Assembly: GCF_008033235.1 (NCBI RefSeq)
Contig: NZ_CP042432.1
Coordinates: 868,001 to 932,000, forward strand
From: Anseongella ginsenosidimutans
GTDB lineage: Bacteria > Bacteroidota > Bacteroidia > Sphingobacteriales > Sphingobacteriaceae
Reading direction: 5' to 3'
Length of the DNA: 64,000 nt
The first letter of the stretch is position 1; each line of letters opens with the position of its first letter. The notes below the pieces were generated by a model. That model was not told where the DNA came from and searched no databases. It worked only from the letters and a program-made list of their open reading frames with translations. Shown piece after piece: positions 1 through 64,000 of this stretch. The position numbers were made by a program, and so were the translations under genes.

Positions 1-1032
1 CGCTTTGACCCGGGGGCAACTGCCGCTTTTGACAGTATAAAAAATATGCCCGAAGTGGCTTTGTACTCGGAGACCCTGGAGGAAAAGGCCCTGCTGCGCT
101 ATGACCGAAGCCAGCATATAGCCACCTTAAAAGGAGTAAGCGAAGATTACCTGGCCAGCCATTCCTTTGATTCCACGATTGTCAAGGGGAAGGCCGTACT
201 GCGGTCGGATTCCCTTAATTATGCGATTATCGGGAGCGGCGTGGAATACTACCTGGGAATAAACGTGGCCGGCGAAAACGATCTGCCGGTAAGCGTCTTT
301 ACTCCCAGGCGGGGCCGGTCCGCCGGCTTGAGCCTGGCCCCTGCCGGGGACTTCCGGCAGGAAGAGATCTATGTTTCGGGGGTATTTGCCGTGCAGCAGG
401 AGTTTGATGAAAAATATGCACTGGTGCCGCTTCGCTTTATCAGGAACCTCCTGGACGAACCCCGCCGCGTAGGCGCTGTGGAACTGATGCTGAAAGAAGG
501 GACCGATACGGAAGCCTTCAAGTCAGGTTTGAGAGAAATGCTTGGCAAGGCGTTTACGGTAAAAGACCGTTATGAACAAAATGCCCTGCTGCACCAGCTG
601 CTCAATTCGGAAAAATGGATGGTGTACATTATTCTCACTTTTGTACTGCTGATTGCCATCTGCAATATCATTGGCTCGCTGACCATGCTGGTCATCGACA
701 AGAAAAAAGACATTGCCGTTCTGTTCAGCATGGGCGCCAGTCAGCGGCAGGTGAAAAAGATCTTTATGGCGGAAGGGATGCTGATAGCGCTCGGAGGCTG
801 TCTGGCCGGCTTGCTTACGGGAGGCATTTTTTGTCTTGTTCAGAAAAAATACGGCCTTATCTCCATGGAAGGGGCTTCCTTTATCGACGCCTATCCTGTA
901 GTGCTTAAAGCCGGCGACTTCCTGCTGGTTTTTGCGACGGTCTTTCTTATTGCCTTCCTGGCTTCCTGGTTCTCTACCCGCCAGAGCCTTAGAAACTTCG
1001 GGAATATCCGGGACGAACTCGCCGTTCAGTAA
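1..1032 (+). CDS. FtsX-family ABC transporter permease, C-terminal part (LolC/LolE-like)
   Basis: The reading frame is open from the first base of the window, so the gene starts upstream and only its last 343 residues are seen. The visible part is a periplasmic domain of about 200 residues, then three hydrophobic segments near residues 208-230, 255-275 and 300-320 (window numbering). The stretch VIDKKKDIAVLFSMGAS after the first of these is the usual FtsX/LolE signature. Such permeases work in the inner membrane, many of them moving lipoproteins to the outer membrane. The missing N-terminus prevents a choice between LolC/E and other MacB-like permeases. Family assignment is firm, substrate is inferred. 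Confidence 0.8.
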   Translation, partial: RFDPGATAAFDSIKNMPEVALYSETLEEKALLRYDRSQHIATLKGVSEDYLASHSFDSTIVKGKAVLRSDSLNYAIIGSGVEYYLGINVAGENDLPVSVFTPRRGRSAGLSLAPAGDFRQEEIYVSGVFAVQQEFDEKYALVPLRFIRNLLDEPRRVGAVELMLKEGTDTEAFKSGLREMLGKAFTVKDRYEQNALLHQLLNSEKWMVYIILTFVLLIAICNIIGSLTMLVIDKKKDIAVLFSMGASQRQVKKIFMAEGMLIALGGCLAGLLTGGIFCLVQKKYGLISMEGASFIDAYPVVLKAGDFLLVFATVFLIAFLASWFSTRQSLRNFGNIRDELAVQ

Positions 1033-1110
1033 GATATTCATTTTAGTTTTAAAACTTATGGCTATAGGAATTTTCTTTTGCTTTTTGTTTTTTGTCGCTA
1101 ATTTTAACGT

Positions 1111-1737
1111 ATGGAAAACAATGAAGTTAATGAAGCAGCGCCTAGGTACTATCCAAGGATGACCGCGGAAGAATACCTGGAATGGGAAAGAGGCCAGGAG
1201 TTCAAACATGAATACCATGACGGCGAGATCGTTGTCATGCAGGGAGCGGCTCTTAATCACAATTACGTGAATATGAATCTGATCGGGCCCATTGCCATGC
1301 ATCTGAGGGATAAACCTTGTGATGTGTTTGCGAATGATCTCAGAACGGAGGCCAAAGCGGCAAATTCCTATTATTACCCGGATATTGCCATCGTATGCGG
1401 CGAGCCTGATTCGCCGGATGAAAAACGGGATATGATCTGCAACCCGGCAGTAGTAATAGAAGTGCTTTCTCCGTCCACGAGGTTTTATGACATTCACCGG
1501 AAAAAGCCGTCTTATATGCTTTTGCCTTCCCTGAAAGAATATATTATGGTGGATTCAACGTCTGTCATGGTCAATACTATCCGGAAAAAGCCTGCTGACT
1601 CCCTGGAAAGCGGCGCCTGGGAAAGCGATGTATTAAAAGACCTGTCCGGCCAACTTACTATACCCACGATAGGCCTGTCCATTCCGCTCTCCGAAATTTA
1701 CCGGAAAGTGGATTTTAACCGGCGTTCCAGGCTTTGA
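1111..1737 (+). CDS. Uma2 family protein (DUF820, PD-(D/E)XK-like fold)
   Basis: A 208-residue protein with the Uma2 hallmarks: an N-terminal MTAEEYLEWE segment, the central PDIAIVCGEP strand, and VVIEVLSPST, which supply the Asp and Glu of a PD-(D/E)XK-type site. Uma2 proteins are widespread and often multicopy. Their fold resembles restriction endonucleases but no substrate is established. The ATG at 1111 sits 78 bases after the permease gene. An overlapping frame (932-1162) is ignored because it runs back into the permease. No partner gene adjoins it that would suggest a toxin or defence role. Confidence 0.8.
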   Translation: MENNEVNEAAPRYYPRMTAEEYLEWERGQEFKHEYHDGEIVVMQGAALNHNYVNMNLIGPIAMHLRDKPCDVFANDLRTEAKAANSYYYPDIAIVCGEPDSPDEKRDMICNPAVVIEVLSPSTRFYDIHRKKPSYMLLPSLKEYIMVDSTSVMVNTIRKKPADSLESGAWESDVLKDLSGQLTIPTIGLSIPLSEIYRKVDFNRRSRL

Positions 1738-1755
1738 CGGGAGCGCAATGCAAGT

Positions 1756-2720
1756 TTAATAGATCCGGCCGGGCACCAGGTAATGCTGCACGTAATCGCG
1801 TACTCCTTCTTCCAGGGAATGGAACGCTTTATCATAACCCGCCGAGCGCAGTTTGTTCATTTCGGCTTCGGTAAAATACTGGTATTTATCGCGGATATCC
1901 TCCGGAGTGTCTATAAATTCAATATTTTCGGGACGATCCATTGCGCTGAATGCAGCGCGGACCAGGTCAAGGAACGTTCGCGCTTTACCGCTGCCAAGGT
2001 TGTAAATGCCGGACGGCTTCCGGTGAAGCATAAAGAAAAACAATACATCCACCACGTCCTTTACGTAAATGAAATCCCGCTGCTGCTCCCCATCGCGAAA
2101 ATCAGGATGGTGGGATCGGAACAGCTTCATTTTGCCGGTTTCCCCAATCTGCTTAAAGGCATGGAATACCACCGAGGCCATACGTCCCTTGTGGTATTCG
2201 TTGGGGCCGTACACGTTGAAAAACTTGATTCCCGCCCAGAAAAAAGGTTTTCGTTCCTGCTTCACCGCCCATTTATCAAATTCGTTTTTCGAATCTCCAT
2301 AAGGGTTCAGGGTTGGAGCCGTTCTACTATTTCATGACTGTCCGTATAACCATGCTCGCCCAAGCCGTAAGTAGCGGCCGAAGAAGCATAAACCAGCGGC
2401 AGGCCGAATTCCACGCATAGTTTCCATACTTCCTTGCTATATTGAAGATTCAGGAGGTCGAGCAGCGTTTTATCCGATTCGGTAGTATCGGTGCGTGCGC
2501 CCAGGTGAAAGACAAACTGGACCAGCAGCTGGTTGTCCCGCAGCCATTTAATGAAATACTTCCTGTCAATGCACTGTGAGTACCGTTTGCCCTCAAAATT
2601 CCGGTTCTTCTGCGGTTGGGAGAAGTCGTCGACCAATACCAGGTCATAATAGCCCTCCTCGTTCAACTTAGTAACCATGCTGCTGCCTATAAATCCAGCC
2701 GCACCCGTGATAACGATCAT
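1756..2720 (-). CDS. hldD: ADP-L-glycero-D-manno-heptose 6-epimerase, interrupted by a -1 frameshift
   Basis: HldD converts ADP-D-glycero-D-manno-heptose to the L-glycero form for the LPS inner core. The first piece (2307-2720) begins with the NAD-binding motif TGAAGFIGS and carries the SSAATYG segment. The second (down to 1756) contains FFNVYGPNEYHKGRM and QQRDFIYVKDVV. The first frame stops right after EIVERLQP. One extra G in the GGG run at 2310-2312 (+ strand) would continue it as LNPYGDSKNEFDKWAVKQERKPFF, joining the pieces (321 residues in all). This is exactly what the family has there, including the YxxxK-like region. Both halves are well conserved, so a sequencing error is more likely than decay. 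Confidence 0.85.
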
Positions 2721-2731
2721 ATGAATAATTT

Positions 2732-3634
2732 TTAACCGGCTGCAAAAACGGGCTGCGTTACCGGTTCGATAAGCCCTTTCTTCGCAGCCATGTCGAACAA
2801 TACCTCCACAGCCCGGCGTCCTTCAGGCCCCAAATCTACTGAATACTTATTTACATACAATTCAATATGCCGGTACATAACGGTCTCATCCATTTCCTGG
2901 GCATGGGAACGGATAAATGCCAGCCCCGAGGAGGGATTAGCAAATGCATATTCAATGCTGCGGCGGATCAGCCTGTCTGCTTTGGCCTGAATTTCCGGAC
3001 GGATAGCTCTTTTCACCATGATACCACCCAGCGGAATAGGGCAGCCTGTTTCCTTTTCCCAGAATTCGCCAAGATCCATGACTTTTCGCAGGCCTTTTTC
3101 TTCATACGTAAAGCGATTCTCATGGATGATCAGGCCCAGGTCTATTTCGCCCTTTAACAGGGCTTCCTCAATGCCTGAAAAAACCATTTCCTTCTTGTGT
3201 TTCGCTTCCGGGAAGGCCAGACTTAGCAAAAAATTAGCAGTAGTATAGTGACCGGGTATGCCAATCATTTTATCCTGAAGGCCGGCAGGCTGGGCGGAAC
3301 TTTCGGCAAGCGGAAGATTGCCGTCCCCGGGGATATCCCGATTAGTACTAGGGCTTATATTTGCGCCCGGAGCGGTGATCAGCAGCGGGCCTACGCCAAA
3401 GCCAAGCGCGCTGCCGGCATTGAGCAGGACATAATCTGAGATCACATGCGCAAAAGCATAATAGCTCAGCTTGGTGATGTCCAGCTCTCCGCGAAAAGCT
3501 TTCCTGTTCAGCGTTTCTACGTCGTCGTAAAAAACCTCGAATTCGAGTCCTTCTGTATCGATCTTTCCGTGGATAAGCGCATCGAAAATAAAGGTATCAT
3601 TAGGGCAGGGAGAAAATCCAAGACTTAGTTTCAT
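2732..3634 (-). CDS. mqnD: 1,4-dihydroxy-6-naphthoate synthase
   Basis: MqnD cleaves cyclic de-hypoxanthinyl futalosine to 1,4-dihydroxy-6-naphthoate in the futalosine route to menaquinone. The protein starts LGFSPCPNDTFIF, the typical MqnD opening, followed by KLSYYAFAHV and the PGHYTTANFLLSLAFP motif of the periplasmic-binding-protein-like fold. It is 300 residues, a little long for the family. The surplus is an insert of about 30 residues (roughly 97-125) rich in Ser, Asn, Gly and Pro just before IGIPGHYTT. The mqnB gene lies upstream on the same strand, about 115 bases away, so two steps of one pathway are clustered. Confidence 0.93.
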   Translation of the reverse strand: MKLSLGFSPCPNDTFIFDALIHGKIDTEGLEFEVFYDDVETLNRKAFRGELDITKLSYYAFAHVISDYVLLNAGSALGFGVGPLLITAPGANISPSTNRDIPGDGNLPLAESSAQPAGLQDKMIGIPGHYTTANFLLSLAFPEAKHKKEMVFSGIEEALLKGEIDLGLIIHENRFTYEEKGLRKVMDLGEFWEKETGCPIPLGGIMVKRAIRPEIQAKADRLIRRSIEYAFANPSSGLAFIRSHAQEMDETVMYRHIELYVNKYSVDLGPEGRRAVEVLFDMAAKKGLIEPVTQPVFAAG

Positions 3635-3673
3635 TTATCCATAGTTTATCGCTTTGAGCCCATTAACGGCTTT

Positions 3674-3697
3674 CGGCCTTATTCTCGTGTAAGGCCG
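3674..3697. repeat. short inverted repeat between mqnB and mqnD
   Basis: An 8-base stem CGGCCTTA / TAAGGCCG flanks an 8-base loop in the gap between the two mqn genes. There is no T-tract after it on either strand, so it does not look like a terminator. It could be an RNA processing or stability element in a joint mqnB-mqnD transcript. Confidence 0.35.
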
Positions 3698-3750
3698 CAA
3701 ATTGCTGATCGAAACACTTACAGCTTCAGGGCAAGCCTCAGCTGTAAAAC

Positions 3751-4479
3751 CTAATCTGCATCGTCCGCAGGGCTGCTGCTGTATTCCTCAACAATCCGGG
3801 TCAGGGCCGCACTCAGCTCTTTAACAGCAAGGGGGATGTTCCAGTTTTCCCGGTTGCGTTTTTCAACATAATTGGAAATGGCTCTCAGCTGCAGGCATTT
3901 TATCCCTTCGCTCATGCAAACATAGAAAAAGCCGGCGCCTTCCATACTTTCGGTAATTGCCGGAAGGCGGGAACGTATTGCTTCAATGCTGGATTCCTTA
4001 CCATGCACGGTATTTACGGTAAGCCCTTCCGCTTCCTGCCATCCGGGATGGCGGAAATCGTTTACCAGTTTCCCGTTTTTGAACGGCGGCGTTTCCGCTC
4101 CTGTCATGCCAAGCCGGAAAATATCCAGAAAATCCTCCCCGTCTTCCGCCCCGCTTTCCGCCCCAAGGTCGGCGAAGCTGTCGCTTACCACCTGGACTAC
4201 GGCTCCAAGGGGCAGCGCCCGGTCAAAACTGCCGGCAATTCCGGCGTTAATAACCAAATCATAGGTATATTTCTGCAGGGCTTTTGTCAAATGATAAATG
4301 GTGGCAGGCGTTCCCACTCCTGTAACCAGCACGTAAACCGCAGTACCTTGCGCCGGCGCGGTCCCTTTTAAAAACACTTCCTCCGGGATACCGGGCACGA
4401 ATGCCCCTGAATCCAACGCTCCTTCATTAAGGAAGGGTGCAATCTCCGCCTTCGTAGCCGATACGATCAGTATGTTCAT
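3751..4479 (-). CDS. mqnB: Futalosine hydrolase
   Basis: MqnB removes hypoxanthine from futalosine in the futalosine pathway of menaquinone synthesis. The 242-residue protein belongs to the nucleoside phosphorylase/5'-methylthioadenosine nucleosidase fold. It has an N-terminal ILIVSATKAEI strand, GVGTPATIYHLT, the INAGIAGSF phosphate/ribose loop and the ESMEGAGFFYVC segment that contacts the ribose. The VSDSFADLGAE segment is typical of the MqnB subfamily. Its ATG is 63 bases from that of divergent queD, so the two share an upstream region. With mqnD next door the assignment is secure. Confidence 0.93.
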   Translation of the reverse strand: MNILIVSATKAEIAPFLNEGALDSGAFVPGIPEEVFLKGTAPAQGTAVYVLVTGVGTPATIYHLTKALQKYTYDLVINAGIAGSFDRALPLGAVVQVVSDSFADLGAESGAEDGEDFLDIFRLGMTGAETPPFKNGKLVNDFRHPGWQEAEGLTVNTVHGKESSIEAIRSRLPAITESMEGAGFFYVCMSEGIKCLQLRAISNYVEKRNRENWNIPLAVKELSAALTRIVEEYSSSPADDAD

Positions 4480-4542
4480 CTTATGCTCATTTCGTCGGCT
4501 GAATTTAAGGTATTAATTTTTATTCCGATATTTGCAGGACGT

Positions 4543-4944
4543 ATGATACTCGTCACTCGAAAAGAACACTTTAACGCTGCCCACAAGCTTGAGAACCCCG
4601 ACTGGACAGACGAAAAGAATCGCGAAATTTTTGGGAAATGTGCCAATAAGAACTGGCATGGGCATAATTATCAGCTTTTTGTGACGGTTAAGGGGGAGCC
4701 CGATCCTGAAACAGGCTACGTTACTGACCTTAAGAAATTAAGTACCATTATCCGGGAACACATTATTGAAAAGGTGGACCACAAAAACCTGAACCTGGAT
4801 GTGGACTTTATGCAGGGAGTTCTCGCTTCTACTGAAAACCTGGCAATTGCCATCTGGGATCAGCTTGAACGGCATATTGACGGATTGCATTGCGTTCGGC
4901 TGTACGAAACGGAGAATAATTTTGTAGAATATTTTGGGAAATAA
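4543..4944 (+). CDS. queD: 6-pyruvoyl-tetrahydropterin synthase / 6-carboxytetrahydropterin synthase family protein
   Basis: A 133-residue protein of the PTPS/QueD family, which converts 7,8-dihydroneopterin triphosphate to 6-carboxy- or 6-pyruvoyl-tetrahydropterin. The zinc-binding histidines are in HFNAAH and WHGHNY, and the catalytic Cys lies just before the second ([10 protein letters not shown]). DLKKL and VDHKNLNLD are also conserved. The start is placed at the ATG at 4543, since the family normally opens with a short strand such as [10 protein letters not shown]; the longer frame from 4483 adds non-homologous residues. GTP cyclohydrolase I follows 7 bases downstream and supplies its substrate. 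Queuosine versus pterin cofactor synthesis cannot be decided here. Confidence 0.85.
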
Positions 4945-4951
4945 AGAATCC

Positions 4952-5596
4952 ATGGACGATAAAAACATTGAAGGTCAGCTGCTTGACGAGCTGGAAATGG
5001 ACGGTTACCAGAAAATTGACCGCTATAATACCCACAAGATCAAGCAACTCGCTGATAAATACAGGGAAATCCTGAAGGATATCGGTGAAGACCCCACGCG
5101 CCCGGGACTGCTAAATACGCCCGAACGCGTAGCCAAGGCGCTGCTTTATTTCACTCATGGCTACGATATGGACCCTGCCGGGATCATCCGGTCAGCCCTG
5201 TTCGAAGAAGAGTACAGCCAGATGGTCATCGTAAAAGACATAGAGCTTTATTCCCTTTGCGAACATCATATGGTGCCTTTTTTTGGTAAGGCTCATATTG
5301 CCTATATCCCCAAAGGAAAAATTGTGGGGCTTAGCAAAATACCCCGGGTGGTGGACGTTTTTGCCCGCCGCCTCCAAGTCCAGGAACGACTGACCAACGA
5401 TATAAAAGATTGCCTGCATAACACCCTGCAGCCTGCGGGAGTAGCGGTAGTCATTGAATGTACCCACTTGTGTATGTGCATGAGAGGGGTGCAAAAACAG
5501 AATTCTGTGACCACCACCTCTGCCTTCACGGGAGAGTTCGCCAAGGAAACCACCAGGGCCGAGTTTATGCGTTTAATTTCAGCCAACCTCGTATAA
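4952..5596 (+). CDS. folE: GTP cyclohydrolase I
   Basis: FolE makes 7,8-dihydroneopterin triphosphate from GTP for folate and deazapurine/pterin pathways. The 214-residue protein has [19 protein letters not shown] near residue 45, the zinc ligands in [10 protein letters not shown] and the [10 protein letters not shown] segment, and [20 protein letters not shown] in between. The start is set at the ATG at 4952, just after queD ends at 4944. A TTG six codons earlier overlaps queD and is less likely. The queD-folE-fabD genes run together on this strand with only a few bases between them. Confidence 0.95.
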
Positions 5597-5599
5597 TCG

Positions 5600-6474
5600 A
5601 TGAAAGCATATTTATTTCCCGGACAGGGAGCCCAGTTTACAGGCATGGGAAAGGAGCTGTATGAAAACTCCCCCAGGCAAAGGAACTTTTTGAACACGGA
5701 AACGATATAATCGGCTTCCGGATAACCGATATCATGTTTTCCGGGACGGAAGACGCCCTCAAACAGACAAATGTAACGCAGCCCGCGATCTTTCTCCATT
5801 CGGTAGCGCTTGCCCGGTCAGCAGGGGCCGCCTTCGATCCTGCGATGGCCGCGGGCCATTCCCTGGGAGAATTTTCAGCGCTGGTCGCCGCCGGCGCCCT
5901 TTCTTTTGAAGACGGCCTGCAACTGGTCATTGCCCGGGCCAACGCCATGCAGAAAGCCTGTGAGAAGCAACCTTCCTCCATGGCGGCCATACTTGGCCTG
6001 GAGGATAAGATCGTAGAAGATATTTGTTCCGGAATTCAGGAAACGGTGGTACCGGCCAACTATAACTGTCCCGGCCAGCTGGTTATCTCGGGAACCGTCG
6101 AAGGCGTAGAAGAGGCTTGCAGAAAACTAACCGAAGCAGGTGCCCGCAGGGCGGTGATCCTGAGTGTCGGCGGCGCTTTCCATTCCCCGCTGATGGAGCC
6201 GGCCAGGGGCGAGTTGGAAAAAGCTATCCAGGATACCTCCTTTACCCGCCCGGTTTGCCCGGTTTATCAGAATATTACGGCACAGCCAGCCAGTGACCCC
6301 GATATCATAAAAAAGAACCTGGTTGCTCAATTGACAGGCCCGGTAAGATGGACCCAAACGATCCTGAATATGATCGCCGGAGGGGCGGATGCGTTTATTG
6401 AAACAGGCCCCGGGAATGTGCTGCAGGGGTTGGTCAGGAAAACCGACCGCTCAGTAAGCGCGGCGGCCATTTAG
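5600..6474 (+). CDS. fabD: Malonyl CoA-acyl carrier protein transacylase, interrupted by a -1 frameshift
   Basis: FabD loads malonyl groups onto acyl carrier protein and starts type II fatty acid synthesis. The ATG at 5600 opens MKAYLFPGQGAQFTGMG, the standard N-terminus, but this frame ends at about 5708. The rest, with the nucleophile motif GHSLGE, the FHSPLM histidine and the VYQN segment, is in another frame. One extra C in the C5 run at 5670-5674 gives NSPQAKELFEHGNDII and joins the halves into about 291 residues, the normal length. FabD is generally essential and the rest is intact, so a base-calling error is the likely cause. It follows folE by 3 bases. Confidence 0.88.
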
Positions 6475-6555
6475 AGCTAGTTTACCGAAACTGCCGGGAA
6501 GCGAAAAGGATTTTCTGTCCGGGTAAGCAGCTGCATATGCCCGCGGAGGAAGGTT

Positions 6556-7476
6556 TTAGCGGAGCGAGAATTTGCCTTCGCCGATCCTGCGGCCGCTGGT
6601 GAACAGATGCACGTTGTAAAGGCCTTTCTCCAGGTTATTCTCACGCGGCAGTTCCACCGCGTATACCGGGTTAGCCCGGGAATAAAAGATCGTTGTCTTG
6701 GCGGTGCAGGCAACGGATTCCCCGTTCGGGTCGTTAAAGGCAGGGGTGCCATTTCCGATGGCTTCCAGCAACTTTCCATTCGGATCAAAGATCCGGAAGT
6801 AAATTTCCCGTTCACCTTCTTCAGCTACCTGGTTGGGGTAAAAAGAAAATTCTATCCGCAGTTTATTCGCCCGGATGGCCCTGGATGTTTGATCTTCGTA
6901 TTCCCTCCCATCGTCCATGCGGGAATAAAATGTAATAATATGCACCTTCTCCGTTTCCAGTAGGGCAGCTTCGGAAATTTTTTCCGTTAACTCCACGTTC
7001 CTGGTAGCCAATTCCCGGTTTCTTTGCTGCTCAACGTCCACTTTTGACCGCAAATCCTCGTTTTCAGCGAGTAATTTGCTCTTTTGCTTCTTGAGTGATC
7101 CTATCTCCGCCAGGTAAGCGCCTACGTAATTGCGGAGCCCTACTACCTCAGACTTGGCCTGCTGAAGTTGCCTGGCAGTAAGTTTGTTGTTTTGCAGCGC
7201 TTCCTGCAGCTGGGTGATCTTCTCTTTCAGCTGAGCCTGACGTGTCCTCAATTCGGCGCTCAGATCCAGGTTGAGGCTGTTCACCTTGTCCAGTTCGGTT
7301 TTCAGCTTGTTCAACTCCTGCCGGAGGAAGGCTTTCTCTTCCCGGATAGTGATCAGATTGCTTTTGGCATCATCCCGGGTAAGGAATAAATATGCATTTC
7401 CTGCTAAAAGTAACGCGATGATGCCTAATAATATATATATAGTAGCGCTTGTTCCGCTTTTAATACCGGTATCCAT
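6556..7476 (-). CDS. Membrane-anchored coiled-coil protein, function unknown
   Basis: I do not recognise a named family. The 306-residue protein has a short N-terminal cytoplasmic tail and one membrane helix at about residues 13-32. A long coiled coil follows from about 35 to 170, with heptads rich in Leu, Glu, Lys and Gln. The C-terminal domain of about 130 residues is predicted to be beta-rich and includes YFRIFDPNGKLLEAIG and LEKGLYNVHLFTSGRRIGEGKF. The topology (one helix, then a coiled-coil stalk ending in a sandwich-like domain) suggests a structural or scaffold role in the envelope. It stands alone, facing away from the next gene. Confidence 0.6.
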   Translation of the reverse strand: MDTGIKSGTSATIYILLGIIALLLAGNAYLFLTRDDAKSNLITIREEKAFLRQELNKLKTELDKVNSLNLDLSAELRTRQAQLKEKITQLQEALQNNKLTARQLQQAKSEVVGLRNYVGAYLAEIGSLKKQKSKLLAENEDLRSKVDVEQQRNRELATRNVELTEKISEAALLETEKVHIITFYSRMDDGREYEDQTSRAIRANKLRIEFSFYPNQVAEEGEREIYFRIFDPNGKLLEAIGNGTPAFNDPNGESVACTAKTTIFYSRANPVYAVELPRENNLEKGLYNVHLFTSGRRIGEGKFSLR

Positions 7477-7719
7477 CTTGGTCGCTCTCTGCCTGTGAAT
7501 CAGTTTCTCACAAACATTTGTTTAATGTTAACTGCTTATTAACAATTATTATACCAGCCCCCTGCAGCCTGCGGAGGCACGTATCCGGTGTATCATGGGG
7601 AATTTTTTCCATTGTCAAGGCCCTCCTTTTCCATGCTTCTTCCCGGAAGCTTCCCCGCAGGCTCCCCCCGGAATTATTGGAAATAAATTTGTTTCTTTGA
7701 CCGGACAAACAAGGGACAG
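7477..7719. other. Intergenic region between divergent genes
   Basis: A 243-base gap separates the coiled-coil protein gene and the GH10-like gene, which are divergent, so both promoters should lie here. A TAAATTTG near 7690 matches the Bacteroidota -7 element but has no TTTG at the proper distance. I see no RNA gene. Confidence 0.4.
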
Positions 7720-9233
7720 ATGATCAGGAGAGTATTTGCAGTAATATTGCTATTAAGCGGGATTTTCAAGGGCAGCGCGCAGGAACTTCCGCCGAAAAGG
7801 GAACTAAGGGGCGTATGGATCGCTACCGTTGCAAATATAGACTGGCCAAGCGAACAGGGCCTTTCCACGCAGGCACAAAAACTTGAATTCACCAGGATGC
7901 TGGATGAGCATGAGAAAACCGGGATCAACGCCTTATTTGTTCAGGTGCGGCCTTCGGCCGACGCCTTCTATGCGGAGGGGCGCGAGCCCTGGTCACAATG
8001 GCTTACGGGCGAGCAGGGGCAGGCGCCCAGCCCCTTCTATGATCCCCTGGAATTCATGATTAAAGAAGCGCATAAACGGGGCATGGAATTACATGCCTGG
8101 TTTAATCCATACCGTGCCGTCTTTCATGCAAACGGCCCGGTGGCTCCTGATCACATCACCCGTCGTAAACCCGAATGGTTCTTTAACTACGATGGAAAAA
8201 AGCTCTTTAATCCCGGCATTCCCGAAGCCCGCGAGTATATTGTACAAGTGATCATGGACGTAGTGCGTAACTATGATATAGACGGGGTGCATTTTGACGA
8301 CTACTTTTACCCTTACCCTGCCCGGGGAGAACATATTCCGGATGCCGCCCTTTACCGGAGATACGCTTCCAGCGGTATGAGCCTGGACGACTGGCGCCGG
8401 GAAAATGTGAACCTGCTGATCCGGGAACTCCAGGATAGCATCAATGGGGAAAAACCCTGGCTCAAATTCGGCATAAGCCCGTTCGGCATTTGGAAGAATC
8501 TGGACCAGGACTTCAATGGTTCCGATACGGACGGAAGCTCATCGTATTATAACCAGTTTGCTGACAGCCGCCGCTGGCTTGAAGAAGGCTGGATAGACTA
8601 TATTGTTCCCCAGATCTATTTCCCGTTCGGACACAGCCGGGCGGCCTATGACAACCTGGTGCTTTGGTGGTCTGAAAATTCTTTTGACAAGCACCTGTAT
8701 ATAGGGCTGGGGGCGTACCGGATAACAGAATGGGGTAACCGGAGGCAAATGCCAAGGCAACTGAATTATGCGCGGAAGTATAGCGAAGTAGGCGGAGTCG
8801 TATTTTTCAGCTCCAAATCCCTGATCCGGAACCCGCTGGGATTCGCTGACTCCCTGCAGGCGAATTATTTCCATTACCCGGCCCTTCCCCTGCGATGCCG
8901 TGGAAAGACCATATAGCGCCTTTGCCTCCGGAAGAACCCCGGCTGGAAATAAACCCGGCCGAAGGCGTGCAGTTGTCCTGGAAGGCTCCCGCCGCCGCTG
9001 CAGACGGGGACCTTGCCAGGGGTTATGTGATCTACCGCTTTAAGCAGGGCGAATCACTCAGTATTGATGACCCGCGCCACATTCTCAATATCCAGTTCGG
9101 GGAAACCTCCTTTACGGACAATACTGCCCGCCGGAATGAAGATTACGTGTATGTAATCACTTCCCTTGACCGTCTGAGCAATGAAAGCACGGCTCGCTGC
9201 CGAATCAGCACACAATCTTTAAAGATTGAATAA
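7720..9233 (+). CDS. GH10-like (DUF187/GHL10) family hydrolase with C-terminal fibronectin-like domain, interrupted by a -1 frameshift
   Basis: A secreted glycosyl hydrolase-like protein. An N-terminal signal peptide (to about residue 22) is followed by LRGVWIATVANIDWPS, the conserved start of the GHL10 TIM barrel. Further on come DGVHFDDYFYPYP, which carries the acidic residues, and DYIVPQIYFPFGH. The barrel frame ends at about 8916. The next frame (8895-9233) encodes a fibronectin type III-like module (ARGYVIYRF, DNTARRNEDYVYVITSLD), usual at the end of these proteins. One extra C in the CCCC at 8887-8890 yields YPALPPAMPWKDH and one protein of 504 residues. The substrate is not established; related proteins are linked to envelope glycans. 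Confidence 0.82.
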
Positions 9234-9242
9234 GACTTCTTT

Positions 9243-9286
9243 CGGGGAACCGCGTTAAATCAATCGGGGACCCGCGTTAAATCAAT
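9243..9286. repeat. 22-base tandem duplication
   Basis: Two adjacent 22-base copies (9243-9264 and 9265-9286) differ at one position and share CCGCGTTAAATCAAT. The second copy runs into the stop codon of the M16 peptidase gene. It looks like a recent local duplication in the convergent gap. Confidence 0.8.
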
Positions 9287-12101
9287 TACCGCTAAGCTTT
9301 TCCTTTTCCGGGTACAGCACCACCTTTATGTAATTGGACTTGTCAAAATATTCGCCGGCCAGCTTTTTCAGGTTGTCAGGGCTTACCTGCTGCAGGGAGG
9401 CCTCAAAAAACTCCTGCGCTGCGGCCGGGTCCCTTTTCATTTCGTAGGAGCCGGCGAGCAGGCTGATCCAGTAGCCGTTTTCTTTCAGCGCTGTTTCATG
9501 CTCCCGCTTCCTGATGGCAATAACCTTGTCCAGGTCAGATTGCAGGGGTCCGCTTTCCTTCATTTTCTCGATTTCCTGGAGTACCAGCCCCATGAGCTTT
9601 TCCACGTTATCCGGCGCACAGCCAAAGGCCACCGACACGGAGTACCGCTCTTCCGGGAATTTACTGATACTGGTATTCACACCCACGCCGTACACCCCTC
9701 CGGCATCTTCCCGAAGGCTTTCCCTCAGCTTTATCTGCAAGGCCTCTCCCAGTATGGCAAGCTGGGCGTTCTTCATCCTGTCATAATCCGTCTGCCCCGT
9801 AAACACAAGCGTTACCCGGCTCTGAGGTTCGGAACCCTTGTAGACTTCTTTGCTGATCACACCTTCCGGCGGGCTTATATTCAGGTTTTTCCAGCTTTCC
9901 TCGCGGCCCGACGAAGGCAGATTGCCCAGGTAGGTCTGAAGCAAGGGCTGTATGCTGTCCAGGTCGAAACTTCCGACAAGGAAAAATGCAAAATCGCCGG
10001 CATCCGCGAAACGGTCTGCATATACCTCCTGCATGCGTTCAAATTCCAGTTCCCGGACCATTTCCGGGGTCAGTGGGGCATAACGGGCGGCATAGCTATT
10101 CATTACGCTCCTTAGCGTGTCCCCATATACCGACATGGGCGACTTATCCTTGTTCTGCAGGAAAGTTAGCTGTCTTGCCTGCCAGGTCTTGAGGGCGTCG
10201 CTGTCAAAACGGGGCTGGGTAAAATAAAGGTAGGTCAACTGGAACAGCGTTTCAATATCGTCTATATTGGCTGAACCTGAAAAACCTTCTTCCAGCGTGG
10301 AAATATAAGGCGCAACTCCCACGGTCTTCCCTTCCAGCAGTTTGCGCAGCACCTTTTCTTCAAAACCCGCAATACCGCTCTGCGTGAGAATGCCGGTTGC
10401 GTTGGCCGCTTCCAAATAATCCTCGTCCGGGTACAGCGAAGTTCCTCCCGGGCTATAAGCCCTGAAAAGCACTTCCTTATTCTTAAAATCGGTCGGCTTA
10501 AGGAAAACTTCCACGCCGTTCTCCAGTTCAAGTTTCGTCACCCCGATTTCTTCTATTTGTTCCCTGGATACTATCTTCGCCGGGGAAAGTTCTTCGGAGA
10601 ACAAAGGTTTATCTGCCACCACATCCTCGTAAGGGCTTACTTCCAGGCCGGAAGAATTATTCAGAATGGCCAGCAATTCCTCTTCCGACGGAAGGCTGTC
10701 CTTCTGGTTTTCAGGAGCGGTAAGGATCACTACCCGGTTGCTGTCGGAAATAAGGCTTCCGGCCAGCGTATTCAGCTCTTCCACGCCAATTTCGTCCAGG
10801 TGTTCCTTCACGAACGCGTATTCGAATTCAATACCCGGGCTGGCCTCATCCTTAAGGAAATGGTTAATATACTCATCGATAAAGGCCCTGTTTTCCCGTT
10901 TATCCCTTTCCGACCAGGAATTTTCATAACTGTTCAGAATGTCGGTCTTTGCCCGTTCAAGTTCCGTTGGGGTGAAGCCGAAGCGCTGGACCCGCAGGTT
11001 CTCTTTCAGCAGCGTGGTAAGAGCCGCCCTCACCTGTCCCTCTTTGGGCACGGACGCCAGTACATATGCATCTTTGTTGCTGATAAAGGCAGAAACAGAG
11101 CTTACCGCGAACAGGAAGGGCGCATCCGGCTGCTGCCGGATCTCATTGATGCGGTCATTGAGCATCTTATTATAAAGCGATCGCTCCAGCAGCTTCATAT
11201 AATCGGCTTCTGTTTCCACCTTCACAGCGGGCCGCTTATAATAGACCGAAAGCTGAATGTACTGCGCTTCCTTGTCAGTTACAATGGATACCTGCGGCTC
11301 GGTATGATCCGGCAATGTGTATTCTGTTCGATCCCGGGGGCTCTGAACCGGCGAAATGCTGCCAAAATGCTTTTTTATCAGCGCTTCTACCGCAGCCACA
11401 TCGAAATCCCCGACGGCTATTACGGCCATCAGGCCGGGCCGGTACCAATCCTTATAAAAGGAGATCAGTTCAGGATGTTCGAAATTTTCAATGATCTCCG
11501 GCTTCCCGATAGGTAAGCGGTCCGCGTAGCGCGACTGGTACAGCAGGGTTGGAAAATATTGCTGCTGCATCCGCTGCGCCGCGCCAAGGCGTAACCGCCA
11601 TTCTTCCAGCACCACTCCGCGTTCCTTTTCTATCTCCTCCGGGTTAAAAGAAAGATTATGTGCCCAGTCTTCCAGCACCTGGAACCCTGTTTTGAACACT
11701 TCCACGGTATCGGTAGGCAGGGACAGCATATATACCGTTTCGTCAAAGCTCGTATAGGCATTCAGGTGCGCGCCGAAACGCACCCCGGAGCGTTCCAGGA
11801 AATTGATCAGCTCGTTTTTGCTGAAATTTTTGGTGCCGTTAAAAGCCATGTGTTCTACAAAATGCGCCAGTCCCTGCTGGGCATCGTTCTCCAGTATGGA
11901 ACCCGCCTTTACCACCAGGCGAAGTTCGGCCCGGTTTTCCGGTTTTTCATTGTGCTGGATGTAGTAAGTAAGGCCGTTGCTGAGCGTACCGGTGCTTACC
12001 TCCGGATTCAGAGGCAGTTCTTTCCCCGGATCCTGGGCCTGAAGGGCAAAGGAAACCCCCAACCCGAACAGTCCTGTTAAAATAGTACGTGAAACATTCA
12101 T
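9282..12101 (-). CDS. M16 family zinc metallopeptidase (two-half pitrilysin type)
   Basis: A 939-residue exported peptidase. A signal peptide covers about residues 1-22. The first M16 half has the inverted zinc motif HFVEH near residue 86, with the downstream Glu in the EEIEKERGVVLEEW region. The second half, from about residue 530, lacks the motif and would be the inactive domain. The full clam-shell arrangement (four domains) fits the length. Members sit in the periplasm or outer membrane and degrade peptides. It lies 18 bases after nagX on the same strand, so it may be the last gene of a nagB-nagX operon and handle peptides released with amino sugars; that link is inferred. Confidence 0.9.
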   Translation of the reverse strand: MNVSRTILTGLFGLGVSFALQAQDPGKELPLNPEVSTGTLSNGLTYYIQHNEKPENRAELRLVVKAGSILENDAQQGLAHFVEHMAFNGTKNFSKNELINFLERSGVRFGAHLNAYTSFDETVYMLSLPTDTVEVFKTGFQVLEDWAHNLSFNPEEIEKERGVVLEEWRLRLGAAQRMQQQYFPTLLYQSRYADRLPIGKPEIIENFEHPELISFYKDWYRPGLMAVIAVGDFDVAAVEALIKKHFGSISPVQSPRDRTEYTLPDHTEPQVSIVTDKEAQYIQLSVYYKRPAVKVETEADYMKLLERSLYNKMLNDRINEIRQQPDAPFLFAVSSVSAFISNKDAYVLASVPKEGQVRAALTTLLKENLRVQRFGFTPTELERAKTDILNSYENSWSERDKRENRAFIDEYINHFLKDEASPGIEFEYAFVKEHLDEIGVEELNTLAGSLISDSNRVVILTAPENQKDSLPSEEELLAILNNSSGLEVSPYEDVVADKPLFSEELSPAKIVSREQIEEIGVTKLELENGVEVFLKPTDFKNKEVLFRAYSPGGTSLYPDEDYLEAANATGILTQSGIAGFEEKVLRKLLEGKTVGVAPYISTLEEGFSGSANIDDIETLFQLTYLYFTQPRFDSDALKTWQARQLTFLQNKDKSPMSVYGDTLRSVMNSYAARYAPLTPEMVRELEFERMQEVYADRFADAGDFAFFLVGSFDLDSIQPLLQTYLGNLPSSGREESWKNLNISPPEGVISKEVYKGSEPQSRVTLVFTGQTDYDRMKNAQLAILGEALQIKLRESLREDAGGVYGVGVNTSISKFPEERYSVSVAFGCAPDNVEKLMGLVLQEIEKMKESGPLQSDLDKVIAIRKREHETALKENGYWISLLAGSYEMKRDPAAAQEFFEASLQQVSPDNLKKLAGEYFDKSNYIKVVLYPEKEKLSGN

Positions 12102-12119
12102 ACGATAATTATTAATTGG

Positions 12120-13243
12120 TTAGATTTTGATAATAATATTTTTCCTGTACATGACCCACAAGATGAGGTACCAGCCCAGGATATAACTGACGGCCCATGC
12201 CAGCGAAGCATTGACCGGCGAAAACCAAGGCGTGTAAAAGGTCTCATACAACCATTGCCGGAGGTTCATTCCCTCCACCGTTTCAATGCGCGTTAAAATA
12301 CGCGGCACCAGTCCGGAAACAAAGAAAACGGTGATGGCGTTTATCCCGTAAATGACAAAGGGTGTGGTAAATCTCCGGAAATCCTTTACATCGATGAGCC
12401 AGTAAAGCGTCGCCAGGCCCGAAACCGCCCAGCCTCCGGCATACAGTACGTAAGAACTGGTCCACAGCGCTTTATTTATGGGGAAAAACAGGTCCCATAT
12501 GAGGCCTCCCAGAATTCCGGCAAAGCCGAACGTGAACATCCAGGCAACCTTATTCCCGGGCGCGTCTTCCTTTTTAAGCCATAAGCCGCAGAGGATTCCA
12601 GCCAGCGCCGTGGCAACAGCGGGAATGGTACTCCATATGCCTTCCGGGTCCCAGGTCTTCGATGTTTTCCATAAATGACTGGTCGTTAGTACGGTCCGGT
12701 CAATCCAGGCGCCCAGGTTAGTTTCGGGGCCCAGGCTGGCCGCCCCCACGCCGGGAACCGGGATCAAAGTCATGCTCAGGTAATAGAATAGGAGCAACCC
12801 TCCCCCGTCCAGGCAAGCGACCTGGGTGAGAGTTTCAAAAATAAGAAGGAGGCGATCATGTACACCAGGGCAATGCGCTGCAATACCCCGGGAATGCGGA
12901 CAGTAGAAAAATCAAAACGGGGGAAAAGGTTCAGGAACAAGCCAAGCCCGAAAAGGATGAGTGTCCGGATAAGGATCTTCTTCACCAGGCCCCGCCTGCT
13001 TTCCGGATCTTTCTTCCGGGAAGATATGGCGTAGGCAATGGACACCCCGACGATAAAAAGGAAAAAAGGGAATACCAGGTCAGTTGGGGTGCAGCCGTTC
13101 CAGTGAGCGTGAAGCAGCGGAGCATACACGTTCCCCCAGTCACCGGGATTATTGACAAGGATCATGGCCGCTACGGTGGCGCCTCTGAAAACGTCCAGTG
13201 ACAGCAGCCGTTTGTTAAAGGTCGATCCTGCCGCGGTTTCCAT
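12120..13243 (-). CDS. nagX: NagX-type membrane acyltransferase (HGSNAT-like, DUF5009), interrupted by a -1 frameshift
   Basis: A multi-spanning inner-membrane protein of the heparan-alpha-glucosaminide N-acetyltransferase-like family. The N-terminal piece (12776-13243) has KRLLSLDVFRGATVAAMILVN and HWNGCTPTDLVFPFFLFIVG, including the His of the active region. The rest (12120-12797) adds several membrane helices, among them YGINAITVFFVSG. The first frame stops after LAWTGEGCSYSIT. One more C in the C5 run at 12802-12806 (+ strand) gives LAWTGGGLLLFYYLSM and one 374-residue protein. The gene starts 2 bases after nagB ends. That coupling, and known nagX genes in GlcNAc loci, suggest a role in amino-sugar uptake or acetylation. 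Confidence 0.83.
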
Positions 13244-13245
13244 TG

Positions 13246-15168
13246 TCAGAATTTCCAGCGAACGAAGGCCTCCATGGCCGCATATTCGGCGAGGCCCAGC
13301 TTATTGTACAGCGCTGCGGTGGCGGCGTTCCGGTCTTCGGCCCGCTGCCAGAATTCACGGGAATCATTTCCCTGGAAAACCACGCCGTCCTTTTGCGACT
13401 GGTGCTTGAAGATCCCGTATCGTTTTTGCAGCACCTGTTCCGGGCTCATGGGAACCGCCATTTCTATTTCATGGATATCCCACTCAGCCCAGGCTCCGCG
13501 GTACAGCCATAGCCAGCAATCCTTCATATACTCCTTGTCCTTTAACTGCTCAATAGCGGCGAATACGGCGTCAAGGCAAACTTTATGCGTTCCGTGCGGG
13601 TCCGCCAGGTCCCCGGCCGCATAGATCTGCTGCGGCTTTACCTGGTCTATGAGGCGGGCCACGATCTGCACGTCTTCATCGCCAAGGGGCTTTTTCTGCA
13701 CGAGGCCGGTTTCGTAGAAGGGAAGGTCCAGGAAATGTACCTGTTCGTCCGGGAGGCCCACGAAGCGGCAAGTGGCCTTTGCTTCACTACGGCGGATGAT
13801 GGCTTTCACAGTTCTTACTTCCGGAATATCGATTTCCCCGGGTTTCTTTTTCTTCAGAAAATCCCGTGCAGTATCATAAACGCTATGGTCAATCCCCTGC
13901 TCTGTCCGCTTGCTGAGGTCAGCTGCGAAGTCAATGTACCGCAAAGCTTCATCGTCCGAAACAGCTATATTTCCCGAAGTCTGGTAAGCCACGTGAACCT
14001 CGTGCCCCTGCTCATGCAGGCGGATAAAGGTTCCGCCCATGGAAATAATATCGTCGTCGGGATGCGGGCTGAAAATAATCACCCGCTTACTGGCGGGCTC
14101 GGCGCGTTCGGGCCGGTAGGTGTCATCCGCGTTGGGCTTTCCCCCCGGCCAGCCGGTAATGGTGTGCTGGAGTTGGTTGAATACCTGGATATTTATGTCA
14201 TAGGCGTGTCCGTAAACCGCCAGCAGGTCGCTCAAGCCGTTATCGTTATAATCCTTGTCCGTAAGTTTGAGTACGGATTTCCCCAGTTGCAGCGCCAGCT
14301 GCGTAACCGCTTTACGGATCATTTTATTGTCCCAGGTAACGGTCTCAACCAGCCAGGGCGATTTATACTTGGTCAGCTGCTGTGCCGACGCTTCGTCAAT
14401 GACAAAGGTAGTATTAGGGTGGGCTTGCAGGTAGGATGCAGGTATCCGTTCGGTCACGGGCCCTTCCACGGCCAGCTTGATGACATCCGCTTTGCTTTCA
14501 CCCCAGGCCATCAAAATGACTCTTCGGGCGCTCATAATGGCTTTTACGCCTAACGTAATCCCTTTTTTAGGCGTAGCGCTGAGACCGCCGAAATCGCTGG
14601 CGGCGCCGGCCCTGGTGGTATGGTTCAGGGCGATGAGGCGGGTCTTGGAATCAACCAGTGAACCGGGTTCGTTGAAGCCGATATGCCCGTTGCTCCCGAT
14701 GCCCAGCAATTGAATATCCAGGCCTCCCAGTTCCTCTATTTTCTGCTCATATTCTTTGCAGAAAGCCGGAATCCTGTCCATGGGAAGGCGGCCGTCGGGA
14801 ATAAAATAATGGTCCTCCGGAATGTCCACATGGTCAAATAACATTTCTTTCATAAACCGGACATAACTCTGCGGGCTGTCCGGAGCAATCGGGTAGTACT
14901 CGTCCAGGTTAAAACTATAAACATTCCTGAAACTAAGCCCTTCTTCCCTGTGCAGCCGAACCAGCTCAATATAAACCAGTTTGGGCGTATTTCCGGTGGC
15001 AAGCCCCAGTACGCATGGTTTCCCCTCCGCTTCTTTCTTCCTGATGAGGGAGGCCATTTCGCTGGCTACAGCAAGCGAAGCTTTTGAAGAATTTTCAAAT
15101 ATCTCGGTATGTATTTGTTCAAACGCTTTTATTCGTTCAAGGTCAAAATCTGTTAACTGCTTTTGCAT
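13246..15168 (-). CDS. nagB: Glucosamine-6-phosphate deaminase fused to an LmbE/PIG-L-type deacetylase domain
   Basis: A 640-residue two-domain enzyme. Residues about 1-270 are NagB: GLATGNTP (phosphate loop), SFNLDEYYP with the catalytic Asp, and GIGSNGHIGFNEPGS with the catalytic His. NagB turns glucosamine-6-phosphate into fructose-6-phosphate and ammonia. Residues about 360-600 are an LmbE/PIG-L domain, opened by FSPHPDDD with its zinc ligands and a later DPHGTH. That family removes acetyl groups from GlcNAc conjugates. The fusion is known in Bacteroidota and may couple deacetylation to deamination, but the second activity is inferred. It is the first gene of a nagB-nagX(-M16) operon and diverges from anmK. 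Confidence 0.92.
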   Translation of the reverse strand: MQKQLTDFDLERIKAFEQIHTEIFENSSKASLAVASEMASLIRKKEAEGKPCVLGLATGNTPKLVYIELVRLHREEGLSFRNVYSFNLDEYYPIAPDSPQSYVRFMKEMLFDHVDIPEDHYFIPDGRLPMDRIPAFCKEYEQKIEELGGLDIQLLGIGSNGHIGFNEPGSLVDSKTRLIALNHTTRAGAASDFGGLSATPKKGITLGVKAIMSARRVILMAWGESKADVIKLAVEGPVTERIPASYLQAHPNTTFVIDEASAQQLTKYKSPWLVETVTWDNKMIRKAVTQLALQLGKSVLKLTDKDYNDNGLSDLLAVYGHAYDINIQVFNQLQHTITGWPGGKPNADDTYRPERAEPASKRVIIFSPHPDDDIISMGGTFIRLHEQGHEVHVAYQTSGNIAVSDDEALRYIDFAADLSKRTEQGIDHSVYDTARDFLKKKKPGEIDIPEVRTVKAIIRRSEAKATCRFVGLPDEQVHFLDLPFYETGLVQKKPLGDEDVQIVARLIDQVKPQQIYAAGDLADPHGTHKVCLDAVFAAIEQLKDKEYMKDCWLWLYRGAWAEWDIHEIEMAVPMSPEQVLQKRYGIFKHQSQKDGVVFQGNDSREFWQRAEDRNAATAALYNKLGLAEYAAMEAFVRWKF

Positions 15169-15254
15169 ATTTCAGGAGAAAAATTTCTTAATTTAACAAT
15201 GTCAGCGCTATGTTAACTGTAAACTTGCAGAAGGCACGAATATAAGAAAATAGA

Positions 15255-16454
15255 ATGAACCAACAGATACAACGGCTGTTCGAAATCGCTTCAAAAAAAG
15301 AACGCCTGATCATCGGGTTAATGTCCGGCACCTCCCTGGACGGGCTGGACGTGGCCTTGTGTCATTTCCAGGGACACGGCCGCCGTACCCGCGCACGCCT
15401 TGAGAAATTTGACACCATACCTTATGATGACGAAATAAAGGAAGAGATCCGCAGCGTTTTCGCCAGGACGGAAGTGGATTTCCAGCAGCTCTGCCTTCTC
15501 CACGCCTGGCTGGGAAAATTGCATGGCAGCATGGTGCTGGAATTGCTCGAAAACTGGAACATATCACCAGCAAGCGTGGACCTGGTGGCCAGCCACGGGC
15601 AAACCGTGTTTCACGCTCCTGTCTGGATGCATAATAAGCCAAAGTTTGGCAACGCCACCCTGCAGATTGGCGACACCGATCATCTTGCCGTACGGACGGG
15701 AATCATTTCTGTCGGCGACTTTCGGCAAAAGCATGTAGCGGCCGGCGGAGAAGGAGCGCCGCTTGCGGCCTACGGAGATTATCTCCTTTACAGCTCGGCC
15801 CATGAAAACCGTGTGCTGCTTAATATCGGCGGCATTGCCAATTATACCTTCCTGCCTGCCGGCGGCAATGTTAAAACCATGTTTGCTACCGACGTGGGCC
15901 CTGGGAATACCTTGATTGACGCCGCTGTTCAGAAATTCTTTGGCCGGCCTTTTGATCCTGACGGAAGCATTGCCAGGAGCGGCGAAGTAAACGAAACGTT
16001 GATCTCGGCCCTGCAAAGCCACCCCTTTTTTAAAATTCCCCTGCCTAAGACTACCGGCCCGGAATTGTTTAACCTTAGTTTCCTGGATAAGAAACTTGAA
16101 GAAACAGGCATAAAAACGCTTTCTCCGGCAGGCCTGGTTGCCAGCCTCACTGCCTTTGCCGCCGCTTGCATTGTTCAGGAGATGAAGCTACTGCTGGAAA
16201 AGTACCGGCCCCTGACCATTTACCTCAGTGGCGGAGGTATGCACAACCCCTTTTTGACCGGAATGATCATTGACGCCCTTCCGGACTGTAAATTTGACAC
16301 AACGCAAAGCCTGGGTATCAACCCGGATGCCAAGGAAGCCGTACTGTTTGCAGCACTGGCAAATGAAACAGTAGCGGGAAACGGGGCCACATTCAAGGGA
16401 AATACTTCGGGCCTCCCGGCGATATCGATGGGAAAAATCTCATTCCCGCGCTAG
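15255..16454 (+). CDS. anmK: Anhydro-N-acetylmuramic acid kinase
   Basis: AnmK opens and phosphorylates 1,6-anhydro-MurNAc, made by lytic transglycosylases, to give MurNAc-6-phosphate for peptidoglycan recycling. The 399-residue protein carries the ATP-binding GLMSGTSLDGLDVA near residue 22, VASHGQTVFH, QIGDTDHLAVRTGI, GGIANYTFLP and the DVGPGNTLID loop. YLSGGGMHNPFL closes the nucleotide site. Length and motif order match the family. It is divergent from nagB, with 86 bases between the starts, and with SusCD and NamZ nearby it fits a muropeptide utilisation block. Confidence 0.94.
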   Translation: MNQQIQRLFEIASKKERLIIGLMSGTSLDGLDVALCHFQGHGRRTRARLEKFDTIPYDDEIKEEIRSVFARTEVDFQQLCLLHAWLGKLHGSMVLELLENWNISPASVDLVASHGQTVFHAPVWMHNKPKFGNATLQIGDTDHLAVRTGIISVGDFRQKHVAAGGEGAPLAAYGDYLLYSSAHENRVLLNIGGIANYTFLPAGGNVKTMFATDVGPGNTLIDAAVQKFFGRPFDPDGSIARSGEVNETLISALQSHPFFKIPLPKTTGPELFNLSFLDKKLEETGIKTLSPAGLVASLTAFAAACIVQEMKLLLEKYRPLTIYLSGGGMHNPFLTGMIIDALPDCKFDTTQSLGINPDAKEAVLFAALANETVAGNGATFKGNTSGLPAISMGKISFPR

Positions 16455-16456
16455 CA

Positions 16457-16496
16457 TTGTGTTACCTGCAAAGTACCAGGTTACCTGCAAAACACA
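16457..16496. repeat. 12-base direct repeat after anmK
   Basis: GTTACCTGCAAA occurs at 16461-16472 and again at 16480-16491, in the gap between the convergent anmK and deoR genes. The pair is framed by TGTGTT and AACACA, which are complementary. It may form a weak hairpin; there is no T-tract. Confidence 0.4.
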
Positions 16497-16533
16497 GGAA
16501 CCTACTGAATTGATCCGGAAGGACACAATATAA

Positions 16534-17301
16534 TCAAAGCAGCTTGAATTCCTGCTGCCGGTAGGGCGCAAGGTGGGGATCGTCGGAAGAAAGTTCAGTG
16601 ATCAGGTAGCTCATCTGGTTCAGGTTGCAGACTTTCATCCGCTGCACGGAATTCATTTTCTCGGCAATGCACATGATGGCCAGCTTTTTAGACGTGCGGA
16701 TCATGGCTCTTTTAACCTGCACGACCTCCCAGTCAGAATCCGTGATCCCTTCCTGCAGTGAAATTCCATTGGCACCCAGCAGGCATAGATCCACGTGAAT
16801 ATCGTTCAGCGCGTTGATCACACTCGCCCCCATATTCACCTGGGCATTTTTATAAAGCTGGCCTCCAACGGTTAACACGGTAAGGTTGGGATGTTCGACA
16901 AGTTCAAGGGCCACGAGCGGGCTGATGGTAAAAAAGGTTGCCTGGATATCATCCGGAATCATTCTGGCAAGCTCTATCATGGTAGTGCCACCCCCGGTAA
17001 GTACCACCATCCCCTCTTTTATAAGCTTTATTGTTTTGCGGGCTATTGCGCGTTTTGCTTCCAGGGCGTAAACATCGCCCTTGTTGCTGAAAGGAAAATG
17101 GAAAGACTTGCTGATGGCGCCTCCGTGAACCTTTAACACTTTGCCGGCCTCGTCCAGCTCTTTCAGGTCGCGCCGGATAGTATCCTCAGAAACATTTAGT
17201 TGCGTACTCAGGTCTGATGACAGCACCTTATTGTGCAGGTTAATCTCCCTGATAATAAACGATTGGCGCTCTTCCTTTAACATGCGGTCAGTATGGGCCA
17301 T
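16534..17301 (-). CDS. DeoR-family transcriptional regulator
   Basis: A 255-residue regulator with an N-terminal DeoR helix-turn-helix. It has the usual RQSFIIREINLHNKVLSSDLS...VSEDTIRRDLKELDEAGKVLKVHGGA arrangement over residues 10-60, then a sugar-phosphate sensing domain with VVLTGGGTTMIELA and LCLLGANGIS. These proteins normally bind phosphorylated sugars. The gene lies between anmK and susC and is divergent from susC, which suggests it controls the amino-sugar block and responds to a GlcNAc- or MurNAc-derived phosphate. Candidate operators lie in the shared upstream region (17364-17487). The ligand is inferred. Confidence 0.9.
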   Translation of the reverse strand: MAHTDRMLKEERQSFIIREINLHNKVLSSDLSTQLNVSEDTIRRDLKELDEAGKVLKVHGGAISKSFHFPFSNKGDVYALEAKRAIARKTIKLIKEGMVVLTGGGTTMIELARMIPDDIQATFFTISPLVALELVEHPNLTVLTVGGQLYKNAQVNMGASVINALNDIHVDLCLLGANGISLQEGITDSDWEVVQVKRAMIRTSKKLAIMCIAEKMNSVQRMKVCNLNQMSYLITELSSDDPHLAPYRQQEFKLL

Positions 17302-17363
17302 AAAGTTAAGAAATTTGAAAATATCAGGGTGCTGTTTTATTCCTTATTCATGTTAAATATATC

Positions 17364-17487
17364 GCAAATATTTGCAAAAAGCTGAAAATATTTTTGTTTA
17401 TTCGGTTTTATCTTTAAATTTACTTAGGGTAACCGCATGTAAATGCAGGAATTATCCCAACCAAACCAACGTTTTGCATTTTTATGC
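17364..17487. promoter_or_regulatory. Palindromic sites between deoR and susC, candidate operators
   Basis: The 224-base divergent gap holds a perfect 12-base palindrome GCAAATATTTGC at 17364-17375, and two GCAT-N4-ATGC sites at 17435-17446 and 17476-17487 whose starts are 41 bases apart, close to four helical turns. A TATTTTTG at 17389-17396 matches the Bacteroidota -7 box but lacks a TTTG at the standard spacing. The sites are visible; binding by the DeoR protein is inferred. Confidence 0.45.
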
Positions 17488-17525
17488 GTGATTATGTTTC
17501 CTGAACCTCTAAAACTCATTGGCAG

Positions 17526-20500
17526 ATGAACAAAAAATTACCACTGCTTTTCCTGGGGCTAGTAATGTATTTTGCAGCGGGCGCCCAGCAGATCATTACA
17601 GGAAAAGTTAGCTCAGCTGAAAACGGAGACCCCGTTCCGGGCGTTACCGTGGCGGTGAAGGGCACTTCCTCGGCTACCCAAACCGATCCGGACGGAAATT
17701 ATGAAATTGCCGCTGCTGAAGGCCAGGTGCTGGTATTCAGTTTCCTTGGCCTTACAACCGTTGAACGAACCGTAGGAACTTCAAACACTATTGACATTAG
17801 CATGGCTTCGGACCCCGAAGCGCTGGAAGAAGTAGTAGTAGTGGGATACGGTACCCAAAAAAGGGAAAACCTAACCGGCGCAGTAGCCACTATTGATGTG
17901 CAGGAAAACCTGGAAGGAAGGCCTATTGCAGACGTGGGCAGAGCCATTCAAGGCACAACGCCCGGGTTAAGCGTAGTGGTCCCCAGCGGCGAAGTCGGAT
18001 CGGACCCGATAATCAAGATAAGAGGCCAGATTGCCTCGCTCCGGGGAGGCATTTCTCCCCTGATCCTGCTGGACAATGTGGAAATCCCCAGTATCCAGCT
18101 CGTCAATCCCCTGGATGTAAAATCCATTACGGTACTGAAAGACGCTGCATCATCTTCCATCTATGGTTCAAAGGCCGCGTTCGGCGTGGTGCTGATCACT
18201 ACCAAGGATGGCCAGGGCCTGCAGGGAACGCTGGTGGGCTATTCCAACAATTTTTCTTTTCAGAATGCCGCTAAAGAAATTGACATGGCGGATGTGAACG
18301 CGCTGAAATACAGCGTGGACGCGTTTGAAAGAATAGATGAGACGGCAACAGGCGCCTTTTACAAAGTGAACAGGGAAAGCTATGAAAGGGCGGTGGCCTG
18401 GAAAGAACAATACGGCGGCTCCATTGGCATGGATGATCCCACGGTATACGGAAGGGACTGGTATTTCGATCCGGCAAGAAACTGGAAATTCGGCATCCGC
18501 ACGTATGACCCTTACGAGGCAATGATCAGGGAATGGGCGCCTACACAGACCCATAACTTGTCAGTCGGCGGACGAGAAGGGAATACGTCCTACAACATCG
18601 GACTGGGACTGCTGGACCAAAGCGGGATGATGAAACCTGCAGAAACCGACCAGTTTAGCCGGTATAATGCATCTTTAAGGGTAAAAAGCGAGATTAACGA
18701 GTATTTTACCGCGCGCGCAGGAGCGCTGTATTCCCGGCGGAACAAAGAGCATCCCTATATTACCAGCTCCACTACTGCCGACCCCTGGCTTTATCTTTAC
18801 CGCTGGAGTCCCTTGTACCCTTTGGGAAACGATGAAAACGGCGATCCTATTCGCAGCCCGGCCAGTGAAGCCGCTGCTGCCAACACGGCAAGCATGCTGC
18901 ATGACTATATAAATGTAAACCTGGGAGGCACGGTAAATATAACCGATGACTGGAAAGTTGATTTCGACTATGCTTTTTCCAACCAGAAGTACAATGAACT
19001 CAATCCCGGAACGAAATATACCGCCCGCAATTCCTGGGTAGCTCCGCAGGCAAGGCTGGATGAAAACGGCAACCAGCTATATGTCAACGAGGAAGGGCAA
19101 ACGGTCCCCGCCAGCGACCCGAACGCCATGCCCGCCTATGACCTGGGCCTGGAAACCTATACAGCCGACGGCGCCAATCCGGACCATATCAATGAGACTT
19201 CGGCGAATTTCAACCGGCACACCATCAATGCCTATACCACCTACGAACTCGCGGTCAGGGAAGACCATGACTTCAAGTTTATACTGGGCCTGAACCGGGT
19301 AACCGAAGACATTAAAAGCCATTTTACACAGGTGACGAATCTTACCAATATCCTGAACCCCCAGTTCAATTATGGAATAGGCACCTGGACAGGCGGAGGC
19401 AACGAATCCTGGGAAGCCCAGCTGGGGTATTTCGGCCGCGTCAATTACGATTTCCGCGACAAATATTTGCTGGAAGCCAACCTCCGCTACGATGGTTCTT
19501 CCAAATTTCCAACCGACCTGAAATGGCGCTGGTTCCCTTCCTTCTCTGCAGGCTGGGTACTCAGCGAAGAGGAATTCATGGCAGGTACAGAGCGAATCCT
19601 GAACCTGCTGAAGTTCCGGGGTTCCTGGGGCACCATCGGGGATCAAACGGTGCCGAATAGTTTGTACGTACCCACCATGGAGACTGGGTTATCTACCTGG
19701 ATCGGCGCCAACGGCTCACGATTAAGCTACGTAGGCACGCCGAACGCGGTATCCACGTCCATTACCTGGCAGGATATCACCTCGCTGAACGTAGGTTTAG
19801 ATGCCCGCTTGTTCGATAACCGCTTTGGGGTAACGTTCGATTGGTTTCAGCGAAATACCGAGAACATGATCGTTCCCATAGAAGGCATCCCTCCCACTTT
19901 CGGAGCCGGCGCTCCCCAGACCAATCTTGGAGGGCTTGAAACAAAAGGCTGGGAGCTGGCCGTAGACTTTAACCACCTTTTTGACAATGGCCTGGGAATT
20001 TATTTCAGAGCCAATATCTCCGACTCTAAATCCACCATCACTTCTTTCGGGACGGCAAAGGGCGTCGACGGCTGGTATGCAGGCAAGACTTACGGGGAGA
20101 TCTGGGGTTACCGTACCGACCGCCTGTACCAGAAAGATGACTTTGAATTGGATGCGGACGGAAATCCTCAACTGATCACGCTCACGGAAGCAGAAAGTGA
20201 ACTTTATGCAGGGGACAAAGCCAATAAGTTAAAAGGCAGCAATCCTGTTTACCAGACTTACCTGCAGAATAGCTCCGACTTCTACTTTGGGCCCGGCGAT
20301 GTCAAGTTCGTTGATCTGAACGGGGACGGGGAGATCAACGCAGGCAGCCGGCAAATCGACGACCACGGCGACCTGGAAGTTATAGGGAACTTCAACCCGC
20401 GATACGAATACGGTTTCCGGTTCGGCGCCGATTATAAGGGAATTGACTTCGGCATTTTCTTCCAGGGCGTAGGGAAACGCGAAATATGGGGCAACGGCTC

Positions 20501-20930
20501 ATTGGCTATTGCCGGTTACCATACTTCTGACGGCGCCATGCCCTCCACGATCGTGGACAATTACTGGACGCCGGAAAACACCAATGCCTTCTATCCCGCC
20601 GCCTTTAATAACGGTGGCAGCAATGGAGCCAACAATATGCAGGTACAGAGCCGCTATCTACTGGATATGTCTTATTTGCGGATAAAGAATATCACCCTGG
20701 GTTACTCCTTCCCCGCCTCACTCCTTGAAAACGTACGGGTAAAAACGGCAAGAATATACGTTGCCTTGGAAAACTTTGTCACCTGGGATAATCTCAATGG
20801 CCTTCCCTTCGATCCGGAAGTCATTAACGGCTATTCCATGTTCAATTCGAGCAATTATAACCTGAGCCGTACCGGGGTGGGAACGCCCACGTTCAAAAGT
20901 GTATCATTTGGTGTTCAGTTAAACTTTTAG
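17526..20930 (+). CDS. SusC/RagA-family TonB-linked outer membrane transporter
   Basis: An outer-membrane barrel of 1134 residues that would import glycans or peptides with its SusD lid. Order of parts: a signal peptide to about residue 20; a carboxypeptidase regulatory-like domain at 25-95 (GKVSSAENGDPVPGVTVAVKG); the TonB-box/SusC signature LEEVVVVGYGTQKR near 102; a plug domain with IKIRG and SIYGSKAAFGVVLITTK; then the 22-strand barrel, ending in aromatic FGVQLNF as the Bam complex requires. SusD follows after 4 bases. With NamZ downstream and AnmK/NagB upstream, a muropeptide or amino-sugar ligand is plausible but not shown. Confidence 0.94.
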   Translation: MNKKLPLLFLGLVMYFAAGAQQIITGKVSSAENGDPVPGVTVAVKGTSSATQTDPDGNYEIAAAEGQVLVFSFLGLTTVERTVGTSNTIDISMASDPEALEEVVVVGYGTQKRENLTGAVATIDVQENLEGRPIADVGRAIQGTTPGLSVVVPSGEVGSDPIIKIRGQIASLRGGISPLILLDNVEIPSIQLVNPLDVKSITVLKDAASSSIYGSKAAFGVVLITTKDGQGLQGTLVGYSNNFSFQNAAKEIDMADVNALKYSVDAFERIDETATGAFYKVNRESYERAVAWKEQYGGSIGMDDPTVYGRDWYFDPARNWKFGIRTYDPYEAMIREWAPTQTHNLSVGGREGNTSYNIGLGLLDQSGMMKPAETDQFSRYNASLRVKSEINEYFTARAGALYSRRNKEHPYITSSTTADPWLYLYRWSPLYPLGNDENGDPIRSPASEAAAANTASMLHDYINVNLGGTVNITDDWKVDFDYAFSNQKYNELNPGTKYTARNSWVAPQARLDENGNQLYVNEEGQTVPASDPNAMPAYDLGLETYTADGANPDHINETSANFNRHTINAYTTYELAVREDHDFKFILGLNRVTEDIKSHFTQVTNLTNILNPQFNYGIGTWTGGGNESWEAQLGYFGRVNYDFRDKYLLEANLRYDGSSKFPTDLKWRWFPSFSAGWVLSEEEFMAGTERILNLLKFRGSWGTIGDQTVPNSLYVPTMETGLSTWIGANGSRLSYVGTPNAVSTSITWQDITSLNVGLDARLFDNRFGVTFDWFQRNTENMIVPIEGIPPTFGAGAPQTNLGGLETKGWELAVDFNHLFDNGLGIYFRANISDSKSTITSFGTAKGVDGWYAGKTYGEIWGYRTDRLYQKDDFELDADGNPQLITLTEAESELYAGDKANKLKGSNPVYQTYLQNSSDFYFGPGDVKFVDLNGDGEINAGSRQIDDHGDLEVIGNFNPRYEYGFRFGADYKGIDFGIFFQGVGKREIWGNGSLAIAGYHTSDGAMPSTIVDNYWTPENTNAFYPAAFNNGGSNGANNMQVQSRYLLDMSYLRIKNITLGYSFPASLLENVRVKTARIYVALENFVTWDNLNGLPFDPEVINGYSMFNSSNYNLSRTGVGTPTFKSVSFGVQLNF

Positions 20931-20934
20931 AAAA

Positions 20935-22761
20935 ATGAAAATTCAACATATGCTATTCGGCGCCGCCGTTCTGCTGTCCGCCTGTAATGATGACGTGCTG
21001 GACCGCCCTCAGCTTACTTCGCCTGTAGATGATCAATACTGGCGAACGGAAACCGACGTTGAGTTATATGCGAACGACTTTTATTCCAATTATTTTGTTG
21101 GTTATAACAGTGCATGGGGAACAGCTTATACGCCGGTAAGGGGTTATACCTTCTCGGACGACCTCACCAGCCGCAACGTGCAAAGTCATTTCGAGAATAC
21201 GGTGCCTTCCAGCCGGAGTTCCACGAGCGAGGCAGTAAATATGCTTACGCAATATTCAGGGCCCACCTGGAACTTCGCCTGGGTCCGGAAATCCAATATC
21301 TTTATCGACAGGCTGCAGAATGTAGCGCAGCCAAACCTGGAGACGGAAGCGTTTAGCCACTGGATGGGTGTTGCCCGTTTCTTCCGGGGGTTTGAGTACA
21401 GCAGGCTGGTTCATGTATTTGGCGATGTACCCTATTTTGACCGGGTGGTGGGAGACGATGAACTGGATGTCCTCTACAAGGACCGCGATGATCGCGGACT
21501 GGTGATGGATGCCGTTTATGAGGATTTTAAGTTCGCGCTTGAAAACATACGCGAAGACGACGGGAAGCAACGCCTCAATAAATACATTGCCGCGGCCTTC
21601 GTTTCCCGCCTGATGCTTTTCGAGGGAACCTACCAGCATTACCATAACCTGGATGCGGCCCGGGCCAAGAAATACCTGGAATTTGCGGTTGAAGCAGCTG
21701 AGCTTGTCATGAACAGCGGCCTTTATAGCTTTGATAGTGATTTCAAGAGCCTGTTTTCCTCCGAAAGCCTGGACGGGAATCCCGAGGTGATCCTGTGGCG
21801 CACCTATGATGCAGGAGTTGGAATAACGCATCATATCGGCTCCTACAACAATGGGACGGAAGGCCAGCCGGCGGGAGCCAATTTGGTACTGGTAAAATCA
21901 TTTATATGTAATGACGGAAAGGTTTGGCAGAACTCTGCCGTTCCTGAAGCGGAAAGTTTCTCGCTGGATGACCTGACGCTTACCCGGGACCCGCGTTTTG
22001 AAGCTAGTTTTATCGATCGTCCGCATACGCCTTCCTCCACGTTGATCTATACCTCTAAGTTTGCTTCCCGGGAAGCCCTGACTTATATCGGAAGCTCCTA
22101 TCCCGCCGCATGGGGCAGTAACACGAATACGAGTGATGCACCGGTTATCCGTCTGGCAGAGGTTGTCCTGGACTGGATCGAAGCCAAAGCCGTCCTCGCG
22201 GCGTACCACGGAGGCCCCGGAGTGACGCAGGCCGACCTTGACCAGTCGGTAAACGCCATCAGGAACCGCCCGCTGGACGAGGCCGCCATTGCCAAGGGAG
22301 TACGGAAAACGGCTCCGTTGTCATTGAACATGCTTCCGGAAGACCCGGACCGCGACCCGGATGTCCCCGCCTTGATCTGGGAGATCCGCCGGGAAAGGCG
22401 AATGGAATTTTTTTTCGAACATACCCGCCTTCTTGACTTAAAAAGATGGAAAAAGATCGATAAAATGGATTTCAGCGATAACCCGGACCATTTCTTCGGG
22501 CCCTGGGTAGACTTTCCTGCCGAGGTCCCCAGTTACCTGAACGAAAGCTTCGAAGGAATCCTGAAGGTGAGAAAACAGGATGGTACCATAGTAACCTATA
22601 ATGGCAGCAACGGCAGCGATATGGTTGGCTTCTTTATGGTAGAAAACGCCGCCGACCGGAACGATTTCGGCGAGGAAGTATATCTGTCACCGGTAGGTGA
22701 AGCGGAGATCAACCAATACGCGGAAAAAGGTTATACGCTCACGCAGACAGAAGGCTGGTAA
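20935..22761 (+). CDS. SusD/RagB-family nutrient-binding lipoprotein
   Basis: A 608-residue surface lipoprotein that forms the lid of the SusC channel. The signal peptide ends with lipobox LLSAC (Cys about residue 17). The helical TPR-like core includes WNFAWVRKSNIFIDRL and ARFFRGFEYSRLVHVFGDVPYFDRVV, standard SusD signatures. The C-terminal half has LIWEIRRERRMEFFFEHTRLLDLKRW, the most conserved SusD segment. It is translationally close to susC (4-base gap) and is followed by a long hairpin that separates it from namZ. Ligand unknown. Confidence 0.94.
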   Translation: MKIQHMLFGAAVLLSACNDDVLDRPQLTSPVDDQYWRTETDVELYANDFYSNYFVGYNSAWGTAYTPVRGYTFSDDLTSRNVQSHFENTVPSSRSSTSEAVNMLTQYSGPTWNFAWVRKSNIFIDRLQNVAQPNLETEAFSHWMGVARFFRGFEYSRLVHVFGDVPYFDRVVGDDELDVLYKDRDDRGLVMDAVYEDFKFALENIREDDGKQRLNKYIAAAFVSRLMLFEGTYQHYHNLDAARAKKYLEFAVEAAELVMNSGLYSFDSDFKSLFSSESLDGNPEVILWRTYDAGVGITHHIGSYNNGTEGQPAGANLVLVKSFICNDGKVWQNSAVPEAESFSLDDLTLTRDPRFEASFIDRPHTPSSTLIYTSKFASREALTYIGSSYPAAWGSNTNTSDAPVIRLAEVVLDWIEAKAVLAAYHGGPGVTQADLDQSVNAIRNRPLDEAAIAKGVRKTAPLSLNMLPEDPDRDPDVPALIWEIRRERRMEFFFEHTRLLDLKRWKKIDKMDFSDNPDHFFGPWVDFPAEVPSYLNESFEGILKVRKQDGTIVTYNGSNGSDMVGFFMVENAADRNDFGEEVYLSPVGEAEINQYAEKGYTLTQTEGW

Positions 22762-22780
22762 TTTTACCGGACAATATAAG

Positions 22781-22839
22781 TTTAGCAAAAAGTGTACACA
22801 TTTGCATTCAAATTGCAAATGTGTACACTTTTTGCTAAA
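22781..22839. terminator. Perfect 26-base inverted repeat between susD and namZ (hairpin, possible attenuator or terminator)
   Basis: Arms at 22781-22806 and 22814-22839 are perfectly complementary over 26 bases (TTTAGCAAAAAGTG... / ...CACTTTTTGCTAAA) with a 7-base loop. The stem would be very stable in RNA. The T5 run is inside the stem, not after it, so it is not a classic intrinsic terminator. It lies 19 bases after the susD stop and 10 bases before the namZ ATG. Likely roles are partial termination, or protecting the 3' end of susCD mRNA so that NamZ is made in smaller amounts. Confidence 0.7.
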
Positions 22840-22849
22840 GATTGAATTC

Positions 22850-24115
22850 ATGAAAAAGAACTTATTTACCGCACCCGTATTCCTGCTTGCCGTCGGCGGG
22901 CTGCTGGTGGCCTGTATTAACCCCGGATCGGATAAAAAGGGACAAAATGATACGACAATCCAGGCAGAGAACCGAATGCCAGAGCCTGACGGACAGTTTC
23001 AAACTGCTACGACAGTGATCACCGGAGCAGAACAGCCGGAAGCTTACCTGCGAATGCTGAAGGGCAAAAAGGTAGGAATGATGGGGAACCAGACCTCGGT
23101 GGCGGGCGGCGAACACCTGGTGGACCTGTTACTGGAGAATGGAGTGGATCTGAAGTTCGCTTTCGCGCCGGAGCATGGTTTTCGCGGAACCATAGAAAGA
23201 GGAGAGAAAGTCAGCAATATAGTGGATGAAAAGACGGGGCTGCCCATTCTTTCCTTGTACGGAAAAAATGAAAAGGCCGATTCCGCGGTTGCCTCTGTGG
23301 ATGTGATGATATTTGACTTGCAGGACGTGGGTGCGCGTTTTTATACGTATATCACCTCATTGCACCGGGTAATGCAGCTTTGCGCGGATGAGGGCAAAAA
23401 GCTGATCGTGATGGACCGCCCTAACCCGAACGGCGACCAGGTGGACGGACCCGTCAGGAAAAGCGACACGTTCAAATCGAACGTGAGTTATCATAAGATC
23501 GCAATGGTCCACGGGCTAACCGTGGGAGAGTTGGCGATGATGATCAACGGGGAAGGCTGGCTTGACAAGGGAGAAAAGTGCGACCTGGAGGTGATCCCCG
23601 TGCAGAATTACACGCATAAGACTTTGTACCGGCCGCCGGTGGTGCCTTCACCGAGCCTGCCAAATTACCTGTCCATCCGCCTGTACGCTTCCCTCTGCCT
23701 GTTCGAAGGGACGGATATCAGCGTGGGTCGCGGAACTGATTTTCCCTTCCAGGTAGTCGGATATCCTGATCCTGTTTTTGGAGATTTCACCTTCACTCCT
23801 GGCGTTAGGCCGGGCATGGCCGCGCATGTGGAACAGCAGGATAAGCTGTGTTATGGCGTGGACCTTCGCGACCTGGACCCTGAAAAAGTAACCTTCACCC
23901 TAAAATATGTCCTGGACTTCTACCGGAAGGCGCCGTTCAAAGAGAAGTTCATTTCACGGCCTGAATTTTTTAACAAGCTGGCCGGAAACGCGGACCTGCA
24001 GGAGCAGATCGAAGCAGGTATGAGTGAAGAAGCCATCCGCAAGACCTGGGAAGAGGATCTGGCTGCTTACAAACAAATGCGGAAGAAGTACCTGCTGTAC
24101 AAGGACTTTGAATGA
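22850..24115 (+). CDS. namZ: DUF1343 exo-beta-N-acetylmuramidase lipoprotein (NamZ-like)
   Basis: A 421-residue exported protein of the DUF1343 family, whose characterised members (NamZ) release MurNAc from the non-reducing ends of peptidoglycan fragments. The signal peptide ends in a lipobox-like LLVAC. The core shows KVGMMGNQTSV, FAPEHGFRG, IFDLQDVGARFYTYITS, MDRPNPNG and FEGTDISVGRGTDFPFQVVG, all conserved in the family. The ATG at 22850 is chosen because an upstream in-frame extension from 22697 runs through susD and the hairpin. It is the last gene of the susC-susD-namZ unit, and its product would feed MurNAc toward the cytoplasmic enzymes encoded nearby. Confidence 0.88.
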   Translation: MKKNLFTAPVFLLAVGGLLVACINPGSDKKGQNDTTIQAENRMPEPDGQFQTATTVITGAEQPEAYLRMLKGKKVGMMGNQTSVAGGEHLVDLLLENGVDLKFAFAPEHGFRGTIERGEKVSNIVDEKTGLPILSLYGKNEKADSAVASVDVMIFDLQDVGARFYTYITSLHRVMQLCADEGKKLIVMDRPNPNGDQVDGPVRKSDTFKSNVSYHKIAMVHGLTVGELAMMINGEGWLDKGEKCDLEVIPVQNYTHKTLYRPPVVPSPSLPNYLSIRLYASLCLFEGTDISVGRGTDFPFQVVGYPDPVFGDFTFTPGVRPGMAAHVEQQDKLCYGVDLRDLDPEKVTFTLKYVLDFYRKAPFKEKFISRPEFFNKLAGNADLQEQIEAGMSEEAIRKTWEEDLAAYKQMRKKYLLYKDFE

Positions 24116-24128
24116 TTGCCTGTACGAC

Positions 24129-24239
24129 GCGGAATTTTGCATTGCCCGGACTCGCTCAGGCTGATTTTCGGGGCCCCGATTGCTTGCGCAACCGCCCGAA
24201 AATCAAAAATCGCTCGCTGCGGGCAACACAAAATTCCGC
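24129..24239. repeat. Long imperfect inverted repeat (cruciform-like)
   Basis: Outer arms GCGGAATTTTG...TGCCCG and CGGGCA...CAAAATTCCGC match over 20 bases with two mismatches. A second inner pair, GATTTTCGGG and CCCGAAAATC, lies inside. It sits between the convergent namZ and LytTR genes. It could act as a bidirectional terminator or be a REP/MITE-like element. No coding potential and no second copy seen in this window. Confidence 0.65.
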
Positions 24240-24290
24240 TGGCCAGCGGATCCTTTCCTGTTACCTGCAGTCTTAATACAGCTTAGCTTT

Positions 24291-25043
24291 TTAAAGGTAA
24301 TCCAGCCGTTTAACGAATTCTGCTTTCCTTCGGGTGGAAATGGTGATCTCCGAGCCGTCGGTCATGACCACGATGCCGCCGTCGCCTTTCTTGTACATAC
24401 GGATATGGTCCAGGTTAATTATGTGCGAATTGTGGACGCGGTAGAAATTATATCCTTCCAGCAGGTGTTCAAATTCCTTGAGGGTTTTGGAGACGATCTG
24501 CTTATCGCCGTTGCCAAAATAAAAGGTAGTATAATTGCTGTCCGATTCCAGCCGGATGATGTCTGTCAGCTGCGAAAACACCATACCTTCTAATGTAGGA
24601 AGGGCAATTTTGTGCTTGGTCACCTGCCCGCTCTTGAAGTTATGCAGCAAAATATCGTACTGGCTTTCGCTCATCTGATCGGTGCCGCGCTTTTCGCGAA
24701 AACGCTGCAGGGCAAGCTTGAGTTCGTCGGTGTCTACCGGCTTTACCAGGTAATCCAGGGCGCTGCATTTGATGGCTTTAACAGCGTGTTCATTGTAGGC
24801 GGTAATAAAAATGACCTCGAAATTTTTTTTGGCGACTTTATCCAGCATGGCAAATCCGTTCATCAGCGGCATTTCTATATCAAGGAACAGCAGCTCCGGT
24901 GAAAGCTCCCTGATGGCGCGCAGGCCCTCCTCTCCCGAATTGCAGATCTCCATGACTTCCACGTCAGGGCAGTAAGTTTTCAGTTTATTAAAAAGAGACG
25001 TGCAACTTTTCAACTCGTCATCAATGATCACCGATTTTATCAT
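24291..25043 (-). CDS. LytTR-family response regulator
   Basis: A 250-residue two-domain regulator. The receiver (residues 1-120) has VIIDDE, the phospho-acceptor Asp in LLFLDIEMPLMNG, the Thr in FITAYNEHA and the Lys in YLVKPVD. The LytTR DNA-binding domain (about 145-250) shows IIRLESDSNYTTFYF and YRVHNSHIINLDHI, typical for this class. It overlaps the sensor kinase gene by 4 bases (ATGA), so the two are made together as a two-component pair. Confidence 0.95.
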   Translation of the reverse strand: MIKSVIIDDELKSCTSLFNKLKTYCPDVEVMEICNSGEEGLRAIRELSPELLFLDIEMPLMNGFAMLDKVAKKNFEVIFITAYNEHAVKAIKCSALDYLVKPVDTDELKLALQRFREKRGTDQMSESQYDILLHNFKSGQVTKHKIALPTLEGMVFSQLTDIIRLESDSNYTTFYFGNGDKQIVSKTLKEFEHLLEGYNFYRVHNSHIINLDHIRMYKKGDGGIVVMTDGSEITISTRRKAEFVKRLDYL

Positions 25044-27108
25044 AATAAAGGTAAGTAAATCTCAACTTTGGTGCCCGCCGGAGTTCCTTCGCTATCTACC
25101 AGGTCTATGGTCCTGGTCCCCACGTTTACCTGGTGGATCTGGTTCAGGATCTCAATGCGCTCGCCGGTTACTTTAAGGCCCAGGCTCTGGTGATGCGGCT
25201 TGTTCTTCTTCCTGATCTCCTGCGCCATTTCCCGGCCAATCCCGTCGTCCTGAACGCGGCAGTAAATTTTATCGTCCAGCAGCTGCAGTTCAATCTCCAG
25301 GTTGCCCTGACCGCTTTTATTGAATAGCCCGTGAACAATGGCGTTCTCTACAAAGGGCTGGATGATCAGCGGGGGAATGGAGTACGCCTCTTCCACGAGC
25401 CTTGGATCGGTCTTTATAGAATAGCTGAACCGTTTGTCATACCGTATCTGCTCCAGCTGGATGTACAGCTCCAGGGCTTTCATATCTTTTTCCACGCTTA
25501 CCAGCAGCTGCCGGGAATTTTCAAGAACCAGGCGAAGCAGTTTGGAGAACTTGTTCAAAAACCGGCTCGCTTCCTTTTCCTGCTTTTCCAGGATAAAGGC
25601 TTCCAGGGTATTCATGGTATTGAACATGAAATGCGGATTCATCTGGGCCCGGAGCGCGCTCATTTCGGCCATTGCCAGCCTTCGCTCATAATCGCTGGTC
25701 ATCTGCTTCTTGCGTTCATCCTCTATTTCCCGGTTCTTCCGAATAATTTCACTGGTACGCTCTCTAACTTTCTGTTCCAGCTGCAGGTTAGCCTCCTGGA
25801 TAATGGCCTCGTTCCGTTTCAACTCCCCGATATAAGCTTCCTGGATATGTTGCCTTTCCTTATTGGTTTGCCACATTTTATAACCAAGCCCCATAGAAAA
25901 ACAAAGTATTTCCAGGAAAAAGCCGATCTCAAGTATATTATAGGGAGAAATGACCAGGGAGGGGCGGATAAAATTCACCAGCACCATACAGGTAACCGCA
26001 GCGGTCATAAAAATGATCATGCCCGCTATCAGGAAGCGGGCGTAAGGGGTTTTAATAAAGGTGATCAGGCGGTAAAGCAGGAAAATGTAGGCAACGATCA
26101 TCAGCGCCGAGATCCCGGTCCAGGCCTTCCCTACCGTTAGCGCATCGGCGGTTATAAGCTGGTAAACTACCGTAGCGATCAGCACTCCTGCAAAAGTCAG
26201 GTTCATCTGGATAATTTTCCCGTGGAGCCAGGGATCCGTCTTTTTCAGGTCGAGGAACGTATCCACGAACTTATTGTAGGCAATATAGAATAAGAGCTGG
26301 ATAGGAAAATTCAGATAGAGGCCTACGACAGGAAATTCCTTGAAAATATAATTCACATATATATTCGCCTGGATGGTCGATGACAGATACAGCATGATCC
26401 CCATCATATAAAGGGAATAGTAGAGATATACTTTATCCCGGTTCTGGACATAGATCAGCAGCATGAAGAGGAGCATCAGGCAAACGGCCCCTGGAAGGCA
26501 ATGGAAACATTATCCCTTGCATACACCTTCTCCATGTAGGAGTTAAAGGAGGTTTCAGACAACAGGCTAAGGTCCAGCTGAGGAGGATAGCCGGAAAAAG
26601 GGTTCTGTACCTTTAGAAAAAGGGTAGCAGTATCCACCGAGGGCGGAAAATTGAAATGCATGGTGGACGAGGACACTTCCAGGGCCCGTTTGGAAGCCGG
26701 CAAAAGCGTGCCCGAATGGGCTACCTGAGCCTCTCCGCCACCGTTCGGAAAAAAATATCCATCCGTCAGGTCGTTCCAGCCGTTGGATACCGTAATGCGG
26801 TTAAGTGAATCGGTATTATTCACGATCACAACCCGGATCCAATACGTCATGGACGGGTCAGAGGGGTAGGCCGAGGCGGTAATTCTGTTAAAATCCCCGG
26901 GACGCTGCATAATGGAGCTTAGGCCGCATTCTCCGCAGCTGGTCTCCAGCGCCATGACGGTATCCATTTTAAGCTTCTTCCCTATCTGGGAAGTGTAAAC
27001 AGTATCCGGGCTTACGGGGATAGCCACTGCTTTTGCACCGTTAACAGGTACAAGAAACACCATGAAAATGAGTCCCCAAATAGATTTAGACAGCATAAAC
27101 TCCGTCAT
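25040..27108 (-). CDS. 7TMR-DISM sensor histidine kinase (LytS-like His_kinase), interrupted by a -1 frameshift
   Basis: A membrane sensor kinase. The N-terminal piece has a signal/anchor helix and a periplasmic 7TMR-DISMED2 domain (MTYWIRVVIVNNTDSLNRI) with a short CGEC motif near residue 60. The second piece has the DISM transmembrane region, a coiled coil, the His_kinase motif ALRAQMNPHFMFNTMN with the phospho-accepting His, and an ATPase domain (FVENAIVHG, DDGIG). The first frame ends in YARDNVSIAFQGPFA. One extra G in the CCCC at 26488-26491 (+ strand) gives IAFQGAVCLMLLFML and joins them into about 690 residues. Start could be 27129, 27108 or 27096. It pairs with the LytTR regulator. 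Confidence 0.85.
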
Positions 27109-27141
27109 GAAGTTACGAAAATATAGCAAGAAAAAGCATGG

Positions 27142-27968
27142 CTATAAACGGGGGAAAATACTAAGCAGGCCCAGCAACCCGGCTTTGTAAAATACCAGGA
27201 AGAAAATAAAGAGATCGGTTATAAAATGAACCGCTATGGGTAACAGCAGCCCCCGGCCACTTTTCTGAGAATGCCCAGGGCGCATCCATAGGAAAAGGCC
27301 ATCAGCACCCCCGCTAGTCCACTCGGAATGCCCTGCAGATGAATGAGGCCAAAGATCAGCGCCTGAACAAGTATGGCGTAGGCGCCTTTTCCAAAAGCCG
27401 CCTCCAGAGCGTCCTGAAACACCCCGCGAAAAATAACTTCCTGCGTGACCGCATTGATAACAGCGAACAGCAACGCAAAAATAACCAGCTCAATATAAAG
27501 GATCTCAGGATGGAAAAGGTAGACGTAATATTCAATAACGTTTTCAGAATGCATCGCCCACATCAATAAAGCTGGCAGGCTAAAAGCAAGAATAAGCAGC
27601 CCGGCTATCATCGCTTTCCGGCTGCAGCCGCCCCATCTGAACCAGCTAAGCGTTTTTCTTAAAGGAGGAATTAGAAGGACGATAAGAAGATAGGAGAGAA
27701 ACGGCGCTACCAATCCCGTTGGCAGATCGGAAGGCCAAAGGGGAGAATTCTTCCACCCGAAAAGCAATAGAAAGAAAAGGCACAGGTGAACCAGCAGATA
27801 CCGTTTTTGAACAAAGGAGATGCCCAGAATAACGATACCTGATAAGAGTCCGGCGATGGTGATCCAATTGCTTTCCAGGCCCGCGGCGGGAAGAAGAAGC
27901 AGGCCTGCTGACACAACAGAAATGCTTAGGGCCAGTACCGCTTCTATATTCCCGGGGTATTTGGACAT
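27142..27968 (-). CDS. CPBP-family intramembrane metalloprotease (CAAX protease-like), interrupted by a -1 frameshift near its end
   Basis: A polytopic membrane protein of the CPBP/Abi family with eight or so helices. The two conserved motifs are present: NAVTQEVIFRGVFQ with the EExxxR-type motif (here QEVIFR) and ALIFGLIHL with its His. As read, the frame ends at 27234 in LRKVAGGCCYP. One extra C in the C5 run at 27250-27254 (+ strand) gives GGLLLPIAVHFITDLFIFFLV, the usual third motif with His and Asp, and a stop at 27142 (275 residues). Substrate unknown. It stands immediately upstream of the kinase gene on the same strand, so the protease, kinase and regulator are probably one operon. Confidence 0.83.
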
Positions 27969-28010
27969 TTAACAGGAAATAGCTAAATTCACACAGCTAA
28001 AATTCTAAAA

Positions 28011-28163
28011 ATGATGAAAAAACGCACAAAATTTATGCTCCTTTTCAGCTGCGCACTTTTCTGCAGCCAGTTTTTCTTTAGCTGCAATCCGCCCCGCGAA
28101 CCGGATCCGGGAGATACTGCAAGGCAACAACAGGAAGAAGGCCTGCGCATCTTTAGAAAATAA
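28011..28163 (+). CDS. Small putative lipoprotein (50 residues)
   Basis: A short ORF on the + strand with a convincing lipoprotein signal: Lys/Arg at positions 3-7, a hydrophobic stretch, and Cys at about 25 preceded by FFFS, giving a mature tail of about 26 polar residues rich in Pro, Asp, Gln and Glu. The start may be either of two adjacent ATGs. It lies between the divergent CPBP gene and convergent pdhC. No homologue recognised; codon use looks like its neighbours. Confidence 0.55.
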   Translation: MMKKRTKFMLLFSCALFCSQFFFSCNPPREPDPGDTARQQQEEGLRIFRK

Positions 28164-28175
28164 AGGAAGCCAACC

Positions 28176-29519
28176 TTACACCAGTATCCGAAGCGGATCT
28201 TCCAGCATGGATTTCAACGTTTGAAGGAAGGCGGCGCCGGTAGCGCCGTCAACTGCACGATGGTCGCAGGAAAGTGTCATTTTCATTTCATTTCCTGCAG
28301 CTATGGCTCCGTCCGCTCCCACCACGGGGACTTTCCGGATTCCTCCCACCGCTAAAATACAAGCATCCGGCGGGTTAATAATCGCTGTAAATTCTTCGAT
28401 TCCGAACATTCCCAGGTTGGAAATGGTAAAGGTACTGCCTTCCCAGTCGGAGGGCTGAAGCTTCTTGTCTTTTGCCTTTTGTGCAAAGTCCTTGACCTCG
28501 CCCGCAATCTGGGAAAGGGACTTTGCATCGGCAAAACGCACAACGGGAACAAGCAGGCCGTCTTCTACAGCTACTGCCACGCCTATGTTGATATGATGAT
28601 TATACCTGATCTTGTCTCCCAGCCAGGATGAGTTAACATTCGGATGCTGGCGCAGAGCAGCAGCTGCGGCTTTCAGGATTAAGTCGTTAAACGAAATTTT
28701 TACAGGGGACAGCTCATTCAGCCTGGTGCGGGCTTCAATGGCTTTATCCATGTTCACGGAAATGGTGAGGTAAAAATGAGGAGCGCCGAATTTGCTTTCG
28801 GAAAGGCGGCGCGCGATGGTTTTACGCATCTGCGAAACCTTTACTTCCTCAAAGCTTTCCTGTCCGGCTACTACCCTGGCTGCTGCCGCTGGTTTTGCTT
28901 CCGCGGCGGCTGCGGCCGGCGCGGCTTCTTCCGGCTTATAAGATTCTACATCCTTCTTCACAATACGTCCGCCGGCGGCGCTGCCTTTCACGCGGGACAG
29001 GTCAATGCCTTTTTCCTTGGCGATTTTCCGGGCAAGCGGAGAAGCTTTGATCCTCTTTCCGCCTTCAACCGACTCTTCTTCTTCCGAACCTTCGTCCTCG
29101 GTGTCTTCGGCGGGCGCGGCTTCCTTCTTTTCTTCTTTCGCCGGCGCTTCTTTCTTCGCTTCTTCCTTTGGAGCATCTTCCTTAGGAGCTTCTTCCTTCG
29201 GGGCCTCTTCTTCCTTGTCTCCTTCTTCGCCGCCCTGGGAACTCTTTTGCTCTTCTTCCAGCAATGCCTTATAATCTTCTCCCTCTTCACCCAATACGGC
29301 GATCACGTCGTTTACCGGAACGGCATCCCCTTCACCGGGCCCGATATATAACAAGGTTCCTTCCTGGAACGATTCGAAATCCATCGTCGCCTTGTCCGTC
29401 TCAATTTCCGCGACAAGGTCACCTGAACTTATTTTATCCCCAACTTTTTTATGCCATTTGGCCAGGACACCCTCGGTCATGGTATCGCTCATCTTCGGCA
29501 TTCTGATTACTTCGGCCAT
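28176..29519 (-). CDS. pdhC: Pyruvate dehydrogenase E2, dihydrolipoamide acetyltransferase
   Basis: The acetyl-transferring core of the pyruvate dehydrogenase complex, 447 residues. One lipoyl domain (ETDKATMDFES, lipoylated Lys about 44) is at the N-terminus. A long flexible linker rich in Lys, Glu, Ala and Pro repeats follows (about 90-150), then a peripheral-subunit-binding domain (RIKASPLARKIAKEKGIDLSRVKG) and the catalytic domain with the C-terminal LSCDHRAVDGATGAAFL carrying the His and Asp. It follows pdhA by 44 bases. E1-beta and E3 are not in this window. Confidence 0.95.
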   Translation of the reverse strand: MAEVIRMPKMSDTMTEGVLAKWHKKVGDKISSGDLVAEIETDKATMDFESFQEGTLLYIGPGEGDAVPVNDVIAVLGEEGEDYKALLEEEQKSSQGGEEGDKEEEAPKEEAPKEDAPKEEAKKEAPAKEEKKEAAPAEDTEDEGSEEEESVEGGKRIKASPLARKIAKEKGIDLSRVKGSAAGGRIVKKDVESYKPEEAAPAAAAAEAKPAAAARVVAGQESFEEVKVSQMRKTIARRLSESKFGAPHFYLTISVNMDKAIEARTRLNELSPVKISFNDLILKAAAAALRQHPNVNSSWLGDKIRYNHHINIGVAVAVEDGLLVPVVRFADAKSLSQIAGEVKDFAQKAKDKKLQPSDWEGSTFTISNLGMFGIEEFTAIINPPDACILAVGGIRKVPVVGADGAIAAGNEMKMTLSCDHRAVDGATGAAFLQTLKSMLEDPLRILV

Positions 29520-29563
29520 GCTTAGTAAGTTTTATTTTTACAGAAACTGTTAACAGTCTCTTA

Positions 29564-30589
29564 TTAGTCCATAATAAACGGATAATCTTCCTGGACGTAG
29601 ACGTCCTTGTAAAGCTCCTCTGCTTCCGGAAACGGTGATTCCTCCGCGAACTTTACTGAATCTTCCACCTGTTCCTTTACCCTGTTGCCGACTTCTTCCA
29701 GCCAGGCTTCATCAGCGTACTTTTTCTCAAGGATGATATTCTTAACAATTTCGATGGGATCTTTTGCCTTATATTCCTCCACTTCCTCTTTGGTGCGGTA
29801 TTTTGCCGGGTCGGACATAGAATGTCCCTTGTACCGGTACGTGCGCATTTCAAGGAACGTGGGGCCTTCGCCTTTACGGGCGCGTTGCACGGCCCTGTCA
29901 ATGGCCTCATGCACGGATTCGCAGCTCATGCCGTCTACAGGCTCGGATGGCATGTCATACGCCAGGCCAATCTTGTAAATATCCGTTACATTGGTGGTGC
30001 GCTGCACCGAAGTTCCCATAGCATAACCGTTATTTTCGCAAACAAAGATTACCGGGATCTTCCAGAGCATGGCCATGTTGAAGGTCTCGTTTAATGCTCC
30101 CTGCCGAACGGCGCCGTCTCCCAGGTAACAAATACAAACGTTATCGGTTCCTTTATATTGTTCGGCGAAACCGATCCCGGCGCCGAGCGGTATTTGTCCG
30201 CCCACTATCCCATGCCCACCGAAAAAGTAATGTTCTTTCGAGAACAAGTGCATGGAGCCGCCTTTCCCCTTGGAGCATCCGGTGGCCTTTCCATACAATT
30301 CGGCCATGATGGCGCGCGGCGTTACCCCCTTGCCAAGTGCGTGAGCATGATCCCGGTAAGCAGTAATAATAGGGTCTTCCTGCCGGATAGCCGAAATAGT
30401 CCCCGCAATTACCGCTTCCTGACCAATGTACAGGTGGCAGAAACCCCTGATTTTTTGCTGGCCGTAAAGCTGTCCTGATTTTTCTTCGAAACGCCGCATT
30501 AACAGCATACTCTCATACCACTGTAAATACGTTTCTTTGGTCACAGGCACAGCGCCTGCCTCTTTTTTAGCTTCAGTTGTTGAACTCAT
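29564..30589 (-). CDS. pdhA: Pyruvate dehydrogenase E1 component, alpha subunit
   Basis: The thiamine diphosphate-dependent subunit that decarboxylates pyruvate with its beta partner. The 341-residue protein includes GFCHLYIGQEAV, YRDHAHALGKG, the loop HLFSKEHYFFGGHGIVGGQIPLGAG, the ThDP/Mg motif GDGAVRQGALNETFNMA...ENNGYAMGT, and phosphorylation-loop-like YRYKGHSMSDPAKYR. It is the first gene of a pdhA-pdhC unit. A 17-base palindrome precedes it. Confidence 0.95.
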   Translation of the reverse strand: MSSTTEAKKEAGAVPVTKETYLQWYESMLLMRRFEEKSGQLYGQQKIRGFCHLYIGQEAVIAGTISAIRQEDPIITAYRDHAHALGKGVTPRAIMAELYGKATGCSKGKGGSMHLFSKEHYFFGGHGIVGGQIPLGAGIGFAEQYKGTDNVCICYLGDGAVRQGALNETFNMAMLWKIPVIFVCENNGYAMGTSVQRTTNVTDIYKIGLAYDMPSEPVDGMSCESVHEAIDRAVQRARKGEGPTFLEMRTYRYKGHSMSDPAKYRTKEEVEEYKAKDPIEIVKNIILEKKYADEAWLEEVGNRVKEQVEDSVKFAEESPFPEAEELYKDVYVQEDYPFIMD

Positions 30590-30618
30590 ATCCTGAAAAA
30601 CATAAGAAGGGCAAATGT

Positions 30619-30635
30619 ATCAAAATAATTTTGAT
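30619..30635. promoter_or_regulatory. Palindrome upstream of pdhA, candidate operator
   Basis: ATCAAAAT-A-ATTTTGAT is a perfect palindrome with one central base, 30 bases upstream of the pdhA start. On the minus strand TACATTTG, which fits the -7 element TAnnTTTG, abuts it. Such a position suits a repressor site; the regulator is unknown. Confidence 0.45.
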
Positions 30636-30710
30636 GGGACACACTAAATTTAAATAAGAAGCCGTTTTTTAGGGGAACATTATTATTTTTGCACTCCAGC
30701 GAAGAACTGC

Positions 30711-31277
30711 ATGTTAAAGAGCGTATTACTTATTGCATTATTGTGCCTGGGCCTCAAGGGCTGGGCTCAGGAAAAAACACCCTTTGCTCCTGTTGACCAG
30801 AAGGATATGAAGAAAGTCCTGCAGCTGGCTGAACAGGATTCCCTTTCGCGGAAATACTTTACGCACCTCCTTGGAGTTCCTGTCAATTTTAATGCCAATC
30901 TAAAGCTTTACGATTTTATCCAGGAATGGATGGGCACGCCTTATCGTTTCGGGGGAGACAGCAAAGGCGGCATTGACTGTTCCAGGTTTGTAAATCGTGC
31001 CTATGAATTCGTTTATGACTCTGTTCTTGGAGGGAAAACCTCCCGGGGCATTTATAAAGAACTTACGGAGATTGTTTCCACGGACGAGCTAAAAGAAGGC
31101 GATTTCGTCTTTTTTAAAATAGGCCGGCGATATATTTCCCATATCGGAATTTACCTGGGTGACAATAAATTTGTGCATGCGTCCAGGAGCGAGGGAGTCA
31201 CCATCAGCGACCTGAACGAACCTTACTGGAAACGTTATTTCTACAAGGCGGGCCGCCTGATAGGCCAGTACTTTTAA
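30711..31277 (+). CDS. NlpC/P60-family C40 peptidase (cell wall endopeptidase)
   Basis: A secreted 188-residue peptidase with a signal peptide to about residue 20. The NlpC/P60 fold covers about 75-185: WMGTPYRFGGDSKGGIDCSRFV with the catalytic Cys, then GDFVFFKIGRRYISHIGIYLGDNKFVHA with the catalytic His. Such enzymes cut gamma-D-Glu-diaminopimelate bonds of peptidoglycan stem peptides. It lies alone, convergent with mscS (19 bases between the stops). Confidence 0.9.
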   Translation: MLKSVLLIALLCLGLKGWAQEKTPFAPVDQKDMKKVLQLAEQDSLSRKYFTHLLGVPVNFNANLKLYDFIQEWMGTPYRFGGDSKGGIDCSRFVNRAYEFVYDSVLGGKTSRGIYKELTEIVSTDELKEGDFVFFKIGRRYISHIGIYLGDNKFVHASRSEGVTISDLNEPYWKRYFYKAGRLIGQYF

Positions 31278-31296
31278 CATCCGAAAGGCTGCTTCG

Positions 31297-32175
31297 TCAG
31301 GAAGGGCTGGTTCCCGATGACCTGCTTCCCAAAGATCCGGTACCCTGCTGGGTTTCGTTCCGGATGATAACTTCCCGCTGCGGGAACGGAAGAGAAATAC
31401 CATTTGCCTCAAGCGTTTCTTTTATGGTTTCCTGCCCTTCAAAGAAAACATCCCAATAATCGTCCTTGCCTACCCATATGCGCCCGATCAGGTTAACCGA
31501 GCTATCGGCGAGCTGGTTTAAAACAACGATGGGAGCGGCGGGTTCTTTCCGGACACGCGGATCCGAATTAAAGATCTCGAGCATCAGTTCCCGGGCTTTC
31601 CGGATGTCCGAATCATAAGCTATCCCGATATTGAAATCGAGCCTTCGCATGCCGTTCCTTGAATAATTCGTGATCACGGAATTGGCCAGGGGGCCGTTGG
31701 GAGCATATACCTCCTCGTTTCCGGGCGTAGTGAGCGTGGTGTATAAAATATCTATTTTTTTAACCGTCCCGGAGGCCTCGCTCGTTGAACTGATATATTC
31801 CCCTACTCTGAAAGGCTTAAAAAGCAGGATCAGGACTCCTCCCGCGAAGTTGGAAAGGCTGCCTTGCAGCGCAAGCCCGATAGCCAGTCCCGCCGCCCCG
31901 ATAAGGGTAAGGAAGGAAGTAGTCGCAATCCCTATCATCCGGGCAACGGACATAAACAGCAGGATATAGAGTACAAAGTTAGCGAGACTTGACAAAAACC
32001 CGATCAGCGAGGGATCCACGCGACGCTTTTCCATGCGCTTGTTGATCCCCCGCATCAGGTATTTGATCAAAATAACCCCGGCAACCAGCGTAACGATGGC
32101 CAGCAGGATACCCGGTCCGCGGGTGTAAAGGAAGTTAAAGAAATAATTACTGATGTTATCGGTAGTTTCATTCAT
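31297..32175 (-). CDS. mscS: Small-conductance mechanosensitive channel (MscS family)
   Basis: An inner-membrane channel of 292 residues, the usual minimal MscS size. Three membrane helices occupy about residues 15-110. The pore helix region is AAGLAIGLALQGSLSNFAGGVLILLFKPFRVGEYI, diagnostic for MscS, with GTVKKIDILYTTL and the beta domain PNGPLANSVITNYSRN after it. It releases solutes on hypo-osmotic shock. Confidence 0.93.
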   Translation of the reverse strand: MNETTDNISNYFFNFLYTRGPGILLAIVTLVAGVILIKYLMRGINKRMEKRRVDPSLIGFLSSLANFVLYILLFMSVARMIGIATTSFLTLIGAAGLAIGLALQGSLSNFAGGVLILLFKPFRVGEYISSTSEASGTVKKIDILYTTLTTPGNEEVYAPNGPLANSVITNYSRNGMRRLDFNIGIAYDSDIRKARELMLEIFNSDPRVRKEPAAPIVVLNQLADSSVNLIGRIWVGKDDYWDVFFEGQETIKETLEANGISLPFPQREVIIRNETQQGTGSLGSRSSGTSPS

Positions 32176-32206
32176 AAAGAATGCTTCGCAATAGTTGTGC
32201 CTTTAT

Positions 32207-32220
32207 GCCGGCCGGCCGGC
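32207..32220. repeat. GCCGGC-rich palindrome
   Basis: A 14-base run GCCGGCCGGCCGGC, self-complementary, in the short gap between mscS and the amidotransferase gene. It may terminate or stabilise transcripts. Confidence 0.35.
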
Positions 32221-32224
32221 AAAC

Positions 32225-33022
32225 TCAGCGGGCTTTTATGCGGCCCTGCCCCGCAGCCAATTGCTCAAGCAGCTGCTCCAGGTAGCGATTTGCCGGAAGG
32301 ATAAATTCATTTCCCGATAAAATTTGGGCAGGCGTTTGAATGAATCTGCCGGCTGTGGCTGCGGCATTCCCGGCAGCGGGAGCCGCTTCCCCGGCAGTAA
32401 TTTCCACGGTGCGAAATTCTTCCACACCCTCCTTTACCATTTCTTCAAGCGCTGCGCGGTTTACTTCACAATGGAACTGTAAGCCCAGGACGCAGTCCGT
32501 ATACCAGAAGCCCTGGTTCCTGCAGGCTTCCGAAGAAGCGATACGGCGGCAGTTTTCGGGAAGGTCAAAGGTATCGCCATGCCAGTGAAATACGGTAAGC
32601 GCCGCCAGCCCGCCCGCCGCCAAGCCGCCAGCATCCGGCCCGGAGGCTTCCCGGCCTGAAAAAGTTACCGGGAACCAGCCAATTTCCTTCTGCGGATTAG
32701 GGTACACCCTGGCGCCGAGTACCTGAGCTATTAACTGCGCTCCCAGGCAAATCCCAATCACCGTTTTTCCCGCGGAAATGGCTTGCCTAATGAAGGCCTT
32801 TTCCGGAGCCATCCAGGGATAACAGCCTTCATCATGTGCGCTCATGGGCCCGCCCATGATCACGAGCCAATCTATTCCATCCAGGGCCGGTAAAGCTTCC
32901 TGTTCATAAAAACGGGTTCTGGTCAGGGAATGACCTTTCTGTTGAGCCCATTCAGCAATACTGCCGGGCCCCTCAAAGGGAACGTGCTGAAAATAGTGTA
33001 TCCTCAGGTGTTCGGAATGCAT
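32225..33022 (-). CDS. Class I glutamine amidotransferase-like protein
   Basis: A 265-residue stand-alone GATase1 domain. The nucleophile is in GICLGAQLIAQVLGA, and FHWHGDTFDLP and LGLQFHCEVN supply the conserved His region. WLVIMGGPMSAHDEG is the first conserved block. The start is set at MHSEHLRIHYFQHVPFEG (33022), since family members begin there; the upstream extension from 33085 would run into the divergent reductase gene. Two Ala/Gly-rich low-complexity inserts (about 32600-32660 and 32350-32400) are unusual. Acceptor substrate unknown; relatives are annotated as GMP synthase-like. Divergent from the aldo/keto reductase. Confidence 0.85.
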   Translation of the reverse strand: MHSEHLRIHYFQHVPFEGPGSIAEWAQQKGHSLTRTRFYEQEALPALDGIDWLVIMGGPMSAHDEGCYPWMAPEKAFIRQAISAGKTVIGICLGAQLIAQVLGARVYPNPQKEIGWFPVTFSGREASGPDAGGLAAGGLAALTVFHWHGDTFDLPENCRRIASSEACRNQGFWYTDCVLGLQFHCEVNRAALEEMVKEGVEEFRTVEITAGEAAPAAGNAAATAGRFIQTPAQILSGNEFILPANRYLEQLLEQLAAGQGRIKAR

Positions 33023-33070
33023 TTTATCAAGCTTTCGGCAAAAATACCGAACAATACGTATTTTTACCTT

Positions 33071-34069
33071 ATGGAATACAGACAACTTGGAAAAAGCGAT
33101 TTGAAGGTTTCATCGATCACGTTCGGCGCCTGGGCTATTGGCGGATGGATGTGGGGCGGCGCCGACAGGCGCGAAGCGATAAAGGCGATCCATAAAGCCG
33201 CCGACCTGGGAATCACCAGCATTGACACGGCGCCCATTTACGGCATGGGAACCAGCGAAGAAATAGTAGGGGAAGCCGTCCGTGAACTTTCCCGCGATAA
33301 AATACAGCTGCTGACCAAATTCGGACTCGTTTGGGAAGGGACCAGCGGCCGCCTCCATATGAAGGACAGTCCTCACCAGGGCAAAAAGTACGATGTTTAC
33401 AAATATGCAGCTGCGGACAGTATCCGGAAAGAATGCGAAAACAGCCTTCGCCGGCTGAAAACCGATTATATAGACCTTTACCAGATCCATTGGCCCGACC
33501 CGACAACTCCCATTGACGAAACAATGGACGCGGTGGCTGCGCTGATCCGGGAAGGGAAAGTGCGGGAAGCGGGCGTCTGCAATTATTCGGCGGCAGAAAT
33601 GAAGGAAGCGGAAACTACGCTGAAGCTTGTGTCCAACCAGGTCCCCTACAGCATGGTTAACCGCGGAATTGAAGCAGAAATTGTTCCCCATTGCCTGGAA
33701 ACAGGCGCCGGAATTCTTGCTTACAGTCCCCTGCAGCGCGGCGTACTTACCGGCAAATTCCAGCCCGGCCATGAATTTAAGGAAGGGGACCACCGGCCTC
33801 AAACTCCATTTTTCAAACCGGGGAACATATCGCGCATTAACACGTTCCTGGAAAAGATCAGGCCCATTGCAGAAGACAAAGGCGCCACGCTCGCCCAGCT
33901 CGTACTCCGCTGGACCATTGATCAGCCTGGCATCACCGCAGCCCTCGCAGGAGCCCGCGATGCCGCCCAGGTTGCTCAGAACGCCAAAGCGGCAGAGATT
34001 ACGCTGAATGCCGAAGAGTTAGCGAGCATTAACGGCCACCTGGCGGAACTGGAGCTGAAGGCAGATTAA
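33071..34069 (+). CDS. Aldo/keto reductase
   Basis: A 332-residue NADPH-dependent oxidoreductase with the AKR TIM barrel. MEYRQLGKSDLKVSSITFGAW opens it, SIDTAPIYGMGTSEEIVG has the catalytic Asp/Tyr, LLTKFGLVW the Lys, and DLYQIHWPDP the His. TLAQLVLRWTIDQPGITAALAGARDAAQ is the cofactor-binding end. The start is the ATG at 33071; the open frame extends to 32930 but without family similarity. Its stop lies inside the convergent TonB-C gene (41-base overlap). Substrate unknown. Confidence 0.92.
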   Translation: MEYRQLGKSDLKVSSITFGAWAIGGWMWGGADRREAIKAIHKAADLGITSIDTAPIYGMGTSEEIVGEAVRELSRDKIQLLTKFGLVWEGTSGRLHMKDSPHQGKKYDVYKYAAADSIRKECENSLRRLKTDYIDLYQIHWPDPTTPIDETMDAVAALIREGKVREAGVCNYSAAEMKEAETTLKLVSNQVPYSMVNRGIEAEIVPHCLETGAGILAYSPLQRGVLTGKFQPGHEFKEGDHRPQTPFFKPGNISRINTFLEKIRPIAEDKGATLAQLVLRWTIDQPGITAALAGARDAAQVAQNAKAAEITLNAEELASINGHLAELELKAD

Positions 34070-34502
34070 AATTAAAAGGCTGGGAAAAAGATACCCTTAC
34101 CAGCTGACCGTTGAGCTGGCCGGGTACCCATCGTTCCATTTTTTGAATGACCCTGATCGCTTCCGCATCCAGGGCCGGCGCTACTCCTTTAATTACTTCC
34201 GCGTCTTTAACTAATCCATCTCTATCAATGACGTATCTAACAATAACGACCCCGCTGGCTTTCTTCTTCAAAGCTTCCTGGGGAAAACGGACATGGGCGG
34301 CAATCAACTCGTTGATTCCTTCTTGCCCGCCAGGATACATCGGAAAACGGTTAGGCTTTTCCGCAAATTCGCCTGGAAGGCTTCCCCTTACCTCCTTATA
34401 ATTGTGTTTTTCAACAAAGCGGGCATCCGGCCATTTTGCTGCAGCGCAAGATGCCAGGAAAATACAAATGCAAACGCTGGCAGCCAGGTAAAGTGCTTTC
34501 AT
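34029..34502 (-). CDS. Lipoprotein with TonB C-terminal domain
   Basis: A 157-residue exported protein with signal peptide and lipobox FLASC (Cys about 19). The C-terminal 90 residues form a TonB-C fold: ALKKKASGVVIVRYVIDRDGLVKDAEVIKG, ALDAEAIRVIQKMERWVPGQ and VRVSFSQPFNF. It lacks the membrane anchor and Pro-rich span of a true TonB, so it is unlikely to energise receptors. In Bacteroidota such lipoproteins are common and unexplained. Overlaps the end of the aldo/keto reductase gene and is followed on the same strand, upstream, by the sulfatase gene (7 bases). Confidence 0.85.
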   Translation of the reverse strand: MKALYLAASVCICIFLASCAAAKWPDARFVEKHNYKEVRGSLPGEFAEKPNRFPMYPGGQEGINELIAAHVRFPQEALKKKASGVVIVRYVIDRDGLVKDAEVIKGVAPALDAEAIRVIQKMERWVPGQLNGQLVRVSFSQPFNFNLPSAPVPPGGR

Positions 34503-34509
34503 ATATTTT

Positions 34510-36078
34510 TTAATAAGTTCCGTTATAGCGATTGTCGAATTTTTTATGGCCGATCCGTTTTAACGGGATCTGCATGCCTCCGGTTTCTTCCAGCCAGCTC
34601 CACATAGCGTCCACCATACCTTTAATGGTATCCTGGTGAGCCTTACTCCGGATAAGATTATTCACCTCCCAGGGATCTTCCCGGAGATCGTAAAACTCAT
34701 TGATGTCCCAGACGCCGTGGTTGAAAATATATTTATAACGATCCGTCCGCACGCCGAAAATCGTGGGGGTTTGCGGGAAAGCGTACTCCCAGTAATATTC
34801 GTAATAAACCTCATCGCGCCAGGGAATGTCCTCTCCGCGCAACAGCGGGGCAAACGACATTCCTTGCATTGGCGAGGGTGTTTTAACGCCGGCAAGTTCC
34901 AGTACTGTGGGGCCGATATCAATGTTTTGCACCATCTTTTCCAGCTCATGCTGCTGGAATTGCATTCCGGGCGCCCATACCAGGAGCGGCACGCGCATGG
35001 ATTCTTCATACATATGGCGCTTGTCAATGAGGCCGTGTTCTCCGAAGCCAAAGCCATTATCGCCCATGTAGATCACCACGGTATTTTCAGCTAAGCCCTT
35101 TTCTGTCAGGAATTCCAGCACTCTTCCCACACTTTCGTCCAGGGCCAGCAAGGTTTCCAGGTAGCGACGGTAAAAATCGTCGAAAACAATGGTTCCGTGG
35201 TACATATAATCTACCCCATGCCAGCTGTACCGCTGCTCCCGCACCCAATCCGGGATATCCTGTTTATTGACCGGGCCTTCCGGGCCCCGGAAACCCGGCG
35301 GCATTTCCACCGTGCTTGAATCGGTCGCGGTCAGGAACATAGAAGGCGGGTACTGGATCTCCAGGTTGGCATAACTTCCCGCATGCCGCTTTGCCGGGTA
35401 AAATTCGGCATGATTGGCCTTATGTGAAAGGTAGAGGAAAAACGGCTTTTCGCTGCCGGCGCTGTCCAGCCAGTTCACGGCATAATCGGTGAGCAGGTCG
35501 GTCATATAGGTGCTGTCGGCATGCTTGACCTGCTTCCCGTCCACGTTCAGGGTAGGATTATAGTATTGTCCCTGTCCTTTGAAACTCACCCAGTGATCAA
35601 AGCCCGGCTGAGGCTGATCGTCCTGGTTTCCCATATGCCATTTCCCGATAAAAGCCGTCTGATAACCCGCCTCCTGCAAATACTGGGGGAAGAAACGGAG
35701 TCCCTCCGGCATGGGCGCTGAATTATCTACAATCGTATGGGTATGCGCATACTGCCCCGTAAGAATCGAAGCCCGGCTGGGCGAACAAAGGGCAGTACTT
35801 ACAAAAGCGTTCTTTACATGCACCCCTTCCCTGGCCATCCGGTCCATATTCGGCGTTTTCAGCCCGGGAATCTTTCCCATAAAGCCCATCGCATCGTAGC
35901 GGTGATCATCGGCAAGAATAAAAACCACGTTCAGCGGCTTTGCGCCTTCGATCTTTTCTATTTCAATTTCGGGGGAACCTTCTGTTTCAGAGGATGAGGC
36001 CGTATTGCGGTTCTGCTGCTGGCAACTGCCTGCCATGGCGGCGGCCAGCGCCAGGAAAAGGGGGATTCTTACTTTCAT
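34510..36078 (-). CDS. Type I sulfatase (arylsulfatase family) lipoprotein
   Basis: A 522-residue sulfatase with lipobox AMAGSC near residue 19. LNVVFILADDHRYDAMG holds the metal-binding Asp pair. The formylglycine motif CSPSRASILTGQ has Cys as the residue to be converted (anaerobic-type or FGE). FIGKWHMG and MGDNGFGFGEHG complete the calcium site. These enzymes remove sulfate from glycans in the periplasm. No sulfatase-maturing enzyme or PUL partner is next to it. The TonB-C lipoprotein gene follows after 7 bases. Confidence 0.93.
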   Translation of the reverse strand: MKVRIPLFLALAAAMAGSCQQQNRNTASSSETEGSPEIEIEKIEGAKPLNVVFILADDHRYDAMGFMGKIPGLKTPNMDRMAREGVHVKNAFVSTALCSPSRASILTGQYAHTHTIVDNSAPMPEGLRFFPQYLQEAGYQTAFIGKWHMGNQDDQPQPGFDHWVSFKGQGQYYNPTLNVDGKQVKHADSTYMTDLLTDYAVNWLDSAGSEKPFFLYLSHKANHAEFYPAKRHAGSYANLEIQYPPSMFLTATDSSTVEMPPGFRGPEGPVNKQDIPDWVREQRYSWHGVDYMYHGTIVFDDFYRRYLETLLALDESVGRVLEFLTEKGLAENTVVIYMGDNGFGFGEHGLIDKRHMYEESMRVPLLVWAPGMQFQQHELEKMVQNIDIGPTVLELAGVKTPSPMQGMSFAPLLRGEDIPWRDEVYYEYYWEYAFPQTPTIFGVRTDRYKYIFNHGVWDINEFYDLREDPWEVNNLIRSKAHQDTIKGMVDAMWSWLEETGGMQIPLKRIGHKKFDNRYNGTY

Positions 36079-36181
36079 CGTTACAATTATTGACGATTCG
36101 CCACAAATTACTGTAACAATCGGATTTTATCAAATTATCTTCCGCCAGTCCTGTCAGCTGTTTGATGTGGGGTGAACGATA

Positions 36182-37363
36182 TTAAGTAATAAATCCCGCC
36201 CAGATATACCCGGGGAAAACCTTCAAAGGCTGGCGCCCTATAACATACGATTGTGCTATCTTGAGATTTTTGGCCAGTGACTGCACGTTTTTCAGGTCTG
36301 CTTCTGTTGCGGTTTCCTTAACTTCAAAGCAAGCCTCCTTATTAAGGATGAAATCTATTTCCCTGCCCGACTTGAGTTGATAATAGGCAACTTCACCTTT
36401 ATGATGCAATTGGTTGAACACTGCATTTTCAAACCTGGAGCCGCTTGAAAGCTCCCCTGACATGGTTGCGATACCGTTGTCAAGGAAATAAACCTTTTTC
36501 GCTTTAACTATTTCCCGGTCGGGGCTGCTCGATAGTACGGGTATAGTACGTATAAGATAGCTTTTCTCCAATAGCTCAAGATAATTCTCTATTGTTTGCC
36601 GGGCCATTCCCATGAGGCTGGTTAACTTTGAAACCTCCAATCTCGTGCCTATCCGGACGGAGAGCAATTTGATAAGTTTATAAAGATTTGTTGGGTCCTT
36701 GATGTCTGAAAGTACTCTTATGTCAAGGTTAATGTAAGAACTTAATATATCAATTATCAGATCCTGTTTCTCCGCCATCGAATCAGCAAGAACCACTTCA
36801 GGAAACCCTCCAAAATTTACGTAGGAGTCATAATAGCCCTTTAATCTTTCGAACTCTGACCGGATAAACCTCTCCGCCTCTTCTATATTCGGGGACAAAG
36901 CAGCTACTCCATTAAATATCAGAAACTCTCCGAAGTTAAGGGGGTAGATTTCAAATATTTTCTTTCTGCCCGCTAATGATTCGGAAAAGAGGTTTTTCAT
37001 GTAATAGGCGCTTGAACCCGTTACTACAAACTTAATATCGTAGGTATCGTACAAGTATTTAATGATACTGGGTAAATTGGGAACCAACTGGATCTCATCC
37101 AGAACGATCAGCACTCTTTTGGTAAAGTCAGTTCCTTGTTGCCTTAGCGCTTGTACGGTGTTCTCATAATTAGGTTCGGAAAATAACTGCCTGTTATCGA
37201 TCCGCTCCAGGTCAAAATAATGTTTCTGCGCGATAGCAGATTCTTCCATTAATTGCTTCACCAGCGTAGTTTTGCCGGTTCGCCGCATGCCAGTAAGGAC
37301 AGTAACTTGCTTTCGCGTCAGATGATCTGACAGGAGAGGATATATGTGGCGAGCGAATAACAT
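36182..37363 (-). CDS. AAA ATPase with DUF4143 domain
   Basis: A 393-residue protein of the common bacterial ATPase family with an N-terminal AAA domain (Walker A MRRTGKTTLVKQL, Walker B VLIVLDEIQLV, sensor VVTGSSAYYMKN) and a C-terminal DUF4143 domain (FENAVFNQL, EIDFILN, EVKE), which has a PD-(D/E)XK-like core. Function is not established; they are frequent, mobile and often strain-specific. The gene is visibly richer in A+T than its neighbours, hinting at transfer. A 33-base direct repeat lies upstream. Confidence 0.88.
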   Translation of the reverse strand: MLFARHIYPLLSDHLTRKQVTVLTGMRRTGKTTLVKQLMEESAIAQKHYFDLERIDNRQLFSEPNYENTVQALRQQGTDFTKRVLIVLDEIQLVPNLPSIIKYLYDTYDIKFVVTGSSAYYMKNLFSESLAGRKKIFEIYPLNFGEFLIFNGVAALSPNIEEAERFIRSEFERLKGYYDSYVNFGGFPEVVLADSMAEKQDLIIDILSSYINLDIRVLSDIKDPTNLYKLIKLLSVRIGTRLEVSKLTSLMGMARQTIENYLELLEKSYLIRTIPVLSSSPDREIVKAKKVYFLDNGIATMSGELSSGSRFENAVFNQLHHKGEVAYYQLKSGREIDFILNKEACFEVKETATEADLKNVQSLAKNLKIAQSYVIGRQPLKVFPGYIWAGFIT

Positions 37364-37366
37364 ATT

Positions 37367-37429
37367 TACTATTTTACAAGTATGGTGTAAAAATAGTAAT
37401 ACTATTTTACAAGTGCAGTATAAAAATTT
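37367..37429. repeat. 33-base-period direct repeat upstream of the AAA ATPase
   Basis: TACTATTTTACAAGT occurs at 37367 and again at 37400, each followed by ...TAAAAAT. Each copy also has inverted TACTATTTT / AAAATAGTA. The pair sits in the gap between the ATPase start and the ypdA stop and could be an operator for the ATPase gene. Confidence 0.55.
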
Positions 37430-37440
37430 CGCTTTCTTAC

Positions 37441-38427
37441 TTAGGCTGCGGCCTGCTTTTCCAGGATCTTTCCGATGATGATGGAAGCATGTTCCCTGGA
37501 ATTCTCTATAAACCAGATATGGGTGTCCATTCCCCCGCAGACAACGCCGGCAAGGTAAAGATTCGGCATATTGCTTTCCATGCTTTCCGGGACGTAAGCG
37601 GGATACAATTTTTCATCGTCCGAAAGCTGGATGCCGATTTTACGGAGAAAGTCGAAATTGGGTTGGTAGCCGGTCATGGAAAGCACGAAATCGTTTTTAA
37701 CGGTGATGAGTCCGTCCGGCATGAGGATGTCCGCTTCCGTTTCGCGGATCTCTCTCAGGGTGCTGTTGAAGTACGCCTTGACTTCGCCGTCCTTAATGCG
37801 GTTTTCAATGTCAGGTTTAACCCAGTATTTCACCCGTTTGCCGATTTCAGGCCCCCTTATCACCATGGTTACTTCGGCGCCTTTCCGGAATGTTTCCAGG
37901 GCGGCGTCCACCGCCGAGTTATTCGCTCCTACAACGATTACTTTTTGCCCGGCATAAAAATGCGGATCTTTATAATAGTGCCGCACTTTCGGCAAGTCTT
38001 CTCCCTCTATATTCAGTTTGTTGGGAATATCGTAAAAGCCGGTCGCGACGATTACATGGACGGCATCATAGCTGCCTTTGGATGTTCGCACCCGGTACAC
38101 GCCTTCTTGCCGCTGCACATCCTGCACTTCCTCGAACAGCTTTATATTCAGCTGGTTGGACATGGCAATGCGCCGGTAATATTCCAGGGCTTCGGCACGG
38201 GTGGGTTTCGGATTATTGGATACAAAGGGGACACCGCCGATCTCCAGTCTTTCCGAAGTGGAAAAGAAGGTCATATTGGAGGGGTAATTATAGAGGGAAT
38301 TTACCAGCGGGCCCTTTTCAAGGATCGCGTAATTCAGGCCTGCCGCTTTAGCCTCCAGCCCGCAGGCCAGGCCAATAGGACCTCCTCCTATAATAAGCAC
38401 GTCATATTGCTGCCGATCTTCACTCAT
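37441..38427 (-). CDS. ypdA: YpdA-family NADPH-dependent disulfide reductase
   Basis: A 328-residue flavoprotein of the YpdA family, which reduces bacillithiol disulfide in organisms that make bacillithiol. The FAD motif VLIIGGGPIGLACGLEAKAAG is at the N-terminus, VIVVGANNSAVDAALETFRKGAEVTMVIR is the NADPH motif, and LAGVVCGGMDTHIWFIENSREHA is a YpdA signature with its conserved Cys. FFSTSERLEIGGVPF is also diagnostic. No bacillithiol synthesis gene is in the window. Confidence 0.9.
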   Translation of the reverse strand: MSEDRQQYDVLIIGGGPIGLACGLEAKAAGLNYAILEKGPLVNSLYNYPSNMTFFSTSERLEIGGVPFVSNNPKPTRAEALEYYRRIAMSNQLNIKLFEEVQDVQRQEGVYRVRTSKGSYDAVHVIVATGFYDIPNKLNIEGEDLPKVRHYYKDPHFYAGQKVIVVGANNSAVDAALETFRKGAEVTMVIRGPEIGKRVKYWVKPDIENRIKDGEVKAYFNSTLREIRETEADILMPDGLITVKNDFVLSMTGYQPNFDFLRKIGIQLSDDEKLYPAYVPESMESNMPNLYLAGVVCGGMDTHIWFIENSREHASIIIGKILEKQAAA

Positions 38428-38577
38428 TTTTCAAAAATACCGAATGAAATGCTATGGAAGAACAGGCGCCGCTGCAAAATGTTCAGAAGGTCTGGCCACA
38501 GGGCCACTATCCGCAGCAGGGCTTGCTTTACGCGGGGGTTGAAATAAAATGTATCTTTACGTTCCTTAAACCGCTAT

Positions 38578-39699
38578 ATGAATATAAAACAAGGGCTCTT
38601 TATACTCTTTTCCGGAATACTTACGGCCTGCAGCAGCTCATCTCCCAAAAATACGCCGGAAGCGCTTTCACTTGCTGAAACGGCAAGCGCTTTCCTGAAC
38701 ACCTTATCTCCCGGGCAGCGGGAGAAGGCTGTATTCCCTTTCGACTCAACCGAACGCTTTAACTGGCACTTTGTTCCCCGGGAGCGGCTGGGTATCCCGG
38801 TAAAAGAAATGGATTCGGTACAGCAGCAGGCAGCGTTTACCTTGTTAAGGTTTACCTTGAGCGAGCAGGGCTACCGGAAAGCGAAAGGAATTATGGAACT
38901 GGAGGCTGTTTTAAAGGAACTGGAAAACCGTGGGCCGGAAGATGATTACCGGGACCAGGGGAAATATTATTTCAGCCTGTTTGGCGAGCCCTCCGCCGGA
39001 ACTCCCTGGGGCTGGAGGGTGGAAGGGCATCATTTATCCATTAACTATACTTCCATTGGTAATAAACTGGTTTCGGCAAGTCCTGAATTCATGGGAGCTA
39101 ATCCCGCTATTGTACCTTCGGGGCCGCAGAAAGGAAGGCAGGTACTTAAAGATGAGACACAACTCGCTTTCAGCCTGCTCCATTCTCTTAACGCCAGCCA
39201 GCTTAAAAAGACGCTTATCAGCGAAGAAGCTCCTACCGACATCCTTACCGGAAACAAGCGCGAAGTATTGCTGGAACATCCGGAAGGCATTTTCTTTCAT
39301 GAACTGGACATCCGTCAAAAGGAACTTTTTATGCAGCTGCTGAATACCTATACCGGCAATTTCAGGGAAGAGTTTTCCGGTGAAATGATGAAGAAGCTGG
39401 ACGAAGCAGGCATGGACAGCCTGCGTTTTGCATGGGCAGGCAGCCGCCAGGCAGGACCGGGAAACCCGCATTACTACCGCATTCAGGGGCCTGTATTACT
39501 GATCGAATACGATAACACCCAGAATAACGCGAATCATGTACATACGGTAGTTCGCGACCTCAGCAATGATTTCGGGGAAGACGCCCTGAAAAGGCATTAC
39601 CGGGAGGGGCATTCCCGGCAGGAACATTCTCATACGCGTAATTCCGGCACGCATGCCCATTCCGGGGAGGAACATGCGCAGGCCGGCGGGCAACATTAA
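38578..39699 (+). CDS. DUF3500 lipoprotein with His-rich tail
   Basis: A 373-residue protein of the DUF3500 family, function unknown. It has a signal peptide with lipobox LTAC (Cys about 18). Family segments include LSPGQREKAVFPFDSTERFNWHFVP, GWRVEGHHLSINYT and VLLIEYDNTQNNANHVHTVVRD near the end. The last 30 residues are rich in His, Gly and Ser (EHSHTRNSGTHAHSGEEHA), so metal binding is possible. Convergent with ffh (14 bases). Homologues occur as single genes in many bacteria. Confidence 0.83.
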   Translation: MNIKQGLFILFSGILTACSSSSPKNTPEALSLAETASAFLNTLSPGQREKAVFPFDSTERFNWHFVPRERLGIPVKEMDSVQQQAAFTLLRFTLSEQGYRKAKGIMELEAVLKELENRGPEDDYRDQGKYYFSLFGEPSAGTPWGWRVEGHHLSINYTSIGNKLVSASPEFMGANPAIVPSGPQKGRQVLKDETQLAFSLLHSLNASQLKKTLISEEAPTDILTGNKREVLLEHPEGIFFHELDIRQKELFMQLLNTYTGNFREEFSGEMMKKLDEAGMDSLRFAWAGSRQAGPGNPHYYRIQGPVLLIEYDNTQNNANHVHTVVRDLSNDFGEDALKRHYREGHSRQEHSHTRNSGTHAHSGEEHAQAGGQH

Positions 39700-39713
39700 A
39701 GGATAGTGCAACG

Positions 39714-41036
39714 TTAGCGCGGCATGTTGCGCATCAGGCCGGCCATCTTTGAAGGATTATTCATCATCTTCATCATTTTGCGCATCTCTTCGAACTGTTT
39801 CAGCAGCTTGTTTACCTCGGCAATGTCATTTCCGCTTCCGCGGGCAATACGCTGCCGGCGGCTGCCGCTGATCACTTCCGGGTTCTGGCGTTCATAGGGC
39901 GTCATCGACTGGATGATCGCTTCAATACCTTTAAAGGAATCGTTATCCAGGTCAACATCCTTGATCGCCTTGCCAACGCCGGGGATCATTCCCATCAGGT
40001 CTTTGATGTTACCCATTTTTTTGATCTGCTGGAGTTGCCCCAGGAAATCATTAAAATCGAATTTATTCTTCCGGATCTTTCGTTGCAGCTCGGCAGCCTG
40101 CTTTTCGTCAATCTGCTGCTGGGCGCGTTCAACGAGGGAAACTACGTCTCCCATACCAAGGATCCGGGAAGCCATCCGGTCGGGATGAAAAACGTCGATT
40201 GCGTCCAGCTTTTCGCCCGTTCCGATGAACTTGATGGGCTTATCCACTACAGCCCGTATGGAAAGGGCCGCACCGCCGCGGGTATCGCCATCCAGCTTGG
40301 TAAGCACTACGCCGTCAAAATCAAGCCGTTCATTAAACGTTTTGGCTGTATTGACCGCATCCTGTCCCGTCATCGCATCCACCACAAAAAGAATTTCCTG
40401 GGGATTGGCGGCGGCTTTCACCCGGGCAATCTCATCCATCATTTCTTCATCTACTGCCAGGCGTCCGGCGGTGTCAATGATCACCACGTTATGCCCTTCC
40501 TGCTTCGCGCGGCTGATGGCCGCTTCGGCAATGCCTACAGGATCCTTGCTTTCATAGTCCGTAAATACCGGAACCCCGATCTGCTCACCCACGATCTTCA
40601 GCTGATCAATGGCTGCAGGCCGGTAAACGTCGCCGGCTACCAGCAGCGGCCGTTTGCCTTTCGATTTGATCAGGCGGGCGAGCTTCCCGGAAAAAGTGGT
40701 TTTACCCGATCCCTGCAAACCGGCGATCAGGATAATGGTAAAATTTGCCGACAGGTCCAGGTTCGCGGCCTGGCCCCCCATGAGCTTGCTCAGTTCATCG
40801 TTCGTGATCTTGACCATCAGCTGCCCGGGGGAAACCGAGGTAAGCACGTTCTGGCCAAGAGCCTTTTCCTTCACGGTATCGGTAAAGGCCTTCGCCACTT
40901 TGAAGCTAACGTCAGCGTCCAGCAAGGCTTTCCGCACTTCCTTCATGGTTTCGGCCACATTGATCTCGGTGATGCTGCCGTGACCCTTTAATACCTTGAA
41001 CGCTCTGTCTAATTTATCCTGGAGATTTTCAAACAT
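39714..41036 (-). CDS. ffh: Signal recognition particle protein
   Basis: The SRP GTPase that targets nascent membrane proteins to the translocon. The 440-residue protein has an N domain, then the G domain with [44 protein letters not shown] and [16 protein letters not shown]. The Met-rich M domain is at the end ([46 protein letters not shown]). No 4.5S RNA gene is seen nearby. Confidence 0.97.
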
Positions 41037-41165
41037 GATCTACGAGTTAAAAACCGCAAATTTAGGGATTTACGATGACAAAACAGCGTTCACGCAATAC
41101 ATCATTATAGTCGTAATTGCAATCGTGCCGGATCACGATCGGGCATGCCAGGTTTTACTAAAAAT

Positions 41166-41196
41166 TTTGGCAAACGTAAACATTTCCCTACTTTTG
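41166..41196 (+). promoter_or_regulatory. Bacteroidota-type promoter of the restriction-modification operon
   Basis: TTTG at 41166-41169 and TACTTTTG at 41189-41196 are 19 bases apart, a full match to the Bacteroidota consensus TTTG-N19-TAnnTTTG. Transcription would start shortly after 41200, ahead of the regulator ATG at 41233. Confidence 0.7.
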
Positions 41197-41210
41197 ACAA
41201 AGAATGTCAA
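41194..41210. promoter_or_regulatory. Inverted repeat TTGACA-N5-TGTCAA, candidate operator for the HTH protein
   Basis: The half-sites at 41194-41199 and 41205-41210 are perfect inverses with a 5-base spacer. They overlap the -7 box and the likely start point, where a repressor would block transcription. Autoregulation of this kind is typical of controller proteins in restriction-modification systems. Binding is inferred. Confidence 0.55.
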
Positions 41211-41232
41211 GTACATAGTTTCAAATGTTATT

Positions 41233-41541
41233 ATGGATGTCATGAAAACAACCGGCGAAATACTGCGGGAAAGCCGGGAAAAAAAAGGATTGCTGCTCAG
41301 GCAGGTAGCGGCTTTGCTGGACATTGACACCGCCATTCTGAGCAAGGTTGAACGTGGAGCCAGAAAAGCGACTAAAGAACAAATTATCCGGCTTGCCGGA
41401 ATTCTCGATTTAAAGAAAGACTATTTGTTGATTCAGTACCTTAGTGAAAAGATCGCTTACGAACTTGCAGATGAAGATGTTGCCGCCAAAACATTAAAAG
41501 CAGCAGAAAAAAGAGTAAAATATTTAAAATCAAAAAAATGA
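41233..41541 (+). CDS. XRE-family HTH regulator, candidate controller (C) protein
   Basis: A 102-residue protein with a lambda-repressor-like helix-turn-helix at about residues 8-65 (LRESREKKGLLLRQVAALLDIDTAILSKVERG, then KEQIIRLAGILDL). A Lys-rich C-terminal helix follows. The start is the ATG at 41233 (another at 41242 is possible); upstream sequence in the same frame is ffh promoter region. Its stop overlaps the methyltransferase start in ATGA, so translation is coupled. Position and size fit a controller that delays nuclease expression, but it could be a plain autorepressor. Confidence 0.83.
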   Translation: MDVMKTTGEILRESREKKGLLLRQVAALLDIDTAILSKVERGARKATKEQIIRLAGILDLKKDYLLIQYLSEKIAYELADEDVAAKTLKAAEKRVKYLKSKK

Positions 41542-43490
41542 AGGTCGAAGAGTCTGGTCAGCAATATTTTTTTGAAACAAAAGCCCCTGTTAACAGTTAC
41601 CGCGAAATTTGTTCTCGAATCTCTGGCACGGATGTTTTGGCACCGGATGAATTTGGGAAGGCAATAAAAAACTGGGCAGGCGCCGCTCTTGAACAACCAA
41701 TCAATGTTGTCGCTTTATTTTCCGGCGCGGGTGGACTGGATATTGGGTTTTGCGATGCAGGCTTTACATTGGTTGAATCAGTCGAACTCGAAGAGAAGTT
41801 TGTACAAACTATGCGGCACAACCAGTCCGCGGGAAACTACTTTAGCAATGCAAATATCTTAGCCGGAGACATCCGGCATTATGAACCGGCCCGGTCTGCC
41901 CAGGTAGATTTTGTAATTGGCGGCCCGCCCTGCCAGTCATTTTCAGCAGCCGGGCGAAGGGCGGCGGGAGTGGCAGGGACAAAAGACGATAAAGGCAGCT
42001 TGTTCCAGGAATACGTAAGGGTTTTAAAGAAGCTGAAACCTAGAGGATTTTTGTTTGAAAATGTATATGGCTTATTGGGAGCCGAAAAAGGAGAATCTAT
42101 TAAAAAGATCGTTGATGCATTTAAGGAAATAGGATATAATATCTCCTACCGTATCCTGGACGCTGCTGATTATGGCGTTCCGCAGCATCGCGAAAGGCTT
42201 ATCATCGTTGGCTCCAAAAATGAAGCCTTCAAGTTTCCGAAACCAACGCACGGGCCTGATTCCGCCTTGAAATTCCCGCATTATTCAGCATATGATGCTA
42301 TTGAAAACGTTTCTTCACCTGAATCCGGTAAATTACCATCAATTAACGGCCGGTTCGGGCATCTTCTGGATGAAGTGCCTCCGGGGTTAAATTATAGCTT
42401 CTTTACCGAGAAAATGGGGCACCCGAACCCCATTTTTGCCTGGCGTTCGAAGTTCTCGGATTTTCTTTACAAAGCTGACCCTGTTACTCCCATTCGAACG
42501 TTAAAAGCGTCGGGCGGGCAATATACCGGTCCTTTTCATTGGGAAAACCGGCATTTCACGGTGGAGGAATTAAAGCGGCTTCAAACATTTCCGGATGATT
42601 ATAAAATACTTGGGAACCGCGCCGCCATATGTAAACAAATAGGAAATTCCGTCCCGCCGCAGTTTGCAAGAATATTGGCCCTGAGCGTGTTAAATCAATT
42701 TTTTAATGTTGAACTCCCTTTCGAGCTTCATTATCTCCATGAATACGATAAGCTATCTTTCAGAAAGCTGAAAAGAGAGAAAAGCTTGCGATACTTCCGA
42801 AAAGCATCCCATGTATTAGGCAATCATAAAAAAAAGCCCGAAAAAGAGATTACATTGAAAAAATACAACATTGAATTAACAGAGAATTTTAAAATAAAGA
42901 ACAATCCCGAATCGGATATAGAAGTAGTTTTCAAGCCCACAAACGAAAAATGGACGTTTGAGCTTCGCCGAAACGAAAACGCAAAAGAGTCATACAGGAT
43001 TGAATTAAAGAGGTTAAAAAAATTGCCGTTATTCCGCGCCGTTAATGAGGTTCATTTAGTTTTTTACAGTAATGTTTTAAGCGATTATACGGTTCTTTGG
43101 AAAATATTTGAACAAACCCTGGTTGAGAATCATATCAAGGCCGACCTTGTTCAGCTGAACGGCTATTATCAATACGCGAACGACATTTCATATAATTTTA
43201 TAAAATCCGGCAGTGAAACAAAAGAAGCTGTTTGGAGACTTTTGGAATTAATTCTCATTGATCCGGCAATCGGGCAGATCAGGCACATCAACCAGTTTTC
43301 GGAAAGCTATAAAATTAGCCGGGAAGAACTGATGAAGCATTTTTTTGACTTGCGAAAAATCGGATTTGAGATAAGGAACAGCAATACTAACCCGGAAATC
43401 CCTGAAAATGAGTATTTAATTCCTTACAAATTCCCAACGCTTACGCCCTTAAGTGTTCAACTCAAAAAATCATTACTGGCAAATGGATAA
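41538..43490 (+). CDS. DNA (cytosine-5-)-methyltransferase with long C-terminal extension
   Basis: A 650-residue C5 methyltransferase. SAM motif I is VVALFSGAGGLDIGF (residue about 57), motif IV has the catalytic Cys in GGPPCQSFSAAGRR, motif VI is FLFENVYGL, motif VIII QHRERLIIVGS, and motif X is KQIGNSVPPQFARILA. The target-recognition region lies between about 230 and 330. Residues 395-650 are extra: charged, A+T-rich in coding, and ending in a winged-helix-like stretch (ISREELMKHFFDLRKIG). Most family members end near 400. The extension may contribute to recognition or contact the partner protein. The next gene overlaps it by 8 bases. Confidence 0.92.
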   Translation: MKVEESGQQYFFETKAPVNSYREICSRISGTDVLAPDEFGKAIKNWAGAALEQPINVVALFSGAGGLDIGFCDAGFTLVESVELEEKFVQTMRHNQSAGNYFSNANILAGDIRHYEPARSAQVDFVIGGPPCQSFSAAGRRAAGVAGTKDDKGSLFQEYVRVLKKLKPRGFLFENVYGLLGAEKGESIKKIVDAFKEIGYNISYRILDAADYGVPQHRERLIIVGSKNEAFKFPKPTHGPDSALKFPHYSAYDAIENVSSPESGKLPSINGRFGHLLDEVPPGLNYSFFTEKMGHPNPIFAWRSKFSDFLYKADPVTPIRTLKASGGQYTGPFHWENRHFTVEELKRLQTFPDDYKILGNRAAICKQIGNSVPPQFARILALSVLNQFFNVELPFELHYLHEYDKLSFRKLKREKSLRYFRKASHVLGNHKKKPEKEITLKKYNIELTENFKIKNNPESDIEVVFKPTNEKWTFELRRNENAKESYRIELKRLKKLPLFRAVNEVHLVFYSNVLSDYTVLWKIFEQTLVENHIKADLVQLNGYYQYANDISYNFIKSGSETKEAVWRLLELILIDPAIGQIRHINQFSESYKISREELMKHFFDLRKIGFEIRNSNTNPEIPENEYLIPYKFPTLTPLSVQLKKSLLANG

Positions 43491-44796
43491 AGAAGGGAAA
43501 TACCAGCCTGTTTTGCATATCTACTTCGACAAAAGCATTTTGGTAAACGAAGACGGCGTAGAATCCCGGTACGAGGAAGGCCGGACTTCCGAGGAAGCAA
43601 AGAAAAGGTTAGCAATAATCAAAGCCGCGTTAGCCAATGGTTTTCTCGAAAAAATTATTCTGGAATGCCAGGATCCGGGAATAAAAATAGAAAACCTCAC
43701 AAAAGGCCAGGTTGACATTATTGAATCACTGGTAAACTCTGTTACAAGCGAAGTCGGCAGAGCCCTCGTAGGGTTAACAATTTTACAGCTAACGGTAAAA
43801 TCAATACATCCGGACCAATCTGTCCGTTTACATAAAGGAAGCACCGGCGCCGATTTTTCCTGGAAAGAAGGCATTCCAATGAGAGTTCTGGACAAAAATC
43901 ACATAACACCCGTACTCCGGAAGTACAACCTTTTAAGGCTGAACGCGGATGGGTTTATGATGACAAGAAGCCTGGCGGAAAATTACCCCTATTCGAAATT
44001 ATATAAAGCGGCGATCCGCGGTGCAAGGCAGGAGTGGTTAGAAATAACAGACGCTGTTGAAACAGGAAAATTAGACGCTGAAAACGCCTTGAAGCAGCTT
44101 ATTGTCTTTCTGAATAATAAATCGGAGGTATTTCTTGAACTGACGAAGGAAACAATAAATACATTGAATAACTTCCTGCAAAAGGAGCCTGCTTTCGATG
44201 AATGCTACGCGGCCATTGTCAGATTTATTGAAAGTTCCACCTATTCGGCAAGGATGTTTGAAGTTGCCATGCACGCATTATTCCAGGTGTTGGATGACGA
44301 AAAGTGCCTGAGCGGCTTTCTGAAACCGCTTTCTCAAATGCGCTCGGCAAATAAAAAACACGGGAACATCGGCGACATTGAACTTACGCTGACGCAAGGA
44401 AATAAGGACATTCTTGAATCATGGGATGCTAAATACGGCAAAACCTATCTGAGAGATGAGCTTGAAGAGCTGAATGACAAGCTTAAAATGCATCCTGAGA
44501 CACTTGTTGCTGGTTTCGTAACAGATCAAAAGCCTAATCTAAAGCCTGAGATCACAAAACGAACTGAAGAACTGGAGCTGATTCACGAAACCCAAATTCA
44601 CCTGATGGATCTCAGGGAATGGGTTGAGTACCAAATTGATAAGTATCAGCAGAATCCAGCCGAAATTGGCCCAAAATGGCTTACAGCAATCGGGGAATCC
44701 ATTTGCCAGTTAAGACGGGAAATAGCCCCCATTGACGAACCTACCGCGGAATGGGTTGAGTCTTTTAAGGTATGTTTAAAACAAGATAACATTTGA
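43483..44796 (+). CDS. Candidate type II restriction endonuclease partner (PD-(D/E)XK-like), not recognised by name
   Basis: I cannot name this 437-residue family. Near residues 300-335 it has NIGDIELTLTQ, then ILESWDAKYGK, matching the pattern D-x(n)-(D/E)xK of PD-(D/E)XK nucleases (Asp of GDIEL, then DAK). The rest is largely helical and charged. It starts inside the methyltransferase stop (ATG at 43483, 8-base overlap), so it is translated with it. Third place behind an HTH regulator and a C5-methyltransferase, in an A+T-rich island between housekeeping genes, is what a restriction enzyme would show. Target site unknown. Alternatively it could be an accessory protein of the methyltransferase. 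Confidence 0.6.
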   Translation: MDKEGKYQPVLHIYFDKSILVNEDGVESRYEEGRTSEEAKKRLAIIKAALANGFLEKIILECQDPGIKIENLTKGQVDIIESLVNSVTSEVGRALVGLTILQLTVKSIHPDQSVRLHKGSTGADFSWKEGIPMRVLDKNHITPVLRKYNLLRLNADGFMMTRSLAENYPYSKLYKAAIRGARQEWLEITDAVETGKLDAENALKQLIVFLNNKSEVFLELTKETINTLNNFLQKEPAFDECYAAIVRFIESSTYSARMFEVAMHALFQVLDDEKCLSGFLKPLSQMRSANKKHGNIGDIELTLTQGNKDILESWDAKYGKTYLRDELEELNDKLKMHPETLVAGFVTDQKPNLKPEITKRTEELELIHETQIHLMDLREWVEYQIDKYQQNPAEIGPKWLTAIGESICQLRREIAPIDEPTAEWVESFKVCLKQDNI

Positions 44797-45626
44797 TGAT
44801 GAATCCTTACATTCAAAAAATCACCCGGGCGCTCGGAATCCTGCTGCTTATAACCGGCTGCGCGCGCGAGCCTTATTCCTTCAGTAAAAAAATATACCGC
44901 AAACAACTGAAAGCGGAGTACAAGCAATTAAAGCGCATGGAAGCGCCGGTGCTGGAAGATTCCCTGCTGGTACTGCCTTCAGGCTTTATCCCTACCACTA
45001 ACTTCAACCTGCGCAAACCTAATTTCGTGGTGATCCATCATACTGCCCAAAATTCCTGCGATCAGACTTACCGCACCTTTACCCTGCAGCGGACCCAGGT
45101 AAGCGCGCATTATGTGATCTGCAAGGACGGGACGGTAACACAAATGCTGAGCGATTACCTGCGGGCATGGCATGGCGGAGCCGGAAAGTGGGGAAACGTC
45201 ACCGACCTTAATTCCGTATCCATTGGCATCGAACTGGATAATAATGGCTACGAGCCTTTTTCCCATTTGCAGGTCAACAGCCTGCTCGTGTTGCTGGACA
45301 GCCTGAAAACAAAATACCGGATTCCGGCGGCCAACTTTATAGGCCATGCGGATATCGCTCCCACGCGCAAGCAGGATCCGAATGCCCACTTTCCCTGGAA
45401 AACACTCGCAAAAAACGGCTTCGGCCTGTGGTACGACGACTTGCAGGACACCGTGCCCGACGGCTTTGACCCGATGAACGCACTCCGTCTGATCGGTTAC
45501 GATACCAGCCATCCGGAAGCGGCTATAAAAGCCTTCAAACTTCATTTTGTTCAACGCGACACCAGCCCTCAGCTGACCGCCTACGATAAGCGCATCCTCT
45601 TCAACCTGGTAAAGAAATTTTTTTGA
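44796..45626 (+). CDS. N-acetylmuramoyl-L-alanine amidase, AmpD-like lipoprotein (Amidase_2)
   Basis: A 276-residue amidase that would split MurNAc from the peptide in (anhydro)muropeptides. The signal peptide ends in lipobox LLITGC. FVVIHHTAQNS holds the first zinc His, AWHGGAG the second region, and IGHADIAPTRKQDPNAHFPW the last His and Asp/Lys. The start is the ATG at 44796, which shares one base with the preceding TGA; an ATG three bases later is equally possible. Being a lipoprotein it acts in the periplasm, unlike cytoplasmic AmpD. Confidence 0.9.
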   Translation: MMNPYIQKITRALGILLLITGCAREPYSFSKKIYRKQLKAEYKQLKRMEAPVLEDSLLVLPSGFIPTTNFNLRKPNFVVIHHTAQNSCDQTYRTFTLQRTQVSAHYVICKDGTVTQMLSDYLRAWHGGAGKWGNVTDLNSVSIGIELDNNGYEPFSHLQVNSLLVLLDSLKTKYRIPAANFIGHADIAPTRKQDPNAHFPWKTLAKNGFGLWYDDLQDTVPDGFDPMNALRLIGYDTSHPEAAIKAFKLHFVQRDTSPQLTAYDKRILFNLVKKFF

Positions 45627-45687
45627 AATGATTTAAAGCGGCTAAAAACTTAACCTTTTGCGTGCGGAAAATTTGTATCTTCATTCC

Positions 45688-46539
45688 ATGCGCTGGCAAG
45701 GTAGAAGAAGAAGCTCCAACGTCGATGACCGGCGGGCGGGCGGAGGCCGCAAACTCGCTCTTGGAGGCGGCCTGGGAACCATTGTGGTTGTAGTACTTGT
45801 ATTGCTGTTTGGCGGAGATCCCAGCCAATTGCTGGAACAAATGCAAACGAGCCAGCCGGTACAGCAACAGGGATCAGCGGTAACAAGCGCCGAAGATGAC
45901 TCGCTCGCGGCATTTGTTTCAGTAGTCCTGGCCGATACGGAAGACGTATGGAACCGGCTGTTCGCCGAAAGCGGCTCGGATTACAGGGAACCTACCCTGG
46001 TGTTGTTCCGGGAAATGGACCAGTCGGCCTGCGGTTACGCCCAGGCGGCGATGGGCCCTTTTTACTGCCCGGCTGACGAGAAAGTGTACATTGACCTCTC
46101 CTTCTACGATGAGCTGCGGAACCGTTTCCAGGCCCCCGGCGATTTTGCAATGGCCTACGTGATCGCGCATGAGGTGGGTCACCATATCCAAAACCTTCTT
46201 GGCATCAGCGAACAGGTCCAGCGGCAGCGGGGCAGCCTGAGCCAGGAGGACTACAACAAGCTATCTGTGCGTCTTGAATTACAAGCCGATTTCCTGGCGG
46301 GCGTTTGGGCACACCATGCGCAGGAAATGAAAAATATTCTTGAAAGCGGGGACATCGAAGAAGCGCTGAACGCTGCAAATGCTATCGGAGATGACCAGCT
46401 CCAGCAGCAGTCGCAAGGTTATGTCGTACCCGATTCTTTTACGCATGGCACCTCCGAACAACGCATGCGCTGGTTTAAAAAGGGCTTTGAAACAGGGGAC
46501 ATTTCCCAGGGCGATACGTTCCAGGCAGACTACCTGTAA
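45688..46539 (+). CDS. YpfJ-family zinc metallopeptidase
   Basis: A 283-residue single-pass membrane protein of the YpfJ/neutral zinc metallopeptidase family. A basic N-terminus ([15 protein letters not shown]) is followed by a Gly-rich motif and one membrane helix at about 30-48. The catalytic domain has [15 protein letters not shown], a HExxH-like site, and [19 protein letters not shown] with the third ligand. [29 protein letters not shown] is diagnostic. The ATG at 45688 is preferred over an upstream TTG. Physiological substrate unknown. Confidence 0.9.
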
Positions 46540-46842
46540 ATTACTTCTGAAAGGCTGAATGCGGAACCGGCCCCATCACCAGTTTAGAGGGCTGGCAGGC
46601 TTCTTTAAAGGGCTGGCCAGGCTTCATCCGGAAAGGTCTTGAAAACCCCGCCCTTGCGGCCCTTCCGACGGGCAAAGGCGGGGGGAGATTATTTATTCAA
46701 CCAGAGGTAGAACCGGTTAAATGACTTCAGCAAATTTGTCACCGCCTCCTGGAGGCGTTGCAAAGGGGTATTACTGACTGGTGACATACAATAAGAACGC
46801 ACAGGTACTGCAATTATTGGCGGAAATATATAAATTTCATGC
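46540..46842. other. Intergenic region with a GC-rich hairpin
   Basis: About 300 bases with no credible ORF. A hairpin at 46646-46683 pairs CCCCGCC with GGCGGGG and extends into TTGC/GCAA; a T-rich but interrupted stretch follows (ATTATTTATT), so it may end the ypfJ-family transcript. Two near copies of GGGCTGGC lie at about 46590-46620. Confidence 0.45.
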
Positions 46843-48498
46843 ATGATCTTCAGAATTCTCCTGTCAGGCCTGGCAGCCTTCGCACTGCTGTCCGGAAGTT
46901 GCCGGCAGCAGGCAAAAAAAGTCCCTGTTACGCGCGACAGCTCGGTATATGTTGCCCGTCCTTATATTGAATCCCTGCTGGACACCGCCATGATCGGGGA
47001 CTTTCTTGTAAAACATCCGCGTTACCAGGACTACGATTCCCTCGTGCGGAATTTTTACCTGAAAAGGGAGTATCACCTGGCCTGGTTTAACCGCGACAGC
47101 CTTACCGAACAGGTCGGCAGCTTTATGAACATGATGCGTCAGAATGAAGCCCTGGGCCTGGCTGACAGCAGCCTGCTGAATAAACGGCTGGGCTTTCTAT
47201 ATGATTCGCTGACAGTTAAGGGCGGACGGCTGGAAAGCGAACACCTGCTGCAGCAAATGGAGCTGACGCTGACTTCCCAGTTCTTCCTTTTTGCCCATAA
47301 GGTTTGGGGCGGCATGACCGCCGGGAAGGCAAAAGATCTCGAATGGTTCATTCCGCGCAAAAAAATGGATATGGCCGCGCTTATCAATTCGGTTCTGGAG
47401 ACAAATGAGAAAGGACTGGAAGAGGTTGAACCACTGCATCCCCAATACGGAAAACTGCGCGATTACCTTGAAAACCTGGAAGGGCTTTCCGGAAAAGTTT
47501 CCTGGGATTCCCTTCAGCTTCAGGTCAAGAGCTATGCGCCGGGGGACTCCGCCAGGCTTATCGGACAGGTAAAGCAGCGGCTGGCTTTGATGGGTTTTAA
47601 AAACGCGAACGACCGCTCCGATCAATATACGGCCTCACTGGATTCGCTCATTAAAACCTATCGACTGTGTAATGGATTGAAATCCGGCGGAAACATTGAC
47701 CGCGAACTGGTGGATAACCTGAATATCCCCGTTAAGGACCGGGTACGGAAGATCCTTATCAATATGGAAAGGCTGCGGTGGGTACCGGATACGCCGGGAA
47801 ACTATTACCTGCTGGTAAATATACCCGGGTTCATGCTTTATGCCTATGAAAATGATTCTCTTGCCTGGAGCATGCCGGTAGTGGTGGGAAAACCGGTACA
47901 CCAGACGGTTATTTTCAGCGGCTCCATGAAATACGTCGTGTTCAGTCCTTACTGGAACATTCCGCCCGGGATTCTGGCGAATGAAACCTTGCCGGCAATT
48001 AAGCGCAATGTTTCCTACCTCAGGAAAAATAACATGGAAGTGGTACGGGGAGGAAAAGTGGTCGATCCCGGCACGATCAATTGGCAAAAGTATAATGCTT
48101 CCAACTTCCCTTATATGATCAGGCAAAAACCGGGCGGGAACAATTCCCTGGGCAGGGTAAAATTCCTGTTCCCGAACGAGTACAATATTTACCTGCACGA
48201 CACCCCCGCCAAGAGTCTTTTTTCAGCAGATTCCCGCCCCTTCAGCCACGGCTGCATAAGGGTTTCCCGGCCTCAGGAGCTGGCTGAATACCTGCTGCGC
48301 AGGGACAGTACCTGGACCTCCGGAAAAATTGCCGCCGCCATGAAAAGCGGGAAAGAAAAATATGTCACGCTGAAAGAACCGGTAATGGTGTACATCGGCT
48401 ATTTCACGGCATGGGTGGACAGCAAAGGCCATCTCAATTTCAGGCCGGACGTTTACGGCCATGATGCCAAACTTTCGGCGATGCTGTTCGGGAAATAG
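46843..48498 (+). CDS. L,D-transpeptidase (YkuD/YcbB type), lipoprotein
   Basis: A 551-residue envelope enzyme that forms 3-3 cross-links in peptidoglycan or attaches proteins to it. Its signal ends in a lipobox-like LLSGSC. Residues about 60-290 form the scaffold domain seen in YcbB, including LRDYLENLEGL and a peptidoglycan-binding-like segment. The YkuD domain (about 315-490) has INIPGFMLYAYENDSL-like strand, PVVVGKPVHQTVIFSG and the catalytic motif FSHGCIRVS with Cys and the upstream His in YLHDTP. Size and architecture match Bacteroidota YcbB-like enzymes. Confidence 0.93.
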   Translation: MIFRILLSGLAAFALLSGSCRQQAKKVPVTRDSSVYVARPYIESLLDTAMIGDFLVKHPRYQDYDSLVRNFYLKREYHLAWFNRDSLTEQVGSFMNMMRQNEALGLADSSLLNKRLGFLYDSLTVKGGRLESEHLLQQMELTLTSQFFLFAHKVWGGMTAGKAKDLEWFIPRKKMDMAALINSVLETNEKGLEEVEPLHPQYGKLRDYLENLEGLSGKVSWDSLQLQVKSYAPGDSARLIGQVKQRLALMGFKNANDRSDQYTASLDSLIKTYRLCNGLKSGGNIDRELVDNLNIPVKDRVRKILINMERLRWVPDTPGNYYLLVNIPGFMLYAYENDSLAWSMPVVVGKPVHQTVIFSGSMKYVVFSPYWNIPPGILANETLPAIKRNVSYLRKNNMEVVRGGKVVDPGTINWQKYNASNFPYMIRQKPGGNNSLGRVKFLFPNEYNIYLHDTPAKSLFSADSRPFSHGCIRVSRPQELAEYLLRRDSTWTSGKIAAAMKSGKEKYVTLKEPVMVYIGYFTAWVDSKGHLNFRPDVYGHDAKLSAMLFGK

Positions 48499-48533
48499 CG
48501 CCGGCCGGCCCGAATCCGGTCATGCCGGCCCGC

Positions 48534-49712
48534 TCATACAAAACGATCGCGTGCGGAACCAAGGCCGGATAGCAGCAGCGCCAGCGTCATCAGCAAAAGG
48601 AAAGCAATCGGCCAAATCCATCCCCCGCTCAGATCATGAAGAATACCGAACACCAGGGGGCCGGATGCAGCGAACAAATAGCCGAACGATTGCGCCATGC
48701 CGGAAAGCGCGGAAGCATCCTGTCCGTCGCGGCTGCGTAAGGAAAGAAATATCATGGCAAGGCTGAAAGCAAGGCCCAGCGCAATCCCGATCAGGATCGC
48801 CGATGGAATGATGAAGGTGGTTTTCCAGAATAAGATGCCCAGGAAGCCGGCAACCAGGGAAATGCCGATCACCCAGATAAGCGGCGCCTGGTTCTTCATC
48901 CTGGCGGCAATAACCGGGCCCGCAAATACTACCGGCAATTGGGCCAGCTGGATATAGGACAACACCCAACCCGCCTCGCCCGGAGGCATTCCCCAGTCCC
49001 GCAACATTTCAGGCAGCCAGGCGATCAGCGAATAAAAAAGGATGGACTGCAACCCCATATAGGCCGTAATCTGCCATGCGAGCGGGGAAGATCGCCAGAG
49101 GCTGCGCCTGACCTGAGCCGTCCGCCCCTGGGTTGGTGTTTCTTTATCTTTCACTACCTGGGGCAGCCAGACGATAGCCGCCAGCATTCCCATAATGGCC
49201 CATACGCCCAGGGAACCTTTCCATCCAAGCCCGCTCACCTGTCCCAGGCGGATGCTGAAGCCGGATGCCAGCGCGGCAAACAGGTTCATAAAGCCTGCAT
49301 ACAAACCGGTCATTAAGCCAAGCTTTGCCGGAAAGTTCAATTTAATATAAGCCGGCATCAGCACATTCCCCACCGTAATTCCACAACCCACCAGCGCGGT
49401 CCCTGCAAAGAGCAGGGCCACCGGGCCCGCCGGGCGGATGAATAGCCCCAGGGTCAGCAACGCCAGGGAGGCCAGCAGCATGGCCTCCACCCGGAAATAC
49501 CGCGTAAGACGGGATACAAGGCCCGATAAAAGCCCGAATGCCAGTACAGGAATAGTCGTCAGCATGCCGGCCTGCACGGTTGACAAACCCAAACTGCTGC
49601 TTATTTCTGACAGAACCGGCCCTACCGAGGTAATGGGGGCCCGTAAATTTGCCGCGATCAGGATAATTCCAGCCACCGCTAAGCCGGCCCGCAGCGATTT
49701 GCCTTTTAACAT
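48534..49712 (-). CDS. MFS transporter, CynX/NimT family
   Basis: A 392-residue twelve-helix inner-membrane transporter. The segment LIAANLRAPITSVGPVLSEISSSLGLSTVQAGMLTTIPVLAFGLLSGLVSRLTRYF is the standard start of the CynX/NimT (YeaN) group, with the motif A variant between helices 2 and 3. VGCGITVGNVLMPAYIKLNFPAKLGLMTGLY is also characteristic. Characterised relatives export cyanate or nitroimidazoles; no substrate can be deduced here. Convergent with the L,D-transpeptidase gene. Confidence 0.9.
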   Translation of the reverse strand: MLKGKSLRAGLAVAGIILIAANLRAPITSVGPVLSEISSSLGLSTVQAGMLTTIPVLAFGLLSGLVSRLTRYFRVEAMLLASLALLTLGLFIRPAGPVALLFAGTALVGCGITVGNVLMPAYIKLNFPAKLGLMTGLYAGFMNLFAALASGFSIRLGQVSGLGWKGSLGVWAIMGMLAAIVWLPQVVKDKETPTQGRTAQVRRSLWRSSPLAWQITAYMGLQSILFYSLIAWLPEMLRDWGMPPGEAGWVLSYIQLAQLPVVFAGPVIAARMKNQAPLIWVIGISLVAGFLGILFWKTTFIIPSAILIGIALGLAFSLAMIFLSLRSRDGQDASALSGMAQSFGYLFAASGPLVFGILHDLSGGWIWPIAFLLLMTLALLLSGLGSARDRFV

Positions 49713-49797
49713 GGTAGCTCTTCAGAATACGTGTGTAGCAAATAATAGGATGAACGTGCCTGCCAACACTTTGTTTGCGAGCGTGGCGGAAGTATTC

Positions 49798-50127
49798 TTA
49801 TTTCTTACCCGGCTTGGGTTTCCATACATCCAGGTAGGCCGTTTCCAGCGCATCCGAAACCAATTCAGGGGGAAGATCTGCCAGTTCAAAGGTGGTCCAC
49901 CCTTGTTGCCCCCATTTATTGGGAACCGGGTATATCGCCTCCCTGTTAAAAGTACTGAAAGCGGCCTGGTCAATTATCCCTAATTTCAGGTTGGCGGTTC
50001 CGCTTCGTTCATGCAAGGTAGCGAAGATCCGCTTCTTAACCACTTTAAATGCTGCCCTGTCGAAATGAGGAGATTCTTCCGTTTCCGGGAAGGACAAGGC
50101 CAGGTTTCTGAATTCCTGTATAGTCAT
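49798..50127 (-). CDS. MmcQ/YjbR-family DNA-binding-like protein
   Basis: A 109-residue protein of the YjbR (CyaY-like fold) family: MTIQEFRNLALSFPETEESPHFDRAAFKV at the start, NLKLGIIDQAAFS in the middle and WTTFELADLPPELVSDALETAYLDV at the end. Full length and well conserved, function unclear. It lies 85 bases upstream of the MFS gene on the same strand. Confidence 0.88.
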   Translation of the reverse strand: MTIQEFRNLALSFPETEESPHFDRAAFKVVKKRIFATLHERSGTANLKLGIIDQAAFSTFNREAIYPVPNKWGQQGWTTFELADLPPELVSDALETAYLDVWKPKPGKK

Positions 50128-50217
50128 GGCTCCTGGTTTATCACCGCGAATATAGGAAAATGCACGTTGCCCGGATTTTTGTTATTTTAGCGGAACACGT
50201 GTAAGGAATTAATTTTG

Positions 50218-51171
50218 ATGAGAACAATTACCATTTTTACTGCCGGGATTCTGACAGGCGGCGCCATCATTGCCGCCATTGCTTTTAAAAACGGCGCTGT
50301 TTCCACCGGCGGCCTGCAGCCGGCTGCAGGCATTGACACGGGCGGTACCGGAGCGGCAGCTACTGCGGAAACCGCGGCCTGGGAATATCGCTGGCACGCG
50401 CCGAAACTTCCTTCCACTATTGATTTTGCCGGAGAAACGACGCCGCTTGACCGCTGGGAAGTGCGGGAACGCCTGGACAGGGAATTGCTGGTGAACAGTT
50501 ACCTCCACGGAAGCACGCTGTACATTCTGAAGCTGGCCAACCGCATTTTTCCCGTGCTGGAAGAAAGGCTGAAAGCCAATGGGATCCCCGAAGACTTCAA
50601 ATACCTTTGTGTGGCAGAAAGCGCCCTGCAGAACCAGCGCTCGCCCGCCGGGGCCCTGGGGTACTGGCAATTTTTGAACAGCACCGGGAAAGAACACGGC
50701 CTGGAAATTACTGACCAGGTAGACGAACGTTACCATCTTGAAAAATCAACCGATGCCGCCGCCGAATACCTGAAAAACGCTTATGAGCGTTTTGGCTCCT
50801 GGACCGCCGCTGCGGCTTCCTATAATTGCGGCATGGGCGGGTATCAGCGTTTCAGCAGTCACCAGCAAAGCCGCAATTACTATGACCTGCTCCTGCCGGA
50901 AGAAACCAACCGGTATATCTTTCGTATCCTGGCGCTTAAATATATCCTGGAAAACCCCGAAAGAATGGGTTTCATTGCCGGCGAAACAGATGTTTATCAA
51001 CCCATTCCCACGCGGGAGGTAATTGTTGACAAAACACTCCCCAGCCTGGTGGACTTTGCAAAAAGCCAGGGAACTTCCTATAAAATCCTGAAAACGCTTA
51101 ATCCCTGGCTGCGGGCGCACAGCTTAACGGTAAGGCCGGGGCACAGCTATGCGATACAAGTTCCCCTGTAA
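50218..51171 (+). CDS. Lytic transglycosylase (SLT domain, MltD-like)
   Basis: A 317-residue enzyme that cuts peptidoglycan glycan strands to 1,6-anhydro-MurNAc ends, the substrate chain leading to AnmK. One N-terminal membrane helix or signal is followed by the SLT domain (about 115-255): LCVAESALQNQRSPAGALGYWQFLNSTG with the catalytic Glu in AESAL, and AAAASYNCGMGGYQR. The C-terminal 60 residues (PSLVDFAKSQGTSYKILKTLNPWL, RPGHSYAIQVP) look like a diverged LysM module. Start is the ATG at 50218 instead of the TTG at 50215. Confidence 0.9.
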   Translation: MRTITIFTAGILTGGAIIAAIAFKNGAVSTGGLQPAAGIDTGGTGAAATAETAAWEYRWHAPKLPSTIDFAGETTPLDRWEVRERLDRELLVNSYLHGSTLYILKLANRIFPVLEERLKANGIPEDFKYLCVAESALQNQRSPAGALGYWQFLNSTGKEHGLEITDQVDERYHLEKSTDAAAEYLKNAYERFGSWTAAAASYNCGMGGYQRFSSHQQSRNYYDLLLPEETNRYIFRILALKYILENPERMGFIAGETDVYQPIPTREVIVDKTLPSLVDFAKSQGTSYKILKTLNPWLRAHSLTVRPGHSYAIQVPL

Positions 51172-51180
51172 CCATGCCGC

Positions 51181-52860
51181 TCAGGCTCCTTCCTTTTTGC
51201 TTACTTTGACGAAAAATTGTTTTTCGGCTACGTGGAAATCCTTTTCGCTTCCTTCAGGGAGCGATTCGCTTTGCCATTTCGCCGTAGGGTGCAGCCGCCG
51301 TTCCTTTCCGCCGATGAAAACGTCCACCGGCATGTTGAATCCTTCGGCTTCCGCCTTCCAGCGATAGCGGAAACTTCCTTCTTCCATGACAAGCTCCAGC
51401 TCGGGAAGCTCCGTGTGATTCAGGTACTGCCGGAAAACGGGGCGAAGGTCCCTGCCGGAGGCTTCGCAAAAAAAGCCGGTCACGTCATTGGCGGTGACTA
51501 TCTGATGACGAAAAACTTCGCAATATTCCCTTAGCATATCCCACCACTTTTCGTCGTCGTCAATAATATGGCGAATGGTATTCAGCATCAGCGCCGCCTT
51601 ATAGTACATGTCCCCGGAACCTTCCCGGTTAACGCCATAAGGGCCTATCACCGGCTGGTCATTCATGACGTTCCGTTTGAGCCCGTTGATATATTCCATG
51701 GCTTCATCATAGCCCCAGCGGCACTCCTGGTAAACCGATTCCGAGTAACAGGTAAACCCTTCGTGTATCCACATGTCGGCGATGTCTGCCGAGGTAATGC
51801 TATTGCCAAACCATTCGTGCGCGCTTTCGTGGATAATGATAAAGTCCCATTTCAGGCCTACGCCGGTACCTGAAAGGTCACGTCCCAGGTAGCCCATTTT
51901 ATATTCGTTCCCGTAAGCCACCGCGCTTTGGTGTTCCATGCCAAGGTACGGGGTTTCTATCAACTTGTAACCGTCTTCCCAAAAGGGATAAGGGCCAAAA
52001 TGTTTTTCGAAACAGGCGAGCATCAGGGGGACTTCCTGAAACTGCTTCTTTGCTTTCTCCAGGTTTTCCGGAAGGACATAATAATTAAGTGTATGGCCCT
52101 TGTATTTCTCGCTGAAGTGTGCATAATCGGCAATATTGACACTAACGTCATAATTATTGATCGGGTTACCAACAAACCAGTCCCAGCGGGTGTACCCGTT
52201 TCCAAGGTCCTTTGTACCCCGGCTTCTGCCGTTAGAAATATTCATCAGTCCGTCCGGAACCGCAACACTGATGAGCATGCTGTCCGGCTCTTCGGTCTGG
52301 TGATCTTTGTTGGGCCACCAAAGGCTGGCGCCGGTACCCTGGCAGGCTACGGCTATCCAGGGTTTCCCGTTTTCGCTTTTTGTCCATACAAAGCCCCCGT
52401 CCCAGGGCGGCCTTTTCGCTACAATGGGAGATCCTGAATAATAAAACCGGATAGTACCATTAGCGCCCTTTTCAACCTGTTCGGGAAAATCAATGAAAAC
52501 CGCATTGAACTCACGTTTCCAGTCCAGTTTTTTATGATTCCACAGGATGCTGTCTACGTTCATATTATCGAAAAGATCTACCTGGATGCGGTTGAAGTCC
52601 GCGGTAGCTTCAAATAAAATATCGTTATAGCCTTCTATGTGCCTTGTTTCGGGCTCTACCCGGATATTCAGGTGGTAATACAATACATCATAGGCCGTCC
52701 GCTCAGGGCGAAGCGAACCGCGGAGGGTGTCGGCGCGGGTGAACGGTTCCTGGCCGGCGGTAAGTACCTGGGCGCAGGCCGGAAGCAGAAAAGCCCCTGA
52801 AAGAAAAACCAGGAGGCTGCAAACTTTTAATATCTTCATTATTTGATCATTTGGCACCAA
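51181..52860 (-). CDS. M1-family metallopeptidase (aminopeptidase)
   Basis: A 559-residue exported peptidase with a signal peptide to about residue 30. The exopeptidase motif appears as LGMEHQSAVAYGNE (the GxMEN variant). The zinc site HESAHEWFGNSITSADIADMWIHEGF keeps the HExxH-x18-E spacing exactly. A Tyr further down (GDMYYKAALMLNTIR) matches the catalytic Tyr region. It trims N-terminal residues from peptides in the periplasm. It lacks the large C-terminal ARM-like domain of longer M1 enzymes, which is usual for this subgroup. Convergent with the transglycosylase. Confidence 0.93.
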   Translation of the reverse strand: MVPNDQIMKILKVCSLLVFLSGAFLLPACAQVLTAGQEPFTRADTLRGSLRPERTAYDVLYYHLNIRVEPETRHIEGYNDILFEATADFNRIQVDLFDNMNVDSILWNHKKLDWKREFNAVFIDFPEQVEKGANGTIRFYYSGSPIVAKRPPWDGGFVWTKSENGKPWIAVACQGTGASLWWPNKDHQTEEPDSMLISVAVPDGLMNISNGRSRGTKDLGNGYTRWDWFVGNPINNYDVSVNIADYAHFSEKYKGHTLNYYVLPENLEKAKKQFQEVPLMLACFEKHFGPYPFWEDGYKLIETPYLGMEHQSAVAYGNEYKMGYLGRDLSGTGVGLKWDFIIIHESAHEWFGNSITSADIADMWIHEGFTCYSESVYQECRWGYDEAMEYINGLKRNVMNDQPVIGPYGVNREGSGDMYYKAALMLNTIRHIIDDDEKWWDMLREYCEVFRHQIVTANDVTGFFCEASGRDLRPVFRQYLNHTELPELELVMEEGSFRYRWKAEAEGFNMPVDVFIGGKERRLHPTAKWQSESLPEGSEKDFHVAEKQFFVKVSKKEGA

Positions 52861-52934
52861 ATTAGTGCCCCTTTCGGGAAGGGGCTAAAACGAATCATCA
52901 CAAAAATACGTTAACTTAGTAGAAATTTTTGCAA

Positions 52935-55055
52935 ATGACAAGGTACTTGAAGACGTTAGTGGGAACCACTTTGTTGGTATGTGTGCAACTTACCTCCTGT
53001 TCACAGGGAGCGATCCTGGCCTCCGGCCCTATACAGCCTCTGCCGCAGCATTCATTTATAGCCAGAACTATTTCGAATGCCGCCGCGGTATATCATTATG
53101 AAAAACCCAAGATCAATGATGAATTATCTTCCGTTACATTTAATATGTTCCTGGAAGACATGGACAATAACCGCAGTTTTTTCCTGGACGCGGACATTAA
53201 AAAATTCGAGGCTTTCCGGCACAGCCTGGATGACGCCATGAAAACCGGTGAACTGGAAGTTCCATATGAGATTTTCAATACCTTCACGGAACGGTTTAAC
53301 GAAACCATTGACTTTGTGCTGGCACACCTGGCCGACAGTATCGATTATAATACCAAAGAAACCTTTATTATAGACCGGGAAGAAGAGCCATGGTTTAAAA
53401 GCCCCGAAGAACGGGAGAAGTACTGGAAGGAACGTATCCGCTACGACCTCATTAACCTGAGGCTGTCCAACAGCGATATCGAAAAGAATATCGAAACGCT
53501 AACAAAGCGGTACACGAACATGAAATCGCAATGGTCCAAAATGAACAGCGAAGACGTATTCCAGATTTTCGTGAATTCCTTTTCCGCCGCCATTGACCCC
53601 CATACCCAGTACTTTTCGCCGAAGGACGCCGAGGATTTCCGCATTAATATGTCCAAGAACCTGGAAGGGATCGGGGCGACCCTGCAAACGGACGGCGATT
53701 ATACCGTAGTCCGGCAGGTCGTGAAAGGAAGCCCGGCCGATAAGAGCAATGAAATAAACCCCGGAGACCGGATCGTGGGCGTAGGCCAGGGAAAAGAAGG
53801 AGAGTTTGAAGACGTGGTTGGCTGGCGGATTGATGAAGTGGTGGACAGGATCCGCGGCCCAAAGGGAACCGTCGTCCGGCTTAAGATCGTACCCGCGGCA
53901 GCCGACCTGAGTACGCCTCCGAAGATCGTTTCCATTGTCCGTGACAAAATAAACCTGGAAGACCAGCGAGCTAAGAGCGAAATAAAAGAAGTAGAGCATA
54001 ACGGGAACACGTTCCGCATAGGCGTGATCAGTGTACTGGATTTTTACATTGATTTTGACGCGCTTCGCGCGGGAGATCCCGATTACAACAGCGCCACCCG
54101 CGATGTCAGGAAAGCCCTTGAAGAATTCAAGGCCCAGGGCGGCGTGGATGGCGTGGTTATCGACCTGCGCAATAACGGCGGAGGTTCCCTGAAAGAGGCC
54201 ATTGAGCTGACCGGCCTGTTCATTAAGGAAGGCCCGGTGGTGCAGGTAAAAGATACCCGCAGCCGCATTGAAGTGAACAGGGATGAAGATCCTGCCCAGA
54301 TCTATTCAGGTCCGCTCGCTGTGCTGATCAACCGTTTCAGCGCTTCGGCTTCCGAGATCTTTGCGGGGGCCATCCAGGATTACCAGCGCGGACTTATTAT
54401 CGGCGAACAAAGTTTCGGAAAAGGCACTGTGCAAACCCAGGTGTCCATTAATGACCTTTTCCCCGGAAGCGATGAAAAAATGGGGCAATACAATATTACC
54501 ATCGCCAAATTTTATCGCGTCAGCGGCGGAAGTACGCAAAATAAGGGCGTTATCCCGGATATACTGTTCCCCAGCGCCTTTCCTGCGGAAGAATTTGGCG
54601 AAAGCGCTCAGCCTACCGCCCTTCCCTGGGACCAGATAGAGCCTGCCGATTACCAGCTGGCCGGCAACCTCAGTACGCTGACGCCCGACCTCGAAAAACT
54701 GCACGAAGCGCGGATGGAAACCAGCAAAGATTATGAGTATCTCCTGCAGGATATCAAGGAATTTAAAAAGAAGCTGGAAGACCAAACGGTCCTGCTGAAC
54801 TTTGAACACCTGCAAAAAGAGCGGGAAGAGGATAAATCAGAGCAATTGGCGCGAACCAATGCGTATCGGTCCTCTAAAGGCCTTCCGGTGCTGAGCGAGG
54901 AGCAAGCCGAAAAGGCGGATACCGTTGGCGCAGATCTCAAACCCGATCTTATTATGAAGGAAGGACTGCAGGTGCTTACCGACCTGATAGACCTTCGCGG
55001 GGCCCGCGCCGTGGTGAAGGAAAATGAAATCTTACAACCTGCTGACGTTCACTGA
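52935..55055 (+). CDS. prc: Carboxy-terminal (tail-specific) processing protease, S41 family
   Basis: A 706-residue periplasmic protease of the Prc/Tsp type. A lipobox-like LTSC at about 22 suggests membrane anchoring. A helical N-terminal domain is followed by a PDZ domain (GIGATLQTDGDYTVVRQVVKGSPAD, INPGDRIVGVGQG) and the S41 catalytic core, with Ser in RFSASASEIFAGAIQDY and Lys in GEQSFGKGTVQT. The C-terminal helical region (KEFKKKLEDQ) is also present. The ATG at 52935 is favoured over a TTG at 52929. It overlaps the next gene by 32 bases. Confidence 0.94.
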   Translation: MTRYLKTLVGTTLLVCVQLTSCSQGAILASGPIQPLPQHSFIARTISNAAAVYHYEKPKINDELSSVTFNMFLEDMDNNRSFFLDADIKKFEAFRHSLDDAMKTGELEVPYEIFNTFTERFNETIDFVLAHLADSIDYNTKETFIIDREEEPWFKSPEEREKYWKERIRYDLINLRLSNSDIEKNIETLTKRYTNMKSQWSKMNSEDVFQIFVNSFSAAIDPHTQYFSPKDAEDFRINMSKNLEGIGATLQTDGDYTVVRQVVKGSPADKSNEINPGDRIVGVGQGKEGEFEDVVGWRIDEVVDRIRGPKGTVVRLKIVPAAADLSTPPKIVSIVRDKINLEDQRAKSEIKEVEHNGNTFRIGVISVLDFYIDFDALRAGDPDYNSATRDVRKALEEFKAQGGVDGVVIDLRNNGGGSLKEAIELTGLFIKEGPVVQVKDTRSRIEVNRDEDPAQIYSGPLAVLINRFSASASEIFAGAIQDYQRGLIIGEQSFGKGTVQTQVSINDLFPGSDEKMGQYNITIAKFYRVSGGSTQNKGVIPDILFPSAFPAEEFGESAQPTALPWDQIEPADYQLAGNLSTLTPDLEKLHEARMETSKDYEYLLQDIKEFKKKLEDQTVLLNFEHLQKEREEDKSEQLARTNAYRSSKGLPVLSEEQAEKADTVGADLKPDLIMKEGLQVLTDLIDLRGARAVVKENEILQPADVH

Positions 55056-55986
55056 AAGCGGTCTTTATTGCCCCGCCGGAAATTTTTACATTGATCCTTC
55101 CAGGGCGGTGGATTATGCCGTTATCACCCATGCTCATAGTGACCATGCCTGCCGCGGACACCGCCATTACCTGGCGCATGATCTCTCCGGAAATGTTTTG
55201 CGGCACCGGCTGGGAAGGGCCATTTCCCTTCAAACCGCCTCATATGGCGAGAAAGTTACCCGAAACGGTGTTACGCTGAGCTTTGCTCCCGCCGGCCATA
55301 TTATCGGGTCCGCCCAGGTAAAAATTTCCTTCCGTGGTGAGGTTTGGGTAGTTTCCGGGGACTATAAGCTGGAGGATGACGGGCTTTGCGCTCCCTTTGA
55401 GCCGGTAAAATGCCATGCATTTGTTTCGGAGTCTACATTCGGCCTGCCGCTGTACCGCTGGCAGGCCCAGGAGAGGGTCTTTGACGAGATCCATTCCTGG
55501 TGGAAAGAGAACCGGGATGCAGGGAAAGTATCGGTTTTACTAGCTTATTCCCTGGGCAAGGCGCAGCGCATCCTTCACCGGCTGGATCCTTCAGCGGGAC
55601 CGGTATTCTGCCATAACACTATTGAAGACACAAATGCGATCCTCCGGGACAGCGGGGTGGCGCTGCCGCCTGCGCACCGCCTGAATGAACCTCTCCGGGC
55701 GGGCGGCCTTTTATTATGCCCTCCTAACGGGCTTTCCGTGCTAAACGGAATTCCCGCCGCCGTGGGCAGTTGTTCCGGATGGATGGCCCTGCGCAATTCC
55801 AGGAAATGGCGCGGCATAGACAAAGGTTTCGTTCTTTCGGATCATGCCGATTGGGAGGGCCTGAACGAAGCGATCAATGCTACGGGCGCGGAAAAGGTCT
55901 TCCTGGGGCACGGCTATAGCGCCTCGCTTGCGAGATACCTTCGGGAAAAGGGACTGAATGCCCGGGAGGTGCATGAGATACGATGA
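55024..55986 (+). CDS. MBL-fold exonuclease, ligase-associated type
   Basis: A 320-residue metallo-beta-lactamase-fold nuclease (beta-CASP-like, 'ligase-associated DNA exonuclease'). The metal site is intact: THAHSDHACRGH, then GHIIGSAQVKIS, SGDYKLEDDG and LSDHADWEGL. In many bacteria this gene stands next to an ATP-dependent ligase and an Lhr helicase and works in DNA repair. Here it overlaps the ligase gene by 4 bases (ATGA), so the pair is clearly co-translated, but no Lhr gene follows. Confidence 0.88.
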   Translation: MKSYNLLTFTESGLYCPAGNFYIDPSRAVDYAVITHAHSDHACRGHRHYLAHDLSGNVLRHRLGRAISLQTASYGEKVTRNGVTLSFAPAGHIIGSAQVKISFRGEVWVVSGDYKLEDDGLCAPFEPVKCHAFVSESTFGLPLYRWQAQERVFDEIHSWWKENRDAGKVSVLLAYSLGKAQRILHRLDPSAGPVFCHNTIEDTNAILRDSGVALPPAHRLNEPLRAGGLLLCPPNGLSVLNGIPAAVGSCSGWMALRNSRKWRGIDKGFVLSDHADWEGLNEAINATGAEKVFLGHGYSASLARYLREKGLNAREVHEIR

Positions 55987-57698
55987 ACCGATTCGCCCGG
56001 TTACTGGAAGAACTGGAACTGGCACAAAACGCGGAGGAGCAGGTAACACTACTGATCCGGTACTTCCGTGACCTTCCTGCTGATGAAAAAACAGCTGCTC
56101 TCAGGCTCCTGGGCGGGAACGCTCCCAAGCGCTGCCCGGAGAGCAGGCAATTAAGCGAATGGACGCTTGAACTGTCCGGAATACCTGAGTGGCTTTTCGC
56201 GGAATCCGCCAAGGTAGCTGGTGATGCGGCCGAAACACTTGCCCTGCTGCTCCCTTTTCCCGCGGGGCATGAAAATAAACCGCTTGTTTACTGGTTAGAA
56301 GGGCTGGAGCTACTTCCATTGATGGATGCGGGATTACGCAAAGACTGGATATGCGATTCTTGGCGGGAACTCGGCCCCCGGGAACGCTTTGTCTTCAACA
56401 GGCTCCTATGTGGTTCGCTAAAATCTCCCGTTTCGCCGGGCATACTGTTAACTGCTCTTTCGCAGCTCACGGGAATTGACAGGGCCATCCTCACCTGGCG
56501 TTTCAGCCGGGAAAAAGCCGCCGGGGACGGCGGCGGCGGAAAAGGAACCGGCCTTTCCTACGAGATGCTCGCCCTGAAAGAAAGCCCTGCCGATGCGCAT
56601 GCCCGGCCTTACCCCTTTCCCTGCTGCCCTGTGCTGGAGGCGGAAAAATACGCGCCGGAGCCCCCGCGGGAAAATCGCCTGGCGCAAGAGAACCCGCCAC
56701 AGCAGCAAGAGAGCCCGTTGGCGCAGCAGAACCCATCGCAGCAGGAGAACCCGGCCGCGCACTGGCTCGAAGGCCGGCTTGGCCCCGCCGCCGGCTGGAC
56801 CGCTCAATGGCAATGGGCAGGGATACCCGCACAAATAATACACCGGCAAGGCCGGCTGCATGTCTGGACCGGACGGGAAGAACTGGTAACGGCCAGTTTC
56901 CCGGAACTGCATGCGTTTATTAAACAACTGCCCGATGGAACGGTCCTGGAAGGAGAATTGCTTGGCCTTCAGGAAGGGTTGCTGCAGCCTTCTCCGGATC
57001 TGGAAAGCCGGATCGGGCGAAAATCGCTTCCGAAAAAGCTGCTTGAGCAACTGCCTGCCATATTCCTTGCCACGGACTGCCTGGAATACGAAGGAAAGGA
57101 CCTTCGTCAATTTACAACCGGGGCCCGTCGTGAACGGCTCGAGTCGCTGAGCGAAACGATTAAAAACGATGCTTTCCGGCTTAACCCGCTTATTCCCTTC
57201 AGTTCCTGGGGCCAGCTCGCAGGGCAGCATGAAAAAGCAAGAAGTTTCCGGGCCGAAGGCCTGCTATTGAAAAAGGAAGAAGCATCTGCCCTGGCTGCGG
57301 AAGGATCGCGCTGGAACTGGAAGGCCGCTCCCTATATCATGCGCGGCGTACTCCTTTACGCGCGCAGGGGCGCCGGAACAGAAGTCTACACGCATTTTTC
57401 AATCGGAGCCTGGGAACGGGGGAAACTCATTTCCTTTGCCACGGTAGAATCGGGGCTCAATGAGGAAGAAGCCGGAGAACTTTCGGCCTTTATCCGGGAA
57501 AATTCACTCGAAAAATTCGGACCGGTGCGGACTGTAAAGCCAGGTGTGGTTTTTGAGATTGCATTTGATCGCATTCTGCCCTCCGCCCGGCACCGCTGCG
57601 GGTTCAGGCTGTGTTCGCCTCGTTTGCTTCGCTGGCTCAAAAACACGGCTCCGGATGAAGCAGGCATGCTTGAGACCTTGAAGCTCTTGTGCGAATAA
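55983..57698 (+). CDS. ATP-dependent DNA ligase family protein with degenerate motif I (probably inactive as a ligase)
   Basis: A 571-residue protein of the exonuclease-associated ATP-dependent ligase family. The N-terminal DNA-binding domain (to about 225) and OB-fold end (RHRCGFRLCSPRLLRW) are recognisable. In motif I, where the family has K-x-D-G, it reads WQWAG: Gln277 replaces the lysine that is adenylated, and Ala279 the aspartate. Motif III is EGE instead of DGE. Motif IV EGLLLK is kept. Motif V, WNWKAAP, has lost the first lysine. Just before motif I lies an extra segment of about 35 residues, rich in Gln, Asn, Pro and Glu. The frame is continuous. It is likely a ligase relative with lost catalysis, perhaps retained for DNA binding or scaffolding. 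Confidence 0.85.
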   Translation: MNRFARLLEELELAQNAEEQVTLLIRYFRDLPADEKTAALRLLGGNAPKRCPESRQLSEWTLELSGIPEWLFAESAKVAGDAAETLALLLPFPAGHENKPLVYWLEGLELLPLMDAGLRKDWICDSWRELGPRERFVFNRLLCGSLKSPVSPGILLTALSQLTGIDRAILTWRFSREKAAGDGGGGKGTGLSYEMLALKESPADAHARPYPFPCCPVLEAEKYAPEPPRENRLAQENPPQQQESPLAQQNPSQQENPAAHWLEGRLGPAAGWTAQWQWAGIPAQIIHRQGRLHVWTGREELVTASFPELHAFIKQLPDGTVLEGELLGLQEGLLQPSPDLESRIGRKSLPKKLLEQLPAIFLATDCLEYEGKDLRQFTTGARRERLESLSETIKNDAFRLNPLIPFSSWGQLAGQHEKARSFRAEGLLLKKEEASALAAEGSRWNWKAAPYIMRGVLLYARRGAGTEVYTHFSIGAWERGKLISFATVESGLNEEEAGELSAFIRENSLEKFGPVRTVKPGVVFEIAFDRILPSARHRCGFRLCSPRLLRWLKNTAPDEAGMLETLKLLCE

Positions 57699-57720
57699 CG
57701 CTGAATTTGTAATTTGCTGT

Positions 57721-58176
57721 ATGAATTCAAAAATCAAAACGCTTCAGATCATTCATCTGAGCATGATACTGGGCCAGGTTTTTTTCGCCCTGATTGCTTT
57801 CTTCCTGAATAAAGACCGGGCAGCTTCCGCAACGGAAGAAAACCAGCTATTCCTTTATATAGTGCCTTTGGTAGCCGTCATCGGGGTGATCGCGGGCAGC
57901 TTTCTGTTCAGAAAGAGGATGGCAGTATTGTCACCCACCGCCTCCCCGGCTGAAAAACATGCCTTGTACCAGGGAGCGTGCATTATGCGGTATGCTTTTC
58001 TTCAGGGGCCTTCCCTGTTCGCGATTGCCATTTACCTGATGACCGGCAATCTGGTTTTCCTGCTCTTCTCCGGCCTGCTGATCCTTTACCTGATTTACCT
58101 GCGGCCTTCAGACAAAACGATCGCCGAAGCGCTGGGCCTGACTGCCGGAGAAATAGCGGAGGATTCTGCCGGTTAA
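57721..58176 (+). CDS. Four-helix membrane protein, function unknown
   Basis: A 151-residue hydrophobic protein with four predicted membrane helices (about 8-28, 43-63, 90-107 and 112-128), paired as two hairpins, and an acidic C-terminal tail (AEALGLTAGEIAEDSAG). No family recognised with certainty. It follows the ligase gene by 22 bases on the same strand, and its stop overlaps by 4 bases that of the convergent zinc-ribbon gene. Confidence 0.65.
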   Translation: MNSKIKTLQIIHLSMILGQVFFALIAFFLNKDRAASATEENQLFLYIVPLVAVIGVIAGSFLFRKRMAVLSPTASPAEKHALYQGACIMRYAFLQGPSLFAIAIYLMTGNLVFLLFSGLLILYLIYLRPSDKTIAEALGLTAGEIAEDSAG

Positions 58177-58532
58177 CCCACATACTCTTTTTTACGGACA
58201 AGCATATACAACTGGTCTTCAATAGGCAGATAACCCTGTTCATAGCAGTAATAGTAGGTTTTGCCGGCTTTGGTGGTGTATGTACTGGTAAAATAACGGA
58301 AATCAAATCCGCGGTCGGTGAGGCGGTTGGCTGGTACCGTTGTCTTGCCGGAGCTGTTCATTTCCGTTAGAATATTCCGGTTTTTCTTCAGAATGGCGTT
58401 GATCCTGCGAATGATCTTATTCCCTGTAATATTAAGCCGGTTATTAAAACTGGTCCGGCATTGATCCGAACAGAATTTCTTGTCGGAACGGCCGGTAAGC
58501 CGGCCTCCGCATTCAATACATTTTCTTTCCAT
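58173..58532 (-). CDS. Small zinc-ribbon protein (DUF2116-like)
   Basis: A 119-residue basic protein with an N-terminal zinc finger: CIECGGRL and KKFCSDQCRTSFNNR give a C-x2-C...C-x3-C pattern. The rest is charged (NKIIRRINAILKKNRNIL) and ends in DRGFDFRYFTSTYTTKAGKTYYYCYEQGYL. Similar short proteins occur widely in Bacteroidota and may bind nucleic acid; role unknown. It is divergent from ssb, and three TATAAACG repeats lie between the two. Confidence 0.72.
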   Translation of the reverse strand: MERKCIECGGRLTGRSDKKFCSDQCRTSFNNRLNITGNKIIRRINAILKKNRNILTEMNSSGKTTVPANRLTDRGFDFRYFTSTYTTKAGKTYYYCYEQGYLPIEDQLYMLVRKKEYVG

Positions 58533-58574
58533 AGGGCAGTACAGCAGATACCATCAAATTTAGGCATTTTTACC

Positions 58575-58606
58575 CGTTTATAAACGTTTATAAACGGATA
58601 TAAACG
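58575..58606. promoter_or_regulatory. Three 10-base-spaced TATAAACG repeats, candidate operator
   Basis: TATAAACG occurs at 58579, 58589 and 58599, i.e. on one face of the helix, and the first pair forms the palindrome CGTTTATAAACG (58575-58586). The cluster is about 43 bases from the zinc-ribbon start and 90 bases upstream of ssb. It resembles an operator array for a dimeric or oligomeric regulator, or an iteron-like element; which gene it serves is open. Confidence 0.5.
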
Positions 58607-58697
58607 TAAGTACCCGGTTATTATACGGATAATTCCCCGCCGGCCTCGCATCTTTGTCCTAAGGAATTTTAATTGTTTTATATAAATCGAATACGCT

Positions 58698-59069
58698 ATG
58701 AAAGCTTTAATTAACAGCGTCCGCCTGATGGGGCGGCTTGGTATGGATCCGGAAATGAAACTCTTTGACAACAACCGGAAACTGGCCAGAACATCACTGG
58801 CCACTAATGAAGTGCGTAGAACCGGCAGCGGAGAAAAAGTCACCGACGCGCAGTGGCATAACCTGGTACTCTGGGGTAATAATGCGGAAATTGCGGAGAA
58901 GTACCTGAAAAAAGGGAAGGAAATTGCCGTTGAAGGAAGACTTACCACGCGGAGTTTTACGGACAGGGAAGGGCGGAAGCATTTCGTTACCGAAATAGTA
59001 GTCAACGAATTGCTGATGATCACCAAAAAAGAGCAGGAAGAAAAGGAACTTGCAGCCGAAGCAGTTTAA
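58698..59069 (+). CDS. ssb: Single-stranded DNA-binding protein
   Basis: A 123-residue SSB with the OB-fold core: NSVRLMGRLGMDPEMK, KLARTSLATNEVRR, WHNLVLWGNNAEIAEKYLKKGKEIAVEGRLTTRSF and TEIVVNELLMI. The C-terminal tail is short, ends EEKELAAEAV and lacks the acidic DDDIPF-like tip used to recruit partners, which suggests an auxiliary SSB (many Bacteroidota have several). A strong terminator follows. Confidence 0.92.
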   Translation: MKALINSVRLMGRLGMDPEMKLFDNNRKLARTSLATNEVRRTGSGEKVTDAQWHNLVLWGNNAEIAEKYLKKGKEIAVEGRLTTRSFTDREGRKHFVTEIVVNELLMITKKEQEEKELAAEAV

Positions 59070-59092
59070 AAGAGAACAGGTTTTCGTGGTAC

Positions 59093-59135
59093 GAAGGCCC
59101 GGCCTGGCCGAACCATGGCCCCGGGCCTTCTTTTT
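59093..59135 (+). terminator. Rho-independent terminator after ssb
   Basis: GAAGGCCCGG at 59093-59102 pairs perfectly with CCGGGCCTTC at 59121-59130, with a GGCC-rich loop, and is followed by TTTTT. This is the clearest intrinsic terminator in the window. Confidence 0.85.
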
Positions 59136-59191
59136 CAGAATTTTTATATTTTCGCTCTTCTTTTCTAAAAACCACGGATTAAAATAACCGG

Positions 59192-60423
59192 ATGGAATTA
59201 TACTACGCATTCTCGGTCCTGATTGTACTGGCTTCGTTTTTTTCTTACCTGAACCACCGTTTTATAAAACTGCCTTCGGCCATCGGGATCATGCTGATGG
59301 CAATTCTTGTTTCCATAATCATACGTGCCGCGGGTAACCGTATTTTCCCCGAACTATCCGAAGACCTGCTCGGCCTGATTACTGCCGTCGATTTCACGGA
59401 AGTACTGATGGGAGCCATGCTTAATTTTCTCCTGTTTGCCGGCGCCATTCACGTTAAATTTTCGGACCTGAGGGAACACCGGATGCCCGTGATCATGTTC
59501 TCAACGATCAGCGTTATTATTTCCACATTCCTGGTAGGGGAATCCTGTTTTATGTGGTTCCTCTTTTTGGCCTGCCGGTCCCCTTTTTGTATTGCCTTTT
59601 GTTCGGCGCACTGATCTCGCCTACGGATCCCATTGCTGTTCTGGGCATATTACGCAAAGCAAACGTGCCGAAATCCCTTGAAACGAAAATTGCCGGGGAA
59701 TCCCTTTTTAATGACGGGGTGGCAGTTGTATTATTCGCGGTCATCCTGCAGCTTACAAGATCCACCGTTGAAATATCCCTCGCGTCTATCTCCTGGCTGC
59801 TTGCCAAGGAGGCGCTGGGAGGCTTGCTTCTGGGAGGCCTGCTCGGCTTTGGCGCATCCCGCGCAATGAGAAAGATTGACGATTATATCGTTTCCGTACT
59901 GATTACACTTTCGGTCGTCATGGGAGGGTACCTGATTGCCCACGCCGCGCATATATCCGGGCCGCTCACCATGGTAGCGGCAGGGCTCATTATTGGTAAT
60001 TATGGAAAAAGGACGGCCATGTCAACGGTCACGAAGGATTACCTGAATAAATTCTGGGAGTTGGTTGATGAGATCCTGAATGCTATCCTGTTCCTGTTCA
60101 TCGGCTTTGAACTATTGCTGATCCCTGACCTTACTACACATTGGTTCATCGGGCTGACCGCCATCCTGATTGTGCTGCTCGCGCGCCTGATCTCCATCTG
60201 GTTCCCTTCCCTGCTACTTCCCCTTAAATCAAGATTTACAAGGGGAACACTTATCATGCTGGTATGGGGCGGCCTGCGGGGAGGCGTATCCATTGCCCTG
60301 GTCCTGTCAATGGATACGGGGCCTTATAAGGAACTGCTCCTTGAAATAACCTATTTTGTGGTGGTCTTTTCTATTTTTTGCCAGGGACTGACCGTTGGGA
60401 GGGTAGCCCGGAAAGTACTTTAG
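59192..60423 (+). CDS. Sodium/proton antiporter (CPA1 family), interrupted by a -1 frameshift
   Basis: A cation/proton exchanger of the CPA1 (NhaP-like) family. The first frame (59192-59614) has helices 1-4 including GAMLNFLLFAGAIHVK. The second (from about 59554) has the ion-binding region FGALISPTDPIAVLGILRKANVP and GESLFNDGVAVVLFAV, then WGGLRGGVSIALVLSM. The first frame runs into SCFMWFLFLACRSPF and stops. One extra G in the GGGG at 59537-59540 gives VGGILFYVVPLFGLPVPFLYCLLFG, exactly the expected helix, and a single 410-residue protein. Likely a base-calling error. Confidence 0.87.
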
Positions 60424-61395
60424 CTAGGCCTGGGCATATTTATTTTTATAATCAACAGGAGAAAGCCCGGTCAGTTTTTTGAAAACGCCCCTGAACGCTT
60501 TGTTATCGGAGTAGCCTATTTCATACATGATCTCGTTGATATTTTTCCGGCTGGTCTCGAAGCCCTTTTTGGCTGCTTCAATTTTTACCCGCTGAATATA
60601 TTCGATCACGGTATTAGAAGTGGCCCGTTTGAAGCGGCGCTCCAGGCTCCTGCGGCTTAGAGCCAGCATGCCGGCAAGTTGGTTCACCGTTATCTTATCC
60701 CGGAAATTGTCTTCTATGTACTCCTGTGCTTTTTTTACCGGCTCGTCCTCGTGTTCCTTTTGCCCGCGGAACATAATAAAAGGCGACTGGCTGTGCCTGT
60801 CAATATCGATCTCAAAGATCTTGGAAGCAAGAATGGCCATATCCCTGCCCGCAAATTTTTCCACCAGGTACAGCAATAAATTCAGGGAGGAATAAGCGCC
60901 GCCGCTGGTATAGATCCCCGCCTCATCGGTAAGTATTTTATAAGGCGCCACGTTTACGTCGGGGAACATTCTGCTGAATTCCGCTGCCGACAACCAGTGA
61001 GTGGTACAATTTTTCCCCTTTAACAACCCGGAAGAAGCCAGGATAAAGGCCCCTATGCAAAGAGAGACGATTTCAGCTCCCTGCGCATACTGCCGGGCGA
61101 TCCACTCAGCCAGCGGCCGGTTATCGGCCACCACCTTTTCCGCATCCCCGTGAACGGCGGGAATAATAACGAGGTCGGTTTTCTTTACCTCCCGTATGGT
61201 CAGCCCGGGCTGTATGGTAAAAAGGCCATTCGTGACATGGGTCTGCTTACTAAGCCCCACGAGCTGTATTTTAAACAGTGGCGGCTTTCCCTCCCTTGCA
61301 AGGGCCTGGTTTACGGTTGTGAAGATCTTATACGATGCCTCAATATTGCTCAGGCTGCTTTCGCCTTCCGGGATTAATAAAGATATATGCTTCAT
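60424..61395 (-). CDS. GlxA-family transcriptional regulator (amidase-like domain + AraC HTH)
   Basis: A 323-residue regulator with a DJ-1/PfpI-like N-terminal domain (about 1-185; VSLCIGAFILASSGLLKGK holds the nucleophile-elbow Cys) and an AraC HTH domain at the C-terminus (NQLAGMLALSRRSLERRFKRATSNTVIEYIQRVKIEAAK, EIGYSDNKAFRGVFKKLTGLSPVDYK). The first domain in this family is thought to sense small ligands rather than catalyse. Convergent with the antiporter, divergent from the DUF2007 gene. It could control neighbours, but no site is evident. Confidence 0.92.
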   Translation of the reverse strand: MKHISLLIPEGESSLSNIEASYKIFTTVNQALAREGKPPLFKIQLVGLSKQTHVTNGLFTIQPGLTIREVKKTDLVIIPAVHGDAEKVVADNRPLAEWIARQYAQGAEIVSLCIGAFILASSGLLKGKNCTTHWLSAAEFSRMFPDVNVAPYKILTDEAGIYTSGGAYSSLNLLLYLVEKFAGRDMAILASKIFEIDIDRHSQSPFIMFRGQKEHEDEPVKKAQEYIEDNFRDKITVNQLAGMLALSRRSLERRFKRATSNTVIEYIQRVKIEAAKKGFETSRKNINEIMYEIGYSDNKAFRGVFKKLTGLSPVDYKNKYAQA

Positions 61396-61517
61396 AATAC
61401 AAATTTATCAGAATTTATGTCGCAATCAACCCGTCCTAATGGCGGATTATCTTCGCCTGCGCCGGGGAATGCGGCTGCCCTAAAGATTGAAAACGCTCGT
61501 GCAGTAGTCCCGGGGTG

Positions 61518-61532
61518 GGGCGCTGCGCGCCC
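61518..61532. repeat. GC-rich hairpin upstream of the DUF2007 gene
   Basis: GGGCGC and GCGCCC are separated by TGC. The 182-base gap between the GlxA gene and the DUF2007 gene otherwise shows no clear promoter motif or RNA gene. Confidence 0.4.
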
Positions 61533-61610
61533 GCCCTGAAAATTTGCCAAAGCGCTTTATGTTTACTATTTTCATGACTGCTTATCACGGCAAAAACATT
61601 TGATAACGCT

Positions 61611-61985
61611 ATGGAGGCTCATTTGCTGAAGAGCAGGCTGGAAAGCGAGGGGATTCCTTGTTTCCTCTTCGATGAACACCTGGTTAACATGAATCCGCTC
61701 TATAGCGTGGCCGTGGGAGGCATAAAATTGAAGATCCAGGAGGCGGATAAGGAAAAAACCCTTGAAATACTGAGGGAGATTGAAGGAGGCCATAACCTGG
61801 ATGAAAACGGGGAGATTCTGAAATGCCCCGAATGTGATTCCGCCCGGCTTTACCTGAACTTTAAATCCATGAAAGGAACAAAAGGATTCCTGTCCGCGAT
61901 TACTTCATTTCTCTTTATGGTTTTTCCTGTTTACTTCAAAACAGTTCACAAATGCAAAGACTGCGGGGCTGAGTTCCGGGGTTAA
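61611..61985 (+). CDS. DUF2007 protein with C-terminal zinc ribbon; N-terminus uncertain
   Basis: A 124-residue protein from the first ATG: EAHLLKSRLESEGIPCFLFDEHLV and GGIKLKIQEADKEKTLEIL match the DUF2007 ferredoxin-like domain (residues 1-60), and CPECDSARLYLN with CKDCGAEF form a zinc ribbon around a hydrophobic hairpin (about 90-105). The frame upstream of the ATG reads LLITAKTFDNA, which is the conserved N-terminus of the family. It is bounded by a TGA at 61575, with only CTG (61578) as possible start. So the true start may be non-canonical, or a base is wrong here. Called a signal-transducing protein by family name only. Confidence 0.8.
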   Translation: MEAHLLKSRLESEGIPCFLFDEHLVNMNPLYSVAVGGIKLKIQEADKEKTLEILREIEGGHNLDENGEILKCPECDSARLYLNFKSMKGTKGFLSAITSFLFMVFPVYFKTVHKCKDCGAEFRG

Positions 61986-62064
61986 TCTATTGAAAACAGG
62001 CTTTTTGAACTCCTAAGGCTGCCTTTACCTCCTGCCGAAGCGCTGACTTCCTTATTGCCCGGAA

Positions 62065-62095
62065 TTTGTTTTTCAGCAAGCCCTTCCTATATTTG
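62065..62095 (+). promoter_or_regulatory. Bacteroidota-type promoter of the TonB-dependent receptor
   Basis: TTTG at 62065-62068 and TATATTTG at 62088-62095 are 19 bases apart, a complete match to TTTG-N19-TAnnTTTG. The receptor ATG is 28 bases further on, leaving a short leader. Confidence 0.7.
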
Positions 62096-62123
62096 CCGCT
62101 ATTAAGAATTGGTTTAAATAAAT

Positions 62124-64000
62124 ATGAAAATACTTTTCCCGCTCGCCATCCTTCTGGGCGCTATTTTTACTGCCCAGGGGCAAACCGGCACGGTAGCAGG
62201 AACCGTTAGTACTGCTGAAGGACGCCCGGCCCCGAATGTTAGCCTGAGCCTTGAAAACACTTACAAAAGAACGGCAACGAATGCGAACGGTGAATTTCGC
62301 CTTAGCCAGGTGAAAGCGGGTGATTATATAATAGTTGCAACCTATGCAGGAATAGAGACCAGGCAGTCCGTTCATGTGGACGCAGGCGAGCTTACCACCG
62401 TGGAAATAATCCTCCGCCAGTATACTGAACTTGACCAGGTGGTAGTGGAAGCGGATGCTTATAAAGAAGAAGGGGAATACGTTGCTAAAATGCCCCTGGA
62501 AAGGATTGAGAATCCCCAGGTATACCATTCCATCGGGTCCGGAATACTGGAGGCCCAGTTGGCGACGGATTTTGATAAGGCACTGAAAAATGCGCCGGGA
62601 TTGCAGAAAATGTGGGAATCCACCGGCCGCGGAGGAGACGGCGCGGGATATTACTCGATGCGCGGATTTGCCGTTCAGCCCACCCTGGTGAACGGGCTGC
62701 CGGGCCTGACCAACGGAAGCCTGGATCCTGCAAACATTGAAAGCATCCAGGTTATCAAAGGGCCCTCCGGAACTTTGTTCGGAAGCAGCCTTATCTCTTA
62801 CGGAGGGCTGATCAACACGGTAACCAAGAAACCTTACCAGGGATTCGGCGGGGAAGCCGCCTATGTGGCCGGCAGCTTCGGGCTTAACAGGATCACCGCT
62901 GATGTAAACGCTCCGCTGAACAAAGCGAACGATATCATTATGCGGGTAAACACCGCCTTTCATTCGGAAAACAGCTTCCAGGACGCAGGCTTTAAGCGGT
63001 CTTTCTTCCTGGCACCTTCTCTTTCCTACGAGGTGAATGAACGCTTGTCATTTCTGCTTTCCGCTGAGCTGCTTACAGCGGAAGGAACCAATCCGACGAT
63101 GCTGTTCCTGAACCGGTCCGGCCCCCTGCAATATGAAAACCTGGCCGATCTGAATTATGATCCGGATCTTTCCCTCACCAGTAACGATATAACGATAAAA
63201 AATCCAAGATATAATGTCCAGACGGAAATGATTTACCAGATTTCCCCGGAGTGGACTTCGCAAACCGTGGTTTCCAGGGGATTTGCAAAATCGGACGGCT
63301 ATTATTCCTATCTCTGGGACAATGGCTATGACAAACCGCAATTCAGTGTGTTTATAAGCGATCAGAACGCGCACAGCCTGACCACGGATATTCAGCAGAA
63401 TTTCACGGGCGACTTCCGCATTGGAGGTTTAAGGAACCGGCTGGTGGTGGGCCTGGATTACTTCCACCGGCAAACCCATGATTTCAGTTCGGGGTATCCC
63501 TGGTTTTACGATGTAAGCCCCCGGGGAGAAATTGATTACGTGGATCCGTATACCGGGGAAACGGTAGCCCCAAGATACCTGACGAAAGAATCGGTAGACG
63601 CGGTGCTGGCTTCCTCGTCAAGGGCAAATCTGAATACCAAAGACGAAACCTACAGTATCTATTTTTCAGACGTGATAAATATCACCCCGGAACTGCTGGC
63701 GATGGCTAGTCTCCGGCTGGACCATTTCAATACCAAAGGAGACGTCAGCACCGACGAGGATGATTATGAACAGACCGCCCTGTCTCCCAAGTTCGGTCTT
63801 GTTTACCAGCCCATCCCGAACAAACTATCCGTATTTGCCAATTACATGAATGGTTTCAAGAACGTGGCGCCGGCAACTGTTTCTGATATTAACGGAGAGA
63901 ACCCGGTCACTAAAACCTTCGAACCCGAGCATGCCAACCAGGCCGAGTTCGGGATCAAAACGGATCTGTTTGAGGGCAGGCTTTCTTCGACCATCAGCGT
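62124..64000 (+). CDS. TonB-dependent receptor, siderophore type, 3' end outside the window
   Basis: The frame is open from the ATG at 62124 to the window end (625 residues seen). Signal peptide to about residue 20; carboxypeptidase regulatory-like domain at 22-95 (GTVAGTVSTAEGRPAPNVSL); a TonB-box-like ELDQVVVEAD; plug domain with GAGYYSMRGF, NIESIQVIKGPSGTLFGSS and GGLINTVTKKP; then barrel strands. The RGF and IKGPSGTLFG motifs and absence of SusC features point to the FhuA/ferric-siderophore-like class. No SusD follows in the window. Iron uptake is likely, the ligand unknown. Confidence 0.9.
   Translation, partial: MKILFPLAILLGAIFTAQGQTGTVAGTVSTAEGRPAPNVSLSLENTYKRTATNANGEFRLSQVKAGDYIIVATYAGIETRQSVHVDAGELTTVEIILRQYTELDQVVVEADAYKEEGEYVAKMPLERIENPQVYHSIGSGILEAQLATDFDKALKNAPGLQKMWESTGRGGDGAGYYSMRGFAVQPTLVNGLPGLTNGSLDPANIESIQVIKGPSGTLFGSSLISYGGLINTVTKKPYQGFGGEAAYVAGSFGLNRITADVNAPLNKANDIIMRVNTAFHSENSFQDAGFKRSFFLAPSLSYEVNERLSFLLSAELLTAEGTNPTMLFLNRSGPLQYENLADLNYDPDLSLTSNDITIKNPRYNVQTEMIYQISPEWTSQTVVSRGFAKSDGYYSYLWDNGYDKPQFSVFISDQNAHSLTTDIQQNFTGDFRIGGLRNRLVVGLDYFHRQTHDFSSGYPWFYDVSPRGEIDYVDPYTGETVAPRYLTKESVDAVLASSSRANLNTKDETYSIYFSDVINITPELLAMASLRLDHFNTKGDVSTDEDDYEQTALSPKFGLVYQPIPNKLSVFANYMNGFKNVAPATVSDINGENPVTKTFEPEHANQAEFGIKTDLFEGRLSSTIS

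Follow-up and report, generated by a model that had tools for sequence, protein, structure and literature searches.

A LigB-type DNA ligase gene of Anseongella ginsenosidimutans encodes a protein from which six of ten active-site residues have disappeared, among them the catalytic lysine of motif I, and this protein is almost certainly no nucleotidyltransferase. Its gene is nevertheless open throughout and overlaps that of a ligase-associated exonuclease, and the protein is probably still maintained. We tentatively propose, at somewhat short of an even chance for the mechanism as a whole, that it is a pseudo-ligase which is not adenylated and has been retained as a clamp or scaffold partner of the exonuclease.

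The ligase gene of the window, its active site and its predicted fold

The window, by which we mean the whole stretch of 64,000 nucleotides analysed, belongs to a genome assembled in one contig and rated 99.67% complete (G000). The gene, hereafter the window ligase, lies in it together with the following features.

52929-55055, + strand: putative S41 (C-terminal processing-type) peptidase gene, an open frame named from its sequence
55024-55986, + strand: MBL-fold ligase-associated exonuclease of 320 aa, scoring 413 bits with TIGR04122 (cut-off 325)
55983-55986, + strand: ATGA in the sequence, shared by the exonuclease stop codon and the start codon of the ligase
55983-57698, + strand: LigB-type pseudo-ligase, 571 aa, as judged from the open frame, the alignment and the count of invariant positions
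56619-56795, + strand: expanded Pro/Gln-rich linker, residues 213-271, N-terminal to the catalytic domain

The sequence of the window ligase relates it to the LigB-type ("cisplatin damage response") ATP-dependent ligases, with homology over its whole length. With hmmscan it matched PRK09247 at an E-value of 3e-115 and TIGR04120 at 1.4e-100, the scores of 386 and 338 bits falling below the respective cut-offs of 543 and 400. Consistent with the continuous frame noted in the sequence-only reading, all 571 codons are open and the overlapping start is kept, so that neither the broken frame nor the lost start of a pseudogene is seen; codon-position G+C resembles that of the neighbouring genes. The exonuclease, whose metal site had been described as preserved, indeed retains all five motifs (THAHSDH, AGHIIGSAQ, GDY, LSDHADW and HGY). 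The order S41 peptidase, exonuclease, ligase recurs in 8 of 18 fetched neighbourhoods, and given this ancestral arrangement the window ligase is most simply an orthologue at its old place. The 4-base overlap between exonuclease and ligase is also found in the intact relative L070 and in L084 of another genome, G024.

Motif I reads KxDGxR in all 33 intact representatives. The corresponding positions of the window ligase, with the other motifs, are listed below; we take the names Ia and IIIa to be applicable to LigB-type ligases, and residue roles beyond those given in PMC6698739 are likewise our assumption.

56811-56828, + strand: motif I, residues 277-282, QWAGIP against KxDGxR
56868-56879, + strand: motif Ia, residues 296-299, TGRE against SRGE
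56943-56957, + strand: motif III, residues 321-325, VLEGE against VLDGE, with E325 kept
57069-57077, + strand: motif IIIa, residues 363-365, ATD against AYD
57255-57272, + strand: motif IV, EGLLLK, with Glu425 and Lys430 kept
57309-57323, + strand: motif V, residues 443-447, RWNWK against WWKWK
57588-57593, + strand: Arg536-His537 of the motif VI region, kept

Alignment with relatives bears out what had been read from the window alone, namely Q277-W-A279-G at motif I with both lysine and aspartate gone, Glu for Asp in motif III, the loss of one motif V lysine (K445 to Asn, with K447 retained), and the preservation of motif IV and R536-H537. It also extends the damage. The six lost residues are the motif I Lys, Asp (now Ala) and Arg (Arg282, now Pro), the motif Ia Arg, the IIIa aromatic (now Thr364) and the first motif V Lys, and five of these residues are found in all 33 intact representatives, the sixth, the IIIa Tyr, in 32 of them. 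The motif Ia Arg, Arg282, the IIIa aromatic, two residues deleted ahead of motif V and a longer linker had not been on the earlier list. No lysine is available nearby that would align better with motif I: residues 190-330 contain lysines only at 199, 222 and 314, with none from 223 to 313.

In the passages of PMC6698739 that deal with these residues, the motif I lysine is the adenylation site, the aspartate coordinates the step 3 metal, and ribose and phosphate are contacted by the arginine of motif I and the lysine of motif V. We infer that the window ligase is unable to take up AMP and be adenylated. Of the two alternatives offered by the sequence-only reading, a non-catalytic ligase relative or a decaying gene, the non-catalytic part is strongly supported by the sequence, with most of the adenylate pocket dismantled.

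AlphaFold2 with a 37-row alignment predicted a three-domain ligase (pLDDT 88, pTM 0.76) with DNA-binding, catalytic and OB domains in LigB order, from an alignment that contained intact relatives. Archaeal ligases came closest to the model (3rr5, Z 25.0), along with human LIG1 bound to nicked DNA (6p0d, Z 23.1). Since the single-sequence model was uninformative (pLDDT 38), the prediction indicates compatibility with the fold and is not proof of it. Between the DNA-binding and catalytic domains, the stretch from F212 to W272 measures 61 aa, a length that does not exceed 30 in any of 109 intact relatives, and pLDDT falls below 50 at residues 224-235 and 237-250. A tandem repeat was looked for in the linker, and none was detected.

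Degenerate ligases among the relatives

We scanned 399 genomes at the family level and 400 at the order level, two largely overlapping sets. Matches to the window ligase were found in 325 of the 399 at an E-value of 0.001 and in 302 of the 400 at 1e-60, and the best relative among the matches listed from both scans is 46% identical; a relative is also known from Mucilaginibacter straminoryzae. From part of these matches 112 ligase loci were extracted and 106 kept, after removal of five loci shorter than 500 aa (L031, L136, L142, L145 and L147) and one duplicate (L047). KWDG is kept in L047 and in four of the five short loci, while L031 stops short of motif I. A second Bacteroidota family was represented by 13 genomes, eight of them with a match and seven with one over the full protein. 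The resulting set of 113 full-length sequences comprises the window ligase, the 106 relatives and six from the second-family search.

KxDGxR is kept in 110 of the 113, the exceptions being the window ligase, L023 (genome G037) and L157 (genome G455). Among the loci extracted, no lysine-less clade was found in the window's own family, and the single congener examined, G001 (92% complete), has no ligase gene. As to whether Gln/Ala at motif I is common to a clade, no close relative among the sequences examined shares it, but other lysine-less versions occur in the second family, where two of the seven full-length ligases lack the lysine and five (L152-L156) are intact at motif I. A further ligase, L030 from the window's family, is partly degenerate, and we compared the window ligase with these three.

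L023, genome G037, 1483-3072, - strand: open frame of 530 aa, motif I LWEG
L157, genome G455, 1498-3075, - strand: open frame of 526 aa, motif I QWDG
L030, genome G024, 1489-3048, - strand: KWDG kept; motif Ia Arg, E425 and K445 lost

Like the window ligase, L023 and L157 have open frames, lack the motif I lysine and evolve fast. They differ from it in belonging to another family, in their motif I letters, in having no expanded linker, in the presence of the ligase-associated helicase in their genomes, and in scoring 488 and 449 against TIGR04120, above the cut-off of 400. Naming by score would thus label both as active ligases, a warning for annotation, since lysine-less proteins here pass the curated score of an active family. 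In the open-licence literature we found no paper on lysine-less LigB-type ligases. In G024 and G455 the gene immediately upstream of the degenerate ligase encodes the exonuclease, with a gap and no overlap in G455; no exonuclease adjoins the ligase at the G037 locus.

All four degenerate ligases sit on long end branches (window 3.52, L030 3.4, L157 1.67, L023 1.36; median 0.54 over 24 rows). In quick trees of ligases and exonucleases over nearly the same taxa, the paired end branches were 1.55/0.68 for the window, 1.46/0.75 for G024 and 1.04/0.45 for G455, ratios of 1.9-2.3, with the G024 and G455 exonucleases partial and read from a late ATG. The 15 intact cases whose exonuclease branch reached 0.1 or more gave ratios from 0.54 to 1.26. 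The end branches of the window's exonuclease and S41 peptidase are also long (0.68 for the former, 0.75 for the latter), in keeping with a deep lineage, and the excess sits in the ligase.

As to the number of origins, the AU test did not reject a single origin of all four (p 0.215), nor the grouping of the window ligase with L023 and L157 (p 0.184) or with L030 (p 0.415). The ligase tree places the window ligase with its own family (87/90) and L023 with L157 (80/88), neither node being starred, and the exonuclease tree places the window's lineage without resolution. Around EKFGPVRTVKP the window ligase has family-like letters; L023 reads ERFGPVRSV. Because of the conserved gene position, these letters and the ligase tree, we favour at least two origins of degenerate ligases.

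Invariant positions and neutral decay

We defined as invariant the 114 positions conserved in at least 97% of the 33 representatives, which are less than 80% identical to each other. The window ligase breaks 44 of them (41 substitutions, 3 gaps), L023 35, L157 33 and L030 45. In sharp contrast, intact representatives break 0-4 in 33 leave-one-out controls, so the count for the window ligase exceeds chance. In simulations of neutral decay started from five intact genes, about 0.2 substitutions per site were needed to reach a depth of 44 positions, at which 10.9 stops are expected and none of 200 runs stayed open. The window ligase has no stop. An open frame at such a depth of change indicates that the gene is not simply drifting after a sudden loss.

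The positions that survive are not a random sample. All four degenerate ligases keep 44 positions in common where 20.9 are expected, and all four have lost 14 where 1.5 are expected; neither count was reached in 20,000 shuffles, which treat positions as equal in mutability and constraint. Pairwise, the window ligase shares retained positions beyond chance with L030 (p 0.00025) and with L023 (p 0.00005). Hydrophobic residues were replaced by non-hydrophobic ones at 11 of 120 conserved positions, below the 20.5 (13-28) of neutral runs at t 0.2 and inside the neutral range of 10-25 at t 0.15. Other measures are less favourable to selection. The changes at invariant positions have a mean BLOSUM value of -0.39, within the neutral range of -1.29 to -0.25, and the loss of catalytic residues (6/10) is not much above that of invariant positions in general. 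Codon models gave saturated branch lengths; omega = 1 was rejected on the degenerate branches and on a control branch likewise, and we therefore give omega no weight.

The window ligase may have passed through long relaxed selection as a weak ligase before a recent loss of the lysine, and L030 is an example of a relaxed ligase that still has it. Starting from such a relaxed state, the chance of losing at least two of the six remaining catalytic residues while an unselected frame stays open is about 0.13, at 11% change per residue.

Pathway context, rival explanations and known counterparts

LigB-type ligases belong to a cluster of ligase, Lhr helicase, MPE (ligase-associated phosphoesterase) and MBL exonuclease, on which the main paper is reportedly that of Ejaz and Shuman in 2018. 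The window ligase agrees with this cluster's ligase in whole-length homology, in its three predicted domains and in its place behind the exonuclease. It differs in its missing active-site residues, its scores below the curated cut-offs and a linker twice as long, and the window's genome differs in having neither helicase nor MPE: MPE gave no match at an E-value of 0.001, and no ligase-associated helicase scored above the cut-off of 850 bits. The best score, 445 bits, came from a 1445-aa Lhr-type helicase of that genome (L088:4486-8823, + strand), which matches PRK13767 and PRK09751 and fits such other Lhr-type models better than the ligase-associated one. The genome also carries two LigD-type ligase-polymerase genes with KWDG, at L089:3048-5063 (+ strand) and L004:76-2754 (- strand), the latter alone having a 3'-phosphoesterase domain.

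In comparison, 17 of 17 genomes with an intact ligase have helicase and MPE above the cut-offs, and 16 further intact-ligase genomes have the helicase. In the second family the helicase is above the cut-off in three of five genomes with an intact ligase (G448, G454 and G457), with partial matches in the fragmented G458 and G459. Four other genomes (G005, G014, G033 and G036) carry helicase and MPE and show no match to the window ligase, which indicates that the ligase is dispensable in some relatives. A strict coupling of degenerate ligase to helicase loss was considered; it holds for G000 and G024 and is broken by G037 and G455.

Under the mechanism that we propose, the motif losses would leave a protein that neither takes up AMP nor seals nicks and that would still bind nicked or broken DNA. 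Exonuclease and pseudo-ligase would be made together from their overlapping genes, and the pseudo-ligase, acting as a clamp or scaffold, would position or restrain the exonuclease through a presumed contact. Sealing would have passed to other ligases of the cell, for example the two LigD-type enzymes. That the protein is kept at all is favoured by the open frame, by the non-random retention of positions and by fewer hydrophobic losses than in neutral decay at t 0.2; it is weakened by catalytic losses that do not greatly exceed the general ones and by changes no more conservative than neutral. In favour of the clamp role are the preserved motifs of the adjoining exonuclease and the presence of that gene just ahead of the degenerate ligases in G024 and G455. 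The clamp role in particular is weakened by the absence of an exonuclease beside the G037 ligase, and by the absence of helicase and MPE here and of all four genes from the congener, as expected of a dying pathway.

That dying pathway is the main rival, which we regard as unlikely and still ahead of the others: the LigB pathway would be on its way out of the lineage, the ligase dead and only the exonuclease perhaps of any importance. It would account for the missing helicase and MPE, for the lack of exonuclease, ligase, helicase and MPE in G001, for the same want of helicase and MPE in G024 (85% complete) beside a partly degenerate ligase, for a ligase end branch about twice that of the exonuclease, and for the low-complexity expansions in the window ligase. 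It fits poorly with a gene that has neither stop nor frameshift with 44 of 114 positions broken, a state that no neutral run attained, and with the non-random retention across the four degenerate ligases. It fits poorly, too, with G037 and G455, whose ligases are lysine-less in the presence of the helicase, so that loss of the lysine neither requires loss of the pathway nor is only its by-product. The choice left by the sequence-only reading, between a kept protein and a decaying gene, is thereby drawn in both directions, the frame and the retention favouring the former and the missing helicase and phosphoesterase the latter.

A kept non-catalytic protein might also have a job unrelated to the exonuclease, such as nick or end binding for LigD-mediated joining. 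The two LigD-type genes and the G037 ligase without an adjoining exonuclease agree with this; we nevertheless consider it improbable, given the overlap retained in the window and the exonuclease directly upstream in G024 and G455. It is highly improbable that some ligase function persists, with adenylation on another residue or sealing of pre-adenylated nicks only. E325, E425, K430 and K447 are indeed kept, but residues 223-313 offer no lysine, the motif I Asp, the step-3 metal ligand according to the relevant part of PMC6698739, is Ala, and the Arg residues of motifs Ia and I have gone, as has the first Lys of motif V. A sequencing or assembly error is hardly credible. The allele does occur in one assembly only among the genomes searched; yet, beyond the two substitutions in one motif from which the sequence-only reading argued against base-calling error, the differences are spread gene-wide over 44 of 114 invariant positions with the frame intact in a nearly complete one-contig genome, codon-position G+C does not set the gene apart from its neighbours, and the same kind of loss recurs in other genomes.

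The kept clamp or scaffold that we prefer has partial counterparts elsewhere. The sections of PMC9638927, PMC11754673 and PMC10858965 concerned describe human and mouse DNA ligase IV (Lig4) that supports repair when inactive, that is, a structural role without the catalytic lysine; as far as these sections go, those are engineered mutants of an NHEJ ligase, with no homologous cluster or exonuclease partner. The poxvirus processivity factor A20, whose middle domain is described as an inactive DNA ligase in the pertinent part of PMC11142717, resembles the window ligase in that a natural loss of activity left the fold in use as an accessory to a DNA machine, and differs in being viral, in belonging to a polymerase complex and, in that account, in having no such exonuclease link. 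Closest in context are the exonuclease-LigB fusion proteins, described together with the LigB operon in the relevant text of PMC10140301. They set both activities side by side, which suggests that exonuclease and ligase work together; unlike the window pair they form one protein, and the ligase portion assayed in that work had activity.

More cautiously still, we suggest that LigB-type ligases have become pseudo-ligases more than once in Bacteroidota. The survivors would clamp DNA and steer or hold back the MBL exonuclease encoded with them or, in the second family, some other component of the Lhr pathway, as natural bacterial counterparts of the structural role of inactive Lig4. If so, the ligase of a poorly understood repair cluster would have a structural job apart from sealing, and these pseudo-ligases would be ready-made separation-of-function mutants.
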